Both the position numbers and the translations under genes were made by a program. This document shows positions 1 through 64,000 of a DNA stretch of 64,000 nucleotides, in pieces. The stretch spans positions 806,001-870,000 of the forward strand of contig NZ_JACBYQ010000001.1 in the NCBI RefSeq assembly GCF_013408295.1. Direction: 5' to 3'. The notes under the pieces are model-generated. The model had not been told where the DNA came from. It saw only the letters and a list, made by a program, of their open reading frames with translations, and ran no database searches. Positions within the stretch are counted from its first letter, which is position 1. Each line of letters starts with the position of its first letter. Source of the stretch: Psychromicrobium silvestre. Its GTDB lineage: Bacteria; Actinomycetota; Actinomycetes; Actinomycetales; Micrococcaceae.

Positions 1-416
1 CCACCGCACAACGCCCCTTCGACGTCCGACATGTGGGCAGTAACCTCTATCTCGGCGCGGACGAAAATGATCGGCGACCCTATCAAGCGGTCTGGCTGAA
101 GGCCATTGGTGAAATGCCCGACGACCCTAACCTCCATCGTGCCGCCCTGGCCTTTGCAAGTGATTACACGCTACTGGAACCTTCGTTGCGTCCGCACGGG
201 CTGAGCTGGATCACCCCGGGCATGTCCGTGGCCAGCCTGGATCATGCGATGTGGTGGCATCGCCCCGTTCGGGTCGATGAATGGTTGCTCTACATTGCGC
301 AGTCGCCCAGCGCCTCCGGTGCTCGCGGGCTGAACATTGGCAAGTTCTTTAATCGCGACGGCGTACTGGTCGCCTCGGTGGCTCAAGAGGGCATGATCCG
401 GGTTCCCCAGGCCTAG
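1..416 (+). CDS. tesB: Acyl-CoA thioesterase II (TesB), 3' part
   Basis: This is the C-terminal half of a TesB-family hot-dog thioesterase, which hydrolyses acyl-CoA to free fatty acid and CoA. The frame is open from the window edge (in frame at base 3) and reads RPFDVRHV before the first internal GTG at 33, so the gene starts upstream of the window. The three catalytic regions known for TesB can be seen: SDYTLL, SLDHAMWWHRP and the Gln of VAQEGMIR near the end. It converges on ettA, with a strong hairpin between them. Family assignment is confident; the true substrate is unknown. Confidence 0.9.
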   Translation, partial: TAQRPFDVRHVGSNLYLGADENDRRPYQAVWLKAIGEMPDDPNLHRAALAFASDYTLLEPSLRPHGLSWITPGMSVASLDHAMWWHRPVRVDEWLLYIAQSPSASGARGLNIGKFFNRDGVLVASVAQEGMIRVPQA

Positions 417-448
417 CTGGCACGCGATCTCGGGATAGCTTAACGACT

Positions 449-505
449 TCGGGATAGCCCACCGACGCGACAGTAGGCTATCGCGGTGTCGGTGGGCTAT
501 CCCGA
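449..505. terminator. Long hairpin between tesB and ettA, probable bidirectional terminator
   Basis: Perfect 18-bp arms at 449-466 and 488-505 (TCGGGATAGCCCACCGAC and its complement). The loop contains a further GCGA/TCGC pairing. It lies between two convergent genes. No long T-run follows on either side, so it may act through stem strength or be a repeat-type element. A truncated copy of the arm start (CGGGATAGC) is seen at 431-439. Confidence 0.6.
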
Positions 506-550
506 ACGCTAAGACCCTGAGCGCTAAGACTCGGGGCCAGTTAAAGGAAC

Positions 551-2233
551 TTAGTCGCGGGTGAGCTTGCGGTAGGTAACCCGGTGCGGACGAGCCGCAT
601 CTGCACCTAAGCGCTCAACCTTGTTTTCCTCGTAGGATTCGAAGTTGCCTTCAAACCAGTACCAGTTAGCCGGGTTCTCTTCGGTGCCTTCGTAAGCCAG
701 GATATGGGTGGCTACCCGGTCCAGGAACCAACGATCGTGAGAAACCACCACGGCGCAGCCGGGGAATTCAAGCAGGGCGTTCTCCAGGCTGGAGAGGGTT
801 TCCACGTCCAGGTCGTTGGTGGGTTCGTCAAGAAGTAGCAAGTTGCCACCCTGCTTCAGGGTCAGCGCCAGGTTGAGCCGATTGCGCTCCCCACCGGAAA
901 GCACCCCAGCCTTCTTCTGCTGATCCGGTCCCTTGAATCCAAAGGCCGAGACATAGGCACGGGAAGGCATTTCAACATTGCCCACCTTGATGAAATCCAG
1001 TCCATCGGAAACAACCTCCCAAAGGTTCTTCTCCGGATCGATGCCGCCACGGCTCTGATCCACATAGGAAACCCGGACCGAATCACCGATCTTGAGGTCA
1101 CCGCCGTCGAGCGGTTCCATTCCCACGATGGTCTTGAAAAGCGTTGTTTTTCCAACACCGTTCGGGCCGATGACGCCGACAATGCCATTGCGAGGAAGCG
1201 AGAAGGACAATCCGTTGATGAGCTCGCGATCGCCGAAGCCCTTTTGCAGCTTGTTGGCCTCAAGAACGAGCGAACCCAGTCGCGGTCCCGGCGGGATTTG
1301 AATCTCTTCGAAGTCGAGTTTCCGGGTGCGATCGGCCTCGGCAGCCATCTCTTCATAGCGAGCCAAACGAGCCTTGGATTTAGTTTGCCGGCCCTTAGCG
1401 TTGGAGCGGACCCAGTCGAGTTCTTCAGACAGCCTTCGGGCAAGTTTTGCGTCCTTTTTACCCTGAACCTCCAAGCGGGCGCGCTTCTTCTCCAGGTAAG
1501 TGGAGTAGTTGCCCTCATACGGGTACAGGTGCCCCCTATCAACCTCCGCGATCCATTCGGCAACGTGATCCAGGAAGTAACGATCGTGAGTCACGGCGAG
1601 TACGGCGCCGGCATAGCTGGAGAGGTGCTGCTCTAGCCACAGCACGCTCTCTGCATCAAGGTGGTTAGTGGGTTCGTCCAGGAGCAGCAGGTCGGGCTTT
1701 TGCAGAAGCAATTTGCACAGTGCTACGCGGCGCCGCTCGCCGCCGGAGAGCACCGTGACATCTGCATCACCCGGAGGGCAGCGCAAGGCATCCATGGCCT
1801 GTTCCAGCTGGGAATCCAGGTCCCAAGCATCGGCGGCGTCAATGGCTTCCTGCAGCTTGCCCATCTCTTCGAGAAGAGAGTCATAGTCCGCGTCGGGGTT
1901 GGCCATCTCCTCGGAAATCTCGTTGAAGCGTTGGATCTTGCCGTAGATCTCGCCGACTCCCTCTTGGACGTTGCCCAAGACAGTCTTCTCTTCGTTCAGC
2001 GGCGGCTCCTGCAAGAGGATGCCAACGCTGTAGCCCGGGCTCAACCGGGCTTCGCCATTGGAGGGGGTGTCCAACCCGGCCATAATTTTCAAGATGGTCG
2101 ACTTGCCGGCGCCATTGGGACCCACCACACCGATCTTGGCGCCGGGGAAGAAGGACATGCTGACATCGTCGAGGATGACCTTATCGCCCACTGCTTTGCG
2201 GGCCTTGGTCATGGTGTAAATGAATTCCGCCAT
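551..2233 (-). CDS. ettA: Energy-dependent translational throttle protein EttA (ABC-F ATPase)
   Basis: A 560-residue cytoplasmic ABC-F protein with two ATPase domains and no membrane segments. Domain 1 has Walker A GPNGAGKST near residue 40 and signature LSGGERRRVAL with LLLLDEPTNHLD. The linker, about residues 240-320, is rich in Lys/Arg and Glu, as in the ABC-F P-site tRNA interaction motif. Domain 2 has GPNGVGKTT, LSGGERNRLNLAL and LLLLDEPTNDLD. The length and the opening MAEFIYTM match EttA, which binds the ribosomal E site and gates the first elongation step according to ATP/ADP ratio. Both catalytic Glu residues (DEP) are present. Encoded alone, facing tesB. Confidence 0.95.
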   Translation of the reverse strand: MAEFIYTMTKARKAVGDKVILDDVSMSFFPGAKIGVVGPNGAGKSTILKIMAGLDTPSNGEARLSPGYSVGILLQEPPLNEEKTVLGNVQEGVGEIYGKIQRFNEISEEMANPDADYDSLLEEMGKLQEAIDAADAWDLDSQLEQAMDALRCPPGDADVTVLSGGERRRVALCKLLLQKPDLLLLDEPTNHLDAESVLWLEQHLSSYAGAVLAVTHDRYFLDHVAEWIAEVDRGHLYPYEGNYSTYLEKKRARLEVQGKKDAKLARRLSEELDWVRSNAKGRQTKSKARLARYEEMAAEADRTRKLDFEEIQIPPGPRLGSLVLEANKLQKGFGDRELINGLSFSLPRNGIVGVIGPNGVGKTTLFKTIVGMEPLDGGDLKIGDSVRVSYVDQSRGGIDPEKNLWEVVSDGLDFIKVGNVEMPSRAYVSAFGFKGPDQQKKAGVLSGGERNRLNLALTLKQGGNLLLLDEPTNDLDVETLSSLENALLEFPGCAVVVSHDRWFLDRVATHILAYEGTEENPANWYWFEGNFESYEENKVERLGADAARPHRVTYRKLTRD

Positions 2234-2330
2234 GCTTCAAGGCTAGTGGGTGCATGGCGCTAACTCACAACGCAGCCGTTTCGGAGTGGGATCTCAGCGA
2301 AGCGCCCGGCGATGGAGGGCTGCTATTTCC

Positions 2331-2804
2331 TCAGTCTTGATCTCCGACAAAGCACTTTCCAGTCGAAAGCACCGGCTGCAGGGTGATCGAGACTTTCCCT
2401 TCCCGGATCTGGCCGATGACGCAGGATTTCTCAACTTTGACCGAGCCCTGGATCGCGTCCACATCAAGTCCGGTGGGGGTTTTCGAAATCGAGACCTCAA
2501 CGTCCGTTGCAGCAACTCCTAGCCCTTGCAGGGTGCTGCGGATCTGATCTTGGCTGGGTTTCGGGCTCTTCGCGGCCAAGCTAGTCAAAGCCTTATTAAC
2601 TTTTGTCACCATAGTGCCCACCGGCCCAGGAGATTTGCTGGCCAGTTCGGAAGCTGCCGGAACTGGGTCGCTGGTGGAGCTTGGGGTTGGCTGAGTGCAT
2701 GCGCTCAAGAGCAGTCCGGTCGTAAGCGCCACGATAGCGACCGAGGTGGCACGGTGAACTTTGTGTCTTGCGGAGAACATCTGCGCACTTTGCTTCTGAG
2801 TCAC
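2331..2804 (-). CDS. Probable lipoprotein, DUF6993-like
   Basis: A 157-residue protein with a basic N-terminus, a hydrophobic segment (about 18-32) and a lipobox LLSAC with Cys near position 36, so it should be lipid-anchored on the outer face of the membrane. A Ser/Pro/Thr-rich spacer follows. The rest is a small domain with VSISKTPTGLDVDAIQGSVKVEKSCVIGQIREGK and two Cys that could form a disulfide. It resembles the uncharacterised DUF6993 lipoproteins of Micrococcaceae. Function unknown. It lies downstream of, and in the same direction as, the MFS gene. Confidence 0.7.
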   Translation of the reverse strand: MTQKQSAQMFSARHKVHRATSVAIVALTTGLLLSACTQPTPSSTSDPVPAASELASKSPGPVGTMVTKVNKALTSLAAKSPKPSQDQIRSTLQGLGVAATDVEVSISKTPTGLDVDAIQGSVKVEKSCVIGQIREGKVSITLQPVLSTGKCFVGDQD

Positions 2805-2834
2805 CCGCTTATTCTGCCATTATTCCGAGCTGAA

Positions 2835-4274
2835 CTACTCACCGCGAGTAGCTATCATCGTTGCCCGACTCGTCGTACGGAAGCAGACCAATAGGGCAAG
2901 TATCGCCATCAGCAAGGAAAACACGAGTGCTCCGGTCACCGGCCAGCGGCTGTGTTCGAGCTCCGAGGCCGGTAGCAGCGCGGAAAGAGCACCGAAGATC
3001 ACCCCGACAATAGCCAAGGCTGCTGCAGAACCGATCGAGTCCGCCATGGACATGGCCGAGGATATCTCTCCCTGATTGCTCTGGGAGGCTTGCGACAAGC
3101 CCATGGTGCTCAATCGGGCCAGCCCAAATCCCATTCCCGCCCCGGCAAAAATCCAAGCTGCGATGAGCATCGGCGCGGGCAGTGACATCAGCACAGCCCC
3201 CGTAATGACGAAAAGTGAGAAACAAAGCGATGCTGCACCCACCCTCACCGCCCGGGCGTGGGACAGTTGCTCTGTGAGCCTGGATTGCGTCACCGAGGCA
3301 GCTGTCCACGAAATTCCACCCACTGTAAGCGCCAATCCCGCCAGGGTCGGGCTCAGCTCGTAATGGTTGACCAGCCCGAGGACGATGTAGACCTCTGCGC
3401 TGAAAAAGGCTGCCGAAAGAAGCGCTCGAAGCAAGATGATGCTCGGCAGTCCCCGCCGTGATCGCAGGGTTCCCGGCGGCAGCAAAGGACGCACCGCGAT
3501 CATCACCCCGGCTAGCCCAGCAATGACCAAAAGCAGCGCGGCGATGCCCGAAAATTGCGCAGCCATGCCTAGTAACAAGGTCGCTATCGCGACCAGCAAA
3601 GCCCATAGAAGCCGCTTTCGCCAAGGAGTCTCGGCGTTTCCTGGCCCCATCTGACCGGAGTTGGCACGGATACCTGGCAACATCATCATCAAAGCCAGTG
3701 GAAGGAGGATCAGCACACCGAAGAAAACCCATCTCCAGTGCAGATGATCTGCGATAAGGCCTGCGATGAAGGGGCCTACCACCGAGGGCACGGCCCAGGC
3801 TACCGAAAAGGCTGCAAAGATCTTCGGTAAGAGCCTCGCCGGGTAGATTCTGGCAAGCAGTACATAGATCACCACGCTAATCGCCCCGCTACCGATCCCC
3901 TGGACCGCACGGGCAGCTACCAGCATCAACATCGAGGAAGCCAAGCCTGCCATCAGCAGTCCGAGCGCAAAAATTCCCAGCGCTGCAAAAAGCGGCGTCC
4001 GTGGGCCCCTGCGATCAGACCAGGATCCCGCCGCCACCATACCAATCACACCGGTGGCGAAGGTCATGGCGAACACCAGGCCATAAAGGGCATCTCCGGA
4101 GAGCTCTGCACTAACTAAAGGCATGATGGTCGTCACCGCAAGGGATTCAAAGGCGGTCAGCACCACGATGGAAAACATTCCTATCGTGGTCATCAGATAC
4201 TGCGGCGACCAGACAGACTCTTTGGCGGCCACAGTATCCTTTCCGGCGTCAATTGAGCGGTCATCAATAGTCAT
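2835..4274 (-). CDS. MFS transporter, drug:H+ antiporter type
   Basis: A 479-residue polytopic membrane protein with about 14 hydrophobic segments. The N-terminal half carries GSWSDRRGPRTPLFAA (motif A, cytoplasmic loop 2-3) and AARAVQGIGSGAISVVIYVLLARIYP, typical of DHA2-type multidrug exporters. Substrate cannot be told from sequence. A perfect 8-bp inverted repeat lies 15-34 bases before the start and may be an operator. The 3' neighbour is the lipoprotein gene, 30 bases on. Confidence 0.85.
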   Translation of the reverse strand: MTIDDRSIDAGKDTVAAKESVWSPQYLMTTIGMFSIVVLTAFESLAVTTIMPLVSAELSGDALYGLVFAMTFATGVIGMVAAGSWSDRRGPRTPLFAALGIFALGLLMAGLASSMLMLVAARAVQGIGSGAISVVIYVLLARIYPARLLPKIFAAFSVAWAVPSVVGPFIAGLIADHLHWRWVFFGVLILLPLALMMMLPGIRANSGQMGPGNAETPWRKRLLWALLVAIATLLLGMAAQFSGIAALLLVIAGLAGVMIAVRPLLPPGTLRSRRGLPSIILLRALLSAAFFSAEVYIVLGLVNHYELSPTLAGLALTVGGISWTAASVTQSRLTEQLSHARAVRVGAASLCFSLFVITGAVLMSLPAPMLIAAWIFAGAGMGFGLARLSTMGLSQASQSNQGEISSAMSMADSIGSAAALAIVGVIFGALSALLPASELEHSRWPVTGALVFSLLMAILALLVCFRTTSRATMIATRGE

Positions 4275-4288
4275 GGACTCAACCTAGA

Positions 4289-4308
4289 ACCTCAAGAACT
4301 CTTGAGGT
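4289..4308. promoter_or_regulatory. Inverted repeat upstream of the MFS gene (candidate operator)
   Basis: ACCTCAAG-AACT-CTTGAGGT is a perfect 8-bp inverted repeat placed 15 bases before the start codon of the MFS gene. The location fits repressor binding over a promoter or 5' leader. On the minus strand a run of six T (4309-4316 region) precedes the stem, so it is not a normal terminator for ssb. No dedicated regulator gene is adjacent. Confidence 0.4.
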
Positions 4309-4398
4309 CAAAAAAGCCCCCGCCTGATCACACCCGTTGCTGGCAAGCCTAGCTCTGGTATTTCGCTGTGCGAAACCCTCGGGCAGACCGCCAACAAA

Positions 4399-5088
4399 CT
4401 AAAACGGTGGCTCAGAATCGTCACTACTATCGTCCCTTGTTACCGAACTTCTCCCCCTCGGTTTCGGCGCCTTGACAACCTGACTGGGTGGAGCCTCACC
4501 GCTTAGTCGAGCGTCGCCGTCGTCCTGCACACTCTCGGTGCCCTCTCCCTGTGTACCTCCGGCTTGAGCGGCAAAGATCAGTTGTTCGGGAGGTTGGGCG
4601 GGAGCTTCTTGTGGACTACTGGCTGGCTCTTCAGAACTTGCGTCCCGTCCTTCAGGAGTTCCTGTTTCCACCTGATCTAGCGCCCGAGGCTCAGCAGATG
4701 CATCACCAGCGATCTTCTCCAGCTCTGCAGTAGTGCTTGCCCTTTTGAATTTCGCCGTACCCCAGACCAGATCATGCCCCACCGCGTCGGCATCGATTTC
4801 TGGTGCAATTCCGTGCCGCTCCCCCTTGGTCCATTGCCGCAGTTTCAATTTCCCGGTGACAATCACCCGTTCCCCCTTACTCACGCTGCAGGAAGCGTTT
4901 TGCGCTAGGCCACGGAACATTGACACCGAGTACCAATTAGTTCCGGCGTCAACCCATTGGCTCCGCACTCGATCAAAGCGGCGCTCGGTGGAACCAAGGC
5001 GAAAGGTTGCTATCGGCCAACCAGATTCGGTCAGGGTCATTCGCACCTCACTTGCCACAAAGCCTCGGACGGTTACTACATCGTTCAT
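4399..5088 (-). CDS. ssb: Single-stranded DNA-binding protein, second (paralogous) type
   Basis: A 229-residue SSB. The OB-fold occupies about residues 1-115 (MNDVVTVRGFVASEV, WYSVSMFRGLAQNA, VTGKLKLRQW), followed by a long acidic Pro/Glu/Ser-rich tail and a C-terminal tip SDDSEPPF. An acidic tip ending in PPF is the partner-binding tail typical of SSBs. The N-terminus differs from the usual actinobacterial replication SSB, so this is probably a paralogue; that is inference. The upstream region carries a two-part element also found before yraN-comM-dprA, suggesting a role in DNA uptake or recombination. Confidence 0.88.
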   Translation of the reverse strand: MNDVVTVRGFVASEVRMTLTESGWPIATFRLGSTERRFDRVRSQWVDAGTNWYSVSMFRGLAQNASCSVSKGERVIVTGKLKLRQWTKGERHGIAPEIDADAVGHDLVWGTAKFKRASTTAELEKIAGDASAEPRALDQVETGTPEGRDASSEEPASSPQEAPAQPPEQLIFAAQAGGTQGEGTESVQDDGDARLSGEAPPSQVVKAPKPRGRSSVTRDDSSDDSEPPF

Positions 5089-5191
5089 GATCTCTACTCC
5101 TGGATCTATTCGGTTTCTCTTTCAGTTGCCTTGATAAGGCCACTGCCAGTTTCCGACCAGGTGAGGAACACCGCCACGATGCGAACACACG

Positions 5192-5229
5192 ATGTGAGGA
5201 AAAGGTCACTTAAACGGGTTTGGGGAGGA
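5192..5229 (-). promoter_or_regulatory. Two-part conserved element upstream of ssb (copy 1)
   Basis: On the + strand ATGTGAGGAAA (5192-5202), 17 bases, then TTGGGGAGGA (5220-5229). Read toward ssb this is TCCTCCCCAA-N17-TTTCCTCACAT, ending about 104 bases before the ATG. The same 21 bases with the same 17-base spacer occur at 52880-52917, while the spacers match at only 7 of 17 positions. The spacing resembles a -35/-10 promoter for an alternative sigma factor, or a bipartite activator site. Confidence 0.6.
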
Positions 5230-5243
5230 GGAGTGCCCGCTCA

Positions 5244-6176
5244 TCAGCGGAGCAGTTCGCGGGTGACTTCAGTGTCGAAGTAGCGCCCCTTGGCCAGGTC
5301 TTCGAGCAGGCTGGGTTGGGAGGGCTGCCAGCCCAGCAGTTCACGGGTGAGGGTGTTCGACACCGGGACGTCGAGGCTCATGAAGGGACTCAGCCAGCCG
5401 AAGTGCTTCTCTGCGGTCTCAGGGGCAACGGAAGTCACCGGTAGGTCAAGGCGGCGAGCGATCATTTCAGCGATATCTCGGAGCGCGACGCCCTCCTCCG
5501 CAGCACCATGCAGCGCCGATCCCGCGGGTGCTTCCTCAACGGCCAGGCGGAACAATCGGGCGATATCAAGTCGGTGAACCGCAGGCCACCGATTGCTGCC
5601 GTCACCAATGTAGGCGGAGACATTCTTGGCGCGAGCGGTGGCGACCAAGTGCGGTACCCAGGCACGGTCCCCCTCACCGTGGACGGTCGGAGAAACCCGG
5701 ACCACCGAGGATCTGACGCCGCGCGAGGAAAAAGCGAGAGCAGCCTGGGCGGTGACCGACCGAATTACATAGGGGGAATCATCAACGATGGGTTCATCCC
5801 GCTCGGTTACTGCGCGCCCGGTGGGGAAGCCGATGAAACCACTGGCCAACACTAGCGGGCGATCGGTACCTGCCAATGCATCGCCGAAGGTATCGACGAC
5901 GCGACGATCAGCCTCAGCGGCGCCCAGGTAGTCGCCGGTGAAGGCACGTTCGCCATGAAAGGCAAGGTTGATCACCCCGTCGGAGGCCGCGGCAGTTTCC
6001 CCCAACAGCTCGAGGTCATCAAGAGTGCCGTGGACGACTTCGACGCCGGCTGCGCTGAGCGCGGCGGCGGAGGTGGCTGAGCGGGCAAGCCCCACGACCT
6101 GATGGCCCGCGCCGATGAGCTCGGGAACGACAGCAGAGCCGATAAAACCGGAGGCTCCGGTCACAAAGATACGCAT
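5244..6176 (-). CDS. NAD(P)-dependent short-chain/epimerase-family oxidoreductase
   Basis: A 310-residue Rossmann protein of the extended SDR (NAD-dependent epimerase/dehydratase) type. The dinucleotide motif is VTGASGFIGSAV at residues 4-15. The usual catalytic Tyr-x3-Lys pair is not evident; SPYVIRSVTAQAA occupies that region, so this is an atypical member. The ATG at 6176 is preferred over 6188 because GGAG lies six bases before it and MRIFVTG is the usual family start. Divergent from a tetR gene across a region with two inverted repeats, so probably controlled by it. Confidence 0.85.
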   Translation of the reverse strand: MRIFVTGASGFIGSAVVPELIGAGHQVVGLARSATSAAALSAAGVEVVHGTLDDLELLGETAAASDGVINLAFHGERAFTGDYLGAAEADRRVVDTFGDALAGTDRPLVLASGFIGFPTGRAVTERDEPIVDDSPYVIRSVTAQAALAFSSRGVRSSVVRVSPTVHGEGDRAWVPHLVATARAKNVSAYIGDGSNRWPAVHRLDIARLFRLAVEEAPAGSALHGAAEEGVALRDIAEMIARRLDLPVTSVAPETAEKHFGWLSPFMSLDVPVSNTLTRELLGWQPSQPSLLEDLAKGRYFDTEVTRELLR

Positions 6177-6192
6177 AAGAAACTCCATTAGT

Positions 6193-6248
6193 TGACTTCA
6201 GTTACTGTAATCAATCTTATGATCTGATTGCAGCAACTGCAATCAGAT
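6193..6248. promoter_or_regulatory. Twin TetR-type operators between the oxidoreductase and tetR
   Basis: Operator A is a perfect 12-bp inverted repeat with a 3-base centre: arms 6222-6233 (ATCTGATTGCAG) and 6237-6248, centre CAA. Operator B is a related imperfect site at 6193-6213 (TGACTTCAG-TTA-CTGTAATCA, 7 of 9 pairs). The centres are 32 bp apart, about three helical turns. Both lie within the 83-base divergent intergenic region, the classic setting for autoregulation by the adjacent TetR protein. Confidence 0.8.
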
Positions 6249-6259
6249 AGTATCTAGCT

Positions 6260-6844
6260 ATGAGTAGATGGGAGCCGAATGCACGCGGGCGACTGGCAGC
6301 AGCAGCGCTGGAACTCTACAGCGAGCGTGGTTACGAACAGACAGCCGTCGCAGAGATCGCCAAACACGCCGGGCTTACCGAGCGAACCTTCTTCAATCAC
6401 TACGCCGATAAACGCGAGGTGCTGTTTGCCACCGCCGATGAGTTTCGGGACCGGTTTGTGGGGGCCGTGTCCGATGCGCTGAAGTCTGTCGCGCCGATCG
6501 ACGCGCTAGCCGCGGGGCTTGAGGCGATTGCTGAGATGCTCACCGAGCAACGTGATTTCGTGCGTTCTCGTCAGGCCGTGATCATGTTGAACCCCGAGCT
6601 CCAGGAACGCGACCTGATTAAGCTCGCCTCAACCTCGGCTGCGCTGGCCGAAACTCTGCGCCAGCACGGCATTGCGGAACCCGAGGCTAGTCTGGCCGCA
6701 GAGTCTGGGATTGCTCTTTTCAAGGTCAGCTTCCATCGATGGATCGCCACAAAGGAAGAACACGAGCTATCACTGTTCATGCGGGAGGCACTGGACGCAC
6801 TCAAGTCCGTGACCGCTGGCAAGGGTGCTAGATCGGTTACCTAG
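6260..6844 (+). CDS. TetR-family transcriptional regulator
   Basis: A 194-residue one-component repressor. The helix-turn-helix spans about residues 11-55 (AALELYSERGYEQTAVAEIAKHAGLTERTFFNHYADKRE in shorter form visible as GLTERTFFNHYADK). The C-terminal half is helical and should form the ligand and dimerisation domain. Divergently paired with an SDR-type oxidoreductase, which is the likely target. The effector is unknown. Confidence 0.9.
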   Translation: MSRWEPNARGRLAAAALELYSERGYEQTAVAEIAKHAGLTERTFFNHYADKREVLFATADEFRDRFVGAVSDALKSVAPIDALAAGLEAIAEMLTEQRDFVRSRQAVIMLNPELQERDLIKLASTSAALAETLRQHGIAEPEASLAAESGIALFKVSFHRWIATKEEHELSLFMREALDALKSVTAGKGARSVT

Positions 6845-7059
6845 CTGCCCGATGAGCAGACTGGGATTTTTAGGACCACTCAGCAAGTGCCCGAGAGTTG
6901 AGCCAGTTCGTTAAGCGCTCGGCCGGGGGCCCTGATCGCCTGAAAACACTGGCTCCTCGCCTGCCTCACAACGACTATGGGAGCTGGAGAAGCCGGGGCC
7001 ACTTCGAAAGAGCGATCACGGATGTGTGGTCAGCAGGTGCACGCGGTCACGATGGCCCA
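6845..7059. other. Intergenic, no gene seen
   Basis: No open frame here has a convincing start, ribosome binding site or recognisable product. Frames that cross this stretch run into the structured element on the right and look accidental. Confidence 0.5.
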
Positions 7060-7191
7060 ACCCTTTCTGAGCTCAGAAAGGGTCCGGTTTTCACCGCAAG
7101 ACCGCGACTGCATACCTTGTCCGCCCTTCGGTGCCTGTGCGGACAAAGCTTGCGGTGAATAAGCATGTCAGTCGCGGCGATTTACATGCTT
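7060..7191. repeat. Structured non-coding element with perfect palindrome and nested/crossing stems
   Basis: 7060-7083 is a perfect 24-base palindrome (ACCCTTTCTGAG and its complement). It is followed by stems A 7091-7100/7149-7158 (TCACCGCAAG), B 7117-7124/7139-7146 (TTGTCCGC), C 7102-7110/7169-7177 (CCGCGACTG) and D 7161-7168/7184-7191 (AAGCATGT), all perfect. A encloses B; C crosses A, and D encloses C'. This could be a folded RNA with a pseudoknot, two alternative folds, or a REP/MITE-like mobile element. Confidence 0.5.
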
Positions 7192-7261
7192 GTCCTTTAG
7201 GTCCTAAGCGATGCTTCTACCCCAAAGACCCGAACACACTGAACCGGCGCCCACCAAGTAA

Positions 7262-7453
7262 CTAAATGGTTTGCCAGGTGTTCCCACCATCGGTCGAGGA
7301 GACCGCCGCTGCCTCGAAGCCGAGCGCATCGGCTTGCTGCTGTACGTAACCAATTGCTCTGTCTTCCTGGGTGGCCGCGATCTCAAAAACCTCACCTTTA
7401 TTCACCCCGGAAAGATATTTGAGCCCATACTTCACCTGCAAAGTTTCAGTCAT
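7262..7453 (-). CDS. Small hypothetical protein
   Basis: About 63 residues starting MTETLQVKYGLKYL. It is a soluble mixed alpha/beta-looking protein with a Trp near the end (DGGNTWQTI). Other possible starts are ATG 7462 and TTG 7489; none has a clear ribosome binding site, so a leaderless start is possible. Not assigned to a known family. The coding bias (GAA, GGC, GTC in frame) is compatible with a real gene. Confidence 0.55.
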   Translation of the reverse strand: MTETLQVKYGLKYLSGVNKGEVFEIAATQEDRAIGYVQQQADALGFEAAAVSSTDGGNTWQTI

Positions 7454-7711
7454 ACCACCCATTATTGAGCCGGATATTTGAATCGTCAATACCTAATCCT
7501 CGACCTTCGGGTGGGGATTTGTTCGTTAGACCATTTCTCGACTATCACTTGGGATAGTTTCCTGTTCTTGGCACCGGGAGTTGAGTCGCGTCGGCAGCGC
7601 TCCCCTACCTGCCCTGGCTCTCGACCTAGCAGCCCTGATTCATAACTGTCAGTAAACCGTCAGACAGCAGTCCCATGCGCGCCCATGTTCAGTGTAAATA
7701 AAAGAGTATTG

Positions 7712-7784
7712 TGCCCCGGGCGGGAATCGAACCCACGACCAAGAGATTAGAAGGCTCCTGCTCTATCCGCTGAGCTACCGAGGC
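7712..7784 (-). tRNA. tRNA-Arg (anticodon UCU)
   Basis: A 73-nt cloverleaf on the minus strand. Acceptor GCCTCGG/CCGGGGC (one G-U pair), D-arm GCTC/GAGC, anticodon loop CTTCTAA with anticodon TCT, T-arm GTGGG-TTCGATT-CCCGC. CCA is not encoded. The closing pair of the anticodon stem is a C-U mismatch. It reads the rare AGA codon. Confidence 0.92.
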
Positions 7785-7898
7785 TGGTGTTCGCCCATAA
7801 GGGCAAAACATCTCTACTACTCTACCGAATCCTGAGGCGATATTGACCGCAGGCCATCTAGCGTCAACTCAGTGGTCACCGGCAGAAAGGGCCAGAGC

Positions 7899-8666
7899 CT
7901 AAAGCGCCGTGAGGATCACTGGCCCCTCGGCGGTCACCGCTATCGTGTGTTCGCTGTGCGCGGCACGGCGACCATCCGGCGATCTCAGTGTCCAGCCATC
8001 GGCATCGTGCCGGTAGGCATCGGACCCGCCGGTTATCAGCATCGGCTCGATGGCGATCACCAAGCCCTCACTCAACTTAAGTCCTCGGCCGGGCCTGCCA
8101 TCGTTAGGCACATGCGGATCTTCGTGCATCGCTCGCCCGACGCCGTGCCCACCGTGATCGGCCAAGATCCCGTAACCGTCCCGTCGGGCTTCTCCACCCA
8201 CCGCATAGGCAATGTCCCCGATTTTGTTACCAACCCTTGCCTGCTCAATCCCCCGCGCCAGGGCAGCATCACAAGCGTCGATGAGCGCCTGGTCATCCGG
8301 ATTCACGGTACCCACGATGAAGCTAATGGCCGAATCACCACACCAGCCGTCCAAAAAGGCACCGCAGTCAATCGAGACCAGGTCTCCGTCGGCAATCCGA
8401 TAACCATTCGGCACTCCGTGCACAATCGCGTCGTTCACGCTGGCACAAATCACCCCGTCAAAGGGCGTCGGCGCCCACCTCGGGTGGTAATTCAGAAAGG
8501 CCGGCTTGGCTCCCGCAGCGGCAATCACGTCCGCTGCCACCTCATCCAGTTCTTTGAGTGACACCCCCACCCGCGCTTCCGCACGCACTGCGGCCAGTGC
8601 TTGCGCAACAACGCGTCCGGCTTCACGGAGAGCCTGGATTTCACCCGGAGATTTCAACTCGACCAT
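7899..8666 (-). CDS. map: Methionine aminopeptidase, type I
   Basis: A 255-residue cytosolic metallopeptidase that removes the initiator Met from new proteins. The full set of metal ligands for this family is visible: two Asp in SIDCGAFLDGWCGDSAISF, His in GHGVGRAMHEDPHVPN, and Glu in AIEPMLITGG and in HSEHTIAVT. VHGVPNGYRI supplies the active-site His. Short type Ia form without an N-terminal zinc-finger extension. Divergent from the AlkD-like gene with only 45 bases between. Confidence 0.96.
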   Translation of the reverse strand: MVELKSPGEIQALREAGRVVAQALAAVRAEARVGVSLKELDEVAADVIAAAGAKPAFLNYHPRWAPTPFDGVICASVNDAIVHGVPNGYRIADGDLVSIDCGAFLDGWCGDSAISFIVGTVNPDDQALIDACDAALARGIEQARVGNKIGDIAYAVGGEARRDGYGILADHGGHGVGRAMHEDPHVPNDGRPGRGLKLSEGLVIAIEPMLITGGSDAYRHDADGWTLRSPDGRRAAHSEHTIAVTAEGPVILTAL

Positions 8667-8711
8667 GGCGCAAGTCTACGCAATGGCACCTTACAGATGT
8701 TTAATAGTGTG

Positions 8712-9392
8712 ATGCCCAACCAGAAATTGATCGAACACATCCGCCGCGGGCTGCGTGAATCCCAAGACCCCGAGCGTGCCCTAAAAATGCAGGCTTATAT
8801 GAAGTCCAGCATGCCCTACCTCGGCGTTCCGATGCCGGTGGTTCGCAAATTCACGACGACGGCGGCCCGCAGCTTCCCTTTCAGCGGCGAGGCATCTCTA
8901 CTCAACACCGCAACGGTACTCTGGCGGGAAGCGGAGTTCCGCGAAGAACGCTATGTCGCGATGGCGCTCACCGGACTCAAGGCCACCCGCGCGAATCTGA
9001 TTTTCCTGCCGCTCTATTGCGAGATGGTCAGTACCGGAGCCTGGTGGGATCACGTCGATGAGGTGGCTCATCGGATCAAAGATTTGCTCCAAGCCCATCC
9101 CTCAACCATGAAACCTCTCATCCTGACTTGGAGCGAGGACGAGGATTTCTGGTTTCGAAGGCTCTCGATTATCAGTCAGTTGCAGGCGAAGGCCGGAACC
9201 GACGTCGAACTGCTAACTCAAGTCATCGAACCGAATATGCCGGATTCGGAATTCTTCATCCGGAAGGCCATCGGCTGGGCTTTACGCGAGTATGCAAAAA
9301 CGGATCCCGAGTGGGTCAAGGAGTTCGTGGCGGTGCGGGAAACCCAGCTCAGTCCGCTCTCCCGCAGAGAGGCACTCAAGCATCTGAGCTGA
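8712..9392 (+). CDS. AlkD-like DNA alkylation repair protein
   Basis: About 226 residues made of HEAT-like helical repeats. It matches the AlkD family that excises 3-alkyl and 7-alkyl purines without base flipping. Family-typical stretches are MKSSMPYLGVPMPVVRK, TGAWWDHVDEVAHRI, DEDFWFRRLSIISQL and DSEFFIRKAIGWALREYAKTDP. ATG 8712 is chosen; the open frame extends back to 8601, but that part overlaps the divergent map coding region. Confidence 0.88.
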   Translation: MPNQKLIEHIRRGLRESQDPERALKMQAYMKSSMPYLGVPMPVVRKFTTTAARSFPFSGEASLLNTATVLWREAEFREERYVAMALTGLKATRANLIFLPLYCEMVSTGAWWDHVDEVAHRIKDLLQAHPSTMKPLILTWSEDEDFWFRRLSIISQLQAKAGTDVELLTQVIEPNMPDSEFFIRKAIGWALREYAKTDPEWVKEFVAVRETQLSPLSRREALKHLS

Positions 9393-9463
9393 GGTAGGAA
9401 CCCGGCACGATGTTATTCTTCCTATGTTCCTGAAGCACCCGCCACCACCACAAGGACCCGCGC

Positions 9464-10687
9464 TTGTCTGAGACTTTGCAGAAAAAATTCCACCAGCCGC
9501 GCGCCCTGTGGCTCACCTTCGGCGTTCTGCACCTACTGATTCTGGGCTTGCTTTCCCCCTTGATCTTCAGCGGGCAAGTGCTCAGTGATATCGGGTACTA
9601 CCGATTCTGGGCTTTAGAGGGCCTCCAGCAAGGCCAGTGGCAGGGCATAACCCAAGCGTGGGTCTACCCGGTAGGTGCCATGCTGCCGATCTTAATTGGG
9701 GCAGTTTTCGGTGGCTACCTGTATCAACTAGCCTGGTTCCTACTGTTCGCGGTGCTGAATTTTATGGCGATCTGGTTCTTGGCGAAACCGCGGTCTCAGA
9801 ACGGTTACTACGCGGCTTATTGGTGGCTTGGTGCCACCGCCATCCTAGGTACGGTGGCAGTCGGCCGGATCGATGGTTTGACCGCACCGGTGGTAATAAC
9901 CGCTTTGCTCTTGCTAGCGGCACGCCCCTACCTGGCTGCGGCAATGCTCAGCCTGGCCACCTGGGTCAAGGTGTGGCCGGCTGCCGTGCTGTTTGCCGTC
10001 ATAGTCGCCAGTAAGCACCGGATTAAGGCGATCATCGCCGGCGTCGTGGTTACCGCAGCTGTGGTGGCTGTAGTGGCTGCCGGCGGCGGTTTGCAGTATT
10101 TACTGGGTTTCCTTACCGCCCAGGGCGGGCGAGGCATGCAATTGGAAGCGCCCTTTACTACTCCTGGGCTGTGGCAAGCCATTTTGCATCAGGGTGACAC
10201 CTACATCTTCGAGGATGTCTCGATAAATACTCGTGAGGTTCGGGGCGGACTCAGCGAGACCATCGGATCGGTGATGAATCCCCTGCTGGCGCTGGCCGCC
10301 GTCGTCATTGTTGTTCTGCTGCTCTGGGCTCTGCGCCGTGGCGCCAACCCCCAGCAACTCATCGTGGCGGGCTCGCTGGCGCTAGTTGCTTCCTTCATTG
10401 TTTTCAATAAAGTTGGCTCGCCGCAGTTCCAGCTTTGGCTGGCAGCGATTGTGGCAGTCGGCCTGTTCTACAACAAGCAACAGTGGCGCTTCCCGGGCTA
10501 TCTAATGCTCTGCATCGCTGTGCTCACCACACTGGTCTACCCAATTTTCTACGTACAGCTCTACGAGTTGAATCCGGCTATCGCGGTGATCTTGTCGTTG
10601 CGGAATCTGGGTCTATTTATTTTGCTGGGCTGGGCCATCCGAGAGGTGATCCAGTTAGCGCGCAAGGGCGCCGTCCAAGCCAGCTAG
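9464..10687 (+). CDS. GT87-like polytopic glycosyltransferase
   Basis: A 407-residue integral membrane protein with about 10 or more hydrophobic helices. An acidic first loop has DIGYYRFW, and a helix has ATWVKVWPAA, as in DUF2029/GT87 enzymes that use polyprenyl-phosphate sugars outside the membrane. The TTG start is supported by AAGGA 7 bases upstream. It converges on an MptB-like gene with a 4-base overlap of stop codons, so the two may serve the same envelope glycan. Donor and acceptor are unknown. Confidence 0.75.
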   Translation: MSETLQKKFHQPRALWLTFGVLHLLILGLLSPLIFSGQVLSDIGYYRFWALEGLQQGQWQGITQAWVYPVGAMLPILIGAVFGGYLYQLAWFLLFAVLNFMAIWFLAKPRSQNGYYAAYWWLGATAILGTVAVGRIDGLTAPVVITALLLLAARPYLAAAMLSLATWVKVWPAAVLFAVIVASKHRIKAIIAGVVVTAAVVAVVAAGGGLQYLLGFLTAQGGRGMQLEAPFTTPGLWQAILHQGDTYIFEDVSINTREVRGGLSETIGSVMNPLLALAAVVIVVLLLWALRRGANPQQLIVAGSLALVASFIVFNKVGSPQFQLWLAAIVAVGLFYNKQQWRFPGYLMLCIAVLTTLVYPIFYVQLYELNPAIAVILSLRNLGLFILLGWAIREVIQLARKGAVQAS

Positions 10688-12252
10688 ATGACATCCAGCG
10701 TGGTGTGTTCGGTGCGTAGGAAGAGCTTACGAGTCTTCCTATCCACAAAGACCACGTAGATGGCGAAGCCCAGCGCAATTAGTGCCGCCGCGAGTCTAGC
10801 GCTGTCCAGGTTGATCCAGGCGTCCTGTTGCTGAAGATAAGGCCAGACGTTGAGCTGATCCGAGATCGAGTAGATCATGAAGAAGGACAGGATGAAGTAA
10901 AGCGTCTTGACCTGCCAGTCATTGCGAATCCCGGTGATCGCGAAGAGCGGGATCAGCCAGACCACGTACCAGCTCTGAATCATCGAAGACAGCAGAACGA
11001 CGGCGGCAAAAGCCAGCGCCATCCGCCGAATGATCCGCTCATAGCTGCCTCTGAAAGCCAGCCAGACCACGATGCCAACCGCTAGGACCTTGGCTGCGTC
11101 CCAGATATGACCGGTGATCGCCCAGCCATCCCAGCCCAGGGCACTGCCCAGACTGGCCACAATAAGGCCGAGCGCCCCCACCGGTGCGTACCAAATCCAT
11201 ACGCTGCCGGGCGCTGAAAGTCCGTTGATCCAGCCGAATCCAAAACCGTTGATCCAGCCAAGTAGCGCCATAATGCCCAGCGAAAGCGCCGCCGTCATAC
11301 CCCAATAAAGGAATTTACGCGGCCAACTGGCTTTCTTCCCGGCCCAGAGCAAAGCCACAAAAGGTAGCAGAATCACGGTGATCGGCTTGATCGCGATCGA
11401 GGCAGTGATCAGTACGATGCCGAAAATATAACGTTTAGTAGCGCAGTAGTAGAGTCCGGCCACGGCCAAGCCGATCATCAGCGCGTCGTTATGAACGGCA
11501 GCCAAGAAATTTACCAAAAGCAAAGGATTAGCCACGCTGAGCCACAGCGCCCGATTCGGGTTCACTCCGTGCAGAACGGCCAACCGCGGCACGTAAATAA
11601 CGCAAAGTAGCACGCCGAAAGCGGAACAAACCCGGAAGAGGAAAACCGAAAGTTCCGGATTGCCTCCGCTGACTGTCACCACAAACTGTTCAATCCATAA
11701 GAACACCGGGCCGTAAGGCGTCGGAGCCTCGGCCCAGAGCTTATCGGCGCCCAGGTTGAACCAATTGGAAAGCGCCGAAATACCGTTGACATACGGATTC
11801 AGATTCGCCTGCATCAATCGGCCTTGGCCGATATAGGCGTAGACGTCCCTGCTGAACAATGGAATGGTCACCATCAAGGGCAGCGACCACATCAGAATGG
11901 CTTTCTTCACAATCCGGCCAGAGGCTGGTGGCCAGTCGGTAAATCGCTGCCCCAATCTGAGCCAAGCACGCACCAAGACCATGCCACCAATTGCGATACA
12001 AGCAACCGAGATCACAATGCCCGCTGGCTCGGCCCGCATCCAGATGAATATCGGATTCCGCCAGAGCGCGGAGGACTGCGCTAGCCAACCGATTCCTACC
12101 GAACCGAACATTAACAGCAGCGATCCCACTAGCCCCGCGGTCAGCGGTTTCCACGCGTCGTGAAAATCATTCTCTTGATCGGGCGTGTCCCGCACCGGCG
12201 AATCAGCGTCCGGGCGCTGTCCAACGCCGGTTGGTGACTCGGGCGTTGTCAT
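10684..12252 (-). CDS. mptB: Polyprenol-phosphomannose-dependent mannosyltransferase, MptB-like
   Basis: About 522 residues with 12 or more membrane helices and a short acidic cytosolic N-terminus. It matches the actinobacterial MptA/MptB family (GT-C fold), which adds alpha-1,6-mannose to lipomannan from polyprenyl-phosphomannose. Visible landmarks are FSRDVYAYIGQGRLMQANLNPYV in the first large loop (R/D motif) and AEAPTPYGPVFLWIEQ, both characteristic. The start is uncertain: ATG 12252 (MTTPESPTG) is preferred; the open frame continues to 12300. Divergent from orn. Confidence 0.85.
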   Translation of the reverse strand: MTTPESPTGVGQRPDADSPVRDTPDQENDFHDAWKPLTAGLVGSLLLMFGSVGIGWLAQSSALWRNPIFIWMRAEPAGIVISVACIAIGGMVLVRAWLRLGQRFTDWPPASGRIVKKAILMWSLPLMVTIPLFSRDVYAYIGQGRLMQANLNPYVNGISALSNWFNLGADKLWAEAPTPYGPVFLWIEQFVVTVSGGNPELSVFLFRVCSAFGVLLCVIYVPRLAVLHGVNPNRALWLSVANPLLLVNFLAAVHNDALMIGLAVAGLYYCATKRYIFGIVLITASIAIKPITVILLPFVALLWAGKKASWPRKFLYWGMTAALSLGIMALLGWINGFGFGWINGLSAPGSVWIWYAPVGALGLIVASLGSALGWDGWAITGHIWDAAKVLAVGIVVWLAFRGSYERIIRRMALAFAAVVLLSSMIQSWYVVWLIPLFAITGIRNDWQVKTLYFILSFFMIYSISDQLNVWPYLQQQDAWINLDSARLAAALIALGFAIYVVFVDRKTRKLFLRTEHTTLDVI

Positions 12253-12381
12253 AGGGCTGATTCCGATCCGGCAGTATTGTGCTGCTCCTGAGGAGGTCAA
12301 GGGCGGAGAGTGATGAAACTCAACTCATTTTAGACCAGTCCAGCTTCCCGGGACCCCTTCAGCACACGGTAGATTGGTCAG

Positions 12382-13014
12382 GTGGCTAATTCTTCTGTTT
12401 CTGCTGAACGCATCGTATGGATTGATTGTGAGATGACCGGCCTCGATCTGAGCGTGGACGCCCTGATCGAAGTTGCAGTCCTGGTCACCGACTCTGAGCT
12501 GAATATTCTTGGCGAGGGCGTCGATGTGGTGATCAAACCCGAGCAGGCTGCCGTTGCTCAAATGGGTGACTTCGTCCGGCAAATGCACACCACCTCGAAG
12601 CTGATCGATGAGTTGCCCCACGGCATATCAATGGAAGAAGCCGAAGAAAAGGTACTGGCTTACATCACCGAGCATGTTCCGGAATCGGGCAAAGCTCAGC
12701 TCGGTGGCAACTCTGTGGGTACCGATCGCGGCTTCCTAGCCCGAGACATGCCGAAGGTGATTGAGCATTTGCACTATCGAGTGATCGATGTCTCCACCAT
12801 CAAAGAACTTTCCCGACGCTGGTTCACCCGTGCTTATTTTCAATCTCCGGCCAAACAAGGCGGTCACCGAGCACTGGGAGATATCAAGGACTCCATCAAT
12901 GAGCTTCGCTACTATCGAGAAGCCGTTTTTGTCCCCGCTCCGGGCCCGGATTCCGCTACAGCACAGCAGATCTCGCGCCGAGTTATGAGCACTGCCTCCG
13001 AACCTGTAGACTAG
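12382..13014 (+). CDS. orn: Oligoribonuclease
   Basis: A 210-residue DEDDh 3'-5' exonuclease that degrades 2-5 nt RNA fragments and pGpG to mononucleotides. The first motif is WIDCEMTGLD near residues 14-23, the second SVGTDRGFLARDMP, and the last HRALGDIKDSINELRYYR with the catalytic His and Asp. GTG start at 12382. Followed by tRNA-His. Confidence 0.96.
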   Translation: MANSSVSAERIVWIDCEMTGLDLSVDALIEVAVLVTDSELNILGEGVDVVIKPEQAAVAQMGDFVRQMHTTSKLIDELPHGISMEEAEEKVLAYITEHVPESGKAQLGGNSVGTDRGFLARDMPKVIEHLHYRVIDVSTIKELSRRWFTRAYFQSPAKQGGHRALGDIKDSINELRYYREAVFVPAPGPDSATAQQISRRVMSTASEPVD

Positions 13015-13036
13015 TTGTCGCTGCGGGAACGCACAT

Positions 13037-13110
13037 GGTGGGATTAGCTCAGCTGGCAGAGCACCTGGTTGTGGTCCAGGGGGTCGCGGGTTCAATCCCC
13101 GTATCTCACC
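13037..13110 (+). tRNA. tRNA-His (anticodon GUG)
   Basis: A cloverleaf with acceptor GTGGGAT/ATCTCAC, D-arm GCTC/GAGC, anticodon stem-loop CTGG-TTGTGGT-CCAG with anticodon GTG, and T-arm CGGG-TTCAATC-CCCG. The extra G(-1) at 13037 faces a C discriminator, the identity element of tRNA-His. CCA is not encoded. Confidence 0.95.
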
Positions 13111-13136
13111 CAGAAGAGTGGTTGAACACTCTCAAG

Positions 13137-13170
13137 CGAAGGCCGCATCGGTTTACCGGTGCGGCCTTCG
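13137..13170 (+). terminator. Hairpin after tRNA-His
   Basis: 15-bp arms 13137-13151 and 13156-13170 (CGAAGGCCGCATCGG with one G-U pair) around a TTTA loop, 26 bases after the tRNA. Only a weak T content follows (TGCTGAAAAA), but position and stem strength fit a terminator for orn/tRNA-His. Confidence 0.7.
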
Positions 13171-13216
13171 TGCTGAAAAATGACGACCGCTGAACAATGA
13201 CGAGAGGGCACCGGAG

Positions 13217-14380
13217 ATGAAGCGCTCGCTTTTCGAAGAAGATCACGAGCTATTCCGAGAAGTTGCCCAGGAGTTTAATCATCGTGAGGTAGCCCCGCAT
13301 TACGCGCAGTGGGATGCCGAACACATGATGGACCGGAGCCTGTGGAACGCAGCCGGAGAGCAAGGTCTACTTGGCCTGGCGGTGCCCGAGGACTTTGGTG
13401 GCATGGGAATGACGGATTACCGTTTCCGCGCCGTGCTGGACGAGGAATTCGCCCGAGCCAACCATTTAGCGGTTGGCCTGGCCTTCCATTTACACGACGA
13501 CATGGTTTTGCCGCATCTGCTCGCCTACGGTTCCGAGGACCTCAAGGAACGTTGGCTGCCCGGTATGGTCTCGGGAGAAATCGTCACCTCCATCGCAATG
13601 ACCGAACCGGGCGCGGGTTCGGATCTGCGGGGAGTACGGACCAAAGCAGTGCGCGACGGCGACGATTGGTTGATCAGCGGTCAGAAGACTTTCATCGGCA
13701 ATGGGATCTCCGGCGACGCAGCCTTAGTACTCGCGCGGACCGACGGTGGAAGCGGTCGCGGTAATAAGGACTCCTACTCGCTGTTCATGGTGCGCAAAGG
13801 CGAGGGCTACAACACCGGAAAACAGTTGGACAAGATGGGTCTAAAAGCCTCCGATACCGCCGAGCTGTTCTTCGATAACGTTCGGGTCCCAGCTGACGAT
13901 CTGCTCGGTGAGCTTGGCCGCGGGCTGGAGTACGCTGCGGCCCAACTGCCGCAGGGCCGGCTGGCTATTGCGGTGGCAAGCTCCGCCGTCGCTCGCAGCA
14001 TTTTTGAGGCCACAGTGCAATACACCAAGGACCGGAATGCCTTTGGGGAACGCGTGATCGATTTCCAAAACAGCCGTTTTGCGCTGGCCGATATCCAAAC
14101 CGAGGTGGAAGTGACCGAAAGCTACGTCGATCGCGCGATTCTGGCCTTCAATGCGGGTGAGCTCGATGCCGTGAGTGCCGCAAAGGCCAAGCTTTGGGCC
14201 AGCGAACGGGTGAAGTCCATTACCGACCGCTGCCTGCAATTACATGGCGGTTATGGGTACATCCTGGAGTATCCGGTGGCCCAGGCATTCCTGGCGTCCC
14301 GGTTGCTGACGATTTTCGGCGGCACCAGTGAAATCATGCGAGACATCGTCGGTCGTGACATTGCTGGCGGTGCTGCGTGA
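13217..14380 (+). CDS. Acyl-CoA dehydrogenase family protein, LCAD-like, lacking both usual catalytic Glu positions
   Basis: A 387-residue flavoprotein with the full acyl-CoA dehydrogenase fold: helical N-domain, AMTEPGAGSDLRGVRT and KTFIGNG in the beta domain, and a C-terminal helical domain with DRNAFGERVIDFQ and LHGGYGYILEYPV. In medium-chain enzymes the base is the Glu of IYEGT; here the motif is IFGGTSEI. In long-chain and isovaleryl enzymes it is the Glu of LPQERL; here it is LPQGRL. Both are Gly, so the protein may use another base or be a non-canonical flavoenzyme. Overlaps def by 4 bases (GTGA). Confidence 0.88.
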   Translation: MKRSLFEEDHELFREVAQEFNHREVAPHYAQWDAEHMMDRSLWNAAGEQGLLGLAVPEDFGGMGMTDYRFRAVLDEEFARANHLAVGLAFHLHDDMVLPHLLAYGSEDLKERWLPGMVSGEIVTSIAMTEPGAGSDLRGVRTKAVRDGDDWLISGQKTFIGNGISGDAALVLARTDGGSGRGNKDSYSLFMVRKGEGYNTGKQLDKMGLKASDTAELFFDNVRVPADDLLGELGRGLEYAAAQLPQGRLAIAVASSAVARSIFEATVQYTKDRNAFGERVIDFQNSRFALADIQTEVEVTESYVDRAILAFNAGELDAVSAAKAKLWASERVKSITDRCLQLHGGYGYILEYPVAQAFLASRLLTIFGGTSEIMRDIVGRDIAGGAA

Positions 14381-14949
14381 CGATTTATTCGATCCGAGTC
14401 CAGGGCGACCCGGTATTGCATCGACGAGCCGCTGAGGTCCGGGATTTCGACGAAGATCTGCTGCGTTTGGTGGCCGATATGCATGAAACGAACGCTGCCG
14501 CCAATGGGGTCGGTCTGGCTGCCCCGCAGATTGGGGTGAGCCTCCGGGTGTTCGTCTACGCAATGGACAACGACGACGGCGTTCCTCCCCAGGGCGTCTT
14601 GGTCAACCCTTCCTTGGTGTTGGGTAAGATCTCGGGGAACTCCCCCGACCCCGATGACGAAGCCGAAGGTTGCCTTTCGGTTCCCGGCGACCATTTCCCG
14701 CTAAAACGAGCGGAATGGGTGCGAGTCAACGGCTTTGATGCCTATGGCAATAAGGTGGAATTCGAGGCCACTGAATGGTTCGCTCGCTGCATGCAGCACG
14801 AATACGATCATCTAGATGGCAAGTTGTATGTGGACAAGCTGGTGGATCGCTATAAGCGGAAGGCCCGTCGCTCGGCCAAGGACAACGGCTGGGGCGTTCC
14901 GGGACTGAGCTGGACACCGGGCATCGATCCCGATCCTTTTGGACACTGA
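14377..14949 (+). CDS. def: Peptide deformylase
   Basis: A 190-residue metalloenzyme that removes the N-formyl group from nascent proteins. All three family motifs are present: GVGLAAPQIG, EGCLSVPG (Cys metal ligand) and QHEYDHLDG (two His ligands, catalytic Glu). The C-terminus KAKDN-like tail ends in DPDPFGH, as in actinobacterial deformylases. The GTG start overlaps the acyl-CoA dehydrogenase stop, indicating translational coupling. Confidence 0.96.
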   Translation: MTIYSIRVQGDPVLHRRAAEVRDFDEDLLRLVADMHETNAAANGVGLAAPQIGVSLRVFVYAMDNDDGVPPQGVLVNPSLVLGKISGNSPDPDDEAEGCLSVPGDHFPLKRAEWVRVNGFDAYGNKVEFEATEWFARCMQHEYDHLDGKLYVDKLVDRYKRKARRSAKDNGWGVPGLSWTPGIDPDPFGH

Positions 14950-14953
14950 GTCC

Positions 14954-15805
14954 ATGACCCCTTCCGATTCGATCAATATCGAAGAGATCCTGGAACTGGC
15001 TGCGGTGCGGGCGGATGATCGCGTGGAGACCCGCGCATTGCTTGAGTCCGCTCCATCCGCTGAGGTTGAGGCCGCTTTAGCCGTATTGCGTTCGCGGCTG
15101 GGTAATTTCGGTGAAAAACCACCCAGCAGTGCTGGGGGTCAACTGGTCTGGATGAGCGCTCTGCTTCGTTTCCTGCCCGAGCAATTAAGCTGGTACCGGG
15201 ATCGAGGCATTCCCGAAGAAGTTATCCGTGCCACTGTGGCGGATATTGGTAGGCATATCGCGATTTCTCGGGTAACTACAGGCTTCTTTGGCTTGGAGAC
15301 TTGGAGATGGCTCACCGAGCACGCCACCGGCACTCTTTACCAATTGGGTCGTCTGCAATTCCAGATCCAGCCCGGCCCTGAGGGTATCGCCGACCTCGCT
15401 TCCAATGAAGCCGTGCTGGGGATACACATTCCCGAGGAGGAAGGCCGTCCGCTCTCCCCTGCTGCGGTCGAGGACTCCCTTGCCCGGGCGGTCCCCTTCT
15501 TTGCAGAATTTTTCCCGAGGCAGCCGGTCCGCCTAGCCAACTGTGTTTCCTGGTTACTTGACCCTTATCTGCTAGAGACGCTTCCCCCGCAATCCAATAT
15601 TGCTCAATTTGCCTCGCGATTCACGCTCTACGGTGAGCTATTAGATACGCCCAGCGACGCCGTGTACTTTACTTTCCGCCGACGAGACGTTCAGAATATC
15701 GCCGCCTTACCCCGTGACACTGCGCTTCAGCGCACGGTGCTCGGCCGAATCGAAAATGGCGGAAGCTGGCAGGTAGGCCAAGGGTATCTACAGCTGAGCT
15801 TCTAG
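14954..15805 (+). CDS. Acyltransferase-fold protein (NAT_N / GNAT_C type)
   Basis: About 283 residues, resembling actinobacterial proteins annotated as acyltransferase-domain (N-terminal NAT_N plus C-terminal GNAT-like) proteins. The N-terminal half is helical (EEILELAAVRADDRVETRALLE; SWYRDRGIPEEVIRATVADIGRHIAISR). The C-terminal half contains LGIHIPEEEGRPLSPAAVEDSLARA and SWLLDPYLLETLPPQSNIAQFASRF, a characteristic stretch. The reaction is unknown. Start ATG 14954 (TTG 14939 would overlap def). Probably in one operon with def. Confidence 0.7.
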   Translation: MTPSDSINIEEILELAAVRADDRVETRALLESAPSAEVEAALAVLRSRLGNFGEKPPSSAGGQLVWMSALLRFLPEQLSWYRDRGIPEEVIRATVADIGRHIAISRVTTGFFGLETWRWLTEHATGTLYQLGRLQFQIQPGPEGIADLASNEAVLGIHIPEEEGRPLSPAAVEDSLARAVPFFAEFFPRQPVRLANCVSWLLDPYLLETLPPQSNIAQFASRFTLYGELLDTPSDAVYFTFRRRDVQNIAALPRDTALQRTVLGRIENGGSWQVGQGYLQLSF

Positions 15806-15809
15806 GCCT

Positions 15810-16097
15810 TCAGTTTTCCTTGATAACCCGCTGCAAGTCTTCGATGCAGAACTGACGTAGCTTCTCTAACTGCTGCAGACGTTCCTGACCAATACCGCCC
15901 GAAGCAGCCTCCGTCTCGGCCTTGGCGAGCTGACGCTCGGCTTCTTTCAAGTTCTTCTGTGCCAATTCCACGGGGTTCAGTATCTCGTTCATGGCATAAG
16001 AATGGACCATTTCCTTAGCTCTTTCCAGTAGATACGCCACGAGATTTGCTGTGTGAATCCTTGAAGTTTTCTGAAGCCGCCCAAACCGGATGAGCAA
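15810..16097 (-). CDS. Small coiled-coil hypothetical protein
   Basis: Up to 95 residues. The C-terminal 60 (MNEILNPVELAQKNLKEAERQLAKAE... then ERLQQLEKLRQFCIEDLQRVIKEN) form a charged alpha-helical, coiled-coil-like region. Starts at 16097, 16007 (MVHSYAM) or 15992 (MNEIL) are possible; AAGGAA precedes 16007. Converges with the acyltransferase-fold gene, 4 bases apart. Function not recognised. Confidence 0.55.
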   Translation of the reverse strand: MLIRFGRLQKTSRIHTANLVAYLLERAKEMVHSYAMNEILNPVELAQKNLKEAERQLAKAETEAASGGIGQERLQQLEKLRQFCIEDLQRVIKEN

Positions 16098-16125
16098 GTG
16101 ACAGAAAACCCGCCGCTGGGCCTGT

Positions 16126-16248
16126 GCTTATGCGCTTATGCGCTTATGCGAAGCGCACTAGCCTAAACCGGGCTGGGCTCGTCCCGGCTCGATTCAGCTC
16201 GTCTCGATTCAGCTCAGTTCAGTTCAGTTCAATTAAGCTGGGCTCAGC
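16126..16248. repeat. Slippage-prone short tandem repeats
   Basis: Three exact copies of GCTTATGC (16126-16149), a 13-bp direct repeat CTCGATTCAGCTC (16188-16200 and 16203-16215, period 15), and three copies of CAGTT (16215-16229) followed by CAATT. All lie between two minus-strand genes, immediately downstream of the HNH nuclease gene. No gene is seen in it. Confidence 0.8.
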
Positions 16249-17043
16249 TCAGGCAGCCTTCCAGGACATCTGCTGCGGACAGCTACTCAGGACCTTCAGC
16301 ATGGCGGTCTTCTCGGCCTGACTCAACCACAGCCCATAAGCGGCCTTGACTGAGATTTGCCGAGCCACATAATTGCACCTGAAATTTTCCTGCGGCGGTA
16401 ACCATTCGGCAGCATCGGAGGCGCCCTTCTCCACGTTCTGCGGACCATCCACTGCTAGCAGATTCAATGGATCGTTCGCCAGGGACAGTCGCTGCGCTTC
16501 AGTGAGTTGTTGAGCACCCTTTTGCCACGCATCCGAGAGCGAAACTAAATGATCTATCTGAACCGCACTAGAGGTCTCGGCACCACGCTGGAAATCAATG
16601 TCCTTCGCGGTATATGGATCGTGCAGGAGTCCTGAGGCAATCTGGCAAGGCGAGCCTCGCACCGACGCTGGGGACTGAAGATCCCGTCGCAGCACGTCGT
16701 TCCGAGTGTCACAACCATTGTGATCGAGGTCGTACCAGGCTTCGCCAAAAGCCTCTCGACGGTAGCCCCTCGAAGGAGCTCGATCTTTGACCGCAAGCCG
16801 TTGTAAGAGCGCCAAAGCCGTGGTTGGCTCAATAGCGAAAAGCGGTCTGGCTCCGCCCTCCGCTATTGCTTTCACGATAACCGGCGCTGCCGAGGCTGCT
16901 TGCCACCGCACGGCACTGTCGGCAACCGTCCACCAACTCAGCACCGCCGTGCTGAGGAAAACGAGGCAAGTCACTATGACCAGTCCGGTGAGGCTGGCTT
17001 GTTTGCTTAGCTCCCGAGGTGTTTTGGCTTGGTGAATGTGCAT
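16249..17043 (-). CDS. Secreted or membrane-anchored HNH endonuclease family protein
   Basis: A 264-residue protein with an N-terminal hydrophobic segment (about 18-40, LTGLVIVTCLVFLSTAVLSWW) acting as signal peptide or anchor. The mature part matches extracellular HNH nucleases (GmrSD_C/DUF1524 type): EAWYDLDHNGCDTRNDVLRRDL, the core QIDHLVSLSDAWQKGA with DH catalytic pair, and NDPLNLLAVDGPQNVEKGASDAAEWLPP. Cys residues in CDTR, PCQI and CNYV could form disulfides outside the cell. Role is probably extracellular nucleic acid degradation. Confidence 0.85.
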   Translation of the reverse strand: MHIHQAKTPRELSKQASLTGLVIVTCLVFLSTAVLSWWTVADSAVRWQAASAAPVIVKAIAEGGARPLFAIEPTTALALLQRLAVKDRAPSRGYRREAFGEAWYDLDHNGCDTRNDVLRRDLQSPASVRGSPCQIASGLLHDPYTAKDIDFQRGAETSSAVQIDHLVSLSDAWQKGAQQLTEAQRLSLANDPLNLLAVDGPQNVEKGASDAAEWLPPQENFRCNYVARQISVKAAYGLWLSQAEKTAMLKVLSSCPQQMSWKAA

Positions 17044-17184
17044 AACACCACGCTAAGAAGCCGCACCGACTATTTGCCCCTCATGATCGGAAAAGGATAA
17101 GGAATGTGGATAACTTTTGGGACTATTTTCACCCTATGAGCCTTTATGATGGATCTCTACTATCCGAACGAAAGGACCAGGGCA

Positions 17185-17550
17185 GTGTCCTTTGGTGAAG
17201 CTATTCAAACCGTTTTCCGTAAATACTCCGAGTTCAACGGCCTCGCTACCCGCGCCGAATTCTGGTGGTGGGCTCTGTTCAACGGCCTGGTGCTGAGCGC
17301 TCTGAACCTGCTCAACGTTTTCCAGGTTGCGGACAAGACCTATCTCGGTACCTTGATCGCTGGCTTCTGGGGGATTGCTATCTTGTTACCGAGTCTCGCC
17401 GTAGCCGCCCGAAGACTACGGGACGCGGGCTATGATCAGCGCAATCTTTTCTGGATATTGATCCCGTTCGCGGGGATCATCATAGTTCTCATCTACTGCT
17501 CAAAACCCCCGAAATCTGTAGCGACTGGGCTAGGAGCGGGCGCCCAGTAA
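17185..17550 (+). CDS. DUF805 membrane protein
   Basis: About 121 residues with [25 protein letters not shown] and [24 protein letters not shown], the signature of DUF805, a four-helix inner-membrane family of unknown function. GTG 17185 ([14 protein letters not shown]) is favoured by GAAAGGA eight bases upstream and by the usual MSFGEAI family start; ATG 17146 is upstream in frame. Its 3' end overlaps xylA by 21 bases on the opposite strand. Confidence 0.82.
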
Positions 17551-18723
17551 GTGCTCGATGAAAAGCTGCTGTAGCCGGACGAAACCGAACCCTTTCCCAT
17601 CAAAGTAGGCTCCGGCGTCGAACTCCTCGTAGGCACTCCGGTCCTCGATGAGTTCTTTATACCCCTCCCCGGGATTCAAGGTGGGCACGTTGACCTCCGC
17701 CACTCTGGACTCGGTCAAGGCGGCCTGGACCTCTGGATCGGCTCGGAACGCTTTGGCACGTTCCTTGAGCAGCAGGTAGGTTCGCATATTTGCGGCAGCG
17801 GAATCCCAGACACCATTGATGTCCTCGGTGCGGCTGGGCTTATAGTCAAAGTGCCTAGGTCCCTGATAAGCCGGTCCACCCTGGGGACCACCATTTTCCA
17901 GCAGATCCACAAGGGAGAAGGCGTTCTGCAGATCACCGTGCCCAAACACCAGGTCCTGGTCGAACTTGATGCTGCGCTGCCCGTTGAGATCAAGGTGAAA
18001 GAGCTTGCCTTGATAGAGTGCCTGCGCAATACCGTGGGTGAAGTTCAGACCTGCCATCTGCTCGTGCCCGGTTTCCGGATTGACCCCGAAAAGCTCCGGC
18101 CGCTCTAAAGTTTCAATGAAGGCTAGTGCATGCCCCAAGGTGGGCAGCAGAATGTCACCGCGCGGTTCGTTAGGCTTTGGTTCGATGGCGAACCGGAGGT
18201 TGTAACCCCTATCGGTGACATAGTCTGCCAGTAGGTTCATTGCCTCGCGGTAGCGCTCCAGGGCACCGCGAATGTCCTTGGCGGCATCGTACTCGCTGCC
18301 TTCGCGCCCGCCCCACATCACAAAGATCTCCGCACCGAGTTCTGCCCCGAGGTCAAGATTTTCTAACACCTTTCGCAAGGCGAAGCGACGCACGCTGCGG
18401 TCGTTGCTGGTGAACCCGCCGTCCTTGAACACCGGGTGGCTGAAAAGGTTGGTGGTCACCATCGGCACAACAAGTCCGGTCGCCTCAAGCGCAGCCTTGA
18501 GCCTATCGATCTCATTCCGACGTTCGGTAGCTGTCGCACCGAAGGGAAACAAATCATTATCGTGAAAAGTTACCCCATACGCTCCCAGGTCGCTAAGAGC
18601 GTTGATGGCTTCCACAGTATCCAGCGGGGGGCGGGTGGCAGAACCGAATTGGTCGCCTGCCTGCCAGCCAACAGTCCAGAGGCCAAAAGAGAACTTGTCG
18701 TCACGACTTGGTTGAATCACCAT
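17530..18723 (-). CDS. xylA: Xylose isomerase
   Basis: A 397-residue class I (actinobacterial-length) xylose isomerase interconverting D-xylose and D-xylulose. The catalytic His sits in [12 protein letters not shown]; metal ligands are in [29 protein letters not shown] and [19 protein letters not shown]. Start ATG 18723 is supported by GGAG seven bases upstream. Divergent from a ROK regulator, the normal arrangement for xylA control. No xylulokinase or xylose transporter gene is in the window. Confidence 0.95.
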
Positions 18724-19018
18724 TGAGGGCTCCAAAGTGGAAGGAATGAGATTGACGAGGATCGAGATAAAATGTTCTGTAGACAAACTTATTCATAATC
18801 GAGGCAATGTCAACCCCTAGATCCCCACATGTAAGCGAACCTTCAAGAACTCCCTCAGCTTCGACAGCTATCTTTCGGTGCAAATTACCTGTTATGTTGT
18901 CTCATGCAGCAAATAAGAAAGTTCCAAGATGTTCCCTTCTGCCAGATACTCCTTGGCTTCTAAGAGGATCGATATCTTGAAACCGAAGAAGCAAGACGGG
19001 CTTGGTTCCGGCAGTGTG
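18724..19018. promoter_or_regulatory. xylA/ROK divergent regulatory region
   Basis: 295 bases, noticeably AT-richer than its neighbours. On the xylA strand AAGTTTGTCTACAGAAC (near 18771-18787) contains an AGTTTGT half-site of the type bound by XylR-like ROK repressors, but no perfect palindrome is seen. Promoters for both directions should be here. Confidence 0.4.
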
Positions 19019-20206
19019 ATGAGCAATACCGCCAACGATCCGGATCCGGCACGGCGCAATAACCTGGCATTGCTGCTGTCCATGGTGCACCATCGCAAGG
19101 TGCTGAGCCGGGTGCAGTTGGCCAAGCAGACCGGACTCAATCGCTCAACCATCAGCACGCTGATCGCTCAGCTGGTCGCGCTGGACCTAGTACACGAGAC
19201 GGCTCCATCCGGGGCCACCCAGGTAGGTCGTCCGAGCCCCGATGTTCACCCCAGTGAGAGCATCGCCGCCCTGACCATTAATCCGGAGATTGATGCCATC
19301 ACAATAGGATTAGTAAGCCTCGGTGGAAATGTGATCAAGAAGATCCGCTACGAGACCGAACGAATCCCTTCAGCTCAAGAAGCAGTGAGTATTGCAGCCG
19401 CCGTTATCGCGGGAATGCGATCCGAGCTGGACGCCAACTATCGGATCGTTGGTGTCGGCATCGCCGTTCCTGGGCTCGTCACCCCGGCAGACGGCGTCGT
19501 GCAGCATGCTCCTCACCTGGGCTGGAGGAACGAGCCGGTGGCCGGGATGCTGGCAGCCAGCACCGGATATCCAACGCAAGCAGCCAACGATGCTTCGCTC
19601 GGAGCGGAAGCGGAATCCATTTTTGGCGCAGGAGCCGAGCTGCGCAACCTGATCTACCTTAACGGTGGGGCCAGCGGTATTGGCGGCGGAATCATCGCCG
19701 ATGGCAAGCTGCTCTCCGGCATTTCCGGCTATGCCGGAGAACTCGGACACACCTTCGTGCGGACCGACGGTTCACCCTGTTATTGTGGGGCCCGCGGGTG
19801 CCTGGAAACCGAGGTCCAACAGTCCAGACTCCTCGAATTGCTCGGACTCAATGGAGGCGAGCTGGGGCAACTGGAGGAGGCACTCATCGCTGCCGAGCGT
19901 CCGGATGCACAGGCGGAGGTAGAGAGGCAACTGGGCTATCTGAGCATTGCCTTGCGCAACGCCGTGAATATCTTCAACCCCGGAGTAATCCTGCTGGACG
20001 GATTCCTTAGCGTTCTCTACGCCGCGGCTCCAGCGGTGCTGGATTCGCTCCTGTCCAGCCAGTCCATGTCGGAACCGGCCGGACAGGTGCGAGTCCTGCG
20101 GGCCACTCTGGGTTCAGATCTAATGCTCATTGGAGCAGCCGAGCTGGCTTTTGCCCCGCTGCTGATGGACCCAGTTGGTTTTTTGAATAGCCTCGCTAAA
20201 GGCTGA
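19019..20206 (+). CDS. xylR: ROK-family regulator, probably xylose repressor
   Basis: About 395 residues. An N-terminal winged helix-turn-helix (VLSRVQLAKQTGLNRSTISTLIAQLVALDLV) is followed by a ROK sugar-kinase-like domain with VGVGIAVPGLV, ASGIGGGIIADGKLL, GELGH and the zinc motif CYCGARGCLE. The adjacent divergent xylA makes it the likely xylose-responsive repressor. Start is uncertain: ATG 19019 (MSNTANDPDP) is preferred; ATG 18929 extends the frame by 30 residues. The gene symbol is by context. Confidence 0.82.
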   Translation: MSNTANDPDPARRNNLALLLSMVHHRKVLSRVQLAKQTGLNRSTISTLIAQLVALDLVHETAPSGATQVGRPSPDVHPSESIAALTINPEIDAITIGLVSLGGNVIKKIRYETERIPSAQEAVSIAAAVIAGMRSELDANYRIVGVGIAVPGLVTPADGVVQHAPHLGWRNEPVAGMLAASTGYPTQAANDASLGAEAESIFGAGAELRNLIYLNGGASGIGGGIIADGKLLSGISGYAGELGHTFVRTDGSPCYCGARGCLETEVQQSRLLELLGLNGGELGQLEEALIAAERPDAQAEVERQLGYLSIALRNAVNIFNPGVILLDGFLSVLYAAAPAVLDSLLSSQSMSEPAGQVRVLRATLGSDLMLIGAAELAFAPLLMDPVGFLNSLAKG

Positions 20207-20207
20207 C

Positions 20208-20651
20208 TTACGCTTCGGGTTGTTTGGCCTGCAGTTCGGCAATCTGCGCCCGTGCGGCTGCAACCAATTCTTCGTTCGTATTCGCGTGCCCGCCAAGGCC
20301 CCAACCGCCGGGCACCGCTTCGGTCAGCAGCACCCAGGTGCGCTCAGCAAGGGTCGAGTCCCCCGCCGCAGCGGCAATGGTTTCGGTGAACTTACTGACG
20401 ACGGCGAGCTGCTTATCGCGGTCGAGCGCACCGGCGTTGGTAAGCACCTGAACGCGAACATAGTTGCTCTCACCATTAACGTTGGAGAGGTCTCCTGCGG
20501 GCAAATCGTGCACAAATCCAGCGGTGTTCTGCCGGAACATGGGGATGTTCGGAACCTCTTCGATTCCCATCAACAAGGTAGCCAGGTCCTGAGCGAGCTG
20601 GTGCTTATCCTGGAAGGTTCCTGCGGTGGCGTAGACATCGATCATTGGCAT
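20208..20651 (-). CDS. Tautomerase-superfamily protein
   Basis: A 147-residue protein starting MPMIDVYA. After Met removal, Pro1 is the catalytic base of 4-oxalocrotonate tautomerase/MIF-like enzymes. The length suits a fused two-unit trimer-forming type. NYVRVQVLTNAG and AERTWVLLTEAVPGGWGLGGHANTNEEL are typical of actinobacterial members. Converges with the ROK gene (1 base apart) and is divergent from a tetR gene that probably controls it. Substrate unknown. Confidence 0.82.
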   Translation of the reverse strand: MPMIDVYATAGTFQDKHQLAQDLATLLMGIEEVPNIPMFRQNTAGFVHDLPAGDLSNVNGESNYVRVQVLTNAGALDRDKQLAVVSKFTETIAAAAGDSTLAERTWVLLTEAVPGGWGLGGHANTNEELVAAARAQIAELQAKQPEA

Positions 20652-20690
20652 GGTAGTTTCCTCTAAATTAAGATGGTCATCATAATACGG

Positions 20691-20717
20691 AATTCATCAT
20701 CCACCATGGAATGAATT
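20691..20717. promoter_or_regulatory. Inverted repeat between tautomerase and tetR genes
   Basis: AATTCAT (20691-20697) and ATGAATT (20711-20717) form a perfect 7-bp inverted repeat with a 13-base spacer that itself holds TCCA-CCA-TGGA. It lies midway in the divergent region, a plausible operator for the adjacent TetR protein. Confidence 0.45.
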
Positions 20718-20764
20718 TCGTCAACAGAAACTATGATGGATGTCATGTCAACGGGAGAGTACTG

Positions 20765-21346
20765 ATGGTGCGGGGAACAAGACAGTCCATGATTGACGCA
20801 GCAGGCAGGCTCCTCGCGGAGCGAGGATTGCAGGAGACCTCGTTTTCCCATGTTGTCGAACTCTCAGGCGCTCCACGCGGATCGATCTATCATCACTTTC
20901 CAGAAGGCAAGAATCAGCTTGTCGCCGAAGCACTCGCTGGCGCTGGAGCGCGTGCAATGCAACTAATGGAACAAGCCAGGGGCGAGTCTGCGGGGGTGAT
21001 CACTCAACGTTTCGTAGAGATCTGGAGCGCTGTGCTGGTCCGATCGAAACTCTCGGCGGGATGTTCTGTTCTTGCCGTGGCAGTTGCCGCAGATTCCGCA
21101 GAACTGCTCAATCGGGCGGCCGAGGTCTTCCGTGCATGGCGTGGGTTCTTGGCTGAAATGCTCCGGCAGAGCGGGGTACCGGAGCTCGAGGCTACCCGAT
21201 TCGCAACGCAGCTGATTGCTTCGATAGAAGGCGCAGTGGTTCTCAGTCGAGCGGAACGGACAATGGAGCCGTTCGAACTCGTCGTGGCTGAACTTCTTTA
21301 TCGAGCTCAGGAACTTTCAGAGGCCGCTGTACAGGAAGCCTCTTAG
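20765..21346 (+). CDS. TetR-family regulator (LmrA/YxaF type)
   Basis: About 193 residues. The HTH reads MIDAAGRLLAERGLQETSFSHVVELSGAPRGSIYHHFPEGK across residues 9-50, with the SGAPRGSIYHHFPEGK motif of the LmrA/YxaF subfamily that controls drug exporters and stress enzymes. ATG 20765 is preferred (GGGAG about nine bases upstream). Divergent from the tautomerase gene. Confidence 0.88.
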   Translation: MVRGTRQSMIDAAGRLLAERGLQETSFSHVVELSGAPRGSIYHHFPEGKNQLVAEALAGAGARAMQLMEQARGESAGVITQRFVEIWSAVLVRSKLSAGCSVLAVAVAADSAELLNRAAEVFRAWRGFLAEMLRQSGVPELEATRFATQLIASIEGAVVLSRAERTMEPFELVVAELLYRAQELSEAAVQEAS

Positions 21347-21410
21347 CCGTCCCCTCCACAAAGTTCCAGCCCGTCATTTCCCCTATGAGCCAGGTTCAGG
21401 GTCGTTAGTT

Positions 21411-21926
21411 CTAGAGGGCTTCTACGACCTCCAACGCGGTTTCTCTTGGGGTGAGGTTGGTGGTGTCGATGACCTCAGCTTCTGCGTGTAGCCAGGTTTG
21501 AGCAGCTTCAGCGTATGGATCGAGGTATTTCAGACGGAAGGTAGAAGGACCCAGTAGTGCGTCGCCCATAATGCGGTTGCGTAGGGTGTCTTGGTCTGCG
21601 TGGAGCACGAAATGTCTGACCGGGATCGCCTGTTTGGCAAAACCTTCTTTGATCTCATTCCAGTACTGCTCGACAAGGACAGTCATCGGCATAACCAAAG
21701 TTCCACCGGTGTAGTCGAGAACACGGCGTGCGGTCTCGACAACTAGCGGACGCCATGGAGCCCAGTGTTGAAAGTTATCCGTTGCGGGCAGCCCAGGGGT
21801 AATGTCCATAAGGGTTTCACCGACTTTCTCGGCATCAAATACCCTGGAGCCCGGAATCAATTGTTGAACGAGGGCGCCTGTCGTCGTCTTGCCTGCCCCG
21901 TGTGTTCCATTGAGCCATACGATCAT
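21411..21926 (-). CDS. TmrB-like P-loop ATPase
   Basis: A 171-residue nucleotide kinase-like protein with Walker A NGTHGAGKTT at residues 6-15. The pattern FDAEKVGETLMDITP ... DNFQHWAPWRPLVVE ... GTLVMPMTVLVEQYWNEI ... FVLHADQDTLRNRI matches Bacillus TmrB, a tunicamycin-resistance ATP-binding protein, and related kinases. Whether it confers resistance here is inference. Single gene, with a 9-bp-arm hairpin upstream at 22007-22026. Confidence 0.78.
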   Translation of the reverse strand: MIVWLNGTHGAGKTTTGALVQQLIPGSRVFDAEKVGETLMDITPGLPATDNFQHWAPWRPLVVETARRVLDYTGGTLVMPMTVLVEQYWNEIKEGFAKQAIPVRHFVLHADQDTLRNRIMGDALLGPSTFRLKYLDPYAEAAQTWLHAEAEVIDTTNLTPRETALEVVEAL

Positions 21927-22006
21927 TTCAGAACGCTAACATGGGCTTACGGTCCGGACGGTGACACCTCAATCGCTGCGTTTCTGGCGTAGGCTGCCAC
22001 TCCGTC

Positions 22007-22026
22007 GCCTGATGAGGTCATCAGGC
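22007..22026. terminator. Short perfect hairpin downstream of the quinone oxidoreductase gene
   Basis: GCCTGATGA-GG-TCATCAGGC: 9-bp perfect arms with a 2-base centre, 77 bases beyond the stop of the oxidoreductase gene and 81 bases before the TmrB-like gene. No T-run follows, so it could be an operator for the TmrB-like gene instead. Confidence 0.4.
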
Positions 22027-22102
22027 ATTGCCCTGGCGTTAACCTGCGGCACCTTGTGGTCGTAGCAGACCCAGCCGCCAGAGTGCTGGCGAGCTAGTAT
22101 GG

Positions 22103-23005
22103 TCAATCAATCAGCAGTACAAGCTTCCCGCGGACCCGCCCGGATTCGCCGACACGATGCGCTTCCGCGACCTCGGCTAGCGGGAAGGTCTGCCCGATTG
22201 GGAGCGAGAACTTCCCGGACTCGATAAGGCTGCCGACCTGTGCGAGGGCGTAAATGGCGCGGCCTGAGTCTCCTCTGCTGAATCGCACACCATACTCTTG
22301 CGCACCGCTAAAGTCCGCCATGGTGATGACCTGATCCGGACTGCCGGTGAGATCGATAAGCTCCGGAAGAACCCCGCTGCCGGCAACGTCCAGTGCCAAA
22401 TCCACGCCGTCGGGAGCGACCGCGCGGACCAGCTCAGTCATCTGGTCACCGTAGGCCACAGGCTCTGCACCCAAGGTACGCAGGTAGTCATGCGTACCAG
22501 GGCTCCCGGTTCCGACCACTCGCGCCCCGCGTGCAACTGCGAGTTGGACGGCGGCGCTACCAACGCTCCCGGAAGCACCGTTAATGAGCACTGTGCTGCC
22601 GTCACCAACGCCGAGTTGGTCAAGCCCGCGAGCAGCGGTCTCGACTACGGCTGGCAGCGCGGCCGCAGCGGCAAAATCAAGCGATGAAGGGATCGGTGCA
22701 TAATAGTCAAGCACCGCGCTCTCCGCCTGCGCGGAGCCGCCGCCGCTGAACCCGAATACCCGGTCACCGATGGCGACGCCTGTGACGTCCTCGCCGAGCT
22801 CGTCAACGATACCCGCTGCCTCGTATCCCATGGTCTGTGGGAGTTCTTGATCCATCAGACCCTGGCGTTTCTTCCAGTCGCTCGCGTTCACACCGGCCGC
22901 GCGTACCGCAATCCGTATCTGGCCGGAGGCTGGGTGCGGCTGCGGGATATCCACGATCTCGAGGACCTCCGGTCCCCCGAACTGGCTGAATTGCGCTGCT
23001 TTCAT
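22103..23005 (-). CDS. NADP-dependent quinone oxidoreductase, zinc-independent MDR family
   Basis: A 300-residue medium-chain reductase. GroES-like N-domain with MKAAQFSQFGGPEVLEIVDIPQP and AAGVNASDWKKRQG; Rossmann domain with NGASGSVGSAAVQLAVARGARVVGTGSPG (dinucleotide motif). No catalytic zinc Cys/His set is seen, as in NADPH:quinone reductases. Start ATG 23005 has GGAG about ten bases upstream. Confidence 0.88.
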   Translation of the reverse strand: MKAAQFSQFGGPEVLEIVDIPQPHPASGQIRIAVRAAGVNASDWKKRQGLMDQELPQTMGYEAAGIVDELGEDVTGVAIGDRVFGFSGGGSAQAESAVLDYYAPIPSSLDFAAAAALPAVVETAARGLDQLGVGDGSTVLINGASGSVGSAAVQLAVARGARVVGTGSPGTHDYLRTLGAEPVAYGDQMTELVRAVAPDGVDLALDVAGSGVLPELIDLTGSPDQVITMADFSGAQEYGVRFSRGDSGRAIYALAQVGSLIESGKFSLPIGQTFPLAEVAEAHRVGESGRVRGKLVLLID

Positions 23006-23083
23006 ACCTTGCTCCATTCACGATCCGGAGGTCGATTGTCTTTGGAATCTTACTGCCTAAGACTGCAGAGAAATCAAGCCTAA

Positions 23084-23487
23084 ATACGGATGGGATAGCC
23101 GATACGCCGGGTTCTGTTCAGCGACGCTGTTACCGGCGACGCCGCGACGACCATCCATCTACAGTCACCGTTGCCGATGCCTTCCAGCAGCCTACCCGGA
23201 CACTCGGGCGAGCAGCCCTCAAACGCGCCCTGTCTGGCCTTGCTCCGAGTGGGGTTTACCTAGCCCATCCAGTCACCTGGACGGCTGGTGGTCTCTTACA
23301 CCACCGTTTCACCCTTACCTCACTCCCCGAAGGAAAAAGAGGCGGTCTGTTTTCTGTGGCACTAGCCTGCGGGTTACCCCGAGTGGGTGTTACCCACCAC
23401 CCTGCTCTGTGGAGCCCGGACGTTCCTCGAGCCATCTGCACTCTAAAGCGCAGATAACGCGCGGTCGTCTAGCTATCCCATCCGTGC
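23084..23487 (-). ncRNA. rnpB: RNase P RNA (type A, actinobacterial)
   Basis: The catalytic RNA that matures tRNA 5' ends. The two ends pair as P1: GGATGGGATAGC near 23472-23484 with GCTATCCCATCC at 23086-23099. Conserved core segments on the minus strand include AGAGCAGGGTGG then GGTAACACCCACTCGGGG, AGTGCCACAGAAAACAGACC (23335-23365), AAGGGTGAAACGGTGG and GGTAAACCCCACTCGGAGC. The RNA is GC-rich with the usual actinobacterial length of about 400 nt. Ends are approximate. Confidence 0.95.
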
Positions 23488-23514
23488 TTTAAGTCTAGCT
23501 GACCGGAATGGTCT

Positions 23515-23691
23515 TCAGCCCCGAACCGGCTTTGTGCTCCGGAAAATACCGAGACGGCGGCGCCTGGAAACTTTCGCTGACTTTTCAGCTTGGGCGTAGA
23601 TCTCCGCAATAACCCGAGGATCTGACAGGTCCGGGAGCTTGGCTGAACGCGGGTGCAGAGCCTTGGCGGTGCCAAAGGGAATAGTTGTCAT
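23515..23691 (-). CDS. Small conserved-looking basic protein (58 aa)
   Basis: A 58-residue ORF starting MTTIPFGTAKALHPRSAKLP, preceded by a very strong ribosome binding site (CGAGGAGGAAGC then ATG). The middle is helical (DPRVIAEIYAQAEKSAK), followed by an Arg run VSRRRRLGIFRS. The RBS, in-frame codon use and position between rnpB and the GAF gene support a real gene. Family not recognised; nucleic acid binding is possible but only a guess. Confidence 0.7.
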   Translation of the reverse strand: MTTIPFGTAKALHPRSAKLPDLSDPRVIAEIYAQAEKSAKVSRRRRLGIFRSTKPVRG

Positions 23692-23715
23692 GCTTCCTCC
23701 TCGTTCGTTTCCATT

Positions 23716-24516
23716 CTATCGGCTATCCGCAGAATTGTCCGGGCTTGCACGAGCGGTTTCGGCAAAGGCAATCGCCAGGATGTTGGCGAACATCTCAATG
23801 ACGTGAGCGTCATCTTCGGTGAGGTCACCTACATCCGCGGCGTCCAGGGTAAGCATCCCATGTACATCGGTGGAGCTGTTGATTCGGACCGAAATAAAAG
23901 TACGGTAGCCATTACCGCTGCCACCGTAGTCTTCAGGCTTTTCCTTCTTCAGATCCGGTATGAACAGATAGGAAGAGTTCGAATTAAAAACAAAATCCAG
24001 AGCTTTGTCTCCGCGTCCTGCGTCTTGACCGATGAAGGTTCCGCTCGGCTGCCTCACCCCGGCGTATCTGAAAACCTCCAGTCGGTCGTTAGCAGGTCCC
24101 AGTGAATAGGCAATGGCGCGTACATCCTTGGCGTCATGGAAAACATTGACCAGAGCTGTTACCGCGTATCGAGCCAATTCGTTGAGCGTCCCTACCCTCT
24201 CAGCGCCGGATTGCCCGGGCATCTCCGCCACCGCAGCCGCCATCTGGGAGATATAGGTGTTCAAGGCATTGCTATTGACCAAGGTACGTGCAGCAAGGCG
24301 ACGCTCCCAGGCAAAGCTAGTCAGCTGGAGCACCAGACTCAGCAGCAAAATCCCGGCAGCCCACCAGAAGAACGCCGGAGAATCACGTGCCCAGAAAAAC
24401 AGGATGGTGGCGGCCACCGGTGCCGCAACGCTAAGGGTCTTGGCGACTATCGCGGCCCAGGAGACAAATCGGGACGATGTCCTAGCCCGATCCGTTGACC
24501 TCCCGAAAACTGCCAT
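23716..24516 (-). CDS. Membrane-anchored GAF-like domain protein
   Basis: A 266-residue protein with two N-terminal membrane helices (about 20-45 and 48-68, including VAATILFFWA and AAGILLLSLVLQL), a linker helix, then a GAF-like sensory domain in the C-terminal 160 residues (VRAIAYSLGPANDRLEVFRYAG; YRTFISVRINSSTDVHGMLTLDAADVGDLTEDDAHVIEMFANILAIAF). No kinase or cyclase output domain is present. Signal unknown. Confidence 0.75.
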   Translation of the reverse strand: MAVFGRSTDRARTSSRFVSWAAIVAKTLSVAAPVAATILFFWARDSPAFFWWAAGILLLSLVLQLTSFAWERRLAARTLVNSNALNTYISQMAAAVAEMPGQSGAERVGTLNELARYAVTALVNVFHDAKDVRAIAYSLGPANDRLEVFRYAGVRQPSGTFIGQDAGRGDKALDFVFNSNSSYLFIPDLKKEKPEDYGGSGNGYRTFISVRINSSTDVHGMLTLDAADVGDLTEDDAHVIEMFANILAIAFAETARASPDNSADSR

Positions 24517-24613
24517 GAAGCTAGGTTAGCTGCAAGCACCGACAGCACCGACAGCACCGGGGCAGTCAGCTCTCACATCGACTCAAGAGTCCCGGAACAC
24601 CGGAGGCTGGAAA

Positions 24614-26053
24614 CTAGGACTGAGGGAAGGCCGCTGGATGGACTCCAGCCATCTCCTCCATCACCCGCACCACTTGGCAGCTGTAGCCGAACTCATTGTC
24701 GTACCAAACGTAAAGCACCAGGTTTTTACCGTGGGAGATCGTCGCCAGACCGTCCACGATGCCCGCCCTTCGGGAACCGACGAAATCCGTGGAGACCACT
24801 TCCGGGGAATCAATGTAGTCGATCTGCCGGTGCAAATCTGAGTACAGGGAAACCTCACGGAGATAGCTATTGACCTCCTCTTTCGTGGTTTCCTGCTCCA
24901 GATTCAGGTTCAGAATGGCCATCGACACATCCGGGGTTGGTACCCGGATCGAATTCCCGGTGAGCTTGCCAAGCAGTTCCGGCAGCGCCTTGGCCACCGC
25001 TTTCGCGGCTCCCGTTTCGGTCAGCACCATGTTCAGCGCGGCCGAACGCCCCCGCCGATCCCCCTTATGGAAGTTATCCGTGAGGTTCTGATCATTGGTG
25101 AAGGAATGCACGGTCTCGACGTGCCCGTGCACAATGCCGTATTTATCGTTGAGGACCTTGAGCACCGGGGTGATCGCATTGGTGGTGCAAGAAGCTGCCG
25201 TGATGATTTTATCGGTCGAGGAGATCGAGCCGTGATTAATGCCGTGCACAATGTTCTTTAGATCGCCCTTGCCCGGCGCGGTCAGCAGAACCCGCGAAAC
25301 ACCCCGGCTCTGCAAGTGCTGTGCCAGGCCATCCGCATCCCGCCAACGACCGGTATTGTCCACCACAAGGGCATTCTCAATGCCGTAAGCGGTGTAGTTG
25401 ATCGCCGCAGGGTTATCCGCGTAGATAACCTGGATCAGGGTGCCATTGGCCAGGATCGTATTGTTCTCTTGGTCAACGGTGATGGTTCCGTCGAAGGGTC
25501 CGTGCACCGAATCGCGTCGCAGCAGGCTTGCCCGCTTCACCAGATCCTGCTCCGAACCCCGGCGTACCACGATGGCTCGGAGTCGCAGTCCGTTGCCACC
25601 GCCAGCGTGCTCGATCATGATCCGAGCCAGCAATCTACCAATTCTTCCGAAACCGTAAAGCACGACGTCAGTGCTCTGACGCTCATCAATACCCTGTTGA
25701 TCGACGACGTCGGCCAACTCGGTTCGCAGGAAGGTTTCCAGGGGCTGCTCTTGCGCTTTCAAGCGGAGATTGAGCTTGGCTAGGTCAATCGAGGCGGCAC
25801 CCAGGTTGAGCTCGGTTAGAGCACGCAACAGCGGCAGCGTCTCTTCTAAGGAAAGTTCAACATCGTCGATCTGACGTGCCCAGCGGTGCGCCTTGAGCAG
25901 GCCCATCACCGATTGATTGATCAAGGACCGCCCGTACACGCCGGTCACCACGTTGTTCTCCCGGTAGAGCCGGCCAATCAGCGGAATCATCTCTTCCGCC
26001 ATCGCCTCGCGTTTCGCCCAAGATTGATGGGCTGCATCGGGATTCACAGTCAC
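24614..26053 (-). CDS. gapB: Glyceraldehyde-3-phosphate dehydrogenase, long GapB type
   Basis: A 479-residue GAPDH. About 125 N-terminal residues form a helical extension, then the NAD(P)-binding start VVLYGFGRIGRLLARIM, the catalytic ITAASCTTNAITPVLKVL and the C-terminal YVWYDNEFGYSCQVVRVMEEM. The length and extension match actinobacterial GapB (Corynebacterium type), associated with gluconeogenesis and NADPH, rather than the roughly 335-residue glycolytic GapA. Cofactor preference is inference from that family. Confidence 0.92.
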   Translation of the reverse strand: MTVNPDAAHQSWAKREAMAEEMIPLIGRLYRENNVVTGVYGRSLINQSVMGLLKAHRWARQIDDVELSLEETLPLLRALTELNLGAASIDLAKLNLRLKAQEQPLETFLRTELADVVDQQGIDERQSTDVVLYGFGRIGRLLARIMIEHAGGGNGLRLRAIVVRRGSEQDLVKRASLLRRDSVHGPFDGTITVDQENNTILANGTLIQVIYADNPAAINYTAYGIENALVVDNTGRWRDADGLAQHLQSRGVSRVLLTAPGKGDLKNIVHGINHGSISSTDKIITAASCTTNAITPVLKVLNDKYGIVHGHVETVHSFTNDQNLTDNFHKGDRRGRSAALNMVLTETGAAKAVAKALPELLGKLTGNSIRVPTPDVSMAILNLNLEQETTKEEVNSYLREVSLYSDLHRQIDYIDSPEVVSTDFVGSRRAGIVDGLATISHGKNLVLYVWYDNEFGYSCQVVRVMEEMAGVHPAAFPQS

Positions 26054-26208
26054 AGGGGTGCCTTCCTCATTGAAGTCGTTGGTGTGGCTCGGCCGCTGGC
26101 CGAGCCAAAGTCGATATCAATTCTAAAGTGAGCCAGGGCCAGCTACCGACCATCGTGGCCAATCTCACGCCGCGGGAAAGGAGCCCGGGAGCAAGCTAAG
26201 CTCGATTA

Positions 26209-27030
26209 GTGCTGATCTTGCTGCCGCCCTCCGAGGGTAAGACCGCCGCGCCCCGTGGCGCGGCGATGGATCTCTCCCGGCTCTCCCATCCGGAACTCAC
26301 GGCTCCTCGGCTGCAGGTACTGAAGGCATTGGCGGAGGTTTCGGCACATCCTGAGGCACTAGAACGCCTCGGGGTCGGCGCCTCTCTGGCCGCCGAGGTT
26401 GCCCGCAACACCAGACTTCTCGAAGAACCTGCTGCCGAGGCATACCGGATTTATAGCGGTGTGCTCTACGATGCACTCGGTTACCGAGGACTGACCCCTG
26501 CGCAGCGACGACGAGCCGAGGAATCGGTGCTGGTGATCTCCGGCCTTTGGGGAGCGGTGGGGTTTTCTGACCGGATCCCGGCTTATCGTTTGTCCATGTC
26601 GGTCGCGCTGCCCGGCCTTGGGCGGCTCTCCTCCTTCTGGAAGCCTTTCCTCACCGAGGCGCTGACCGAACGGGCCGCTGATCACTTAATGATCGATTGC
26701 CGTTCCAGCAGCTACACCTCGGCTTGGACGCCGCCCGCCGAGCAGACCGTTGAAGTCAACGTCTTCCAAGAACGCGCTGGCACCCTCACCGTGGTCTCAC
26801 ACTTCGCCAAGCACACTCGCGGCCAGTTGGCCCGGCACCTGCTCAGCCGGCGGGGTAAAGCTCCAGAAACCCCGCAGCAGCTACTTCGGATCGCGAGGGA
26901 AGCTTTCCGTTCGGAATTGGTCCCCGGCACCTCGCGGAAACCCGCAGCCTTGAACATCATCTTGGCGGAAGGCATTAGCTTCGCCAAGCCCAAGCCCGCG
27001 GTCAAGGCTAAGCCACCGGCCAAAGCCTAA
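26209..27030 (+). CDS. yaaA: Peroxide stress protein YaaA
   Basis: A 273-residue member of the YaaA/DUF328 family, which lowers free iron and limits DNA damage under H2O2 stress in E. coli. Starts (GTG) with MLILLPPSEGKTA, then YSGVLYDALGY, VISGLWGAVGFSDRIPAYRLSM, MIDCRSSSYTSAW and VVSHFAKHTRGQLARHLL, all family landmarks. The C-terminal 15 residues form a KPKPAVKAKPPAKA tail unlike the E. coli protein. Monocistronic, divergent from gapB. Confidence 0.92.
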   Translation: MLILLPPSEGKTAAPRGAAMDLSRLSHPELTAPRLQVLKALAEVSAHPEALERLGVGASLAAEVARNTRLLEEPAAEAYRIYSGVLYDALGYRGLTPAQRRRAEESVLVISGLWGAVGFSDRIPAYRLSMSVALPGLGRLSSFWKPFLTEALTERAADHLMIDCRSSSYTSAWTPPAEQTVEVNVFQERAGTLTVVSHFAKHTRGQLARHLLSRRGKAPETPQQLLRIAREAFRSELVPGTSRKPAALNIILAEGISFAKPKPAVKAKPPAKA

Positions 27031-27411
27031 TCAGCCCACCACGATCTCCACTTCGAAGCCCTCGGGGTTCTCCAGATAAGCCCCGTAATGATCTGGGCCG
27101 CCAGCATGCGGATGCAGATCCGCGAACATCACTTGCCAGCCATGATCCTTCGATTCGACGGTGATCGCATCGATCTCTCGCTCGCTGGCCACGCTGAAGG
27201 CTAAATGGTTCAGGCCTGCATCTCTGCGTTCATGTGCACCACGCACATCCGGGCCGGACTCCAGCACCAGATAGTAGCCCTCGCCCTGCCAGGAAGCCCC
27301 ATTTCTCCAGCTGTCCTTCAGGACATAACCGAGCCTTTCGAACATCCAACCAAGAGAAGCCCGGGAACGGTCAAAGTCTTTCACCCAGAGTTCAATATGG
27401 TGCAGAGTCAC
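27031..27411 (-). CDS. VOC-superfamily (glyoxalase/bleomycin-resistance fold) protein
   Basis: A 126-residue protein with two beta-alpha-beta-beta-beta modules. MTLHHIELWVKDFDRS supplies a first His metal ligand and NLHLAF-like GLNHLAFSV a second; GGPDHYGAYLENPEGFEVEIVV gives the terminal Glu. Adjacent yaaA stop is immediately next to it (convergent). Substrate unknown. Confidence 0.85.
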   Translation of the reverse strand: MTLHHIELWVKDFDRSRASLGWMFERLGYVLKDSWRNGASWQGEGYYLVLESGPDVRGAHERRDAGLNHLAFSVASEREIDAITVESKDHGWQVMFADLHPHAGGPDHYGAYLENPEGFEVEIVVG

Positions 27412-27423
27412 CGCGAGCTCGTT

Positions 27424-28158
27424 TCAGTTCCACTCGGTAGAGCGCACCAGGATGCAGCCCGAATCCGGACAGAACACAATATCGTCTGCGGCGGACTTGG
27501 AGATATCAGCCAGATCCCCGGGGCTCAGTTGCATTCCGGAGCCTTCGGAGGTGCCGTGGAACAATCTGGCTGCCCCGATCCCGCGGCGTTCTAGGGTTTT
27601 CTCGTAGACACCCAGAAGTCCTGCTTCGAAACTGGCCGCCAGTTCCGCGCGTCGTTCTTGGGTGGCGCTTCGATCCACCGATAGCTCGGCGAGCCCGGCA
27701 TCAACTTCGTCCTGAACCAGGGAAAGCTGTCCCTGCAGGCCTTCCACCACGGCCTGTTGGCGACCGTGCCGGGCGGTGACATCTTCAAGCCGTTCCATCA
27801 CTTCGAGCTCGGCATCTTCCAGATCGGAACGTCGTTTCGCCAAGGAGGCCAGATCCGCCTGCAGCGCCATCAGATCCTTGGATAGCCCACCTGCGTTCAA
27901 ACGGGCCTCATCGCGCTCCATCCTGGTCACGACTTGCTCTACATCTGTCTCGGAACGTTTTAGGTCCAGCTGGGTATCGGCAAGCTCGGTGTGCAATTGC
28001 CCCAGGGCGGACTGCGCTGCCGCCACCTCCCCGTGCAGAGAGGTCAGGCGCGGATCAGCACGCAAGGTCTTGATCTGCTTATCTAGGCTTTTAATTCGCC
28101 CATCTAAGGCCTGCAAATCCAACAACCTCAATTGCTCAGCAGGAGCCGCTTTCGCCAT
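27424..28158 (-). CDS. CT398-like coiled-coil protein with degenerate zinc ribbon
   Basis: About 244 residues. Residues 10-170 form a long antiparallel coiled-coil hairpin (LRLLDLQALDGRIKSLDKQIKTL; many Glu/Arg/Leu heptads). The C-terminal part corresponds to the C4 zinc ribbon of the DUF164/CT398 family, but the first Cys pair is replaced (HGTSEGSGMQLSPGDL) and the second is CPDSGC rather than CxxC, so zinc binding is probably lost. Start ATG 28158 has AGAGGG upstream. Sits downstream of nif3, the usual actinobacterial pairing. Confidence 0.82.
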   Translation of the reverse strand: MAKAAPAEQLRLLDLQALDGRIKSLDKQIKTLRADPRLTSLHGEVAAAQSALGQLHTELADTQLDLKRSETDVEQVVTRMERDEARLNAGGLSKDLMALQADLASLAKRRSDLEDAELEVMERLEDVTARHGRQQAVVEGLQGQLSLVQDEVDAGLAELSVDRSATQERRAELAASFEAGLLGVYEKTLERRGIGAARLFHGTSEGSGMQLSPGDLADISKSAADDIVFCPDSGCILVRSTEWN

Positions 28159-28204
28159 TAGTACCCTCTTCTCATTCAAACCTGTTACCCAAGCCTACGG
28201 CCCT

Positions 28205-29086
28205 TCAGGCCTCGCCAGGAGTCAAGACGAAATCCCAGGGATCGGTATTGAGCTGGCTGACCTGCAATTCCACTTCGAAGCCTTGATCGTCCAAGACATT
28301 CCCTAAAGCCTGTGCGGCCGCCGGCAGCCACAGCCACTCCGAGGCAAAATGCGATAAATCGATCAGATAAGGTCTGCCATCGGTCCGTCCTTCGCGCGCT
28401 TCTATGGCTGGATGGTGCCGCAGATCCGCGGTGATATAGACATCGGCGTTGGCCGCCTGAACGGCTGGCAATAAGGAGTCTCCGGCGCCGCCGCAGAGTG
28501 CTATCCGCCGAATCAGAGCGTCCCGATCCCCTGCCACTTTAACGCCACCAGCCACCGCGGGCAGCACACTGAACACGAGGGCGGCGAAATCCCCCAGTTG
28601 CACGGCCTGCGGCAATTCGCCCACCCGGCCGATGCCTTCCTCCGGTAAGCCATGCTGAGCCGCCTGTAGCGGGCGGACCTCCTGGAGCCCCAGCGCGTCG
28701 GCAAGCACATCCGAGACGCCCCCGACGGCGGAATCACCATTGGTGTGCACGGTAAGCAGGGCGCAACCACCCTCGATCAGCTCATGCACGATCCGCCCTT
28801 TGCCACTCGTAGCGGCCACCGAGTTCACTCCGCGAAGCATCAACGGGTGGTGCGAGATGATCAGGTCTGCACCCCATTCAAGGGCTTCCTGCACCACTTC
28901 AAGGCTCGGATCCACGGCAAAAAGTATCTTGTGAATGCTCGACGTCGGTCGGCCAGCTACCAGCCCCACCGCATCCCAGTCTTCGGCCAGCGATTCGGGC
29001 CATAACTCCTCGACCGCTAAAAGCACCTCAGCGAGCGTGGGCCGCACCACCTGCACCGGCCCGCCGTCGTCGTTCGGTTCGTCCAT
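28205..29086 (-). CDS. Nif3-like dinuclear metal centre protein
   Basis: A 293-residue NIF3/YbgI-family protein forming a toroidal hexamer with a two-metal site. Ligand motifs: DWDAVGLVAGR, DLIISHHPLMLRGV (His pair), LTVHTNGDSAVGGV (His and Asp) and, near the end, ISHFASEWLWLP-type DLSHFASEWLW with His and Glu. The molecular function is debated (GTP cyclohydrolase I type 2 annotation is unproven). Upstream partner of the zinc-ribbon coiled-coil gene, 46 bases apart. Confidence 0.9.
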   Translation of the reverse strand: MDEPNDDGGPVQVVRPTLAEVLLAVEELWPESLAEDWDAVGLVAGRPTSSIHKILFAVDPSLEVVQEALEWGADLIISHHPLMLRGVNSVAATSGKGRIVHELIEGGCALLTVHTNGDSAVGGVSDVLADALGLQEVRPLQAAQHGLPEEGIGRVGELPQAVQLGDFAALVFSVLPAVAGGVKVAGDRDALIRRIALCGGAGDSLLPAVQAANADVYITADLRHHPAIEAREGRTDGRPYLIDLSHFASEWLWLPAAAQALGNVLDDQGFEVELQVSQLNTDPWDFVLTPGEA

Positions 29087-29154
29087 AGCCCCATCTTATG
29101 TCTGCCGCTGCGCCGATTCGGGAATCTTCTGGGCCGCCCGGACATTGAAGGAGC

Positions 29155-29679
29155 GTGAAGACTTTTGTATTGGGTGGAGGCTGCTTCTGGTGTCTCGATG
29201 CGATTTACCAGAAAACCCGCGGCGTCAGCGAAGTGGTATCCGGCTACACCGGTGGGCATACTCGATATCCCGATTACGACTCGGTCTGCTCCGGCACTAC
29301 CGGCCATGCCGAGGTGGTGGCGGTGAGTTTTGACGAAACTATCATTCCAGAGGAAACCATCCTGGATCTGTTCTTTGTCTCTCATGACCCCACCACCTTG
29401 AACCGCCAAGGTTATGACGTAGGCACTCAGTACCGTTCCTCGATGTTCTACACGGATGCCGAGCAACAGGAGTCCTTCCACGCCGCCGTCGAACGGGCGC
29501 AGCCTTTGTGGGCGCAGCCCATCGTTACCGAGGTGACCGAATTGCCACAGTTCCACCGGGCCGAGGAATACCATCAGGACTTCTATGCCAAACACCCCGA
29601 ACAGGGTTACTGTCAAGTGATCATCAATCCCAAGCTGGCGAAGGCTAGGAAATATTACTCCTCATGGCTGACCCCTTAG
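29155..29679 (+). CDS. msrA: Peptide-methionine (S)-S-oxide reductase
   Basis: A 174-residue MsrA that repairs methionine-S-sulfoxide in proteins. The catalytic motif GGGCFWC (Cys10) is near the N-terminus; SGYTGG, GHAEVV, HDPTTLNRQGYDVGTQYRSSMFY and AEEYHQDFY are all conserved. A late Cys (GYCQV) can serve as resolving Cys. GTG start. Short form without fused MsrB. Confidence 0.95.
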   Translation: MKTFVLGGGCFWCLDAIYQKTRGVSEVVSGYTGGHTRYPDYDSVCSGTTGHAEVVAVSFDETIIPEETILDLFFVSHDPTTLNRQGYDVGTQYRSSMFYTDAEQQESFHAAVERAQPLWAQPIVTEVTELPQFHRAEEYHQDFYAKHPEQGYCQVIINPKLAKARKYYSSWLTP

Positions 29680-29771
29680 GTCACTGCACCGAGCGCTAGC
29701 TACTATGTGCAAGGACCCCGTCCGGGCAGGCTCGGCAACGGAACTAGAACACAGACTCAGACAGGAATCCC

Positions 29772-30707
29772 ATGGCAGCGATTTATGAGAACGTCACCGA
29801 ACTAGTGGGCCGCACCCCGCTGGTCAAACTGAACCGGCTTACCGAGGGCCTGGAAGCCACGGTGGTGGTCAAACTGGAGTTCTACAACCCCGCAAATAGC
29901 GTGAAGGACCGGATCGGCAAGGCCATTATTGACGCAGCCGAAGCCTCCGGAGACCTGAGGCCCGGTGGCACCATCGTTGAAGGCACCTCCGGCAATACCG
30001 GAATTGCGCTGGCCATGGTGGGAGCTGCCCGCGGCTACAAGGTCATTCTGACCATGCCGGAGACCATGTCCACCGAACGCCGAGTGATGCTGCGCGCCTA
30101 CGGTGCCGAAATCGTGCTCACCCCGGGTTCGGAAGGCATGCGCGGGGCGGTAGAAAAAGCCCAGGAAATCGTTGCTTCCACCGAGAACGCGATCTGGGCT
30201 AAGCAATTCGCCAATCTGGCCAATCCCGCCGTGCACAGAGCCACCACCGCCGAAGAGATCTGGGCGGATACTGACGGTGAAGTGGACATCTTCGTCTCAG
30301 GAGTTGGCACCGGTGGCACCATTACCGGCGTTGGGCAGGTACTCAAGGAACGCAAGCCCGGCGTGCAGATCGTGGCCGTGGAGCCCAAAGACTCCCCCAT
30401 TCTCAACGGAGGGGCTCCTGGCCCGCACAAAATTCAGGGACTTGGCGCGAACTTCATCCCCGAGGTGCTGGATACCTCGATCTACGATGAGGTACTGGAC
30501 GCCACCATCGAAGACTCGGTGAGCGTTGCTCGTGCGCTGGGCACTCAGGAGGGCATTCTGGGAGGTATTTCCTCGGGAGCCATCGTCTGGGGAGCCCTGG
30601 AACTGGCCAAGCGACCGGAGAACGCCGGAAAACTCATTGTCGCCGTGGTCTGCGATTTTGGTGAACGATACATTTCCACGGTGCTGTACGACGATATTCG
30701 GGGCTAG
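29772..30707 (+). CDS. cysK: Cysteine synthase A (O-acetylserine sulfhydrylase)
   Basis: A 311-residue PLP enzyme that makes cysteine from O-acetylserine and sulfide. PLP Lys45 lies in [13 protein letters not shown]; the substrate loop [11 protein letters not shown] and the phosphate loop [14 protein letters not shown] are intact; [13 protein letters not shown] supplies the PLP N1 Ser. AGGAA lies seven bases before ATG. Followed after 5 bases by cysE, so the two cysteine biosynthesis steps are co-transcribed and can form the cysteine synthase complex. Confidence 0.97.
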
Positions 30708-30712
30708 AAAAG

Positions 30713-31300
30713 ATGACGTTCTTTGCCAGATTGCGGGAAGACCTTCAAGCCGCTGGTTCACATGATCCAGCGGCACGCGGCTCGGTGGAGAATCTCTTCG
30801 TCTATTCCGGCCTGCATGCCATCTGGGTGCATCGGTTGACCCATAGGATGTGGCAGAACCCGGCGCTGCGCTTCCCCGCCAGAGTGCTTTCTCAACTGGC
30901 CAGAGCTTTTACCGGAATCGAAATCCATCCCGGGGCGACCATTGGCCGCCGCTTTTTCATCGACCACGGTATGGGCGTGGTGATCGGTGAGACTGCTGAG
31001 ATCGGCGAAGACGTGATGCTCTACCAGGGTGTGACCCTGGGCGGCCGTTCGCTGGCCAAAATCAAAAGACACCCCACGCTGGGTGATCGAGTCACCATCG
31101 GGGCGGGCGCTAAGGTTCTTGGTCCGGTGACGATCGGCTCGGACAGTGCCGTGGGCGCTAATGCTGTGGTGGTCAAAGATGCGCCGCCCGAGTCCATTCT
31201 GACCGGAATCCCGGCAAGCTGGCGGCATCGGGACGCCAAGCGCGAGTCTGCCCCGGCGGTAGATCCGGCGGAGTACATCGACCCGGCCATGTATATCTGA
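30713..31300 (+). CDS. cysE: Serine O-acetyltransferase
   Basis: A 195-residue short-type (EpsC-like) SAT. An N-terminal helical domain is followed by left-handed beta-helix hexapeptide repeats: [44 protein letters not shown] in successive short turns, with catalytic Asp/His in FIDHGMGV. The C-terminus ends in DPAMYI; a terminal Ile is what inserts into CysK. Operon with cysK. Confidence 0.95.
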
Positions 31301-31320
31301 GGACGACGACGGCCGGGACC

Positions 31321-31734
31321 TCAGCGGAAAAGGCAGAAGGGGTGCCCCTCGGGGTCGAAGAGCACTCGAACACCTTCCTGAGGCTGAGTCTGCGCCAAGG
31401 TGGCCCCGCATCTAATCGCCCATTCCACGGCCTCGACCAGATCGTCCACGGCGATGTCTAAGTGCTGGGAGGCGGTCTGTTGCCCTGGCTCACTCGGCCA
31501 GACCGGACGGTTATAGAACCGCTCGTATTCCACATTGAGGGTGGGGCCGCTCTCGCCCTCCGGGGGCGCTAGCTGAGCCCAGCCTGCCCACTCGGGTTCG
31601 CCGTCGCCTGCTGCTTCTTCGGCTCGGATAGGCCAGCTGAGCAGGCGAGCATAAAACGCCGCGAGTTCCCGAGGGCGGGAGCTGCCGATGGTCAGCGAAG
31701 TGAGCCTTAGCGACGGTTTCTTCGATTGAGCCAT
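31321..31734 (-). CDS. VOC-superfamily protein
   Basis: A 137-residue protein with the glyoxalase/dioxygenase fold: LTSLTIGSSRPRELAAFYARLLSWPI as first module, SQHLDIAVDDLVEAVEWAIRCGATLAQTQP as second, ending VRVLFDPEGHPFCLF. This is the form common in Actinobacteria (glyoxalase-like domain). Converges on cysE with 20 bases between. Confidence 0.85.
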   Translation of the reverse strand: MAQSKKPSLRLTSLTIGSSRPRELAAFYARLLSWPIRAEEAAGDGEPEWAGWAQLAPPEGESGPTLNVEYERFYNRPVWPSEPGQQTASQHLDIAVDDLVEAVEWAIRCGATLAQTQPQEGVRVLFDPEGHPFCLFR

Positions 31735-31778
31735 GGCAGCTCCCTTTCCGAACGGGTTATTCGCTCACGATTATTCGC

Positions 31779-33215
31779 TTAGTGGCTATCCACGGCGGCG
31801 ATCTCGGACTGGTCTTCGCCCCAGAGCGTGTGGAAGGTTCCTTCGGTGTCCACGCGCTGGTAGGTATGAGCCCCGAAGAGATCACGAAGCCCCTGAGTCA
31901 AGGCGGCGGGAAGGCGCTTGCGGCGCAGCCCATCGTAGTAGGCCAGCGAAGCGGAGAACACCGGTACCGGGATACCTAATTGCACTGCGGTTGCGACCAC
32001 CCGACGCCAGGCTGGAAGTGCCTGGGCAATGGCTTCGGTGAAAGCGGGCGCGAAGAGCAGATTGCTGGGCTTCTGCTCAGCCGCATAGGCTTTGGTGATT
32101 TCCTTGAGCAGTTCTGCCCGGATAATGCAGCCGCCACGCCAGAGCGAGGCAATTTCATCGAGTTTCAGATCCCAGCCGTATTCATCGGCCGCACCGGTGA
32201 GCATATCCAAGCCCTGGGCGTAGCTCACTAGTTTGGAAGCATAGAGTGCCTGGCGAACGTCCTCGACGAAGTCTTCTCCTACGCTGATGTCGGCTTCCTG
32301 GCCGGAAAGCAGTTCCTGGGCTTCCACGCGCTGCGCAGCCTTGGAGGAAAGTGCGCGAGCGAAAACCGACTCCGCGATTCCGGAAACCGGCGATCCGAGC
32401 TCCAGCCCGGAGATGACGGTCCAGCGTCCGGTGCCCTTTTGCCCGGCAGCATCCACCACGACGTCGACAAAGGGCTTCCCGGTCCGCTCATCAACGTGAC
32501 CAAGCACCTCCGCGGTGATCTCAATCAAGAACGAGGCGAGCTCTCCCTTGTTCCATTCCGAGAAAACCTTGGCTTGTTCGGCGGGTTCTAGACCGGCACC
32601 GCTGCGGAGCAGATCATAGGCTTCACCGATCACCTGCATGTCCGCGTATTCAATGCCGTTGTGCACCATCTTGACGAAGTGTCCGGCACCGTCGGTACCA
32701 ATCCAAGCGCAACAAGGCTTGCCATCTACGTGGGCGGAAATCTTCTCCAGCAGAGGGCCAAGGGCGCGATACGACTCCTCGGAGCCGCCCGGCATAATCG
32801 AGGGGCCGTTGAGCGCCCCTTCTTCGCCTCCAGAGACCCCGATACCAACAAAGTGCAGGCCCTTCTGAGCCAGAGCTGCTTCCCGACGGCGAGTATCTTC
32901 GTAGTGCGAGTTACCGGCATCGATCACGATGTCGCCCTCTTCGAGCAGCGGTACCAGTTGGTCAACCACCGAATCCACGGGGGCACCTGCCTTGACCATA
33001 ATGAGTACCCGGCGAGGCTTCTCTAACGAATCCACCAGCTCCTGCAGTGATTCGGTACGGACAAAATCGCCTTCAGTACCGTGTTTGGCAAGCAGTTCAT
33101 CGGTTCGGCTAACCGAACGATTGTGCAAGGCAACGGTAAACCCGTTCCGGGCCAGGTTGCGGGCGAGATTCGCACCCATAACGGCCAGTCCGGTGACGCC
33201 GATCTGTGCAGACAT
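31779..33215 (-). CDS. gnd: 6-phosphogluconate dehydrogenase, decarboxylating (NADP+)
   Basis: A 478-residue homodimeric enzyme of the oxidative pentose phosphate pathway. N-terminal Rossmann motif GVTGLAVMGANLARNLARNGFTVALHNRS with Asn-Arg-Ser/Thr of NADP+ enzymes; substrate-site GIGVSGGEEGA; catalytic GHFVKMVHNGIEYADMQ with Lys and Asn; DVVVDAAGQKGTGRWT; C-terminal tail LRDLFGAHTYQRVDTEGTFHTLW that reaches the partner subunit. Length matches the long E. coli/sheep type. Confidence 0.96.
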   Translation of the reverse strand: MSAQIGVTGLAVMGANLARNLARNGFTVALHNRSVSRTDELLAKHGTEGDFVRTESLQELVDSLEKPRRVLIMVKAGAPVDSVVDQLVPLLEEGDIVIDAGNSHYEDTRRREAALAQKGLHFVGIGVSGGEEGALNGPSIMPGGSEESYRALGPLLEKISAHVDGKPCCAWIGTDGAGHFVKMVHNGIEYADMQVIGEAYDLLRSGAGLEPAEQAKVFSEWNKGELASFLIEITAEVLGHVDERTGKPFVDVVVDAAGQKGTGRWTVISGLELGSPVSGIAESVFARALSSKAAQRVEAQELLSGQEADISVGEDFVEDVRQALYASKLVSYAQGLDMLTGAADEYGWDLKLDEIASLWRGGCIIRAELLKEITKAYAAEQKPSNLLFAPAFTEAIAQALPAWRRVVATAVQLGIPVPVFSASLAYYDGLRRKRLPAALTQGLRDLFGAHTYQRVDTEGTFHTLWGEDQSEIAAVDSH

Positions 33216-33331
33216 TCTTCCTCCATGGATCTAAAAGTCCTGACCTTACGAGCCTAATGCTTTCCTGGCGCGCTTCGCTGTTCTGGGCTACACCTGGCTC
33301 AATATGACCTCCGTTTCAGCAAGCGCTCGAT

Positions 33332-33360
33332 TTGGACACCTATGCAAATCCATGTATATT
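33332..33360 (+). promoter_or_regulatory. Promoter for hairpin RNA 1
   Basis: TTGGAC (33332-33337), 17-base spacer, TATATT (33355-33360): a near-consensus vegetative promoter. The predicted start, about 33366-33368, is exactly the base of hairpin 1. Both flanking protein genes are on the other strand. Confidence 0.65.
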
Positions 33361-33365
33361 TATTT

Positions 33366-33420
33366 ATGGCTTCCTGCGCTGGCATCCCCCAATAGTCAGC
33401 GCAGGAGGCCTTCAATTTTT
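33366..33420 (+). ncRNA. Candidate small hairpin RNA 1 with C-rich loop
   Basis: About 55 nt. A 16-bp stem (33368-33383 with 33395-33410, two G-U pairs) closes the 11-nt loop ATCCCCCAATA (33384-33394) and is followed by the U-rich tail TTCAATTTTT. The same loop and the same outer stem (GGCTTCCTG / CAGGAGGCC) recur in RNA 2 with a different inner stem. The exposed UCCCCC could pair with G-rich ribosome-binding sites. Could be related in principle to actinobacterial 6C RNA, but the spacing differs. Confidence 0.65.
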
Positions 33421-33422
33421 CC

Positions 33423-33509
33423 CCAAAAATTTTGGCGAGAATCCCGCCTTTTAGGCGCAAATTTCGGCTATTTTTCTGGACAATCGTCCAACTTCCAAAA
33501 AAATTTTGG
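33423..33509. repeat. Two A/T palindromes between the hairpin RNAs
   Basis: CCAAAA-A-TTTTGG at 33423-33435 and CCAAAA-AAA-TTTTGG at 33495-33509, each with perfect 6-bp arms, in an AT-rich spacer. They precede the promoter of hairpin RNA 2 and could be protein binding sites. No gene is seen here. Confidence 0.5.
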
Positions 33510-33527
33510 CAACTTGCCCTGAGGGCT

Positions 33528-33555
33528 TTGCATCCGCCGCAGCTATGGCTATGCT
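33528..33555 (+). promoter_or_regulatory. Promoter for hairpin RNA 2
   Basis: TTGCAT (33528-33533), 16-base spacer, TATGCT (33550-33555). The predicted start, 33561-33563, again coincides with the base of the hairpin, as in copy 1. Confidence 0.55.
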
Positions 33556-33560
33556 TGTGA

Positions 33561-33610
33561 GTGGCTCCTGACCGTCGTATCCCCCAATAACGACGGTCAG
33601 GGCCTTTTTA
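33561..33610 (+). ncRNA. Candidate small hairpin RNA 2 with C-rich loop
   Basis: About 50 nt. Inner stem 33567-33578 with 33590-33601 (12 bp, perfect) plus a basal GGC/GCC, loop ATCCCCCAATA (33579-33589) identical to copy 1, tail TTTTTA. Stem sequence CCTGACCGTCGT differs from CCTGCGCTG of copy 1 yet stays fully paired. No plus-strand gene precedes it, so it is not simply an mRNA terminator. Confidence 0.65.
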
Positions 33611-33632
33611 GTTACCTCTTCACTTCTCCGCT

Positions 33633-34397
33633 TTATTTCTCCGCGGTACCGATGCAACTGACCGAGCCGGTATCGCTCCCTTTGTCCACGCTCTTGCCGT
33701 CAATAAAGATCTCGCAACTCACTTGGTTACTGGCACTGGGGTTTACGGAAGTGACGGAGACGGTAGCCATTCCCAAGAAAGTCTTGGCGGTAAACTCCTT
33801 CTCCCAGTTGCCCTTGAACGTCACCTTCGAGCCGCTCTCGGTGCCAGCCGAGAAGCTGACCAGGGATTCCGCCGTCGAAGTCACCACGATCTTGAACTGG
33901 TGTTGCTGAGAGATTTCGCTGGGAAAGCCGCTCGGAAAGTTGCTGGGAAATTTGTCCACCGTCGAGTGCACGGCGGCCGTGAGGGCGATGATTGTGATGA
34001 CCGTGACCACAATGGAAATCACCATGCCCAGCAAACCAAGCGCTCCGCCGATGATCGGCATCGGTTTCGAAGAGCCTTTGCGAGCCAGCGCGATGCCGCC
34101 ACAGACAATGGCAGCGATACCGAGCAAAACACTCACTAGACCGAAGAAAGGGATGAAAGCTAGCGGGACCGCGACGATGCCCAGAACCAGCGCTGCAATA
34201 GCCAGGCCGTTGCTCTGTCCAGGGGACTGCGGGGGCGGATAGTTAGATTGCGGATATCCACCTTGGTAGCCGGGCTGGTAGCCGGGTGGATACGGGAGCT
34301 GATTCTGGGCTTGGCCGCCGGGAACCGGCCCTTGCTGGTAGGGCTGCTGTGGCCCAGGAGGTTGCGGAGCTCCAGGGGTACCGGGATTTTCAGACAT
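33633..34397 (-). CDS. Membrane protein: DUF4190 plus MmpS-like C-terminal domain
   Basis: A 254-residue protein. Residues 1-60 are a Pro/Gly/Gln-rich cytosolic tail with repeats such as YPPGYQPGYQGGYP. Two or three membrane helices follow (LAIAALVLGIVAVPLAF, VSVLLGIAAIVCGGIALA, GMVISIVVTVITIIAL; DUF4190-like). The outer C-terminal domain (FKIVVTSTAESLVSFSAGTESG ... VSCEIFIDGKSVDKGSDTGSVSC) looks like the beta-sandwich MmpS fold with two Cys. Function unknown. Confidence 0.72.
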   Translation of the reverse strand: MSENPGTPGAPQPPGPQQPYQQGPVPGGQAQNQLPYPPGYQPGYQGGYPQSNYPPPQSPGQSNGLAIAALVLGIVAVPLAFIPFFGLVSVLLGIAAIVCGGIALARKGSSKPMPIIGGALGLLGMVISIVVTVITIIALTAAVHSTVDKFPSNFPSGFPSEISQQHQFKIVVTSTAESLVSFSAGTESGSKVTFKGNWEKEFTAKTFLGMATVSVTSVNPSASNQVSCEIFIDGKSVDKGSDTGSVSCIGTAEK

Positions 34398-34459
34398 TAT
34401 GGCCTCCTCAGTAAAACTGTCTTCAGCTTAACCGAGATAGTGGCTAATTGTTCGGGCTT

Positions 34460-35185
34460 TTAGTCGCGAATTGTGCCGAGAAACTCTGCGTCCCGGAGAT
34501 AGTCTTCGGCATGCAGCGAGAGTTCCGGTTTATTTAGCTCAACAGCCTTCTCCCGCGATAAAACCGCCAGATCGTGAAGTCGAATAATCGCCAGCCGAAG
34601 CACGTCATTCCAACTCGTCTCAGAGCCATAGGCTTCTAGGATCAGGCGGACTCGATGCCGCGCCTGATCCATCCCCGGCGCATTTTCGGGTGTGACGGCG
34701 GTCAGCGGCACCGCGCGAGTGGCAAAGTAAGCAATGTCCCAGAGTCGTGGTCCGGGAGAGCACATATCGAAGTCAATCGCCCCGATTAGCTCGCCGTTTT
34801 GGAAGACCAAGTTGTGCGGTGAAAAATCATTGTGGCAGATCACTTCGGCCGGGACCTTCGAGCGCGACTGCCAAACGGCGTCGTCCAAGGCGAAGCCAAT
34901 ACTCGCATCATGCAGTTGCCGGAGGTACCGGGCACCGTCTTGAAGCACCTGCTCCTGCCACACCCAACCCGGTAGCGGATAGATCGGCACCTCGCCCTCC
35001 ATGAAGGAAAGCCTTTCCCGCTCCCCCTCAATCCCCCTTGGGCTAGGAACCCAATCGACTCCGGCAAGTGCTAGATAATCGAGGTAGCGGTGCACCGTTG
35101 GTGTCCAGGGACCGCCGTTTCTGAGGACGGTGTCTCCCGCGCGTTCAACGACGTTCATATGCCCGCCCGCCAGAATTTCATTCAC
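34460..35185 (-). CDS. Aminoglycoside phosphotransferase-family (APH) kinase
   Basis: A 241-residue protein kinase-like fold enzyme. Brenner motif ICHNDFSPHNLVF (catalytic Asp, Asn) and metal-binding AIDFDMCSPGPRLWDIAYF are intact. The N-lobe is short and has no obvious conserved Lys loop (DTVLRNGGPWTPTVHRYLDYL is typical of the small actinobacterial subgroup). Substrate is unknown; this subgroup is not proven to modify antibiotics. Confidence 0.82.
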   Translation of the reverse strand: MNEILAGGHMNVVERAGDTVLRNGGPWTPTVHRYLDYLALAGVDWVPSPRGIEGERERLSFMEGEVPIYPLPGWVWQEQVLQDGARYLRQLHDASIGFALDDAVWQSRSKVPAEVICHNDFSPHNLVFQNGELIGAIDFDMCSPGPRLWDIAYFATRAVPLTAVTPENAPGMDQARHRVRLILEAYGSETSWNDVLRLAIIRLHDLAVLSREKAVELNKPELSLHAEDYLRDAEFLGTIRD

Positions 35186-35365
35186 CCGGCGAGTATAGCG
35201 ATTCCCGGTATTACTTCGTCGCGGCGTTCCCGGGAGGCTAGCTCGACCCCTGCTGCTGTCGACGCAATCTAGCTACGCTTTATCAATACCTGCACCATGT
35301 CGGTGTCCCACACCCATCATCGTAGGTGAAAGACTCAGCAACGAACTATTGGAAGGACAACATAA

Positions 35366-35719
35366 ATGCCCTGGTGGGTCACGTTCCTCAACTCTCTGGC
35401 AGGGGTAGTTTCAGCAGGCTTCGGCGCCATGTCGCTGGCCCGTCCGCGAGCGCTCGCTCCGCACAGTCAAGCGCATTCGAGTCGATTCTTCCCCGCAATG
35501 TACGCTGCGCGCGCCATTCCTCTCGGCCTGCTGATCGGCGTCGTAGTCTGGCTGGTCCCCGTCCCATCAGGATTGCTCCTCTTACTGGGAGTTGCGGCCG
35601 TAGCGCAACTGGCCGACATTTCGATCGGCATTTCATACCGAATGTGGGGCATGGTGGCTGGAGCCTCCTTCGGCGCTGCCTGCCACGTCACCGGGGTTTT
35701 GTTCTCACTCCGGGCGTAG
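35366..35719 (+). CDS. Small four-helix membrane protein, DUF4267-like
   Basis: A 117-residue hydrophobic protein with about four membrane helices (FLNSLAGVVSAGFGAMSLA; PLGLLIGVVVWLVP; GLLLLLGVAAVAQLADI; GMVAGASFGAACHVTGVLFSL). AARAIPLGL and LADISIG resemble DUF4267 proteins. GGAAGG lies about ten bases before ATG. Function unknown. Confidence 0.65.
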   Translation: MPWWVTFLNSLAGVVSAGFGAMSLARPRALAPHSQAHSSRFFPAMYAARAIPLGLLIGVVVWLVPVPSGLLLLLGVAAVAQLADISIGISYRMWGMVAGASFGAACHVTGVLFSLRA

Positions 35720-35740
35720 TAGCCGCTATCTGAAATGGAG

Positions 35741-36007
35741 CTAAGCAGCCTTCTTTACGGAGCGTGGCTCGGAAAGTTCTCCGGAGGAATATACCCGGCT
35801 CAATACTTCACGGCGACGGGCCAGGGAAAAAATAGCGAATGCTATTGCGGCTAGGGAGCCAATGATCGGCAAAATTAACGCGCCTAAGAGGATGACAATT
35901 TTTGCGCGCGTACCAGTAGTCCGAAGAAACACAACCACGATTGCGGCAGCAAATCCGACGACCCACAGCAGCAGTGCGGAGGTCTCAAGCGGGGTGAGTT
36001 CGAACAT
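35741..36007 (-). CDS. Small membrane protein with two helices
   Basis: 88 residues: two hydrophobic segments (SALLLWVVGFAAAIVVVFL and IVILLGALILPIIGSLAAIAFAIF) and a basic C-terminal tail, similar in shape to PLDc_N-type anchor proteins. The ATG at 36007 follows AAGGAG with five-base spacing. Function unknown. Confidence 0.65.
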   Translation of the reverse strand: MFELTPLETSALLLWVVGFAAAIVVVFLRTTGTRAKIVILLGALILPIIGSLAAIAFAIFSLARRREVLSRVYSSGELSEPRSVKKAA

Positions 36008-36171
36008 AACCACTCCTTTTAGCTAGTTCCTATGGTAACGACCAGGTCGAGTAACCCACCACACTCTTGTTTCTACCCCGCGATCCAGGCGAGCCAAGGA
36101 CACAGCGACTAGGCTCGATATGCAATCGTCTTCTAACAAAACTGCCACCTTTTCGGAGATAATGAATCATC

Positions 36172-36657
36172 ATGACCTCTCAAAAACTTCCTATTCCTCG
36201 CCCGGTAACAGTCTCTAATAGCATCGTTGTGGATCGGAATGATGTAGCCGTGGCGGTTCGGGGTGTTGGAGTCACCGAGGACGGAATTAGCTTCGCCCTC
36301 CAAGTGCTGACCAGCTTTAATTATGATTACAGCACCGGGTACCCATTCAACTTGCCCCATGTTCAACCTGACGCTGGGGCGCTGACTGTTCGTGCGCGGT
36401 GGAGACTAGTGGACGACGATGCCGTATACGACGACTCGATCTATGGCGAGTTTGCACCAGGATTCCGCCTTGAAGGTGCAACCTGGGGAACATGTGCAGG
36501 AGGGGAGATCTGGCGCGGAGACTTTAGAATGACCTATCCAGTTCCGGTACGGAACCTCCATCAGTTTCGCGTTGCCTTCAACTGGGAGAACCGTCAGATC
36601 GAAACTGCCCTCGACGTCCCCGTCCAAGACCTCATAGCCGCATTACCAAATATCTGA
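36172..36657 (+). CDS. Hypothetical protein, unrecognised
   Basis: 161 residues, soluble, acidic, predicted rich in beta strands (VAVAVRGVGVTEDGISFALQVLTSFNYDY; LTVRARWRLVDDDAVYDDSIYGEF; FRMTYPVPVRNLHQFRVAFNWENRQIETALDVPVQDLIAAL). The closing WENRQIETALDVP pattern is seen in uncharacterised actinobacterial proteins with immunity-protein-like beta-sandwich shape, but no function can be assigned. Confidence 0.6.
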   Translation: MTSQKLPIPRPVTVSNSIVVDRNDVAVAVRGVGVTEDGISFALQVLTSFNYDYSTGYPFNLPHVQPDAGALTVRARWRLVDDDAVYDDSIYGEFAPGFRLEGATWGTCAGGEIWRGDFRMTYPVPVRNLHQFRVAFNWENRQIETALDVPVQDLIAALPNI

Positions 36658-36835
36658 TCGAAGGAGGGGCACTGCTCCAACGGCCGCCTCTCTCCTCGAA
36701 ATCTGCATGACGGCCGGCAACAAAGAACAACAGGTGAAGGTTCGTGCTGAGGTATGTAGCTCCCTAAACAAGGGTCTAAAGTCAGTTCCCAATAAGAAGC
36801 GGTTAGAAGCCTCCTTGTTTCTAGGAAGCGTTACC

Positions 36836-37033
36836 TCAGTTTGTGGGTCGGTTTCTGTGACGTTTTGTCGATGCCCTAATCCATTTGCCGAGAGGGTATC
36901 CCGCTGTTACAACGGCGGCAATAATTAGGAGCTGGGTAAGCCCGAAGGGGCCTCCGATCAGAAGATAAACCAGCAACGCAACTATGAATATCAGAGGTGT
37001 TTGCACCCAATCCAGGGTGAGAATCTTCTTCAT
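36836..37033 (-). CDS. Small membrane protein, unrecognised
   Basis: 65 residues with two membrane helices (TPLIFIVALLVYLLIGGPF and LLIIAAVVTAGYPLGKWI) and a basic tail. A strong ribosome binding site (AAGGAGG) sits nine bases before the ATG. Function unknown. Confidence 0.65.
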   Translation of the reverse strand: MKKILTLDWVQTPLIFIVALLVYLLIGGPFGLTQLLIIAAVVTAGYPLGKWIRASTKRHRNRPTN

Positions 37034-37479
37034 CTTCTCTGCCTCCTTGGTTAGCTATTGGTCTGCGCGATAATACCTGCGCAAACAGGGCATCAATAGC
37101 CGCGACCTTAGCACAAGTGAATGTATTGGATGAGTATTATTGCCGCGTAGCACCGGGCCTCGGACGACCGCAGCCCAAATCTCAATGTGGCCTGAGTTGA
37201 CGTTTAGGAGGTTCTTACGCCTCAGAAAACCTATTAGACTCCGGATGGGGTGCAAGCCCGAGAGTCTTTCTCCTTCCGGTTTTGATTAGTTGTGCTCACC
37301 TGGCAGACCGCTGTGGGAACGCCGCCAGGGTAAGCGGGCGATCTGGTGAACCTGTACCAGCGGCGTCGATAGCTGTTGTTGCATTATTGGGGTCGAACCG
37401 GCTGGCGCATTTAGCTGTTACTCAGTTTGGAAGGCGCCGTTGGAGCGCAGCCTGGAGTCCGAAAACCCGTCTAGACACA
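37034..37479. other. Intergenic, no gene seen
   Basis: 446 bases with no convincing coding frame. Open frames here either lack a start signal or run through the adjacent tRNA. A GGTCGAACC string near 37392 recalls a tRNA T-arm but no cloverleaf can be built around it. Confidence 0.5.
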
Positions 37480-37530
37480 GAAAATCCCCGCCGTCCAAGG
37501 ACTAAAAACCTTGAAACGACGGGGATTTTC
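37480..37530 (-). terminator. Terminator of tRNA-Val
   Basis: Arms GAAAATCCCCG (37480-37490) and CGGGGATTTTC (37520-37530) with an inner CCAAGG/CCTTG pairing. On the minus strand the stem ends in TTTTCT, and it lies directly 3' of the tRNA. Confidence 0.75.
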
Positions 37531-37536
37531 TCGCTG

Positions 37537-37609
37537 TGGGTCCTACCGGGATCGAACCGATGACATCCACGGTGTAAACGTGGCGCTCTACCAGCTGAGC
37601 TAAAGACCC
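37537..37609 (-). tRNA. tRNA-Val (anticodon UAC)
   Basis: A 73-nt cloverleaf. Acceptor GGGTCTT/AGGACCC with A discriminator, D-arm GCTC/GAGC, anticodon arm CCACG-TTTACAC-CGTGG with anticodon TAC, T-arm with GGTTCGATCCC. CCA is not encoded. Borders the small-gene stretch on its left. Confidence 0.94.
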
Positions 37610-37641
37610 ATTCGCCGCACATCGTGACGCGCAACGATGAT

Positions 37642-38604
37642 CTACTCTACCTGATCCGGGTACCTGCTAGGCAAATCCGGAAGCGCACGGGCCAAATAAC
37701 TCAGTGATTCACTCGCTCCAGCCTCCAGCTTTATCGAGGCAAGATCATCTCCCCGGGTAGCGCCACGATTGATAATCACCACCGACTTGCCGTCTTTGAC
37801 CGCACGCCGAGGAAACCGCAGCCCGCTCATCACGGTCAATGAAGAACCGGCAACCAACAGAGCAGAGGCCTCTTCTAACATTTGAAAACTGCGCTCCACT
37901 CGGTCCTTGGGTACGTTTTCCCCAAAGAAAACAAAGTCTGGCTTGAGCGTCCCACCACACACCGGACACGGCGCGATCAGAAAAGACCCGATGAGTTCGG
38001 CGTCATCCAGTTCGGCATCGGCATCCGGAGCCAGATTGATTCTCCCGCTCGCCTCCGCTCTCTCCACGAAATCGGGGTTGAACTCCTCCATCAGTTCCGC
38101 AACGCTATCCCGGCTGAACTCGGTCCGGCAGCTCAAACAAACCACCCGATCGAAACGGCCATGCAGGTCCACCACATTCAGCGCACCAGCTTCCTCGTGC
38201 AGTCGATCCACGTTCTGGGTGATGATCCCGCTGCTCAAGCCTCTGCTTTCCAAAGCCGCTACGGCGAAGTGCCCGGCATTGGGTGAGGCTCGGCGCAGGT
38301 GCCGCCAGCCCAGCTGATTTCGAGCCCAATAACGACGGCGGAGCTCCTCATCTCCGGTGAACTGCTGGTAAGTCAGCGGGTTGCGTTCGGGAGCTCCCGG
38401 GCCACGATAGTCGGGAATTCCTGAGTCCGTGCTCAATCCTGCGCCCGTCAGCACAGCGATGGGCGCGCCGCCAATGAGTTCAGCAATGCCATCCAGCGAC
38501 TGTCTCAGCGAGGCGGACAACTCGGCGGTTTCGCCAGCGGATTCGCCGGAAACGAACCCCATTAGGCCGAGTCCCGGACGTCCCGCCGTTCCCCGATCAG
38601 TCAT
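37642..38604 (-). CDS. Sir2-family NAD-dependent protein deacylase
   Basis: A 320-residue sirtuin: GAPIAVLTGAGLSTDSGIPDYRGPG (NAD binding), IITQNVDRLHEEAG with catalytic His in VDLHGRF, zinc ligands CLSC and CPVCGG, PDFVFFGENVP, and VAGSSLTV. The start ATG 38604 overlaps the TGA stop of the upstream peroxiredoxin gene (ATGA), indicating coupling. The linking of a deacylase to a thiol peroxidase in one operon is notable but has no known meaning. Confidence 0.92.
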   Translation of the reverse strand: MTDRGTAGRPGLGLMGFVSGESAGETAELSASLRQSLDGIAELIGGAPIAVLTGAGLSTDSGIPDYRGPGAPERNPLTYQQFTGDEELRRRYWARNQLGWRHLRRASPNAGHFAVAALESRGLSSGIITQNVDRLHEEAGALNVVDLHGRFDRVVCLSCRTEFSRDSVAELMEEFNPDFVERAEASGRINLAPDADAELDDAELIGSFLIAPCPVCGGTLKPDFVFFGENVPKDRVERSFQMLEEASALLVAGSSLTVMSGLRFPRRAVKDGKSVVIINRGATRGDDLASIKLEAGASESLSYLARALPDLPSRYPDQVE

Positions 38605-39065
38605 TCGGTCAGCACTCGCAAAGCGTCCTGGTACTGCGACCAAGGCCTCTGTTCGGCTACACCGGAAGAGAAGCTGGCGCGCAAAATACCCTCTGCATCT
38701 ATGGCGAAGCTGCCACGTTGGGCCACGCCTCGCTCCCGATCAAAAACAGCATAAGAATCTGCTACTGCTCCATGTGGCCAGAAATCACTGAGCAGATCAA
38801 AGGACAGACCGGCTTCCTCGGCGTAGCGACGCAAGGTGTACTTGCTATCGGTTGAAATAGCTAATAGCCGAGTCCGGGCTGAGAAGAACTCGCCTTTCTT
38901 CTGTTCTAGCTCCTGCAACTCGGATCCGCACACGGCGGAGAAAGCATAGGGGTAAAAAACCAGCAGTGTGTTCTGGCCAAGAGGAGATTTGAGGCTCAGC
39001 TGCTCACCAAACTGATTGGTCAGCAGAAAATCAGGGGCTGGCTCCCCCAGTGCCAAAGGCGTCAT
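38601..39065 (-). CDS. Peroxiredoxin, AhpE-like
   Basis: A 154-residue thioredoxin-fold peroxidase. The peroxidatic Cys sits in FYPYAFSAVCGSELQEL (family PxxxT/SxxC), as in Mycobacterium AhpE; no clear second Cys, so 1-Cys mechanism. RGSFAIDAEGILR completes the fold. It reduces H2O2 or peroxynitrite using an external thiol. Coupled to the sirtuin gene. Confidence 0.88.
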   Translation of the reverse strand: MTPLALGEPAPDFLLTNQFGEQLSLKSPLGQNTLLVFYPYAFSAVCGSELQELEQKKGEFFSARTRLLAISTDSKYTLRRYAEEAGLSFDLLSDFWPHGAVADSYAVFDRERGVAQRGSFAIDAEGILRASFSSGVAEQRPWSQYQDALRVLTE

Positions 39066-39089
39066 TGAGCCCAGCTCATTTGTTTCGGC

Positions 39090-39512
39090 TCATTTGTTTC
39101 GGCGCGGAACCAGTCTGGTGGCAGCCCAATCCTCTGAGACGCCCACTGAGGACGTGACATGTAGCCCCGCCGTCGGTGCGGCTTCCTGGATTTCAGCCGG
39201 CGCTAAGTAGCCGTCTCTGCCCGACTTTGGGCTGAGAACCCAGACCACGCCGCCGTCGTCAAGCCCGGTCAGCGCATCCATCAACGCATCGACCAGATCA
39301 CCGTCGTCGGCGCGGTGCCACAGCAAAATAGCATCCGCCACCTCATGGTCGTCTTCTTCAAGAAGTTCGGAACCAATCAAATCTTCGATATCGGCGCGGA
39401 GATCGAAATCGACATCCTCGTCATAACCGAACTCTTGAATCAGCTCGCCTTCTTTGAACCCCAGTCGTACCGCCACATTCGCGGATGTGTCGGCCTCGGC
39501 CTCGCTCACTGT
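39090..39512 (-). CDS. DUF3052 protein
   Basis: A 140-residue acidic protein: VAVRLGFKEGELIQEFGYDEDVDFDLRADIEDLIG, then VDALMDALTGLDDGGVVWVLSPKSGRDGYLAPAEIQEAAPTAGL in shorter form as GVVWVLSPKSGRDG, the hallmark of DUF3052, found next to aceE in many Actinobacteria. GTG 39512 is preferred (GGGAG five bases upstream). Function unknown; the genomic link to aceE suggests a metabolic role. Divergent from aceE. Confidence 0.85.
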   Translation of the reverse strand, partial: TVSEAEADTSANVAVRLGFKEGELIQEFGYDEDVDFDLRADIEDLIGSELLEEDDHEVADAILLWHRADDGDLVDALMDALTGLDDGGVVWVLSPKSGRDGYLAPAEIQEAAPTAGLHVTSSVGVSEDWAATRLVPRRNK

Positions 39513-39765
39513 GTCTCCCGATCCTTTCTGCAGTATGTGCTTCATCACAAGACAACACCCTAATGCCGCTTGCTTCAAGCTCAGGAGCCTGAGAATACCC
39601 GAAACAACTCCTTTGGCGGCCCATCTGTTAGTTTCCCACCATTCTTCATAGTCGAGTCTCGGCTACGCATCTGTCAGTACGGCGGACTAGAGTGGTCGAT
39701 GGGTTATGCCCACCATTGCTTCGCATATTGAGCTTCACAAAAGCGCTTCATAAGAGAGGTTGAAC

Positions 39766-42519
39766 GTGACTGCTGGGGAAGAAAATTCTCACATTCTGAG
39801 CGTGTTGACGAATCAGCTGCCCGACCGCGATCCGGAAGAAACAGCTGAATGGATCGAGTCCCTTGACTCTCTGATCAAGGAACAAGGTACCGAACGGGCG
39901 CAGTTCATCATGCGCTCATTGCTTCAGCGCGCGGGTGCGCAGAGCGTGGGCGTACCGATGGTCACTACGACCGACTACGTCAATACGATTCCTGCCGACC
40001 AGGAACCCGAGTTCCCGGGCGACGAGGAAATCGAACGTAAATTCCGCGCCTGGCTTCGCTGGAACGCCGCCATCATGGTGCACCGCGCCCAGCGACCCGA
40101 TATTGGCGTGGGCGGTCACATCTCCACCTACGCTGGCGCAGCGACACTCTACGAAGTGGGCTTCAACCACTTCTTCCGCGGTAAGGATCACGCCGGCGGC
40201 GGCGACCAGATCTACTTCCAGGGGCACGCCTCCCCCGGTATGTACGCCCGCGCCTTCATGGAAGGCCGGTTGAGCGAGGAAGATCTCGACGGCTTCCGAC
40301 AAGAGAAGTCGAAGGCTGGCCATGGCCTGTCCTCCTACCCACACCCGCGTCTGATGCCGGATTTCTGGGAGTTCCCCACCGTCTCGATGGGCATCGGCCC
40401 GATGAATGCGATCTATCAGGCTCAGTCCAATAGGTATCTGCACAATCGCGGCATCAAGGACACCTCGGACCAGCAGGTTTGGGCCTTCCTGGGCGACGGC
40501 GAAATGGACGAACCGGAATCTCGCGGTCTGCTGCAATTGGCGGCTAATGACAATCTGGACAACCTCAATTTCGTGATCAACTGCAATCTGCAGCGCCTAG
40601 ACGGCCCGGTACGCGGTAACGGCAAGATCATGCAGGAACTCGAAGCCTTCTTCCGCGGAGCCGGTTGGAATGTCATCAAGGTAGTCTGGGGCCGGGAGTG
40701 GGATGACCTCCTCGCCAAGGACAACGACGGCGCGCTGGTGGACATTATGAACACCACGGTCGACGGCGATTACCAGACTTATAAGGCAGAGTCCGGCGGT
40801 TTTGTGCGTGAGCACTTCTTCGGTAAGTCCCCGCAGACCAAGGAAATGGTCGCGGACATGACCGACGAGGAAATCTGGAACCTCAAGCGCGGTGGCCACG
40901 ACTACCGTAAGGTCTACGCGGCTTACAAAGCTGCCGTCGAATTCAAGGGAAAGCCAACCGTCATCTTGGCGCACACCGTCAAGGGCTATGGCCTGGGCAC
41001 TCACTTCGAAGGCCGCAATGCGACCCACCAGATGAAGAAACTCACCCTTCAGGATCTGAAGGATTTCCGCGATCACCTGCGGATCCCGGTCAGCGACGAG
41101 CAACTCGAAGCCGATCCTTACAGCCCGCCGTACTACCACCCCGGGGTGGATTCGCCGGAGATCAAATACCTGATGGATCGCCGCAAGGCGCTCGGCGGTT
41201 TTTTGCCGGAACGGCGGCACCAGCACACCGAGTTGGCACTGCCCGGAGACAAGGCTTATGAGGTAGCCAACCGCGGCTCTGGTAAGCAACTGGCGGCCAC
41301 CACAATGGCTTTCGTTCGCTTGCTCAAAGACCTAATGCGGGACAAGGAATTCGGTAAGCGAATTGTGCCGATCATTCCGGATGAGGCCCGTACCTTTGGG
41401 ATGGACTCGTTCTTCCCCACTGCGAAGATCTACAACCCCAAGGGTCAGAATTACCTCTCGGTGGACCGTGAATTGGTACTGGCCTACAAGGAGTCTCCGG
41501 CCGGACAGATCGTGCACGCCGGTATTAACGAGGCGGGTTCGGTGGCGGCTTTCACCGCAGCCGGTACCTCCTACGCAACGCACGGCGAGCCGTTGATCCC
41601 GATCTACGTGTTCTACTCCATGTTCGGCTTCCAACGCACCGGTGATGGCCTCTGGGCCGCTGCCGATCAAATGAGTCGCGGTTTCGTGATTGGTGCCACC
41701 GCCGGTCGCACCACGCTGACCGGTGAAGGCCTGCAGCACGCTGATGGACACTCCTTGATCCTGGCCTCGACCAACCCGGCGGTGCTCAGCTACGACCCGG
41801 CCTACGGCTACGAGATCGGCCATATCGTCCGTTCCGGCCTAGAACGGATGTACGGCACCGATGCCTCGCTTAGCGAGGAGCAGCGGAACGTGATGTATTA
41901 CATCACCGTCTACAACGAGCCCATCCAGCAGCCTGCTGCGCCGGAAGAGCTCGACGTCGAAGGTATTGTCAAGGGCATTTACTTGCTCGCCCCCGCGAAG
42001 ATCGACGGCCCCCGGACCCAGTTGCTAGCAAGCGGCGTTTCGGTCCCTTGGGCCTTGGAAGCTCAGCGTATTCTTGCCGAGGAATGGGGTGTCTCCGCCG
42101 ATGTTTGGTCGGTGACCTCCTGGACGGAGCTGCGCAGGGACGGTCTTGCTGCCGAAGAGGAGCAGTTCTTGAACCCGGCTGCTCAGGCTCGGACTCCCTT
42201 CGTCACTTCGCAATTGGCCGGTGCCACCGGACCAATCGTGGCGGTCACCGATCATATGAAAGCCGTTCCGGATCAGATCCGTCAGTTCGTGCCTAACGAG
42301 TTCGCCACGCTGGGGGCCGATGGCTTCGGTTTCTCCGACACTCGTGCGGCCGCCCGTCGCTTCTTCAAGATCGACTCGCATTCCGTCGTGGTGCGTGCCC
42401 TGGAGATGCTAGCTCGCCGCGGCGAGGTCGATTGGCAGGCTCCGGCTCAGGCGATCGAGAAGTACCGTCTGCTCGATGTGAACGCGGGAACCACCGGCAA
42501 CGCCGGCGGCGACAGCTAA
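39766..42519 (+). CDS. aceE: Pyruvate dehydrogenase E1 component, homodimeric
   Basis: A 917-residue thiamine diphosphate enzyme catalysing oxidative decarboxylation of pyruvate and acetylation of E2 lipoyl. Landmarks: [30 protein letters not shown] in short segments ([10 protein letters not shown]), ThDP/Mg motif [11 protein letters not shown] ... [22 protein letters not shown] as GDGEMDEPE and [27 protein letters not shown], and GLQHADGHS. The start GTG 39766 has GAGAGG six bases upstream; TTG 39760 also in frame. Strong terminator follows. Confidence 0.96.
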
Positions 42520-42526
42520 TCCACGT

Positions 42527-42576
42527 AACGCTCTGGGGTGACAAGCATCTGCTTGTCACCCCAGAGCGTTTTTTTT
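42527..42576 (+). terminator. aceE rho-independent terminator
   Basis: Perfect 21-bp stem (arms 42527-42547 and 42550-42570, AACGCTCTGGGGTGACAAGC...) with a 2-base centre, followed by a run of T from 42571. One of the strongest terminators in the window. Confidence 0.95.
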
Positions 42577-42702
42577 GGTTAAGCGTTATGAGTAGCGGCC
42601 AAACGGAAAAGTTGTAGAGAAGCACCAAACAATCGCCATGGAAAGCGTTGTTTATACTCAGGCATTGTGCGATTCCTACAAGTCGGAGGCTATGCTCTTA
42701 CT

Positions 42703-43890
42703 ATGCCTTCTTTGAAACCGGCCAAACAGTCTGCGCCGAGCAACGCGCAGACTCTGGCCAGGCTACGCGCCACTATTGGTGTGCTTTCGACAACCACCAC
42801 GAAACAACTCGATGTTTCGCTGCCCTGGTACCGGCGGCTGGGTGCCGAAGAGCGCAGCGCCTTGGGCCTGCTGGCGCAAAACGGCATCGCTTCCTTCGTC
42901 AGCTACTACGAGAAGCCCTCTTCACCCGCCTGGGTGCTGACCGATATTTTCGGCAATGCCCCTACCGAACTCGCCAGTTCGATCAGTCTGCAAAAAGCAT
43001 TGCAAGTGATTCGAATTGTGGTTCAGGTGGTGGAGGACCAAGTTCCTGAGCTCGCCGCCCCCGGGGAGGAAGCCGTACTCCGCGAGGCCGTCCTGCGCTA
43101 TGCCCGTGAGGTGGCCTTTGCCGCAGCCGATGTCTACGCTCGCGCTGCCGAATCGCGGGGAGCCTGGGATACCAGGCTGGAATCACTCATCGTGGATGCC
43201 ATCCTGCGGGGCGAAAACACCGATGTGCTGCGTTCCCGGATTGCCGCCCTCGGCTGGAAATCCAAGGATCGCTTCACGGTAATGATTGGCTCCGCTCCGG
43301 AATCAGCGGGGCAGGGTTTTGTCAACGACCTTCGACGAGCGGCCAGCCGCCACGCGGAGGATGCCTTGGTGGGCATCCAAGGTGATCGACTGATCGTGGT
43401 ACTCGGCGGCTTGCACGATCAGGAAACCGCCTATCTAAGGATTAGCGAGCTCTTCGGTGCCGGACCGGTGGTTTACGGCCCGGAGGCTGCCACCTTGGTG
43501 GACGCCAGCTACTCAGCGCGGGCGGCTTTCGCAGGCCTAGCGGCAGTGCGCGCTTGGCCGCAGGCTCCCCGGCCTGTGGCTGCCAACGATCTCTGGCCGG
43601 AGCGAGTGATGAACGGTGATGACGACGCCCGGCGCGCCCTAGTCCGCGGCATCTATCGACCTTTGCTGGCGGCCTCCAATGGCTTGGTGGAGACCTTGAG
43701 CGCCTATCTCTCCCTTGGCCATTCGCTGGAGGCTACAGCCCGCGAGCTCTTCGTACACGCCAATACAGTTCGCTATCGGCTCCGCAGAGTCACCGATGTG
43801 ACCGGTTGGGATCCACTGTTACCCCGTGAGGCCTTTGTGTTGCAAACCGCGCTTGCGGTTGGCCGATTAGCCCAAGCAGCAAAGCCATAA
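42703..43890 (+). CDS. fasR: PucR-type transcriptional regulator, FasR-like
   Basis: About 395 residues. The C-terminal PucR-type HTH reads LSLGHSLEATARELFVHANTVRYRLRRVTDVTG. The middle holds a GGDEF-like/CdaR domain (FTVMIGSAPESAGQGFVNDLRR). Its place directly before fabD-fabH-acpP-fabF matches Streptomyces FasR, the activator of that operon. Start: ATG 42703 is given; a GTG at 42667 lies 8-9 bases after a TATACT -10 and could be a leaderless start. Confidence 0.88.
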   Translation: MPSLKPAKQSAPSNAQTLARLRATIGVLSTTTTKQLDVSLPWYRRLGAEERSALGLLAQNGIASFVSYYEKPSSPAWVLTDIFGNAPTELASSISLQKALQVIRIVVQVVEDQVPELAAPGEEAVLREAVLRYAREVAFAAADVYARAAESRGAWDTRLESLIVDAILRGENTDVLRSRIAALGWKSKDRFTVMIGSAPESAGQGFVNDLRRAASRHAEDALVGIQGDRLIVVLGGLHDQETAYLRISELFGAGPVVYGPEAATLVDASYSARAAFAGLAAVRAWPQAPRPVAANDLWPERVMNGDDDARRALVRGIYRPLLAASNGLVETLSAYLSLGHSLEATARELFVHANTVRYRLRRVTDVTGWDPLLPREAFVLQTALAVGRLAQAAKP

Positions 43891-43944
43891 TGATGGGTAT
43901 CCGACTAAAACGGAGGCATCTTCGGGGCTCACTTGCCACACTCT

Positions 43945-43961
43945 TTGTAGGTTATCTACAA
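43945..43961. promoter_or_regulatory. Inverted repeat upstream of fabD (candidate FasR site)
   Basis: TTGTAG-GTTAT-CTACAA, perfect 6-bp arms, between fasR and fabD, 68 bases before the fabD start. A single TTGTAG half-site also occurs upstream of fasR (42612-42617). FasR binding to the fabD promoter region is known from Streptomyces; this particular sequence is inference. Confidence 0.45.
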
Positions 43962-44028
43962 GATGCCAGGAGGAGCTTGGTGTCGGTTCACACCGGAAAA
44001 ACAGTCATACTTTGGGAAGCTAGATAAC

Positions 44029-44985
44029 GTGTTCGCAATTCTTTGCCCTGGACAGGGCGCCCAGTCCCCCGGTTTCCTCTCCCCTTGGCTCGAATTACCT
44101 GGGGTGGCCGAACAACTAGCCACCCTCAGCGAGGTAGCCGGAGTAGATCTGGCCGTACACGGCACCACCTCGGATGCAGAAACCATCAAGGACACCGCCA
44201 TTGCCCAGCCACTCATTGTGGCCGCTGGGTTGATCGCCGCTCGCGCCTTGCTAGGCGAGCAACTGCTCACTTCCGCTAATCCCTCCGCACTTGCCGCCGG
44301 ACATTCGGTGGGCGAGATTACCGCCTCTGCCGTGACCGGCGTCCTGAGTGAGCATGAAGCGATGCGCTTCGTCCGCGAGCGAGCAAATAATATGGCTCTG
44401 GCCGCCGCCGTCACCCCCACCGGGATGAGTGCCGTGGTCGGCGGTAATCCGGCGGAAGTACGGGCCGCCATCGAAGCCGCCGGGCTAACCCCCGCCAATG
44501 TGAACAGCTCCGGTCAGACGGTTGCAGCAGGAACCCTGGAGCAACTCGCTGTGCTGGCTGAGAACCCGCCAGCCAAAGCCAGAGTGATCCCGCTCCAGGT
44601 TGCTGGCGCCTTCCACACCAGACATATGGCTCCCGCGGTCGGCGCCCTTGAGGCACTCCAGCCGGAGCTGAACCCGAAGGACCCGGCGGTCACGCTGCTG
44701 TCCAATTACGACGGCGCCCCGGTCACCTCGGGCGGAGCCGCACTGCAGAGTTTGATTGCCCAGGTCTCCCGCCCGGTGCGCTGGGATCTGTGCATGGAAA
44801 CCATGACCTCACTCGGCGTCAATGCGCTGATTGAACTCAGCCCGGCAGGCACCCTGACCGGTCTGATGAAGCGAGCCATACCAGGAGTTGCTACCGTAGC
44901 GGTAAAGACCCCGGCAGATCTGGATACGGCCCGGGAATTGATAGCAAACGATGCCTCGGTAGAAGCATCGGAAGGAGAGCAGTGA
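44029..44985 (+). CDS. fabD: Malonyl-CoA:ACP transacylase
   Basis: A 318-residue enzyme moving malonyl from CoA to ACP. Opens VFAILCPGQGAQSPGF; the nucleophile Ser is in AAGHSVGEITA; Arg in MRFVRERAN; the His in GAFHTRHM. GTG 44029 is chosen because the CPGQGAQ motif sits close to the N-terminus in the family; GGGAAG lies upstream. Overlaps fabH by GTGA. Confidence 0.95.
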   Translation: MFAILCPGQGAQSPGFLSPWLELPGVAEQLATLSEVAGVDLAVHGTTSDAETIKDTAIAQPLIVAAGLIAARALLGEQLLTSANPSALAAGHSVGEITASAVTGVLSEHEAMRFVRERANNMALAAAVTPTGMSAVVGGNPAEVRAAIEAAGLTPANVNSSGQTVAAGTLEQLAVLAENPPAKARVIPLQVAGAFHTRHMAPAVGALEALQPELNPKDPAVTLLSNYDGAPVTSGGAALQSLIAQVSRPVRWDLCMETMTSLGVNALIELSPAGTLTGLMKRAIPGVATVAVKTPADLDTARELIANDASVEASEGEQ

Positions 44986-46043
44986 CTACCCCAACCCTCA
45001 AACAGTCTCAGCTCCGGGAAAATACCCGGATCCTCGGTCTGGGTTCCTACCGCTCCGAGCTGATCGTGACTAACGACGACGTCTGCCAGTGGATCGATTC
45101 CTCCGATGAGTGGATTCGCCAACGCACCGGGATCGTCACTCGCAGGCGGGCTCCCAAGGAGATCGGCGTTATCGAAATGGCCGAGGCTGCCGCGCGCGAG
45201 GCTCTTGCTAAAGCCGGCATTGAGGCCTCTCAGTTGGGTGCGGTGATCGTTTCGACGGTGACCCATCAATACGCCACGCCATCCGCTGCCGCTTTGCTCA
45301 CCGAACGCCTGGGGGCAACTCCTGCACCTGCTTTCGATATCTCCGCCGCCTGTGCTGGTTATTGCTACGGAATCGGTCAAGCAGATGCCCTGGTTCGCTC
45401 TGGCACCGCCGATTATGTCTTGGTGGTCGGCGTCGAGAAGCTTTCGGATGTAATCGACAACCACGAGCGCACCATTTCCTTCCTGCTCGGCGATGGCGCC
45501 GGCGCCGCGGTGATCGGCCCCTCCGATCAGCCCGGCATCGGCCCGACCATCTGGGGCTCGGACGGCAGTAAATGGGATGCCATTGGAATGACTCATTCCT
45601 TGCTCGACGTACGCGAGCTTTCCCTGGCAGCACAGCAGGACGGCGGCCCCTCGGTCGGTTCAGTGTTAGAGACCGAAGCGCAGCTTTGGCCAACCTTGCG
45701 CCAAGACGGCCAGACCGTTTTCCGCTGGGCCGTTTGGGAGATGGCAAAGGTAGCAAAACAGGCCCTAGAAGCAGCCGGAGTAACCGTTGATGACCTGGCC
45801 GCTTTCGTGCCGCATCAGGCCAATATGCGGATTATTGACTCGCTGGTGAAGGAACTCAAGCTTCCGGAGCACGTCGTTGTCGGACGCGATATTGAGGACA
45901 CCGGCAATACCTCCGCTGCATCGATCCCCCTGGCCACCACCAGATTGCTAAAAGAAAAGCCAGAACTCAGCGGGGGCCTCTCCCTGCAGATCGGTTTCGG
46001 GGCAGGTCTGGTTTTCGGTGCTCAGGTAGTGGTTTTGCCATAA
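44982..46043 (+). CDS. fabH: Beta-ketoacyl-ACP synthase III
   Basis: A 353-residue initiating condensing enzyme. Catalytic Cys in DISAACAGYCYGIG, His in FVPHQANMRI and Asn in DTGNTSAASIPLA are all present. Actinobacterial FabH often prefers branched acyl-CoA primers; that is not decided here. The N-terminus is extended by about 20 residues (TTPTLKQSQLRENTRILGLG). Translationally coupled to fabD, GGAAGGAGAG upstream. Confidence 0.96.
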   Translation: MTTPTLKQSQLRENTRILGLGSYRSELIVTNDDVCQWIDSSDEWIRQRTGIVTRRRAPKEIGVIEMAEAAAREALAKAGIEASQLGAVIVSTVTHQYATPSAAALLTERLGATPAPAFDISAACAGYCYGIGQADALVRSGTADYVLVVGVEKLSDVIDNHERTISFLLGDGAGAAVIGPSDQPGIGPTIWGSDGSKWDAIGMTHSLLDVRELSLAAQQDGGPSVGSVLETEAQLWPTLRQDGQTVFRWAVWEMAKVAKQALEAAGVTVDDLAAFVPHQANMRIIDSLVKELKLPEHVVVGRDIEDTGNTSAASIPLATTRLLKEKPELSGGLSLQIGFGAGLVFGAQVVVLP

Positions 46044-46173
46044 ATTAATAGTTTTAGCGGGCTTTCGCGGCAAAACACGTCGAAAGTTCGTGATTCAAGC
46101 CGCAATCGTGGTTTGATCGACACTGCCCGCTCAGGATTCTGACCGGGTAAACACTGTAGAAAGGGAGCCGCTA

Positions 46174-46419
46174 ATGGCTAGCAACGAAGAAATCTTGGCC
46201 GGTTTGGCCGAGATTGTGAACGAGGAGACCGGCTTGGCTCCCGAGGCTGTCGAGCTGGACAAGTCCTTCACCGATGATCTGGATATTGACTCCATCTCGA
46301 TGATGACCATTGTGGTCAACGCCGAGGAGAAGTTCGACGTGCGCATTCCGGACGAAGAGGTCAAGAACCTCAAAACCGTCGGCGACGCCGTCAATTACAT
46401 CGCCGGCGCTCAGGCCTAA
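46174..46419 (+). CDS. acpP: Acyl carrier protein
   Basis: 81 residues, acidic four-helix carrier of fatty acid synthase II. The 4'-phosphopantetheine Ser is Ser40 in DIDSIS (most ACPs have DSL). AAAGGGAG lies 9-14 bases upstream. The 130-base gap after fabH holds its own promoter-like sequence, so acpP may be transcribed at a higher level than fabDH. Confidence 0.95.
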   Translation: MASNEEILAGLAEIVNEETGLAPEAVELDKSFTDDLDIDSISMMTIVVNAEEKFDVRIPDEEVKNLKTVGDAVNYIAGAQA

Positions 46420-46504
46420 GGCGTTCGTATCGGTTTCTCGGCTTGCGGCGTGCTGTTAAGGCCGCCGCAAGCCGCACCTTTTCCACTTTTTAGAGAGAGA
46501 AAAA

Positions 46505-47740
46505 ATGTCCCGCAAAGTAGTCATCACAGGATTGGGCGCCACCACACCCATCGGCGGCGATGTCCCGACCATGTGGAAAAATGCGCTGATCGGGGTTTCC
46601 GGAGCGCACACCCTGCACGATGACTGGGTTGCCAAATACGAACTACCGGTGACCTTCGCAGCCCGGGTGACCACACCTGCGGACCAAGTGCTTTCCCGGG
46701 TCGAAGCGAAACGACTAGACCCTTCGAGCCAGTTTGCCGTCATTGCCTCACGGGAGGCTTGGAAAGACGCGGCCATCGAGGATGTCGACCACGACCGCTT
46801 TGCGGTGGCCTTCGCCACCGGCATCGGCGGAGTGTGGACGCTACTGGATGCGTGGGACACCTTGCGAGATCGCGGCCCACGCCGGGTTCTGCCGATGACC
46901 GTGCCAATGTTGATGCCCAATGGCGCAGCCGCGGCCGTCAGCCTTGATCTGGGAGCCCGCGGTGGAGCACATACCCCCGTGTCCGCTTGCGCCTCCGGTA
47001 CCGAAGCCTTACACCAGGGCGTTGAGCTGATCCGCTCGGGCAAGGTCGACGTCGTAATGGCCGGTGGCACCGAAGCCGCTATTCACCCGATGACACTGGC
47101 TTCCTTTGCCTCCATGCAGGCACTTTCCCGCCGTAACGACGATCCTGAGCATGCCTCGCGCCCCTATGACCTGAACCGCGATGGTTTCGTCATGGGTGAA
47201 GGAGCGGGAGCCTTGGTTCTCGAAGCCGAAGAACACGCCCTGGCTCGTGGCGCTCATATCTACGCGGAGCTGGCCGGAACATCGGTAACCGCCGACGCCT
47301 ATCACATCACCGCGCCTGACCCTGAGGGCCTCGGTGCCACCCGTGCACTCAAGGCGGCTCTTTTCGACGCCCGGGCACAGCCGGAGGACGTTGTGCACGT
47401 CAATGCGCATGCCACCTCGACGCCGGTGGGCGATAAGCCCGAATACACCGCTCTGCGGGCCGCACTGGGAACTCATGTGGACAATGTGGCTGTCTCCGCC
47501 ACCAAGTCGCAGATGGGGCACCTACTGGGCGCTTCCGGCGCCGTGGAGGCCGTGCTCACCACCTTGGCAGTGGTGGACCGAAAGGCTCCAGTCACCATTA
47601 ACTTGGAGAACCAAGATCCGGAGATTCCGCTCGACGTTGTCACTACCGCCCGCGACTTGCCGCAGGGCGATATCGTGGCGCTCAGCAACTCCTTCGGCTT
47701 CGGCGGTCACAACGCCGTCGTGGTGGTTCGCAACTACTAG
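46505..47740 (+). CDS. fabF: Beta-ketoacyl-ACP synthase II
   Basis: A 411-residue elongating condensing enzyme. Cys in VSACASGTEALHQG, His residues in VNAHATSTPVGDKPE and SQMGHLLGASGAVEA, and SNSFGFGGHNAVVVV at the C-terminus. Last gene of the fasR-fabD-fabH-acpP-fabF set; terminator follows. Confidence 0.97.
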   Translation: MSRKVVITGLGATTPIGGDVPTMWKNALIGVSGAHTLHDDWVAKYELPVTFAARVTTPADQVLSRVEAKRLDPSSQFAVIASREAWKDAAIEDVDHDRFAVAFATGIGGVWTLLDAWDTLRDRGPRRVLPMTVPMLMPNGAAAAVSLDLGARGGAHTPVSACASGTEALHQGVELIRSGKVDVVMAGGTEAAIHPMTLASFASMQALSRRNDDPEHASRPYDLNRDGFVMGEGAGALVLEAEEHALARGAHIYAELAGTSVTADAYHITAPDPEGLGATRALKAALFDARAQPEDVVHVNAHATSTPVGDKPEYTALRAALGTHVDNVAVSATKSQMGHLLGASGAVEAVLTTLAVVDRKAPVTINLENQDPEIPLDVVTTARDLPQGDIVALSNSFGFGGHNAVVVVRNY

Positions 47741-47749
47741 AAACACGCT

Positions 47750-47790
47750 GAGGGGCCCGACGACTCATCTCGTCGGGCCCCTCAGGTTTT
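47750..47790 (+). terminator. fabF terminator
   Basis: 14-bp perfect arms GAGGGGCCCGACGA (47750-47763) and 47770-47783 around CTCATC, then AGGTTTTT. It also lies just downstream of the convergent DUF3145 gene and may act both ways. Confidence 0.92.
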
Positions 47791-47813
47791 TAACGTGTTT
47801 GCTGGTGTTGCTC

Positions 47814-48317
47814 TTAGCCCACCTGATGCAACCAGCGAACTGGAGCACCTTCGGCAGCGTGCCGGAAGGCTTCGAGCTCCTCATCCCAGGCTTCGCCCAG
47901 GGCCAGAGAGAGTTCGTGATAGACCTGTGCCGGATCACCGGCGCCAGCCTCGTAGGCGTAGCGGATCCGGTCCTCGGAAACCATGATGTTGCCGTGTACA
48001 TCGGTCACGGCGTGGAAGATGCCCAGCTCGGGGGTATGCGACCAGCGGCCACCATCAACCCCGGCGCTCGGTTCCTCGGTAACTTCGTAGCGTAAATGTG
48101 CCCAGCCACGCAAAGCAGAAGCCAGCATGGAGCCGGTCCCTTGCGGCCCGGTCCAGGACAACTCGGCCCGAAACATTCCGGGCGCAGCAGGCTGAGCGGT
48201 CCAGTCGAGATCGATGCGCGCGTCGAGCACCGATCCGATGGCCCACTCAACATGCGGGCATAACGCAGTGGGGGTGGAGTGCACGAAAAGCACTCCACGT
48301 GCCATCACAACAGACAT
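47814..48317 (-). CDS. DUF3145 protein
   Basis: A 167-residue actinobacteria-specific protein: VMARGVLFVHSTPTALCPHVEWAIGSVLD at the start, WSHTPELGIFHAVTDVHGNIMVSEDRIR in the middle and AFRHAAEGAPVRWLHQVG at the end. Highly conserved next to fab genes in many Actinobacteria; function unknown. Start ATG 48317 follows GGAGGAT. Confidence 0.9.
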   Translation of the reverse strand: MSVVMARGVLFVHSTPTALCPHVEWAIGSVLDARIDLDWTAQPAAPGMFRAELSWTGPQGTGSMLASALRGWAHLRYEVTEEPSAGVDGGRWSHTPELGIFHAVTDVHGNIMVSEDRIRYAYEAGAGDPAQVYHELSLALGEAWDEELEAFRHAAEGAPVRWLHQVG

Positions 48318-48553
48318 TCCATCCTCCATAGCTATAGGTACGTCTTCCCCGACGCCCTGCTAGCTTTTCCAAGGTGGAAAGCACTGTTGCTCTTCAGTTC
48401 TACGTTTATTGTGCCGTACTTATCGGAAGAACGCCAGAAAAGAGTCACAGCGATGGAATTTCGCCAGTGGTATTCCCTAAGACTTATTTTCGCCGCTCTT
48501 GGTTACGGCTCGGTTTGAGGCAGACGGCTCGGGTCCGATGTGTGACCAACGGT

Positions 48554-49480
48554 TCAGGCTCGCGGATGAGCCTGCCGATAGCTGGCCCGCAGCCGGTCCA
48601 CCGAAACATGCGTGTAGATCTGAGTGGTAGCCAGAGATGAATGCCCCAGGATCTCCTGAACGGCGCGTAAATCCGCGCCACCGTCGAGCAGATGGGTCGC
48701 CGTGCTGTGTCGCAAGGCGTGCGGGCTAGTAGCGGAGGTGTCCCCCAAAACCTCAAATCCGCGCCCGACGACGGAACGCACCTGGCGCTGATCAACCCGC
48801 CCGCCGCGAGCCCCCAGGAAGAGTGCCGCCCCGCTTCCCTGCCGATACAGTGCCATCCGAGAACCGTTCAACCAATGCTGCAAAGCCCCGGCCGCGGGCT
48901 TTCCAAACGGAACGGTGCGTTCCTTATTGCCCTTACCGAGTACCCGAACCGTACGGCGTTCAAAGTCAAGATCATCAAGGTCCAGAGCCACCAACTCCCC
49001 CACTCGGAGCCCTGCGGCGTAGAGCAGCTCAATCATGGCTTGGTCTCTGACGGCGAGCGGATCGCCTCCCGAGGCATCGGCTTCCAGCGTCGAGATAAGT
49101 CGTTGCATCTGTTCTTGGTGGAGTACTCCCGGCAGGGTTTTCTGCCGTTTCGGGGCTTTGAGCCGCAAGGTCGGGTTCTCCTGGATGAGACCCTCGCGAA
49201 GCGCCCAAGCCATCAGGGTGCGCACCGTGGCTGATCGCCGAGCCAGGGTGGAGCGAGCCAACCCGGCCACGCTCTGCTCGCCCAGCCATTGCCGAATCGT
49301 GGCTAGATCAATATCGGTCAAGGATCGAGCACCGTCCGCAAGGGCGAAGTAGATCAAAGCCTCAGCGTCGGCCAAATAGGCTCGTACGGTGTGCACCGAA
49401 CGGGCGCGTTCGGCCAAAAGATACCGTTCGAAGCCAGCTAGCACCCCGGCGAAGGGCTCCGGAAGCTCGGTCTCGGTCAC
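48554..49480 (-). CDS. xerC: Tyrosine recombinase XerC
   Basis: A 308-residue site-specific recombinase resolving chromosome dimers at dif with XerD. N-terminal SAM-like core-binding domain (LAERARSVHTVRAYLADAEALI); catalytic residues R (GLRVGELVAL), K (GKGNKERTVP), H-x-x-R (HALRHSTATHLL), H (LGHSSLATTQ) and Tyr (IYTHV). Position next to dprA is the standard actinobacterial order for xerC. Confidence 0.93.
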   Translation of the reverse strand: MTETELPEPFAGVLAGFERYLLAERARSVHTVRAYLADAEALIYFALADGARSLTDIDLATIRQWLGEQSVAGLARSTLARRSATVRTLMAWALREGLIQENPTLRLKAPKRQKTLPGVLHQEQMQRLISTLEADASGGDPLAVRDQAMIELLYAAGLRVGELVALDLDDLDFERRTVRVLGKGNKERTVPFGKPAAGALQHWLNGSRMALYRQGSGAALFLGARGGRVDQRQVRSVVGRGFEVLGDTSATSPHALRHSTATHLLDGGADLRAVQEILGHSSLATTQIYTHVSVDRLRASYRQAHPRA

Positions 49481-49580
49481 TATTCCACTGTGCGGCTAAT
49501 GGCTTCTACAATCAAGAAGGATCGCCGTCCTCAGCCGATTCAATCGTGCATCGTCCGTTGATCGCGACCTTCCCGGTGCC

Positions 49581-49689
49581 GATCCCCTCAGTGCTAATAT
49601 CCTCAGTGCCGATCGCTCAGTGCCGATCGCTCAGTGCCGATCGCTCAGTGCCGATCGCTCAGTGCCGATCGCTCAGTGCCGATCGCTCA
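49581..49689. repeat. 14-bp tandem repeat (VNTR) at the 3' end of dprA
   Basis: Five exact copies of GATCGCTCAGTGCC (49611-49680) plus a partial sixth (49681-49689), preceded by diverged copies at 49581-49610. The last copy encodes the final residues and stop of dprA (…VSDRH). 14 is not a multiple of three, and every unit carries a stop on the dprA strand. Confidence 0.95.
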
Positions 49690-50932
49690 CCCCCGATCTT
49701 CGATGCGAACGCAACCAGCCCTCGGTGCCCCTTTTGGCTAGGCCCAGTACCTCCAAACGACCTAGGCCCGCCCGGACGGCACCCTCCTGGAGCCCGGCAA
49801 CGGCACTTAGCTTTTCCACCACGGCTTCGCTGCGCAGCGGGAGCGCGTCCAGCAGCATGAGGTCCTGCGGCGAAAGCCCATCTGTTTCGCGGCTCTCCGT
49901 CGAACGCTCCCCTGCCATACTGCCGATTGGCAGCACTAGTTCGAGGATCTCGGCAGCATCCGAGACACACTGTGCTCCTTCCCTCAGTAGCCGGTGACAC
50001 CCCGCTGAATTCGCCGAATACACCGATCCAGGCACGGCGGCCATGGCTCTCCCCAGGCCGAGCGCATGATGTGCCGTGTTCAGCGCACCGGAACGCCAAC
50101 GGGCCTCCACCACGACTGTCGCGCAGCTAAGAGCAGCGATTAACCGGTTGCGTTGCAGAAACCTATACCTGGTCGGATTAGATCCTGGAGGAACCTCCGC
50201 CAAGAGAATCCCTCGCGCTGCAACTTCCCTCAGCAGTCCCTCATTTCCACTCGGATAGAACCTATCCAAACCGCCAGCCATAACGGCAATGGTTGGTAGC
50301 CAGCCTCCGGGCTGCACACCGGGCTGCATTCCGGACTGCCTCTGCAGGGCAGCCCGGTGTGCTGCGGCATCGATACCATAGGCACCTCCTGAAAGAATCG
50401 TTTTGCCCGAACCGGCCAGGCCATGCACCAATTCGGCGGTGACCGATTCCCCATACCGGGTACTGTCCCGCGAGCCAACCACGGCTATGCAATCCTCTAA
50501 TTGCGGAATCAAACGATCTGCCGCCATAGCTGCCGATCGGTACCAGAGTCCTATCGGCTCGGTTAGCGCCAGATCGCTCAAAGCCCTTGGCCAGGCTGCA
50601 TCTTCGGGAATCATTAGCCCACCACCCAGGCGCTGCATCACCCCGAGATCACGTTCTGGCGCCAAATCGGCAAGCCTCGGGCGCCAACGAGCTAAACAGT
50701 CCTCCAGACCACGCCATTCCAGTGCGGTCTCCTCATCCAGAAGCTCCGCCACAGCTCTCTCGGACTCAGCATCCAAGCGAATCCGGCCGACTGCCACGGC
50801 GAGCGTCTGTACCGGGCCTAGAATCTTCAACAAAGCCATTCCTTGCAGATCCGAAGGTTCCATCAAGCGGCTTAAAGCGGCTCTGGCTATTCTGGGATTC
50901 AGCTCGTCCATTCCTGTTGCAGTTCCTTTCAT
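49673..50932 (-). CDS. dprA: DNA-processing protein DprA (Smf)
   Basis: A 419-residue ssDNA-binding protein that protects incoming DNA and loads RecA during natural transformation. The Rossmann-like core includes CIAVVGSRDSTRYGE, SGGAYGIDAAAHRAAL, TIAVMAGGLDRFYP, LLAEVPPGSNPTRYRFLQRNRLIAAL and ALNTAHHALGLGRAMAAVPGS; a C-terminal winged helix follows. A short MQPGVQPGG repeat is inserted in a loop. The start overlaps the comM stop (ATGA). Its last residues come from the tandem repeat. Confidence 0.95.
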   Translation of the reverse strand: MKGTATGMDELNPRIARAALSRLMEPSDLQGMALLKILGPVQTLAVAVGRIRLDAESERAVAELLDEETALEWRGLEDCLARWRPRLADLAPERDLGVMQRLGGGLMIPEDAAWPRALSDLALTEPIGLWYRSAAMAADRLIPQLEDCIAVVGSRDSTRYGESVTAELVHGLAGSGKTILSGGAYGIDAAAHRAALQRQSGMQPGVQPGGWLPTIAVMAGGLDRFYPSGNEGLLREVAARGILLAEVPPGSNPTRYRFLQRNRLIAALSCATVVVEARWRSGALNTAHHALGLGRAMAAVPGSVYSANSAGCHRLLREGAQCVSDAAEILELVLPIGSMAGERSTESRETDGLSPQDLMLLDALPLRSEAVVEKLSAVAGLQEGAVRAGLGRLEVLGLAKRGTEGWLRSHRRSGVSDRH

Positions 50933-52464
50933 CGCTGAAAGCCGTGCTGTCGCATGCTCAGGGCTTGCCCCAGCTGCTCCGGTCCCGGCTGCGTTTCACT
51001 CGCCAAATCGGCAAGCGTCCAGGCCAGACGAAGCACCCGGTCATATCCTCGAGCGGTCAACATTCCTCGTTCTAGAGCATGATCAACAACTCGAGTGGTT
51101 GATTCCGGCAATCGCAACGGTCCGCGCAGAAGCTGCCCTGAGATCTCAGCATTGAACCCCAAGCCGAAGCGGACCAGCCTAACCGAGGCTCGTTCCCTGG
51201 CCTCGCGCACCCGGGCGGATACCGAAGCGCTACTTTCCGCCGAACCCTGCGCCGAGAGCTGAGCGAGTGAAAGCCTGCCAATAGACAACTGAATATCGAC
51301 TCGGTCAAGGAGCGGCCCAGAGATCCGATTGAAGTACCGTTTGCGAGCCATCGGCGTGCATTGACAGTCCATTCCCTTGCCGGTGGCATTTCCACAAGGA
51401 CAAGGATTGGCGGCTAACACGAGTTGGAAACGAGCCGGATAGGTCGCCGTCCCCGCAGCCCGATGCAAGATCAGTTCCCCACTTTCCAGGGGTTGCCGGA
51501 GGGCGTCGAGAACCCGACGGTCGTATTCCGGCGCTTCATCGAGAAAGAGCACACCGCGGTGTGCTCGGCTGGCCGCGCCCGGACGCGGCAAACCGGAACC
51601 ACCACCCACAATCGAGACCATGCTCGCGGTGTGATGAGGCTTTTCAAACGGTGGACGGCGAATCAGTTCCGACCTGCTGGCAACTACCGCGCCGAGGGAG
51701 TGAATGGCAGTGACTTCCATAGCTTGCATATCGTCCAGATCCGGCAGCAGCCCCGGCAGCCTCTCGGCCAGCATGGTCTTGCCAGCCCCCGGTGGCCCCA
51801 ACAACATGAGGTGGTGCCCGCCCGCCGCAGCTACTTCGAGCGCGGCTTTGGCCTCCGGCTGTCCCGCTACCTCCTTCAGGTCTGGCTCCCGCCCTTCCAG
51901 CGGACTGGCAATTTCGGCAGCAGCATCCTGGCCGGTATCCAAGATCAGATCGGTAGGGTTCGCTCCGAACTCCAAGGCAACTTGTGCCAAGCCGGGAAAG
52001 CTTCGGACCACGGCGCCGGGCACTAAGCTTGCTTCCTCTAAATTGCCGGGAGCCACCACAACCTCGGGGTAACCTGCGCGAACAGCCGCCATCACAGCGG
52101 GCAGAACCCCTCGGATCGGTCTCAGCCTACTGTCCAGGCCCAGCTCGGCTAGGAAAATTGTCCGTCCCGGATCCCGGATATCTCCCGCGGCTCGTAGCGC
52201 CGCCATCACCATGGCCAGGTCAAAGGAGCTCCCCCGTTTCGGCAACGAGGCTGGTAGCAGATTAATCGTAATCTTACGTCGGCTGAGCGGAATTCCGGCA
52301 TTATGAGCCGCCGAGCGAATGCGCTCCTTCGCTTCCATTAGTGAAGCATCCGGAAGGCCCAAAAGCTGAAAAGCCGGAAGGGTTTGCCCGATGTCCGCTT
52401 CCACTTCCACCAGATGTCCGTTTAGGCCAATCAGCGCCACCGCGAATGTTCTGCCTAAACTCAT
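50929..52464 (-). CDS. comM: YifB/ComM Mg-chelatase-like AAA+ ATPase
   Basis: A 511-residue protein: N-terminal ChlI/Lon-like domain (VEADIGQTLPAFQLLGLPDASLMEAKERIRSA), AAA+ module with Walker A LLGPPGAGKTML and Walker B GVLFLDEAPEYDR, zinc-ribbon-like CPCGNATGKGMDCQC, and C-terminal lid. ComM is a branch-migration helicase promoting integration of transformed DNA in Gram-negatives. Here coupled to yraN (TAATG) and dprA (ATGA). Confidence 0.95.
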   Translation of the reverse strand: MSLGRTFAVALIGLNGHLVEVEADIGQTLPAFQLLGLPDASLMEAKERIRSAAHNAGIPLSRRKITINLLPASLPKRGSSFDLAMVMAALRAAGDIRDPGRTIFLAELGLDSRLRPIRGVLPAVMAAVRAGYPEVVVAPGNLEEASLVPGAVVRSFPGLAQVALEFGANPTDLILDTGQDAAAEIASPLEGREPDLKEVAGQPEAKAALEVAAAGGHHLMLLGPPGAGKTMLAERLPGLLPDLDDMQAMEVTAIHSLGAVVASRSELIRRPPFEKPHHTASMVSIVGGGSGLPRPGAASRAHRGVLFLDEAPEYDRRVLDALRQPLESGELILHRAAGTATYPARFQLVLAANPCPCGNATGKGMDCQCTPMARKRYFNRISGPLLDRVDIQLSIGRLSLAQLSAQGSAESSASVSARVREARERASVRLVRFGLGFNAEISGQLLRGPLRLPESTTRVVDHALERGMLTARGYDRVLRLAWTLADLASETQPGPEQLGQALSMRQHGFQR

Positions 52465-52823
52465 TAGCCCACACCCCGCAAATGCTCGATTTTCGGCTCT
52501 GCGCCTTGGGCCAACAGCACCGCCACCGCATCAAGGCGAAGCCGAGCGGTAAAGAATCCATGATGTCTGGCCCAAAGCACGGCAAGAGTGCGCAAGCGAT
52601 GCAATTTGCTCTCAGTTATCGCTTCAAAGGGATGGCCATAACGAAGTGAGCGACGAGTCTTGACCTCAATAATCACCAAGATCTCCCCGTCAAGGGCGAC
52701 TAGGTCAATCTCACCGCTCGGGCAACGCCAATTGGCATCGATCATTTCGAAGCCTCGCCGCTCTAAAAACTCCGCGGCAAGAGCCTCTCCTGCTCTGCCC
52801 AACTCCTCTTTGCTTCTCACCAC
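52464..52823 (-). CDS. YraN-family nuclease-like protein (UPF0102)
   Basis: A 119-residue restriction endonuclease-like fold: ELGRAGEALAAEFLERRGFEMIDANWRC, GEIDLVALDGEILVIIEVKTRRSLRYG (GEID...EVK catalytic-type residues), ITESKLHRL. Start GTG 52823 or 52820 is chosen because conserved residues begin there; the frame continues upstream to 53024, but that part is unlike the family and would cover the promoter element at 52880-52917. First gene of the yraN-comM-dprA operon. Confidence 0.85.
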   Translation of the reverse strand: MVRSKEELGRAGEALAAEFLERRGFEMIDANWRCPSGEIDLVALDGEILVIIEVKTRRSLRYGHPFEAITESKLHRLRTLAVLWARHHGFFTARLRLDAVAVLLAQGAEPKIEHLRGVG

Positions 52824-52879
52824 CTCAGCATCGAGGAAACTAAGCCTTAGGAACAGCAAGAATCCCAAATACCTCCGCA

Positions 52880-52917
52880 ATGTGAGGAAAGTGCCCTTTA
52901 CATGCACTTGGGGAGGA
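52880..52917 (-). promoter_or_regulatory. Two-part conserved element upstream of yraN-comM-dprA (copy 2)
   Basis: ATGTGAGGAAA (52880-52890), 17 bases, TTGGGGAGGA (52908-52917) on the + strand; the same 21 bases and spacing as copy 1 upstream of ssb (5192-5229). Ends 57 bases before the yraN GTG. Position and spacing suggest a promoter shared by DNA-uptake/recombination genes. Confidence 0.6.
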
Positions 52918-52983
52918 AAAGACAACACTCCCGCTCCGGACCACATAACCCGGTCCGGAAGAGCAGCCTTCCGGAAGTGCAGC

Positions 52984-54081
52984 CTAGAGAGCAGCCCCCA
53001 AAGCCGATAGATAGTGCTCGGCATAGCTCTGAGGAGTAACCGTATCTTGGGCTTGTTGAAGAGCTCTTGCTCTCAGCTCGGAAGCTGAGTCGCTGGCAGG
53101 ATCTATCGACGCTAGTACCTCGCGTAGATGATTCGAGTCGCCTGCCCGGTAGACCCGACCGGTCTCTTGGTCCTTGACCAGCTCGCTGCTACCACCCTGG
53201 TCCGGGACAACCACCAGCACTCCGGAGAGCTGAGCTTCTAGCACGGTGCGCCCCATCGGCTCGCGATGGTTAGCAACCACAACCACGTCCAGGTTATCCA
53301 AAACTCGCTCCGGAGCCACCTTGCCCTCATCGATAAAGCGATTACCCAGTTCTGCTTGACCGTAGGCACGAACTTCATCGGAATTATCATTGACGGAACC
53401 ATCACCGGAACCACGAACGATCATGACGGACTCGTCATTAAGGCCTGCGATAGCTTCGGCAAGTAGTAGATGGTGCTTTTCCTTCACTATCCGGCCAAGG
53501 ATTCCTATCCTCTTAAACGGCGAAGGTTGTTCAACTGCGGAAAGGGCTTCGGCAGGTCCGTGAATAACATGCACAGCAGGGGCGAGTCCGGCGACTTGAT
53601 TGGCGGTAAACGAGCTGCAGGCAACCACGCTGTGCACTGATCGAGCAAATAACCTAAGCAACTGAAGCCCACGCTTCCCCGGCAAGTTGTCATGTAGATC
53701 AAGCACAAACCTGGCTCTATTACGCCCCAGCAGAAGCCTGGTGAGCGGAAGCCCGACGAGCAAGTAGTAAGTGAAGAGAACCACCCTGTCGAACTCTGCC
53801 GCATTTCTCCGATAGGATCGCCAAAGTATGAAATTTTCCTTCAGCTTGGACTCCGTTGGTGGGGCGGATCCGTCAGCAAGTAATGCTGAGCGACCGACCT
53901 GCTGCTGCCATTGGGTTTCGATAGTCCCGGGGAAACACACCAGATCTACGGTAAATCCACGATCTTTCAGAGCACGTGCGAGCATGAACATGCTTTGCTC
54001 GGCTCCCCATACTGACCGCGCCGACGATATGAACACAATTCTTCGTTTAGGCGCTTGTCGTTTCGCAGCCATCACATTCAT
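52984..54081 (-). CDS. Glycosyltransferase family 4
   Basis: A 365-residue GT-B enzyme: KRRIVFISSARSVWGAEQSMFMLARALKDRGFTVDLVCFPG at the N-terminus in short segments, IGILGRIVKEKHHLLLAEAI and the donor-site segment VVANHREPMGRTVLEAQLSGVLVVVPDQGGSSELV (GPMGRTVLEA-type E-x7-E region). Part of the polysaccharide cluster; donor sugar unknown. Confidence 0.88.
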   Translation of the reverse strand: MNVMAAKRQAPKRRIVFISSARSVWGAEQSMFMLARALKDRGFTVDLVCFPGTIETQWQQQVGRSALLADGSAPPTESKLKENFILWRSYRRNAAEFDRVVLFTYYLLVGLPLTRLLLGRNRARFVLDLHDNLPGKRGLQLLRLFARSVHSVVACSSFTANQVAGLAPAVHVIHGPAEALSAVEQPSPFKRIGILGRIVKEKHHLLLAEAIAGLNDESVMIVRGSGDGSVNDNSDEVRAYGQAELGNRFIDEGKVAPERVLDNLDVVVVANHREPMGRTVLEAQLSGVLVVVPDQGGSSELVKDQETGRVYRAGDSNHLREVLASIDPASDSASELRARALQQAQDTVTPQSYAEHYLSALGAAL

Positions 54082-54189
54082 TCAACCCCAATTAGCCGTG
54101 ATATCACCTCTGCTGGCTGATCTCCTACCCGCCAGATCAGCTCGTCCTCTGTTCGGAACCCAACTACACACAGGACCGTTTTCATCATA

Positions 54190-55656
54190 GTGAACTCTTC
54201 GCCTCGCCAAAAATCCAGACTTACCGGAAACATAGTATGGAACTACTTCTCCGGTATTGCCAGCATCGTCGGCTTGCTCTTGCTTTATCCGTTCGCGATC
54301 GCCATCTCCGGCGCTGAAGCTTATGGATTGTGGGTTTTGGCCTTCGGAGCGATTCAGCTCTTCACACTTTCAGATTTTGGCCTGGGCACCGGAATCGTAC
54401 GCTTATTGGCGGTCATCAAGGACCCCTTGGAGCGACGACGATTCGTCACCCTTGCAACGACTATTTTCCTCAGCCTGGGCGTTTTGCTGCTGGCGATTTT
54501 TTCCGTGGCCTTTCCGGCCTATTTGAACACTGTCAGCATCAACGCGCAGGTAGCTAAGCTCTTGCCCCTGCTGGTCCCACTCACGGGGTTCACCTTATTT
54601 GTATCGATCGCGGGACGCGCCTATAACGCGGTGCTGTGGGCCGAGGATCGACCCGATATTGAGAGAAAGAGCTCTCTGGCTGGTCTGATCTTGCGGGCAG
54701 CCGGATACGCTGTTTCCTTCTGGGCGGGCTGGGGGGCTGTTGGCGTGATCCTCTCGGAAGCCATTTCCCTGATGATTCCCGCGGTGGTCTGCGCGATTGC
54801 AGTTTTCCGTCGATACTCCTGGCCGGTCTTCCACCGAGGTAGTTTTAGTATTCATGGTTTGCCGCTGCTCAAGATGAGCGGCGTGCTTTTCATTGGTTCC
54901 TTTGCGCTTCTGGCCGGATCTCAATTTCCGCTCTACGTGGTTGGCACCACCTTAGGCCTAACCGCAGCCACGGCCTTCGGCGGTTTGATGCGGCTCTATC
55001 AAAGTTGCCGCCTGCTGCTTTCTTGGATTGCGAATCCCTTTATCCACCCGATTATGACCAGCACCAAAGAAGGCCTCCTCGCCCTGTACAAACGCTGCGC
55101 CGGGCTGGTCTGGTCTCTGGGGCTCCTGTTGGCGATACCCGTCTTTATCTTGTCCAAGGACATTATTGATATCTGGCTAGGCCGGTCGTCCGAGTTTGCT
55201 CAGGGCGCACTTGCCATGCTCGGAATCGGTATTCTTGCAGACGCCGTCATTCAGCCGGCTAGCCAACTGGTGAACCTACGTCGCAACCCCTGGCTAATTT
55301 CCCTAGCAAATATGGGTGTGCTGCTGTTGAGCATCCCGCTCATTCTGTGGGCCTCTTCAAGTGGCGACATCACCCTGACCACTTTGGCAACCGTCGTCGT
55401 ACCTTTTGTTGCCTGCCCGCTATATCTGATCTGGGCTTGGCAAACCGTAGGCTTACGCTGGACCAAAGAACTAACGGTAAACGCGGCCTTGCTGATAGCT
55501 GCCCTGGCCCTCTTGGTTCTTGTACTTCTCTTGTTTAGGGCGATTCCCATACCGATTCTAGGGCTGGCCTTAGCCGGGTTAAGCGAGCTAGCAGTGGCCG
55601 CAGTGGGTTATCTGTTCATTCGACGGCGGATGGGCGCTCAGCTAGCCACCGGCTGA
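54190..55656 (+). CDS. Polysaccharide flippase (Wzx-like, MATE/MVF superfamily)
   Basis: A 488-residue membrane protein with about 12-14 helices (LTGNIVWNYFSGIASIVGLLLLYPFAI at the start; SDFGLGTGIVRLLAVIKDP). Matches lipopolysaccharide/oligosaccharide flippases that move undecaprenyl-linked repeat units across the membrane. GTG start. Divergent from a GT4 gene and convergent with the polymerase-like gene (19-base overlap of ends). Confidence 0.82.
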   Translation: MNSSPRQKSRLTGNIVWNYFSGIASIVGLLLLYPFAIAISGAEAYGLWVLAFGAIQLFTLSDFGLGTGIVRLLAVIKDPLERRRFVTLATTIFLSLGVLLLAIFSVAFPAYLNTVSINAQVAKLLPLLVPLTGFTLFVSIAGRAYNAVLWAEDRPDIERKSSLAGLILRAAGYAVSFWAGWGAVGVILSEAISLMIPAVVCAIAVFRRYSWPVFHRGSFSIHGLPLLKMSGVLFIGSFALLAGSQFPLYVVGTTLGLTAATAFGGLMRLYQSCRLLLSWIANPFIHPIMTSTKEGLLALYKRCAGLVWSLGLLLAIPVFILSKDIIDIWLGRSSEFAQGALAMLGIGILADAVIQPASQLVNLRRNPWLISLANMGVLLLSIPLILWASSSGDITLTTLATVVVPFVACPLYLIWAWQTVGLRWTKELTVNAALLIAALALLVLVLLLFRAIPIPILGLALAGLSELAVAAVGYLFIRRRMGAQLATG

Positions 55657-56909
55657 GTTGCGGACTCACTCAGGGGATTCGGATCGTCAACGGGCTGCCG
55701 GAGCCGTCTCAAGCCATACGCTAAGCCCGGGAATCCATAGAGCCAGAAGGCGGAGTCATAGCTGATTGCCAAGCCCGCCGCAACGACCCAGATAACGAGT
55801 GCGGATAGACCGAGTATTTTCAGCTTTGTTGGATCTCCAAGGATAACGAAAAGCGCCATGACAATAATGATCGGCAAGCCGAAAAGTACGCCGTTTTCAA
55901 GCACCAGCCTCAGCAGCACGCTGTAGACATCGGGCAAAACGGTGGAGTGCGGAAGATCATCGGTTCGGATTTTTCCGCTCAGGAAGTACGGGCTGGAGTT
56001 ACCCCGGCCAATCCCCAAGAAAAAGACCTGAACATCGCTAACGACGTATCGCGCGGCGGCCGTAATTGAACTCCAGCGGTCCACCCAAGACCAATTCACG
56101 CTGTTCTGCCGTTGATTCACCACACCCAGCGCAGCCACTCCGGCGGCAAAAAGCACCGGCGGCAGAATAATGACAATAATCCCGCCAAGGCGTTTCATCA
56201 GCGGCAAGAAGATGCAGAGGACGATCAGCAGAAGGCTGACAATCGCGGTACCCGAGCCGCTGATGGCAATCACCCAGCAGGTGAGGGCAAGCGCGATCCA
56301 GTCGAATAAACGTAACTTACGGCCCAGCGATGAAGCCGTGAGAATCAGTGCGACGGCAACAATACTGAGCGACCCGGCCATAAAGGAAGGTTCCGGAAAG
56401 AGACCGAACGGCCTACGAATATAGGCTGCGATGGTTGGGGCGAGGAGCCTGACCGGCGCATATCCGGGGACGTCATAGATCCATAGCCAGGGAACAGTCC
56501 CCTGGTCCAGGAAAAAATACTTTTGTACCAGCGAGATCCCGGCGCTGAAGATCAAAATTACTCTCAGCCATCTGAGCAATGCCGATTTGAGCACAAGCAC
56601 TGCCACGACCATCGCGGAGAGAGGAATGATCGCCAGCACCCAGGTGAGGCTAGTGGCCGGCGACCACGCTTCCCCACCGAAAAACAGTCGGAGGAAGGTC
56701 GCGAAAAATGGAGCCAGCAGGGTGAGGAGCGAAAGCCAGAGAATGCGAGAATCTCGGAACCAGCGAATCAGGAGATACGCACCAAAAAGGCTCGATATCG
56801 GCATGTTGGTGCTGATGCCTATGGACACGGCAAAATAGGGAAGTACCGAGGTAAGGATTAAGCCGACCGCAACAATCTGGTCGAATCGGTTAAATTTCTG
56901 CTCCGTCAC
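55638..56909 (-). CDS. O-antigen polymerase/ligase-like membrane protein (Wzy/WaaL)
   Basis: A 423-residue polytopic protein with about 10-12 helices and a large outer loop (QGTVPWLWIYDVPGYAPVRLLAPTIAAYIRRPFGLFPEPSFMAG in short: RPFGLFPEPSFMAG), the pattern of Wzy_C-type polymerases. SGSGTAIVSLLLIVLC follows. It would join repeat units on the outer face. Start ATG 56909 overlaps the upstream GT4 gene. Confidence 0.78.
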   Translation of the reverse strand: MTEQKFNRFDQIVAVGLILTSVLPYFAVSIGISTNMPISSLFGAYLLIRWFRDSRILWLSLLTLLAPFFATFLRLFFGGEAWSPATSLTWVLAIIPLSAMVVAVLVLKSALLRWLRVILIFSAGISLVQKYFFLDQGTVPWLWIYDVPGYAPVRLLAPTIAAYIRRPFGLFPEPSFMAGSLSIVAVALILTASSLGRKLRLFDWIALALTCWVIAISGSGTAIVSLLLIVLCIFLPLMKRLGGIIVIILPPVLFAAGVAALGVVNQRQNSVNWSWVDRWSSITAAARYVVSDVQVFFLGIGRGNSSPYFLSGKIRTDDLPHSTVLPDVYSVLLRLVLENGVLFGLPIIIVMALFVILGDPTKLKILGLSALVIWVVAAGLAISYDSAFWLYGFPGLAYGLRRLRQPVDDPNPLSESATQPVAS

Positions 56910-58060
56910 GTCTGATTCCGGCGGCCACCCAGGACAGCCCCGGCAACCAACTTCCAGTCACTAAAATCCTCAAGGTCAGCATTCTGCGCAGCCCGCTGGC
57001 CAGCCTGAAAAGCCTTCGCCAAGCCGTCAGCAAAGCCTGCCGGGTCGCGGTGATCGGCGAACTCAATGGCCGAATAGTCCCCCGCCTGTTCACGTAACGA
57101 GGGTAGATCCGAGGCGAAGATCGCAGCCTTTGCGTGCATCGCCTTGGTCAGCACACCACTCTGTGCGTCAAAGTGAGTGTAAGGGAGGACGACGAGTCGC
57201 GCCGACTGTAGATATTGGTCGAATTCGCTGCGCTCAAGGAAGCGATCCTGCAGCGTTACGTACTCTGAGCTGGCGGCTAGAGCAGCGAGCTTCACCCGAG
57301 TCTCTTCTTCGTCGCTCTTGCCTGCTACCAGCAGCGGCACCTGCGCGGTATCGGCTGCACTCATTGCGAGCTCAACGCCCTTATTGCTTCGTAGCTCGCC
57401 GATGCACAGTGCGCTGTCTTTGAGGTCATAGGCTGATGATTCCGGCTTCGATAGCTCCTGCGGATTCGATAACCTACTGGACATTGGAAGCGAGACAGCG
57501 CTTAGCCGATCGCCAACAATCTCGGACAAGGTTTTTCCTTGATTTTTCCCGTGGGTAACCACCCTGTCCGCGGTTTTCATACTGCTGGTTTCTAGTCCCA
57601 TCAGGAGCCGCTGCCGAAATCCTGCTTCTTTGCGATCGAAATGCGGCTTTGCGTTGTGTACAAAAAGCACCACTTCAATCCGCTTTCCCGCCCGTAGCAA
57701 GGAAGCGAGCGGATACTTGCTGGTTTCAAGGACGAGTTGCCCATCGTCACCCATCGTTCGGCTGACCCGGCGGATGGCGCGGTGCTCGGTCAAAAGGTCG
57801 ATGACCTGGCGCAGCGGGCGAAGCAGATTCTGTACTCGTCCACCGGTGAGCCTCCGGGGAGGGAGAACTTCCAACAGTCTGACGCCGGGCTGTTCCAGGG
57901 TTCCTAAGTAGGCGGCTGCTCCCGGCCTGCTGACTAAAAAGCACTGCTCCACGTCTGCTTCGGCGGCGATGGCCATAGCCAGATCAGCCGCATGCTCGAT
58001 TTGTCCACCGTATTCAGTCGGGCAAATTACAGCAACCTGGCGTTTCTGGTTATTTTCCAT
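56906..58060 (-). CDS. Glycosyltransferase family 4-like
   Basis: A 384-residue cytosolic or membrane-associated GT-B enzyme: RQVAVICPTEYGGQIEHAADLAMAIA, ALCIGELRSNKGVELAMSAADTAQVPLLVAG, and VLPYTHFDAQSGVLTKAMHAKAAIFASDLPSLREQAG containing the donor-site segment. 4-base overlap with the polymerase gene and 11-base overlap with the chain-length gene show one operon. Confidence 0.82.
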   Translation of the reverse strand: MENNQKRQVAVICPTEYGGQIEHAADLAMAIAAEADVEQCFLVSRPGAAAYLGTLEQPGVRLLEVLPPRRLTGGRVQNLLRPLRQVIDLLTEHRAIRRVSRTMGDDGQLVLETSKYPLASLLRAGKRIEVVLFVHNAKPHFDRKEAGFRQRLLMGLETSSMKTADRVVTHGKNQGKTLSEIVGDRLSAVSLPMSSRLSNPQELSKPESSAYDLKDSALCIGELRSNKGVELAMSAADTAQVPLLVAGKSDEEETRVKLAALAASSEYVTLQDRFLERSEFDQYLQSARLVVLPYTHFDAQSGVLTKAMHAKAAIFASDLPSLREQAGDYSAIEFADHRDPAGFADGLAKAFQAGQRAAQNADLEDFSDWKLVAGAVLGGRRNQT

Positions 58061-58808
58061 TTCCTGCGGTGTTCCCCTTCTGTTGCTTCAGATTCTGTTG
58101 CTTCACAGCCTGGGCTTGAGGTTTTGCGGCAGCCGAGGAACTCGCCGAACTCGGTGGCCGGGGCTGTTTCGGCGCTTCAACGCGTACAAGCCCGTTCTCA
58201 ACCACGGGCAGCGTCTTTCTTTGACCTCGGATCAGCGCAGCAATCAAGCCCACCGCAAAGCCAACAAATCCACCCAGGGCAAGATTCATCGATCGGTTCG
58301 GCGAAGAGGGGTCAGTGGGGGTGGTGGCCTCGCTCAAAACGACGATGCTGACCGGGGAGGTCTTCCCGGTGGTGGGGTCCAAGGTTCCGGAATCATCCTT
58401 CAGCCTCGCAGTAATCTTGGCCGCGATATCGCTCGCCAGCTTGGGATCTCCGGCTGAAACCTTGACCGTAACCACGGGCGTACTGGGGGTGGATGAGGCG
58501 GAGACCATTCCGGTCAGTTGCCCTAAGGTCATCTTTAGATCGAGTTCGTCAATGACCGGTTGCAAAATACTTTGGCTGGTGGTCAAAATCACCAGCGACT
58601 GAGCCCTTGCTTCGGCGAAGACTTCTCCTTGTTGAAGTTCGGCTATGGTGCCAGTTGTACGAGTCGAAACGAAGACCTGAGTCTCCGAGACGTACACTTT
58701 CGAGGTTATCGTCGTGGCGACCAAGCCGCCCGCAAGGCCAAGAGCGATACCGATAAGAACAATCCACCAAGACCGTCGTAATGCTCCCCAAAGATCTTCA
58801 ATCCGCAT
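58050..58808 (-). CDS. Chain-length determinant (Wzz/YveK-like) protein
   Basis: A 252-residue protein: helix SWWIVLIGIALGLAGGLVATTIT near the N-terminus, an outer domain (YVSETQVFVSTRTTGTIAELQQGEVFAEARAQSLVILTTS) and a second helix NLALGGFVGFAVGLIAALIRGQ, then a Gln/Ala/Pro-rich cytosolic tail. No tyrosine kinase domain. Start ATG 58808 (GAAGGGG upstream). First gene of the cluster on this strand. Confidence 0.88.
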   Translation of the reverse strand: MRIEDLWGALRRSWWIVLIGIALGLAGGLVATTITSKVYVSETQVFVSTRTTGTIAELQQGEVFAEARAQSLVILTTSQSILQPVIDELDLKMTLGQLTGMVSASSTPSTPVVTVKVSAGDPKLASDIAAKITARLKDDSGTLDPTTGKTSPVSIVVLSEATTPTDPSSPNRSMNLALGGFVGFAVGLIAALIRGQRKTLPVVENGLVRVEAPKQPRPPSSASSSAAAKPQAQAVKQQNLKQQKGNTAGNGK

Positions 58809-58969
58809 CGCGGTCCCCTTCGCTTGAACTACTGAGTGTGGCCTTCGAGCTCCAACCGCAAGCCGTGGGATGGTCCTCCCACACTCAAACATCCGTGCCA
58901 ATTATGGTTGTTGACACTTGGAATTAAGAAATCGACTCGAGCCCGGAAGCTCGCTCAGTCGGCTTAGAA

Positions 58970-59296
58970 TCAGTTGCCGAGATCGGTTCCTTTGGGCAAT
59001 TCCAGGTCGTCATTCTTGGCCAACTCTTCTACGTTTACGTCCTTAAAAGTGATCACCCGAACGTTTTTCACAAACCGTGCAGAACGATAGACATCCCAAA
59101 CCCAGGCATCCTGCAGACTGAGATCGAAATAGACCTCGCCATCCGCAGATTTCGCCTGCAGATCGACGTGATTAGCTAGGTAAAAACGCCGTTCGGTTTC
59201 CACTACATAGCTGAACAATCCGACCACATCCCGATACTCGCGATAGAGCTGCAACTCCATATCGGTTTCATAGTTCTCAAGATCTTCAGCACTCAT
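58970..59296 (-). CDS. DUF2469 protein
   Basis: A 108-residue acidic actinobacterial protein: MSAEDLENYETDMELQLYREYRDVVGLFSYVVETERRFYLAN is the family start in short segments (YETDMELQLYREYRDV), followed by YFDLSLQDAWVWDVYRSARFVKNVRVITFKDVNVEEL. Function unknown; its place beside rnhB and yraN is conserved in Actinobacteria, here split from yraN by the polysaccharide cluster. Confidence 0.92.
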   Translation of the reverse strand: MSAEDLENYETDMELQLYREYRDVVGLFSYVVETERRFYLANHVDLQAKSADGEVYFDLSLQDAWVWDVYRSARFVKNVRVITFKDVNVEELAKNDDLELPKGTDLGN

Positions 59297-59303
59297 CTAA
59301 CCA

Positions 59304-60017
59304 TCATCCCTCAACCTGACCATTCGCCGCATTCGCCCCTGCCGTACCGCCCAGCCGCCAGCTCATCCGATGCCATTTACTGGGGCCGTACTGATCAATC
59401 GCGGCGCGGTGTGCAGTGGTGGCGTAACCTTTGTTCACCTTCCAAGCGAACTGAGGGTGATCGCCGTCGAGAGCGACTAATAAAGCATCCCGCTCCACCT
59501 TTGCCAGCACACTCGCGGCCGCAACGCTCAGACACTGCAAATCAGCTTTCACTTTGGTGTGCACCGGGACGTCCACACCACCCTCAGAATCCTCCGAAGT
59601 GGCGAAGAGGTCCAGTTGCTCACGAGCCGAGAGCCAGTCGTGATTACCATCCAGGATCACGGCCTCGGCTCGAACCCCCGAACCAAGAAGGAAATTCCAA
59701 GCTCTAGTGCCGGCTAAGCGCAGAGCAGCCATCAAGCCCAAGGCATCGATCTCATCAGCCGCGGCGTGCCCCACCGCATGACCCACCGCCCACTGTTTGA
59801 TCAGCGGCACCAGGGCTTCGCGCTCGGCCGCGGAGAGTAGCTTAGAGTCCTTGACTCCTGCCAACGGCTTTTGCGAGGAGGCGTCCACTACCACGATCCC
59901 CACGCTGACCGGACCGGCCAGAGCGCCACGCCCCACCTCATCCGCTCCCGCGACGAACCGGCAGCCCGAAGCCATCAGTGCACGTTCGACGGCGAGCGTG
60001 GGTGCGGCGGCAACCAT
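59304..60017 (-). CDS. rnhB: Ribonuclease HII
   Basis: A 237-residue enzyme that nicks at ribonucleotides in DNA and removes RNA primers. VAGADEVGRGALAGPVSVGIVV carries the DEG-type Asp-Glu pair; GVKDSKLLSAAERE, VILDGNHDWL (Asp) and AKVERDALL (Asp/Glu) complete the active site; NKGYATTAHRAAIDQYGPSKWHR is the C-terminal substrate site. Confidence 0.96.
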   Translation of the reverse strand: MVAAAPTLAVERALMASGCRFVAGADEVGRGALAGPVSVGIVVVDASSQKPLAGVKDSKLLSAAEREALVPLIKQWAVGHAVGHAAADEIDALGLMAALRLAGTRAWNFLLGSGVRAEAVILDGNHDWLSAREQLDLFATSEDSEGGVDVPVHTKVKADLQCLSVAAASVLAKVERDALLVALDGDHPQFAWKVNKGYATTAHRAAIDQYGPSKWHRMSWRLGGTAGANAANGQVEG

Positions 60018-60020
60018 AAC

Positions 60021-60989
60021 TTATTGCCCCGTCGGAACCGGGCTGGAGCTGGTCACCGGGGTGGAGCTGGGCGCAGGAACATTGCGGAAGGTACCCGGGT
60101 AATTCCCCAGGATGGTCCAACGGTTCAGCGGCCAGGCGATCACCGTCGCGGTGCCTTCAACATCGTTTTGGTCAACAAAGCCTTGGCTTGGCAACTGCTG
60201 ATGCCAGCGAGAATCAGCGGAATTGTTCCGGTTATCACCCATCACCCAGAGTTTTCCGGCCGGAACCGTGACATCAAAGATCGCATTGGGTCCAAGCGCG
60301 TTATTGGAACCCGGGAACAAATATGGCTCGTCCAAGGGCTGGCCATTGACCGTGATCCGGCCCTGGGCGTCGCAGCAGATCACGTGATCCCCGGCTAAGC
60401 CGATCACTCTTTTCACCAGGTGCTGCTGTGATTCATCCGGCATTAGACCGATAAAGACCAGCGCTTCCTTGAACCAGTTACCGCTTTGCTGCGGAGTCTG
60501 CGTTTGTTCGGCAGCAAGCCAGCCCTGGGTGTCCTTGAACACCACTACATCGCCGCGTTGCAGCGCGAAGGGCCGGGGCACCAGTTCATTGATGAAGATC
60601 CGGTCATCGATCTGAAGCGTGTTCTCCATAGATCCGGAGGGGATCACAAAAGCCCGGAAAAGGAAGGTCTTGAGCAGGAAGGAAAGCACCAGGGCAATCG
60701 CCACTACGATGACGATTTCCTTGAGCCAGGACAGCGGTCCGCTGGACTTCCTAGCTTTTTTGGCTACCGTCTTCACCGCTAGAGCCTCTTTCTCCGCAGC
60801 AGCGGGATCCTCAACCTTTGCCGCAGCGGGGCTAACGGCATCCTCAGAGCCGGCATCCTCAGAATTGGCAGCACTCTGCTCAAGATCGGCAGCTGCGGTG
60901 ACCGAAGCAACCTCCGGCTCGGCACGCCGTCGCCCGGTCCGCCGATCTGCTGCTGATTCTTCAGCCGGTTCCGGCGTCGGGTGCGACAT
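60021..60989 (-). CDS. lepB: Signal peptidase I (long form)
   Basis: A 322-residue membrane protease. A 95-residue acidic Ala/Glu-rich cytosolic region precedes one membrane helix (IVIVVAIALVLSFLLKTFLF). Catalytic Ser in VIPSGSMENTLQI, Lys in HLVKRVIGLAGD, and the C-terminal box MGDNRNNSADSR. Cleaves Sec/Tat signal peptides outside the membrane. Adjacent to a second lepB copy. Confidence 0.95.
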   Translation of the reverse strand: MSHPTPEPAEESAADRRTGRRRAEPEVASVTAAADLEQSAANSEDAGSEDAVSPAAAKVEDPAAAEKEALAVKTVAKKARKSSGPLSWLKEIVIVVAIALVLSFLLKTFLFRAFVIPSGSMENTLQIDDRIFINELVPRPFALQRGDVVVFKDTQGWLAAEQTQTPQQSGNWFKEALVFIGLMPDESQQHLVKRVIGLAGDHVICCDAQGRITVNGQPLDEPYLFPGSNNALGPNAIFDVTVPAGKLWVMGDNRNNSADSRWHQQLPSQGFVDQNDVEGTATVIAWPLNRWTILGNYPGTFRNVPAPSSTPVTSSSPVPTGQ

Positions 60990-61669
60990 TACTGTGCGCC
61001 TTTCTGTGCATCAGGACCAATCATGATCCGTGGTACGGTTCCGGCCTTGTCTAAAGGCCAGAGAATCTGGATAGGACGACCGATGACCTTGTTGACGGAG
61101 ATGAGTCCCCCACCGGGAGCGCCTAGGAGAGATCGTGAGTCAGCTGATATCGAGCGGTGATCCCCCATCAGCCACAACTTACCCTCTGGCACCACCACAT
61201 CAAAGGACATGGCGCTCGGTGCGTCGCCTGAGAAGAGGTAAGGCTCATCAAGTGGCTGACCATTGACGGTGAGCTTACCGTCAGCGGAACAGCACTTCAC
61301 CTCGTCGCCTGCTACACCGATGACTCGCTTAACGTAGACGGTATCGCTTCCGGCCACACCGAGAAACTGGCCCACTCCGGAGAGTGCATCTAGCAGTGGC
61401 CCGCGGCCCGAATTGAGCGGATCGAAGGATCCCCGCCCATCGAAAACCACCACGTCACCGCGGTGTATTGAGCCAAAACTGTAATCGGTACGGGAAACGG
61501 CAACCCTGTCTCCGGTAACAAAAAGCGGGTCCATCGAATCTGAGGGGATGTAGTAGACCTCGACCCAAAAGGCTCGGATCAAGGAACTCACCAGCACCAC
61601 CAAGACGATGGTCAATACGACGAAACGCCAGCCCAGTTTCCTGGACTGACGTTTCGCTGAAAAGTTCAA
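60989..61669 (-). CDS. lepB: Signal peptidase I (short form)
   Basis: A 226-residue paralogue of the neighbouring gene. One N-terminal membrane helix (VVLTIVLVVLVSSLIRAFW), Ser in YIPSDSMDPLFV, Lys in YVKRVIGVAGDEVKC, and MGDHRSISADSR (His in place of the usual Asn). Its stop touches the long-form start. Two tandem copies are common in Actinobacteria. Confidence 0.94.
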   Translation of the reverse strand: MNFSAKRQSRKLGWRFVVLTIVLVVLVSSLIRAFWVEVYYIPSDSMDPLFVTGDRVAVSRTDYSFGSIHRGDVVVFDGRGSFDPLNSGRGPLLDALSGVGQFLGVAGSDTVYVKRVIGVAGDEVKCCSADGKLTVNGQPLDEPYLFSGDAPSAMSFDVVVPEGKLWLMGDHRSISADSRSLLGAPGGGLISVNKVIGRPIQILWPLDKAGTVPRIMIGPDAQKGAQ

Positions 61670-61689
61670 GCTAGATCCTTCGCAGCAAT

Positions 61690-62049
61690 CTACTTGGCAA
61701 CGATGGCGTCGCGCTTTTCTTTGATCTTGGCAGCCTTACCGCGCAGATCACGCATGTAGTACAGCTTGGCCCGACGAACGTCGCCACGGGTGACGACCTC
61801 GATCTTTTCGATGATCGGGGAATGTACCGGGAAGGTACGCTCCACGCCGACGCCGAAGGAGACCTTGCGGACGGTGAAGGTCTCGCGCACGCCGTTGCCC
61901 TGGCGACCCAGGACGAAGCCCTGGAAAACCTGAACACGAGAGCGGTTGCCTTCGATGATGTTCACGTGAACTTTGAGGGTGTCACCGGCGCGGAAGTCGG
62001 GGACATCATTGCGCAGGCTGGCTGCGTCGAGGTTATCAAGGATGTGCAT
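61690..62049 (-). CDS. rplS: 50S ribosomal protein L19
   Basis: A 119-residue large-subunit protein at the 30S-50S interface. [29 protein letters not shown] at the start, [21 protein letters not shown] and [37 protein letters not shown]. The start is ATG 62049 (CAGGAG seven bases upstream), not the earlier in-frame codon at 62073. Confidence 0.97.
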
Positions 62050-62147
62050 AGTGCAACTCCTGGTGAACGCCATCGGTCATTCACTTTAATCGCGACCGCC
62101 GAAGCTCACTCCGGTCCGGAGCGGCGACGACTGTCGAAGTGTTATTT

Positions 62148-62176
62148 CCGGCCCTGATGCAGGATTGCTGGGCCGG
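62148..62176 (-). terminator. Hairpin between trmD and rplS (leader or attenuator)
   Basis: CCGGCCC (62148-62154) and GGGCCGG (62170-62176) form a 7-bp stem with a 15-base loop, about 100 bases before rplS in the same transcription direction as trmD. It could uncouple rplS from rimM-trmD or be part of an L19 leader. No long T-run. Confidence 0.4.
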
Positions 62177-62275
62177 TGTGATTGTCCGATGAACCTACTC
62201 CCCCGATGGCAGGAAAGGCTCAACAAGCACAGCTACCCATTCTGCCACAATCTCCGGTAGCCGCACTAATCAGAG

Positions 62276-63073
62276 TTATTCTGCGAGAACCTGACTGAGT
62301 TCACCGTCGACGACGGCGTACCCCAGTTCCGCGAGTAACCCCAGATCCGCTTTATTCAGCTCCGCGACACTGAGCTGGGCAATCAAGTCCGGGCGCCGCA
62401 CCGCCGTCCTCCGTAATTGCTCATCGCGCCGGAACCGGGCAATCTTGGCGTGATTGCCGCTCAGCAATACCTCGGGAACCTGGTTGTCCCGCCAATCAGA
62501 AGGTTTGGTGTACACCGGGTATTCCAGCAGTCCGTCCTGGTGAGATTCCTCAATAAGGGACTCGGGGTTACCCACCACCCCCGGCAGCAGCCGAGCCACC
62601 GCCTCGACCATGGCCAGCACCGCCACCTCACCACCGTTGAGCACATAGTCACCTAGGCTCATCGGACGCACCCGGTAGTTCTGCGCCGCCCATTCCAGGA
62701 CTCGCTCATCGATGCCCTCATAGCGTCCGCAGGCGAACACCAGATGTTCTTCGGCTGCGAGTTCCTCGGCGATCGCCTGGGTGAAGACCTCTCCCGCGGG
62801 TGAAGGAACCACCAGTACCGGCTGCCCGGCCTCAAGTGTCTCGGTGCCGGGCTTCAAGGATTCCAGCGCCTGCGCCCAAGGCTCCGGCTTCATCACCATC
62901 CCGGCGCCGCCGCCGTAGGGGGTATCGTCCACGGTTCGATGCCGGTCATGGGTGAAATCACGCAGATCATGCACCGTGAGTTGCACTAAGCCATCCTGCC
63001 GAGCCTTACCGATCAGACTTAACTCAAGGGGAGCCAGATACTCGGGAAAGATGCTGATCACATCGAAACGCAT
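62276..63073 (-). CDS. trmD: tRNA (guanine37-N1)-methyltransferase
   Basis: A 265-residue SPOUT enzyme using AdoMet to make m1G37 and prevent frameshifting. [16 protein letters not shown] start, [27 protein letters not shown] and the trefoil-knot [28 protein letters not shown] are present. ATG 63073 is the family start and follows the rimM stop by one base. Confidence 0.97.
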
Positions 63074-63074
63074 C

Positions 63075-63608
63075 TCAGCCTTCAGTCCCCTCGGCGTTCT
63101 CACTATTGAGTTCGAAGAGTCCGTCTGGTGGCGTGATCCGAATAAAACCCGCTTCGACATTTACCTCGGGCACGATCTGCTCTACAAAGGGAATCAGCAC
63201 TTCGCTGCCGTCGAGGGCGGTAATTTCCAGCAGATCCTGCGCGGGCATGATGTTCAGTGCGCTCACCTCGCCAACCTTTTCGGAGCCAATTCGCACCTCC
63301 AGGCCGATCAACTCGTGTTCGTACCAAGCATCGCCCTCGACTTCCTCGCTCCCGGTTTCATCGAGATCGAAGGTTAGCCGGGTTCCGCGGAGTTCCTCCG
63401 CCCGGTTGCGATCCGGGACTTCCTCGAAGCCGAGCAAGAGAATGTCCTTGTTCCAGCGTGCGCTGGCGACGGTGAGCACCTCACCTTTTTCGGTGTTGAA
63501 CACCTCACCGGGAGCGAACCTTTCCTCGGGAACGTCCGTGAACACCTGCACGGTCACTTCACCGCGAATCCCATGCGGCTTGCCTATCCGGGCTACCTGC
63601 ACCTGCAT
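63075..63608 (-). CDS. rimM: Ribosome maturation factor RimM
   Basis: A 177-residue 16S rRNA processing factor acting on the 30S head. [25 protein letters not shown] at the N-terminus and a PRC-barrel C-terminal domain ([52 protein letters not shown]). The C-terminal tail is Glu/Asn-rich. Operon rpsP-khpA-rimM-trmD. Confidence 0.95.
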
Positions 63609-63709
63609 GTTTCTCCTGGGGTTTCAGTTACTGGGTTTCATTGTAAAAGTCTGTTAAAAGAAAGGGCTCCGGCACGAATGCCGGAGCCACAATCTTAGCG
63701 TGTATGTTT

Positions 63710-63952
63710 CTAGCGACGCCGGTCGGTGTCAACCACGTCGACCCGTACCTGATCGCCGCCCGCCAAGGCTCCCACCACGGTGCGCAGGGCGCGAGCGGTA
63801 CGTCCTTGACGTCCGATCACCCGGCCCAGATCTTCCGGATGAACCCTGACTTCCAGGGTTTCACCGCGGCGGTTATTCCGCAGTTCAACCTGGACATCAT
63901 CTGGGCTGTCCACGATTCCGCGAACCAGGTGCTCCAGAGCCTCGGCTAGCAA
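63710..63952 (-). CDS. khpA: KH-domain RNA-binding protein KhpA
   Basis: 80 residues, a single type II KH domain with the GxxG loop in LGRVIGRQGRTARALRTVVGAL. KhpA pairs with KhpB as a small RNA-binding complex in many Gram-positives. TTG start one to two bases after the rpsP stop, as usual for the rpsP-khpA pair. Confidence 0.93.
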   Translation of the reverse strand: MLAEALEHLVRGIVDSPDDVQVELRNNRRGETLEVRVHPEDLGRVIGRQGRTARALRTVVGALAGGDQVRVDVVDTDRRR

Positions 63953-63953
63953 C

Positions 63954-64000
63954 TTACTCAGCCTCGGTGGTCTCTGCCGGAGCCTCGGTGGTCTCCTCGG
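63954..64000 (-). CDS. rpsP: 30S ribosomal protein S16, C-terminal end
   Basis: Only the last 15 codons are in the window. They read EETTEAPAETTEAE then stop, the acidic Ala/Glu/Thr-rich tail of actinobacterial S16. The assignment rests on this tail and on the conserved rpsP-khpA-rimM-trmD order. Confidence 0.75.
   Translation of the reverse strand, partial: EETTEAPAETTEAE

Follow-up and report, generated by a model that had tools for sequence, protein, structure and literature searches.

A bipartite element before ssb and yraN-comM-dprA as a probable cis-regulatory site of a competence regulon in Psychromicrobium silvestre and its relatives

Introduction

Two minus-strand gene units of Psychromicrobium silvestre, ssb and yraN-comM-dprA, are preceded by the same pair of short sequence boxes, which raises the question of whether they belong to one regulon for DNA uptake and, if so, how such an element would act. 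An earlier note on this DNA had described the two copies as a candidate competence-regulon promoter, and had offered either an alternative sigma factor promoter or an activator site as the mechanism. We followed up the proposal in the window—the whole stretch of 64,000 nucleotides that was analyzed (contig NZ_JACBYQ010000001.1, positions 806,001 to 870,000)—and in a set of 59 genomes, among which G000 is the window's own genome. Competence has been studied in the relative Micrococcus luteus, whose competence regulon is called currently unknown in a 2026 paper (PMC12849477). The M. luteus studies (PMC4322843, PMC6667448, PMC8467076, PMC12849477) describe the same machinery, i.e., ComEA, ComEC, DprA, an Flp pilus and a CpaB-like protein.

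Results

The element at the two window loci

A pattern search of the window located ATGTGAGGAAA-N17-TTGGGGAGGA at positions 5192-5229 and 52880-52917, with zero mismatches in each case, and the description in the earlier note proved exact: all 21 box bases are identical between the copies, while the spacers agree at 7 of 17 positions (counted by eye). The window holds no further match with up to three mismatches, and 100 shuffles of it gave no match at all. Read on the minus strand, both copies take the form TCCTCCCCAA-N17-TTTCCTCACAT and point at their respective gene. This orientation, with the gene downstream, holds wherever a single neighbor can be the target. The features of the two loci are as follows.

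5220..5229, minus strand: box 1 (TCCTCCCCAA) before ssb (pattern match and column conservation)
5192..5202, minus strand: box 2 (TTTCCTCACAT) before ssb (pattern match and column conservation)
5147..5154, minus strand: predicted -10 region (GGAAACTG) of ssb, 39-46 nt past the CACA of box 2 (columns A41, T45 and G46)
4399..5088, minus strand: ssb, single-strand binding protein (Pfam SSB, 7.2e-17; NCBIfam ssb family, 3.2e-15, above cut-off)
52908..52917, minus strand: box 1 (TCCTCCCCAA) before yraN-comM-dprA (pattern match)
52880..52890, minus strand: box 2 (TTTCCTCACAT) before yraN-comM-dprA (pattern match)
52835..52842, minus strand: predicted -10 region (TAGTTTCC) of yraN
52464..52823, minus strand: yraN, UPF0102 (Pfam UPF0102, 1.3e-25, on a longer reading of the frame)
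50929..52464, minus strand: comM, Mg_chelatase/ChlI family (Pfam, 4.4e-87)
49673..50932, minus strand: dprA, DNA_processg_A (Pfam, 7e-59)

The ssb gene starts at 5088, 103 nt from the element, and its transcription is predicted to begin near 5141, giving a predicted leader of 53 nt; ssb orthologues also lie behind the element in G001, G002 (where the gene is broken) and G004. For yraN, we prefer a GTG start codon 57 nt past the CACA of box 2, picked by comparison with relatives and with alternatives possible, and the predicted transcription start near 52829 would leave a leader of only a few bases. A third exact copy is found outside the window, at G000:C2:868258-868295. Exact identity at two to three loci nevertheless understates the spread of what is a degenerate element: its gene-strand form in G000 reads TCCTCC[AC]CA-N18-TTTCCTCACA, with box 2 also written TTTCC[TAGC]CACA.

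Genome-wide distribution and target genes

The genome-wide search that the earlier note had proposed as a check returned few sites rather than many unrelated ones. In G000, 3 sites were exact and 9 matched with up to three mismatches; the same pattern matched one or two sites in each of five of the six other genomes of the genus and three in the other 52 genomes, against a single match of the reversed control pattern in all 59. A looser pattern outnumbered its control by 48 to 1 in the seven genus genomes, 33 to 5 in the rest of the family and 8 to 5 outside the family. These searches are blind to gene function. The nine sites of G000 precede ssb, yraN-comM-dprA, two AbiEi/DUF559-type genes, DUF4192 (a duplicated site), a SAF/RcpC-CpaB gene, a probable surface protein and an M23 peptidase. 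One of the two sites in G006 precedes comEA-comEC (Pfam SLBB and HHH_3, and Competence), and a directed look revealed the element before comEA in G000 too, with a spacing one base shorter.

We then used a profile, i.e., a sequence-only covariance model built from 17 instances, at a threshold of E<=1 in the 59 genomes. It yielded 81 sites: 50 in the seven genus genomes, 29 in the rest of the family and just 2 among the 22 genomes from other families. In the 3.17 Mb of G000 there were 11 sites at this threshold, and all 11 lie before recurring targets—comEA-comEC, yraN-comM-dprA, ssb, tadZ, the CpaB-like gene, the M23 peptidase, DUF4192, AbiEi/DUF559-type genes and the probable surface protein—so that the same element stands ahead of several unlinked operons for uptake, DNA processing and the pilus, with few sites elsewhere. 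The targets in relatives also include Tad-pilus operons, comF and, in one relative, recA. The idea of a shared competence-regulon element thus gained support from sites before comEA-comEC, Tad-pilus operons, comF-like genes and this single recA.

Sixty of the 81 sites were studied in detail, and the 21 others were set aside (four of these were identified, namely M23 in G002, comEA in G014 and yraN in G024 and G030). By our own tally, 31 of the 60 precede classical genes for uptake, pilus or recombination: comEA (8), the tad pilus operon (7), ssb (5, one being an rpsF-ssb operon), SAF/CpaB (4), yraN-comM-dprA (3), comF-like genes (2), recA (1) and DUF4244 (1). Another 26 precede other recurring targets, i.e., AbiEi/DUF559-type genes (8), DUF4192 (5), M23 peptidases (4), the surface protein (4), DUF222 or HNH genes (3) and WXG100 genes (2); of the remaining three, one precedes a Phd/PIN pair, one an unknown operon, and one falls within a gene. 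Some sites, then, precede genes without a known link to uptake, as with the Phd/PIN pair, WXG100 and the unknown operon. Among sites outside the training set of the profile, 19 of 43 are classical, and the tad, comF-like, recA and DUF4244 sites were never among the training instances. Only 2 of the 60 sites fall within called genes and 58 lie outside, even though 86% of the DNA is coding.

Several of these labels carry their own conditions. At divergent pairs (surface protein/CoA-binding gene, AbiEi-type gene/tRNA synthetase, M23/rpsB), the target was picked by orientation; the AbiEi-type and M23 targets each have a reading frame that begins at +50 or +51, and for the surface protein there is no +51 start that would back the choice over the CoA-binding gene. 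The label of this 621-aa surface protein was given by eye, as neither Pfam nor NCBIfam names it, while the G000 gene at L020 is AbiEi-type from tblastn, without a Pfam match, and the comF-like label stands for Pfam Pribosyltran and TIGR00201 matches under the cut-off. CpaB-like genes with the element occur in G000, G001, G005 and G030.

The searches also brought up some local peculiarities. In G000, DUF4192 is partly duplicated: its promoter and the 5' portion of the gene occur twice, at a distance of 4.2 kb (L022 7001-7592 and 11177-12512; G000:C1:245603 and 249779), and the first copy stops after 167-172 codons. The tadZ gene behind the element in this genome (L164 4372-4950, G000:C2) has only 192 codons, compared with 354-411 for six relatives, so the Tad pilus of the strain may be damaged, although the comEC frame is open. 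Weaker sites were seen before WXG100 (ESX-type) genes in two genera (L168 4616-4906 and L170 3113-3403).

Anatomy of the element and promoter layout

Counted from the last base of box 1 to that of box 2, the spacing is 28 nt in 43 of the 53 alignable sites, 27 in eight, and 29 and 31 once each. For the column analysis, 7 of the 60 sites were dropped for having no CACA and three more as near-duplicates; in the 50 non-redundant sites that remained, conservation is highest in the two boxes themselves, and downstream only A41, T45 and G46 after CACA stand out. The boxes resemble each other, with a CCACA/CTCACA core. The distance to the start codon is likewise fixed: an open reading frame of at least 100 aa (ATG/GTG) starts at +50 to +52 after box 2 in 33 of the 60 sites, whereas the other 97 three-nucleotide windows hold a mean of 2.4 such starts and a maximum of 7. 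Between box 2 and the start codon, at +40 to +46, lies a -10-like hexamer of the nAnnnT type (nAnnnTG with G46). Deviating targets are the CpaB-like genes, which start at about +60, and ssb, whose start lies at about +84 to +104. Because start codons at +50 to +52 have a -10-like hexamer before them, the element is predicted to sit at about -88 to -52 of leaderless promoters—a layout that argues for an activator site rather than a -35/-10 pair.

Conservation in relatives

The element is found ahead of orthologous genes in relatives, including comEA. We scanned yraN and comEA promoters with a weight matrix built from 43 of the 53 aligned sites, including the yraN promoters of G000, G001 and G003; since both the profile and the matrix were partly built from these promoters, the comEA and yraN hits are not independent of them. 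A convincing pair (score of at least 13, reached by no shuffle) precedes yraN in 16 of the 34 family genomes scanned, a count that includes the three matrix contributors, with G008, G033 and G034 outside the scan; 13 of these 16 pairs sit 80-93 nt before the UPF0102 match. In the other 18 family genomes the pair is missing or poor, including G004 and G006 of the same genus, and G005 has box 2 only. In other families, a pair was found in 3 of 15 genomes. The conservation before ssb or yraN that the earlier note had named as a check is therefore partial, being present in some relatives and absent in others.

For comEA, six of the seven genus genomes carry the pair, which is degraded in G002. It was also found in 5 of 10 further family genomes (4 of 14 regions without a recognisable ComEA being left out) and, in another set, in 8 of 15 genomes with none of 40 shuffles reaching the score (4 of 19 regions being left out on the same ground). 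At the class level, an HHH_3 search gave 30 loci whose frames, at 773-1497 codons, are not like those of ComEA, and we therefore hand-picked 20 shorter-frame HHH_3 matches from 118 genomes; 5 of these 20 promoters beat all 40 shuffles. Support outside the family is both short and weak. Outside the genus, box 2 shifts toward TTGTCCACA, which is how the columns of 13 sites mostly read.

Genome G002 presents a particular case, with ssb and DUF4192 broken behind well-preserved elements, a degraded comEA element and comEC matches in more than one frame (L030 7530-7905, L165 3762-4914, L097); with these genes broken, competence genes seem to be decaying there.

Micrococcus

In all 11 Micrococcus genomes, box 1 is present at the comEA promoter together with a degenerate form of box 2, and the start codon follows at +51 or +52. 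The scores are low (2.6-13.8); for 8 of the 11 no shuffle did as well, and for the other 3 one shuffle in 40 did. The genome taken as M. luteus NCTC 2665 has a degenerate copy at comEA with a score of 9.6 (0 of 40 shuffles). At the Micrococcus yraN promoters (L281-L291), 4 of 11 genomes have a box distance of 29 and 6 one of 18-19, with the pair not seen in one; the two spacings differ by one helical turn.

In M. luteus, a genetic screen linked comEA/EC promoter activity to an HTH_17 gene and the CpaB-like gene next to it, and deletion of the CpaB-like gene raised this activity (PMC8467076). The HTH_17 gene of the M. luteus genome examined here fits the published mutated codons after a constant offset of 91 bases, and in G062 (M. 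luteus) an HTH_17 gene adjoins a CpaB-like reading frame. Between these two genes (L292 ~4937-5259) we found CTTTTCCACAA, which resembles box 2 but is paired with a poor box 1 (score 3.6); none of the published mutations between them falls inside a box, as placed with the codon-fitted 91-base offset.

Discussion

The element described here is probably a cis-regulatory site of a competence (DNA-uptake) regulon, as its sequence context and distribution indicate. As the mechanism, we propose that a putative activator would bind both boxes, which form a direct repeat with a spacing of about 28 bp and so lie on the same face of the DNA, and, from about -88 to -52, would recruit RNA polymerase to a weak promoter with a -10-like hexamer and no recognisable -35. 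At many targets, the start codon itself would be the transcription start, giving a leaderless mRNA. The genes so controlled would supply the uptake machine—Tad/Flp pilus genes, the CpaB-like protein, ComEA-ComEC, SSB, YraN-ComM-DprA and the ComF-like protein—along with the M23 peptidase, DUF4192, AbiEi/DUF559-type proteins and the probable surface protein. The sequences themselves show that the element exists, how it is spaced, that its distance to the start codon is fixed, which genes it precedes and that it is conserved. The placement of the transcription starts, activation rather than repression, the action of one single regulator on all sites and induction together with competence are what we infer from this arrangement.

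The two conserved boxes with their mostly fixed spacing might be taken for the -35 and -10 of an alternative sigma factor promoter separated by 17 bp, which was one of the two mechanisms in the earlier note; yet the conserved nAnnnTG hexamer and the start codons, the latter 50-52 nt past box 2 in more than half of the sites, lie further downstream (about 40 and 51 nt) and speak indirectly against such a pair, which would place the transcription start 5-9 nt past the second box; the boxes are alike, and the Micrococcus yraN promoters shift their spacing by a whole helical turn. We regard the sigma-factor pair as disfavored and very improbable, whereas the other mechanism of the note, an activator site, fits. 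Another reading is a repressor that would silence the uptake genes in rich medium and that may be a small HTH_17 protein resembling excisionases. This reading draws on the M. luteus gene Mlut_14660, for which a missense change (R64W) and a ribosome-site change reproduced the raised comEA/EC promoter activity, and on the HTH_17 gene beside the CpaB-like frame in G062; another change upstream of Mlut_14660 (13-M89), however, did not reproduce the effect (PMC8467076). Moreover, activation is what usually goes with a direct repeat placed at -88 to -52, ahead of a promoter that lacks a -35, and the only Mlut_14660 match in the examined loci of the genus is a partial one to a BldC-like gene. Repression is accordingly improbable in our judgment.

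A further reading takes both boxes as degenerate DnaA-binding sites through which DnaA itself would regulate the genes, and it was weighed because the boxes share the CCACA core of the DnaA box, whose consensus is TTNTCCACA. Outside the genus, box 2 mostly reads the near-consensus TTGTCCACA, so that it qualifies as a DnaA box in several other genera, and in the comEA promoter of the outgroup G078 both boxes fit the consensus. The sites of G000, by contrast, read TCCTCC[AC]CA and TTTCCTCACA and form no pair of DnaA boxes, whereas the 9-kb dnaA region of the same genome keeps standard boxes (TTATCCACA twice and TTTTCCACA once) and contains neither TTTCCNCACA nor TCCTCC[AC]CA. At E<=0.001, a search for the DnaA C-terminal domain gave a single match. 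DnaA as the binding protein can thus be set aside for the window's genus specifically, and as a general explanation it is distinctly improbable. As for chance, a mobile repeat or a DNA uptake sequence, the window by itself, with its two copies, might have allowed such a view; but the spacers differ while the spacing is kept, nearly all sites lie outside called genes, and each genome has only a few sites, which go with orthologous promoters. DNA uptake sequences number hundreds per genome and have no fixed relation to promoters, which the element does not resemble, and we consider this explanation practically negligible.

Candidates for the binding factor were also considered. A 70-aa BldC-like gene (Pfam HTH_17) is matched in all five genus genomes examined (G000 and G002-G005), but nothing ties this HTH_17/BldC-like gene to the boxes. 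A large LuxR-type ATPase regulator lies beside the bldC-like gene in G004 (L185 7698-10544; Pfam GerE and AAA_16) and, by eye, in G003 (L187 7624-10431), and is missing there in G000 and G005. The locus of an HTH_17 gene in G020, inspected for a neighboring CpaB-like gene, turned out to be a BREX defence island (L266 6515-11999; BrxA, BrxC). None of these leads was retained.

Competence boxes are known from other phyla, e.g., the ComK box of Bacillus, the CIN box of Streptococcus (SigX) and the CRP-S sites of Haemophilus (Sxy), where one short cis element is likewise common to comEA-comEC, dprA, ssb, pilus and recombination genes. The present element differs from them in sequence, as compared by eye with their consensuses, and in consisting of a pair of boxes in direct repeat, with a spacing of 28 bp, at about -88/-52 of predicted leaderless promoters, with a Tad/Flp pilus operon among its targets. 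It shares the CCACA core with the DnaA box and comes close to it in box 2 outside the genus, yet is not DnaA-like in the window's own genus. A search of mostly open-access papers found no published description of the box. The examined text of the four M. luteus studies describes no such box, and that of two of them (PMC4322843, PMC6667448) no promoter element; the terms 'motif' and 'binding site' have zero occurrences in that of PMC6667448.

For this bacterial group, the element would name concrete target genes, map their promoters and serve as a DNA bait with which the regulator may be captured. It would also offer first functional leads for several actinobacterial proteins without an assigned function, together with a first entry point into how these bacteria turn on DNA uptake.
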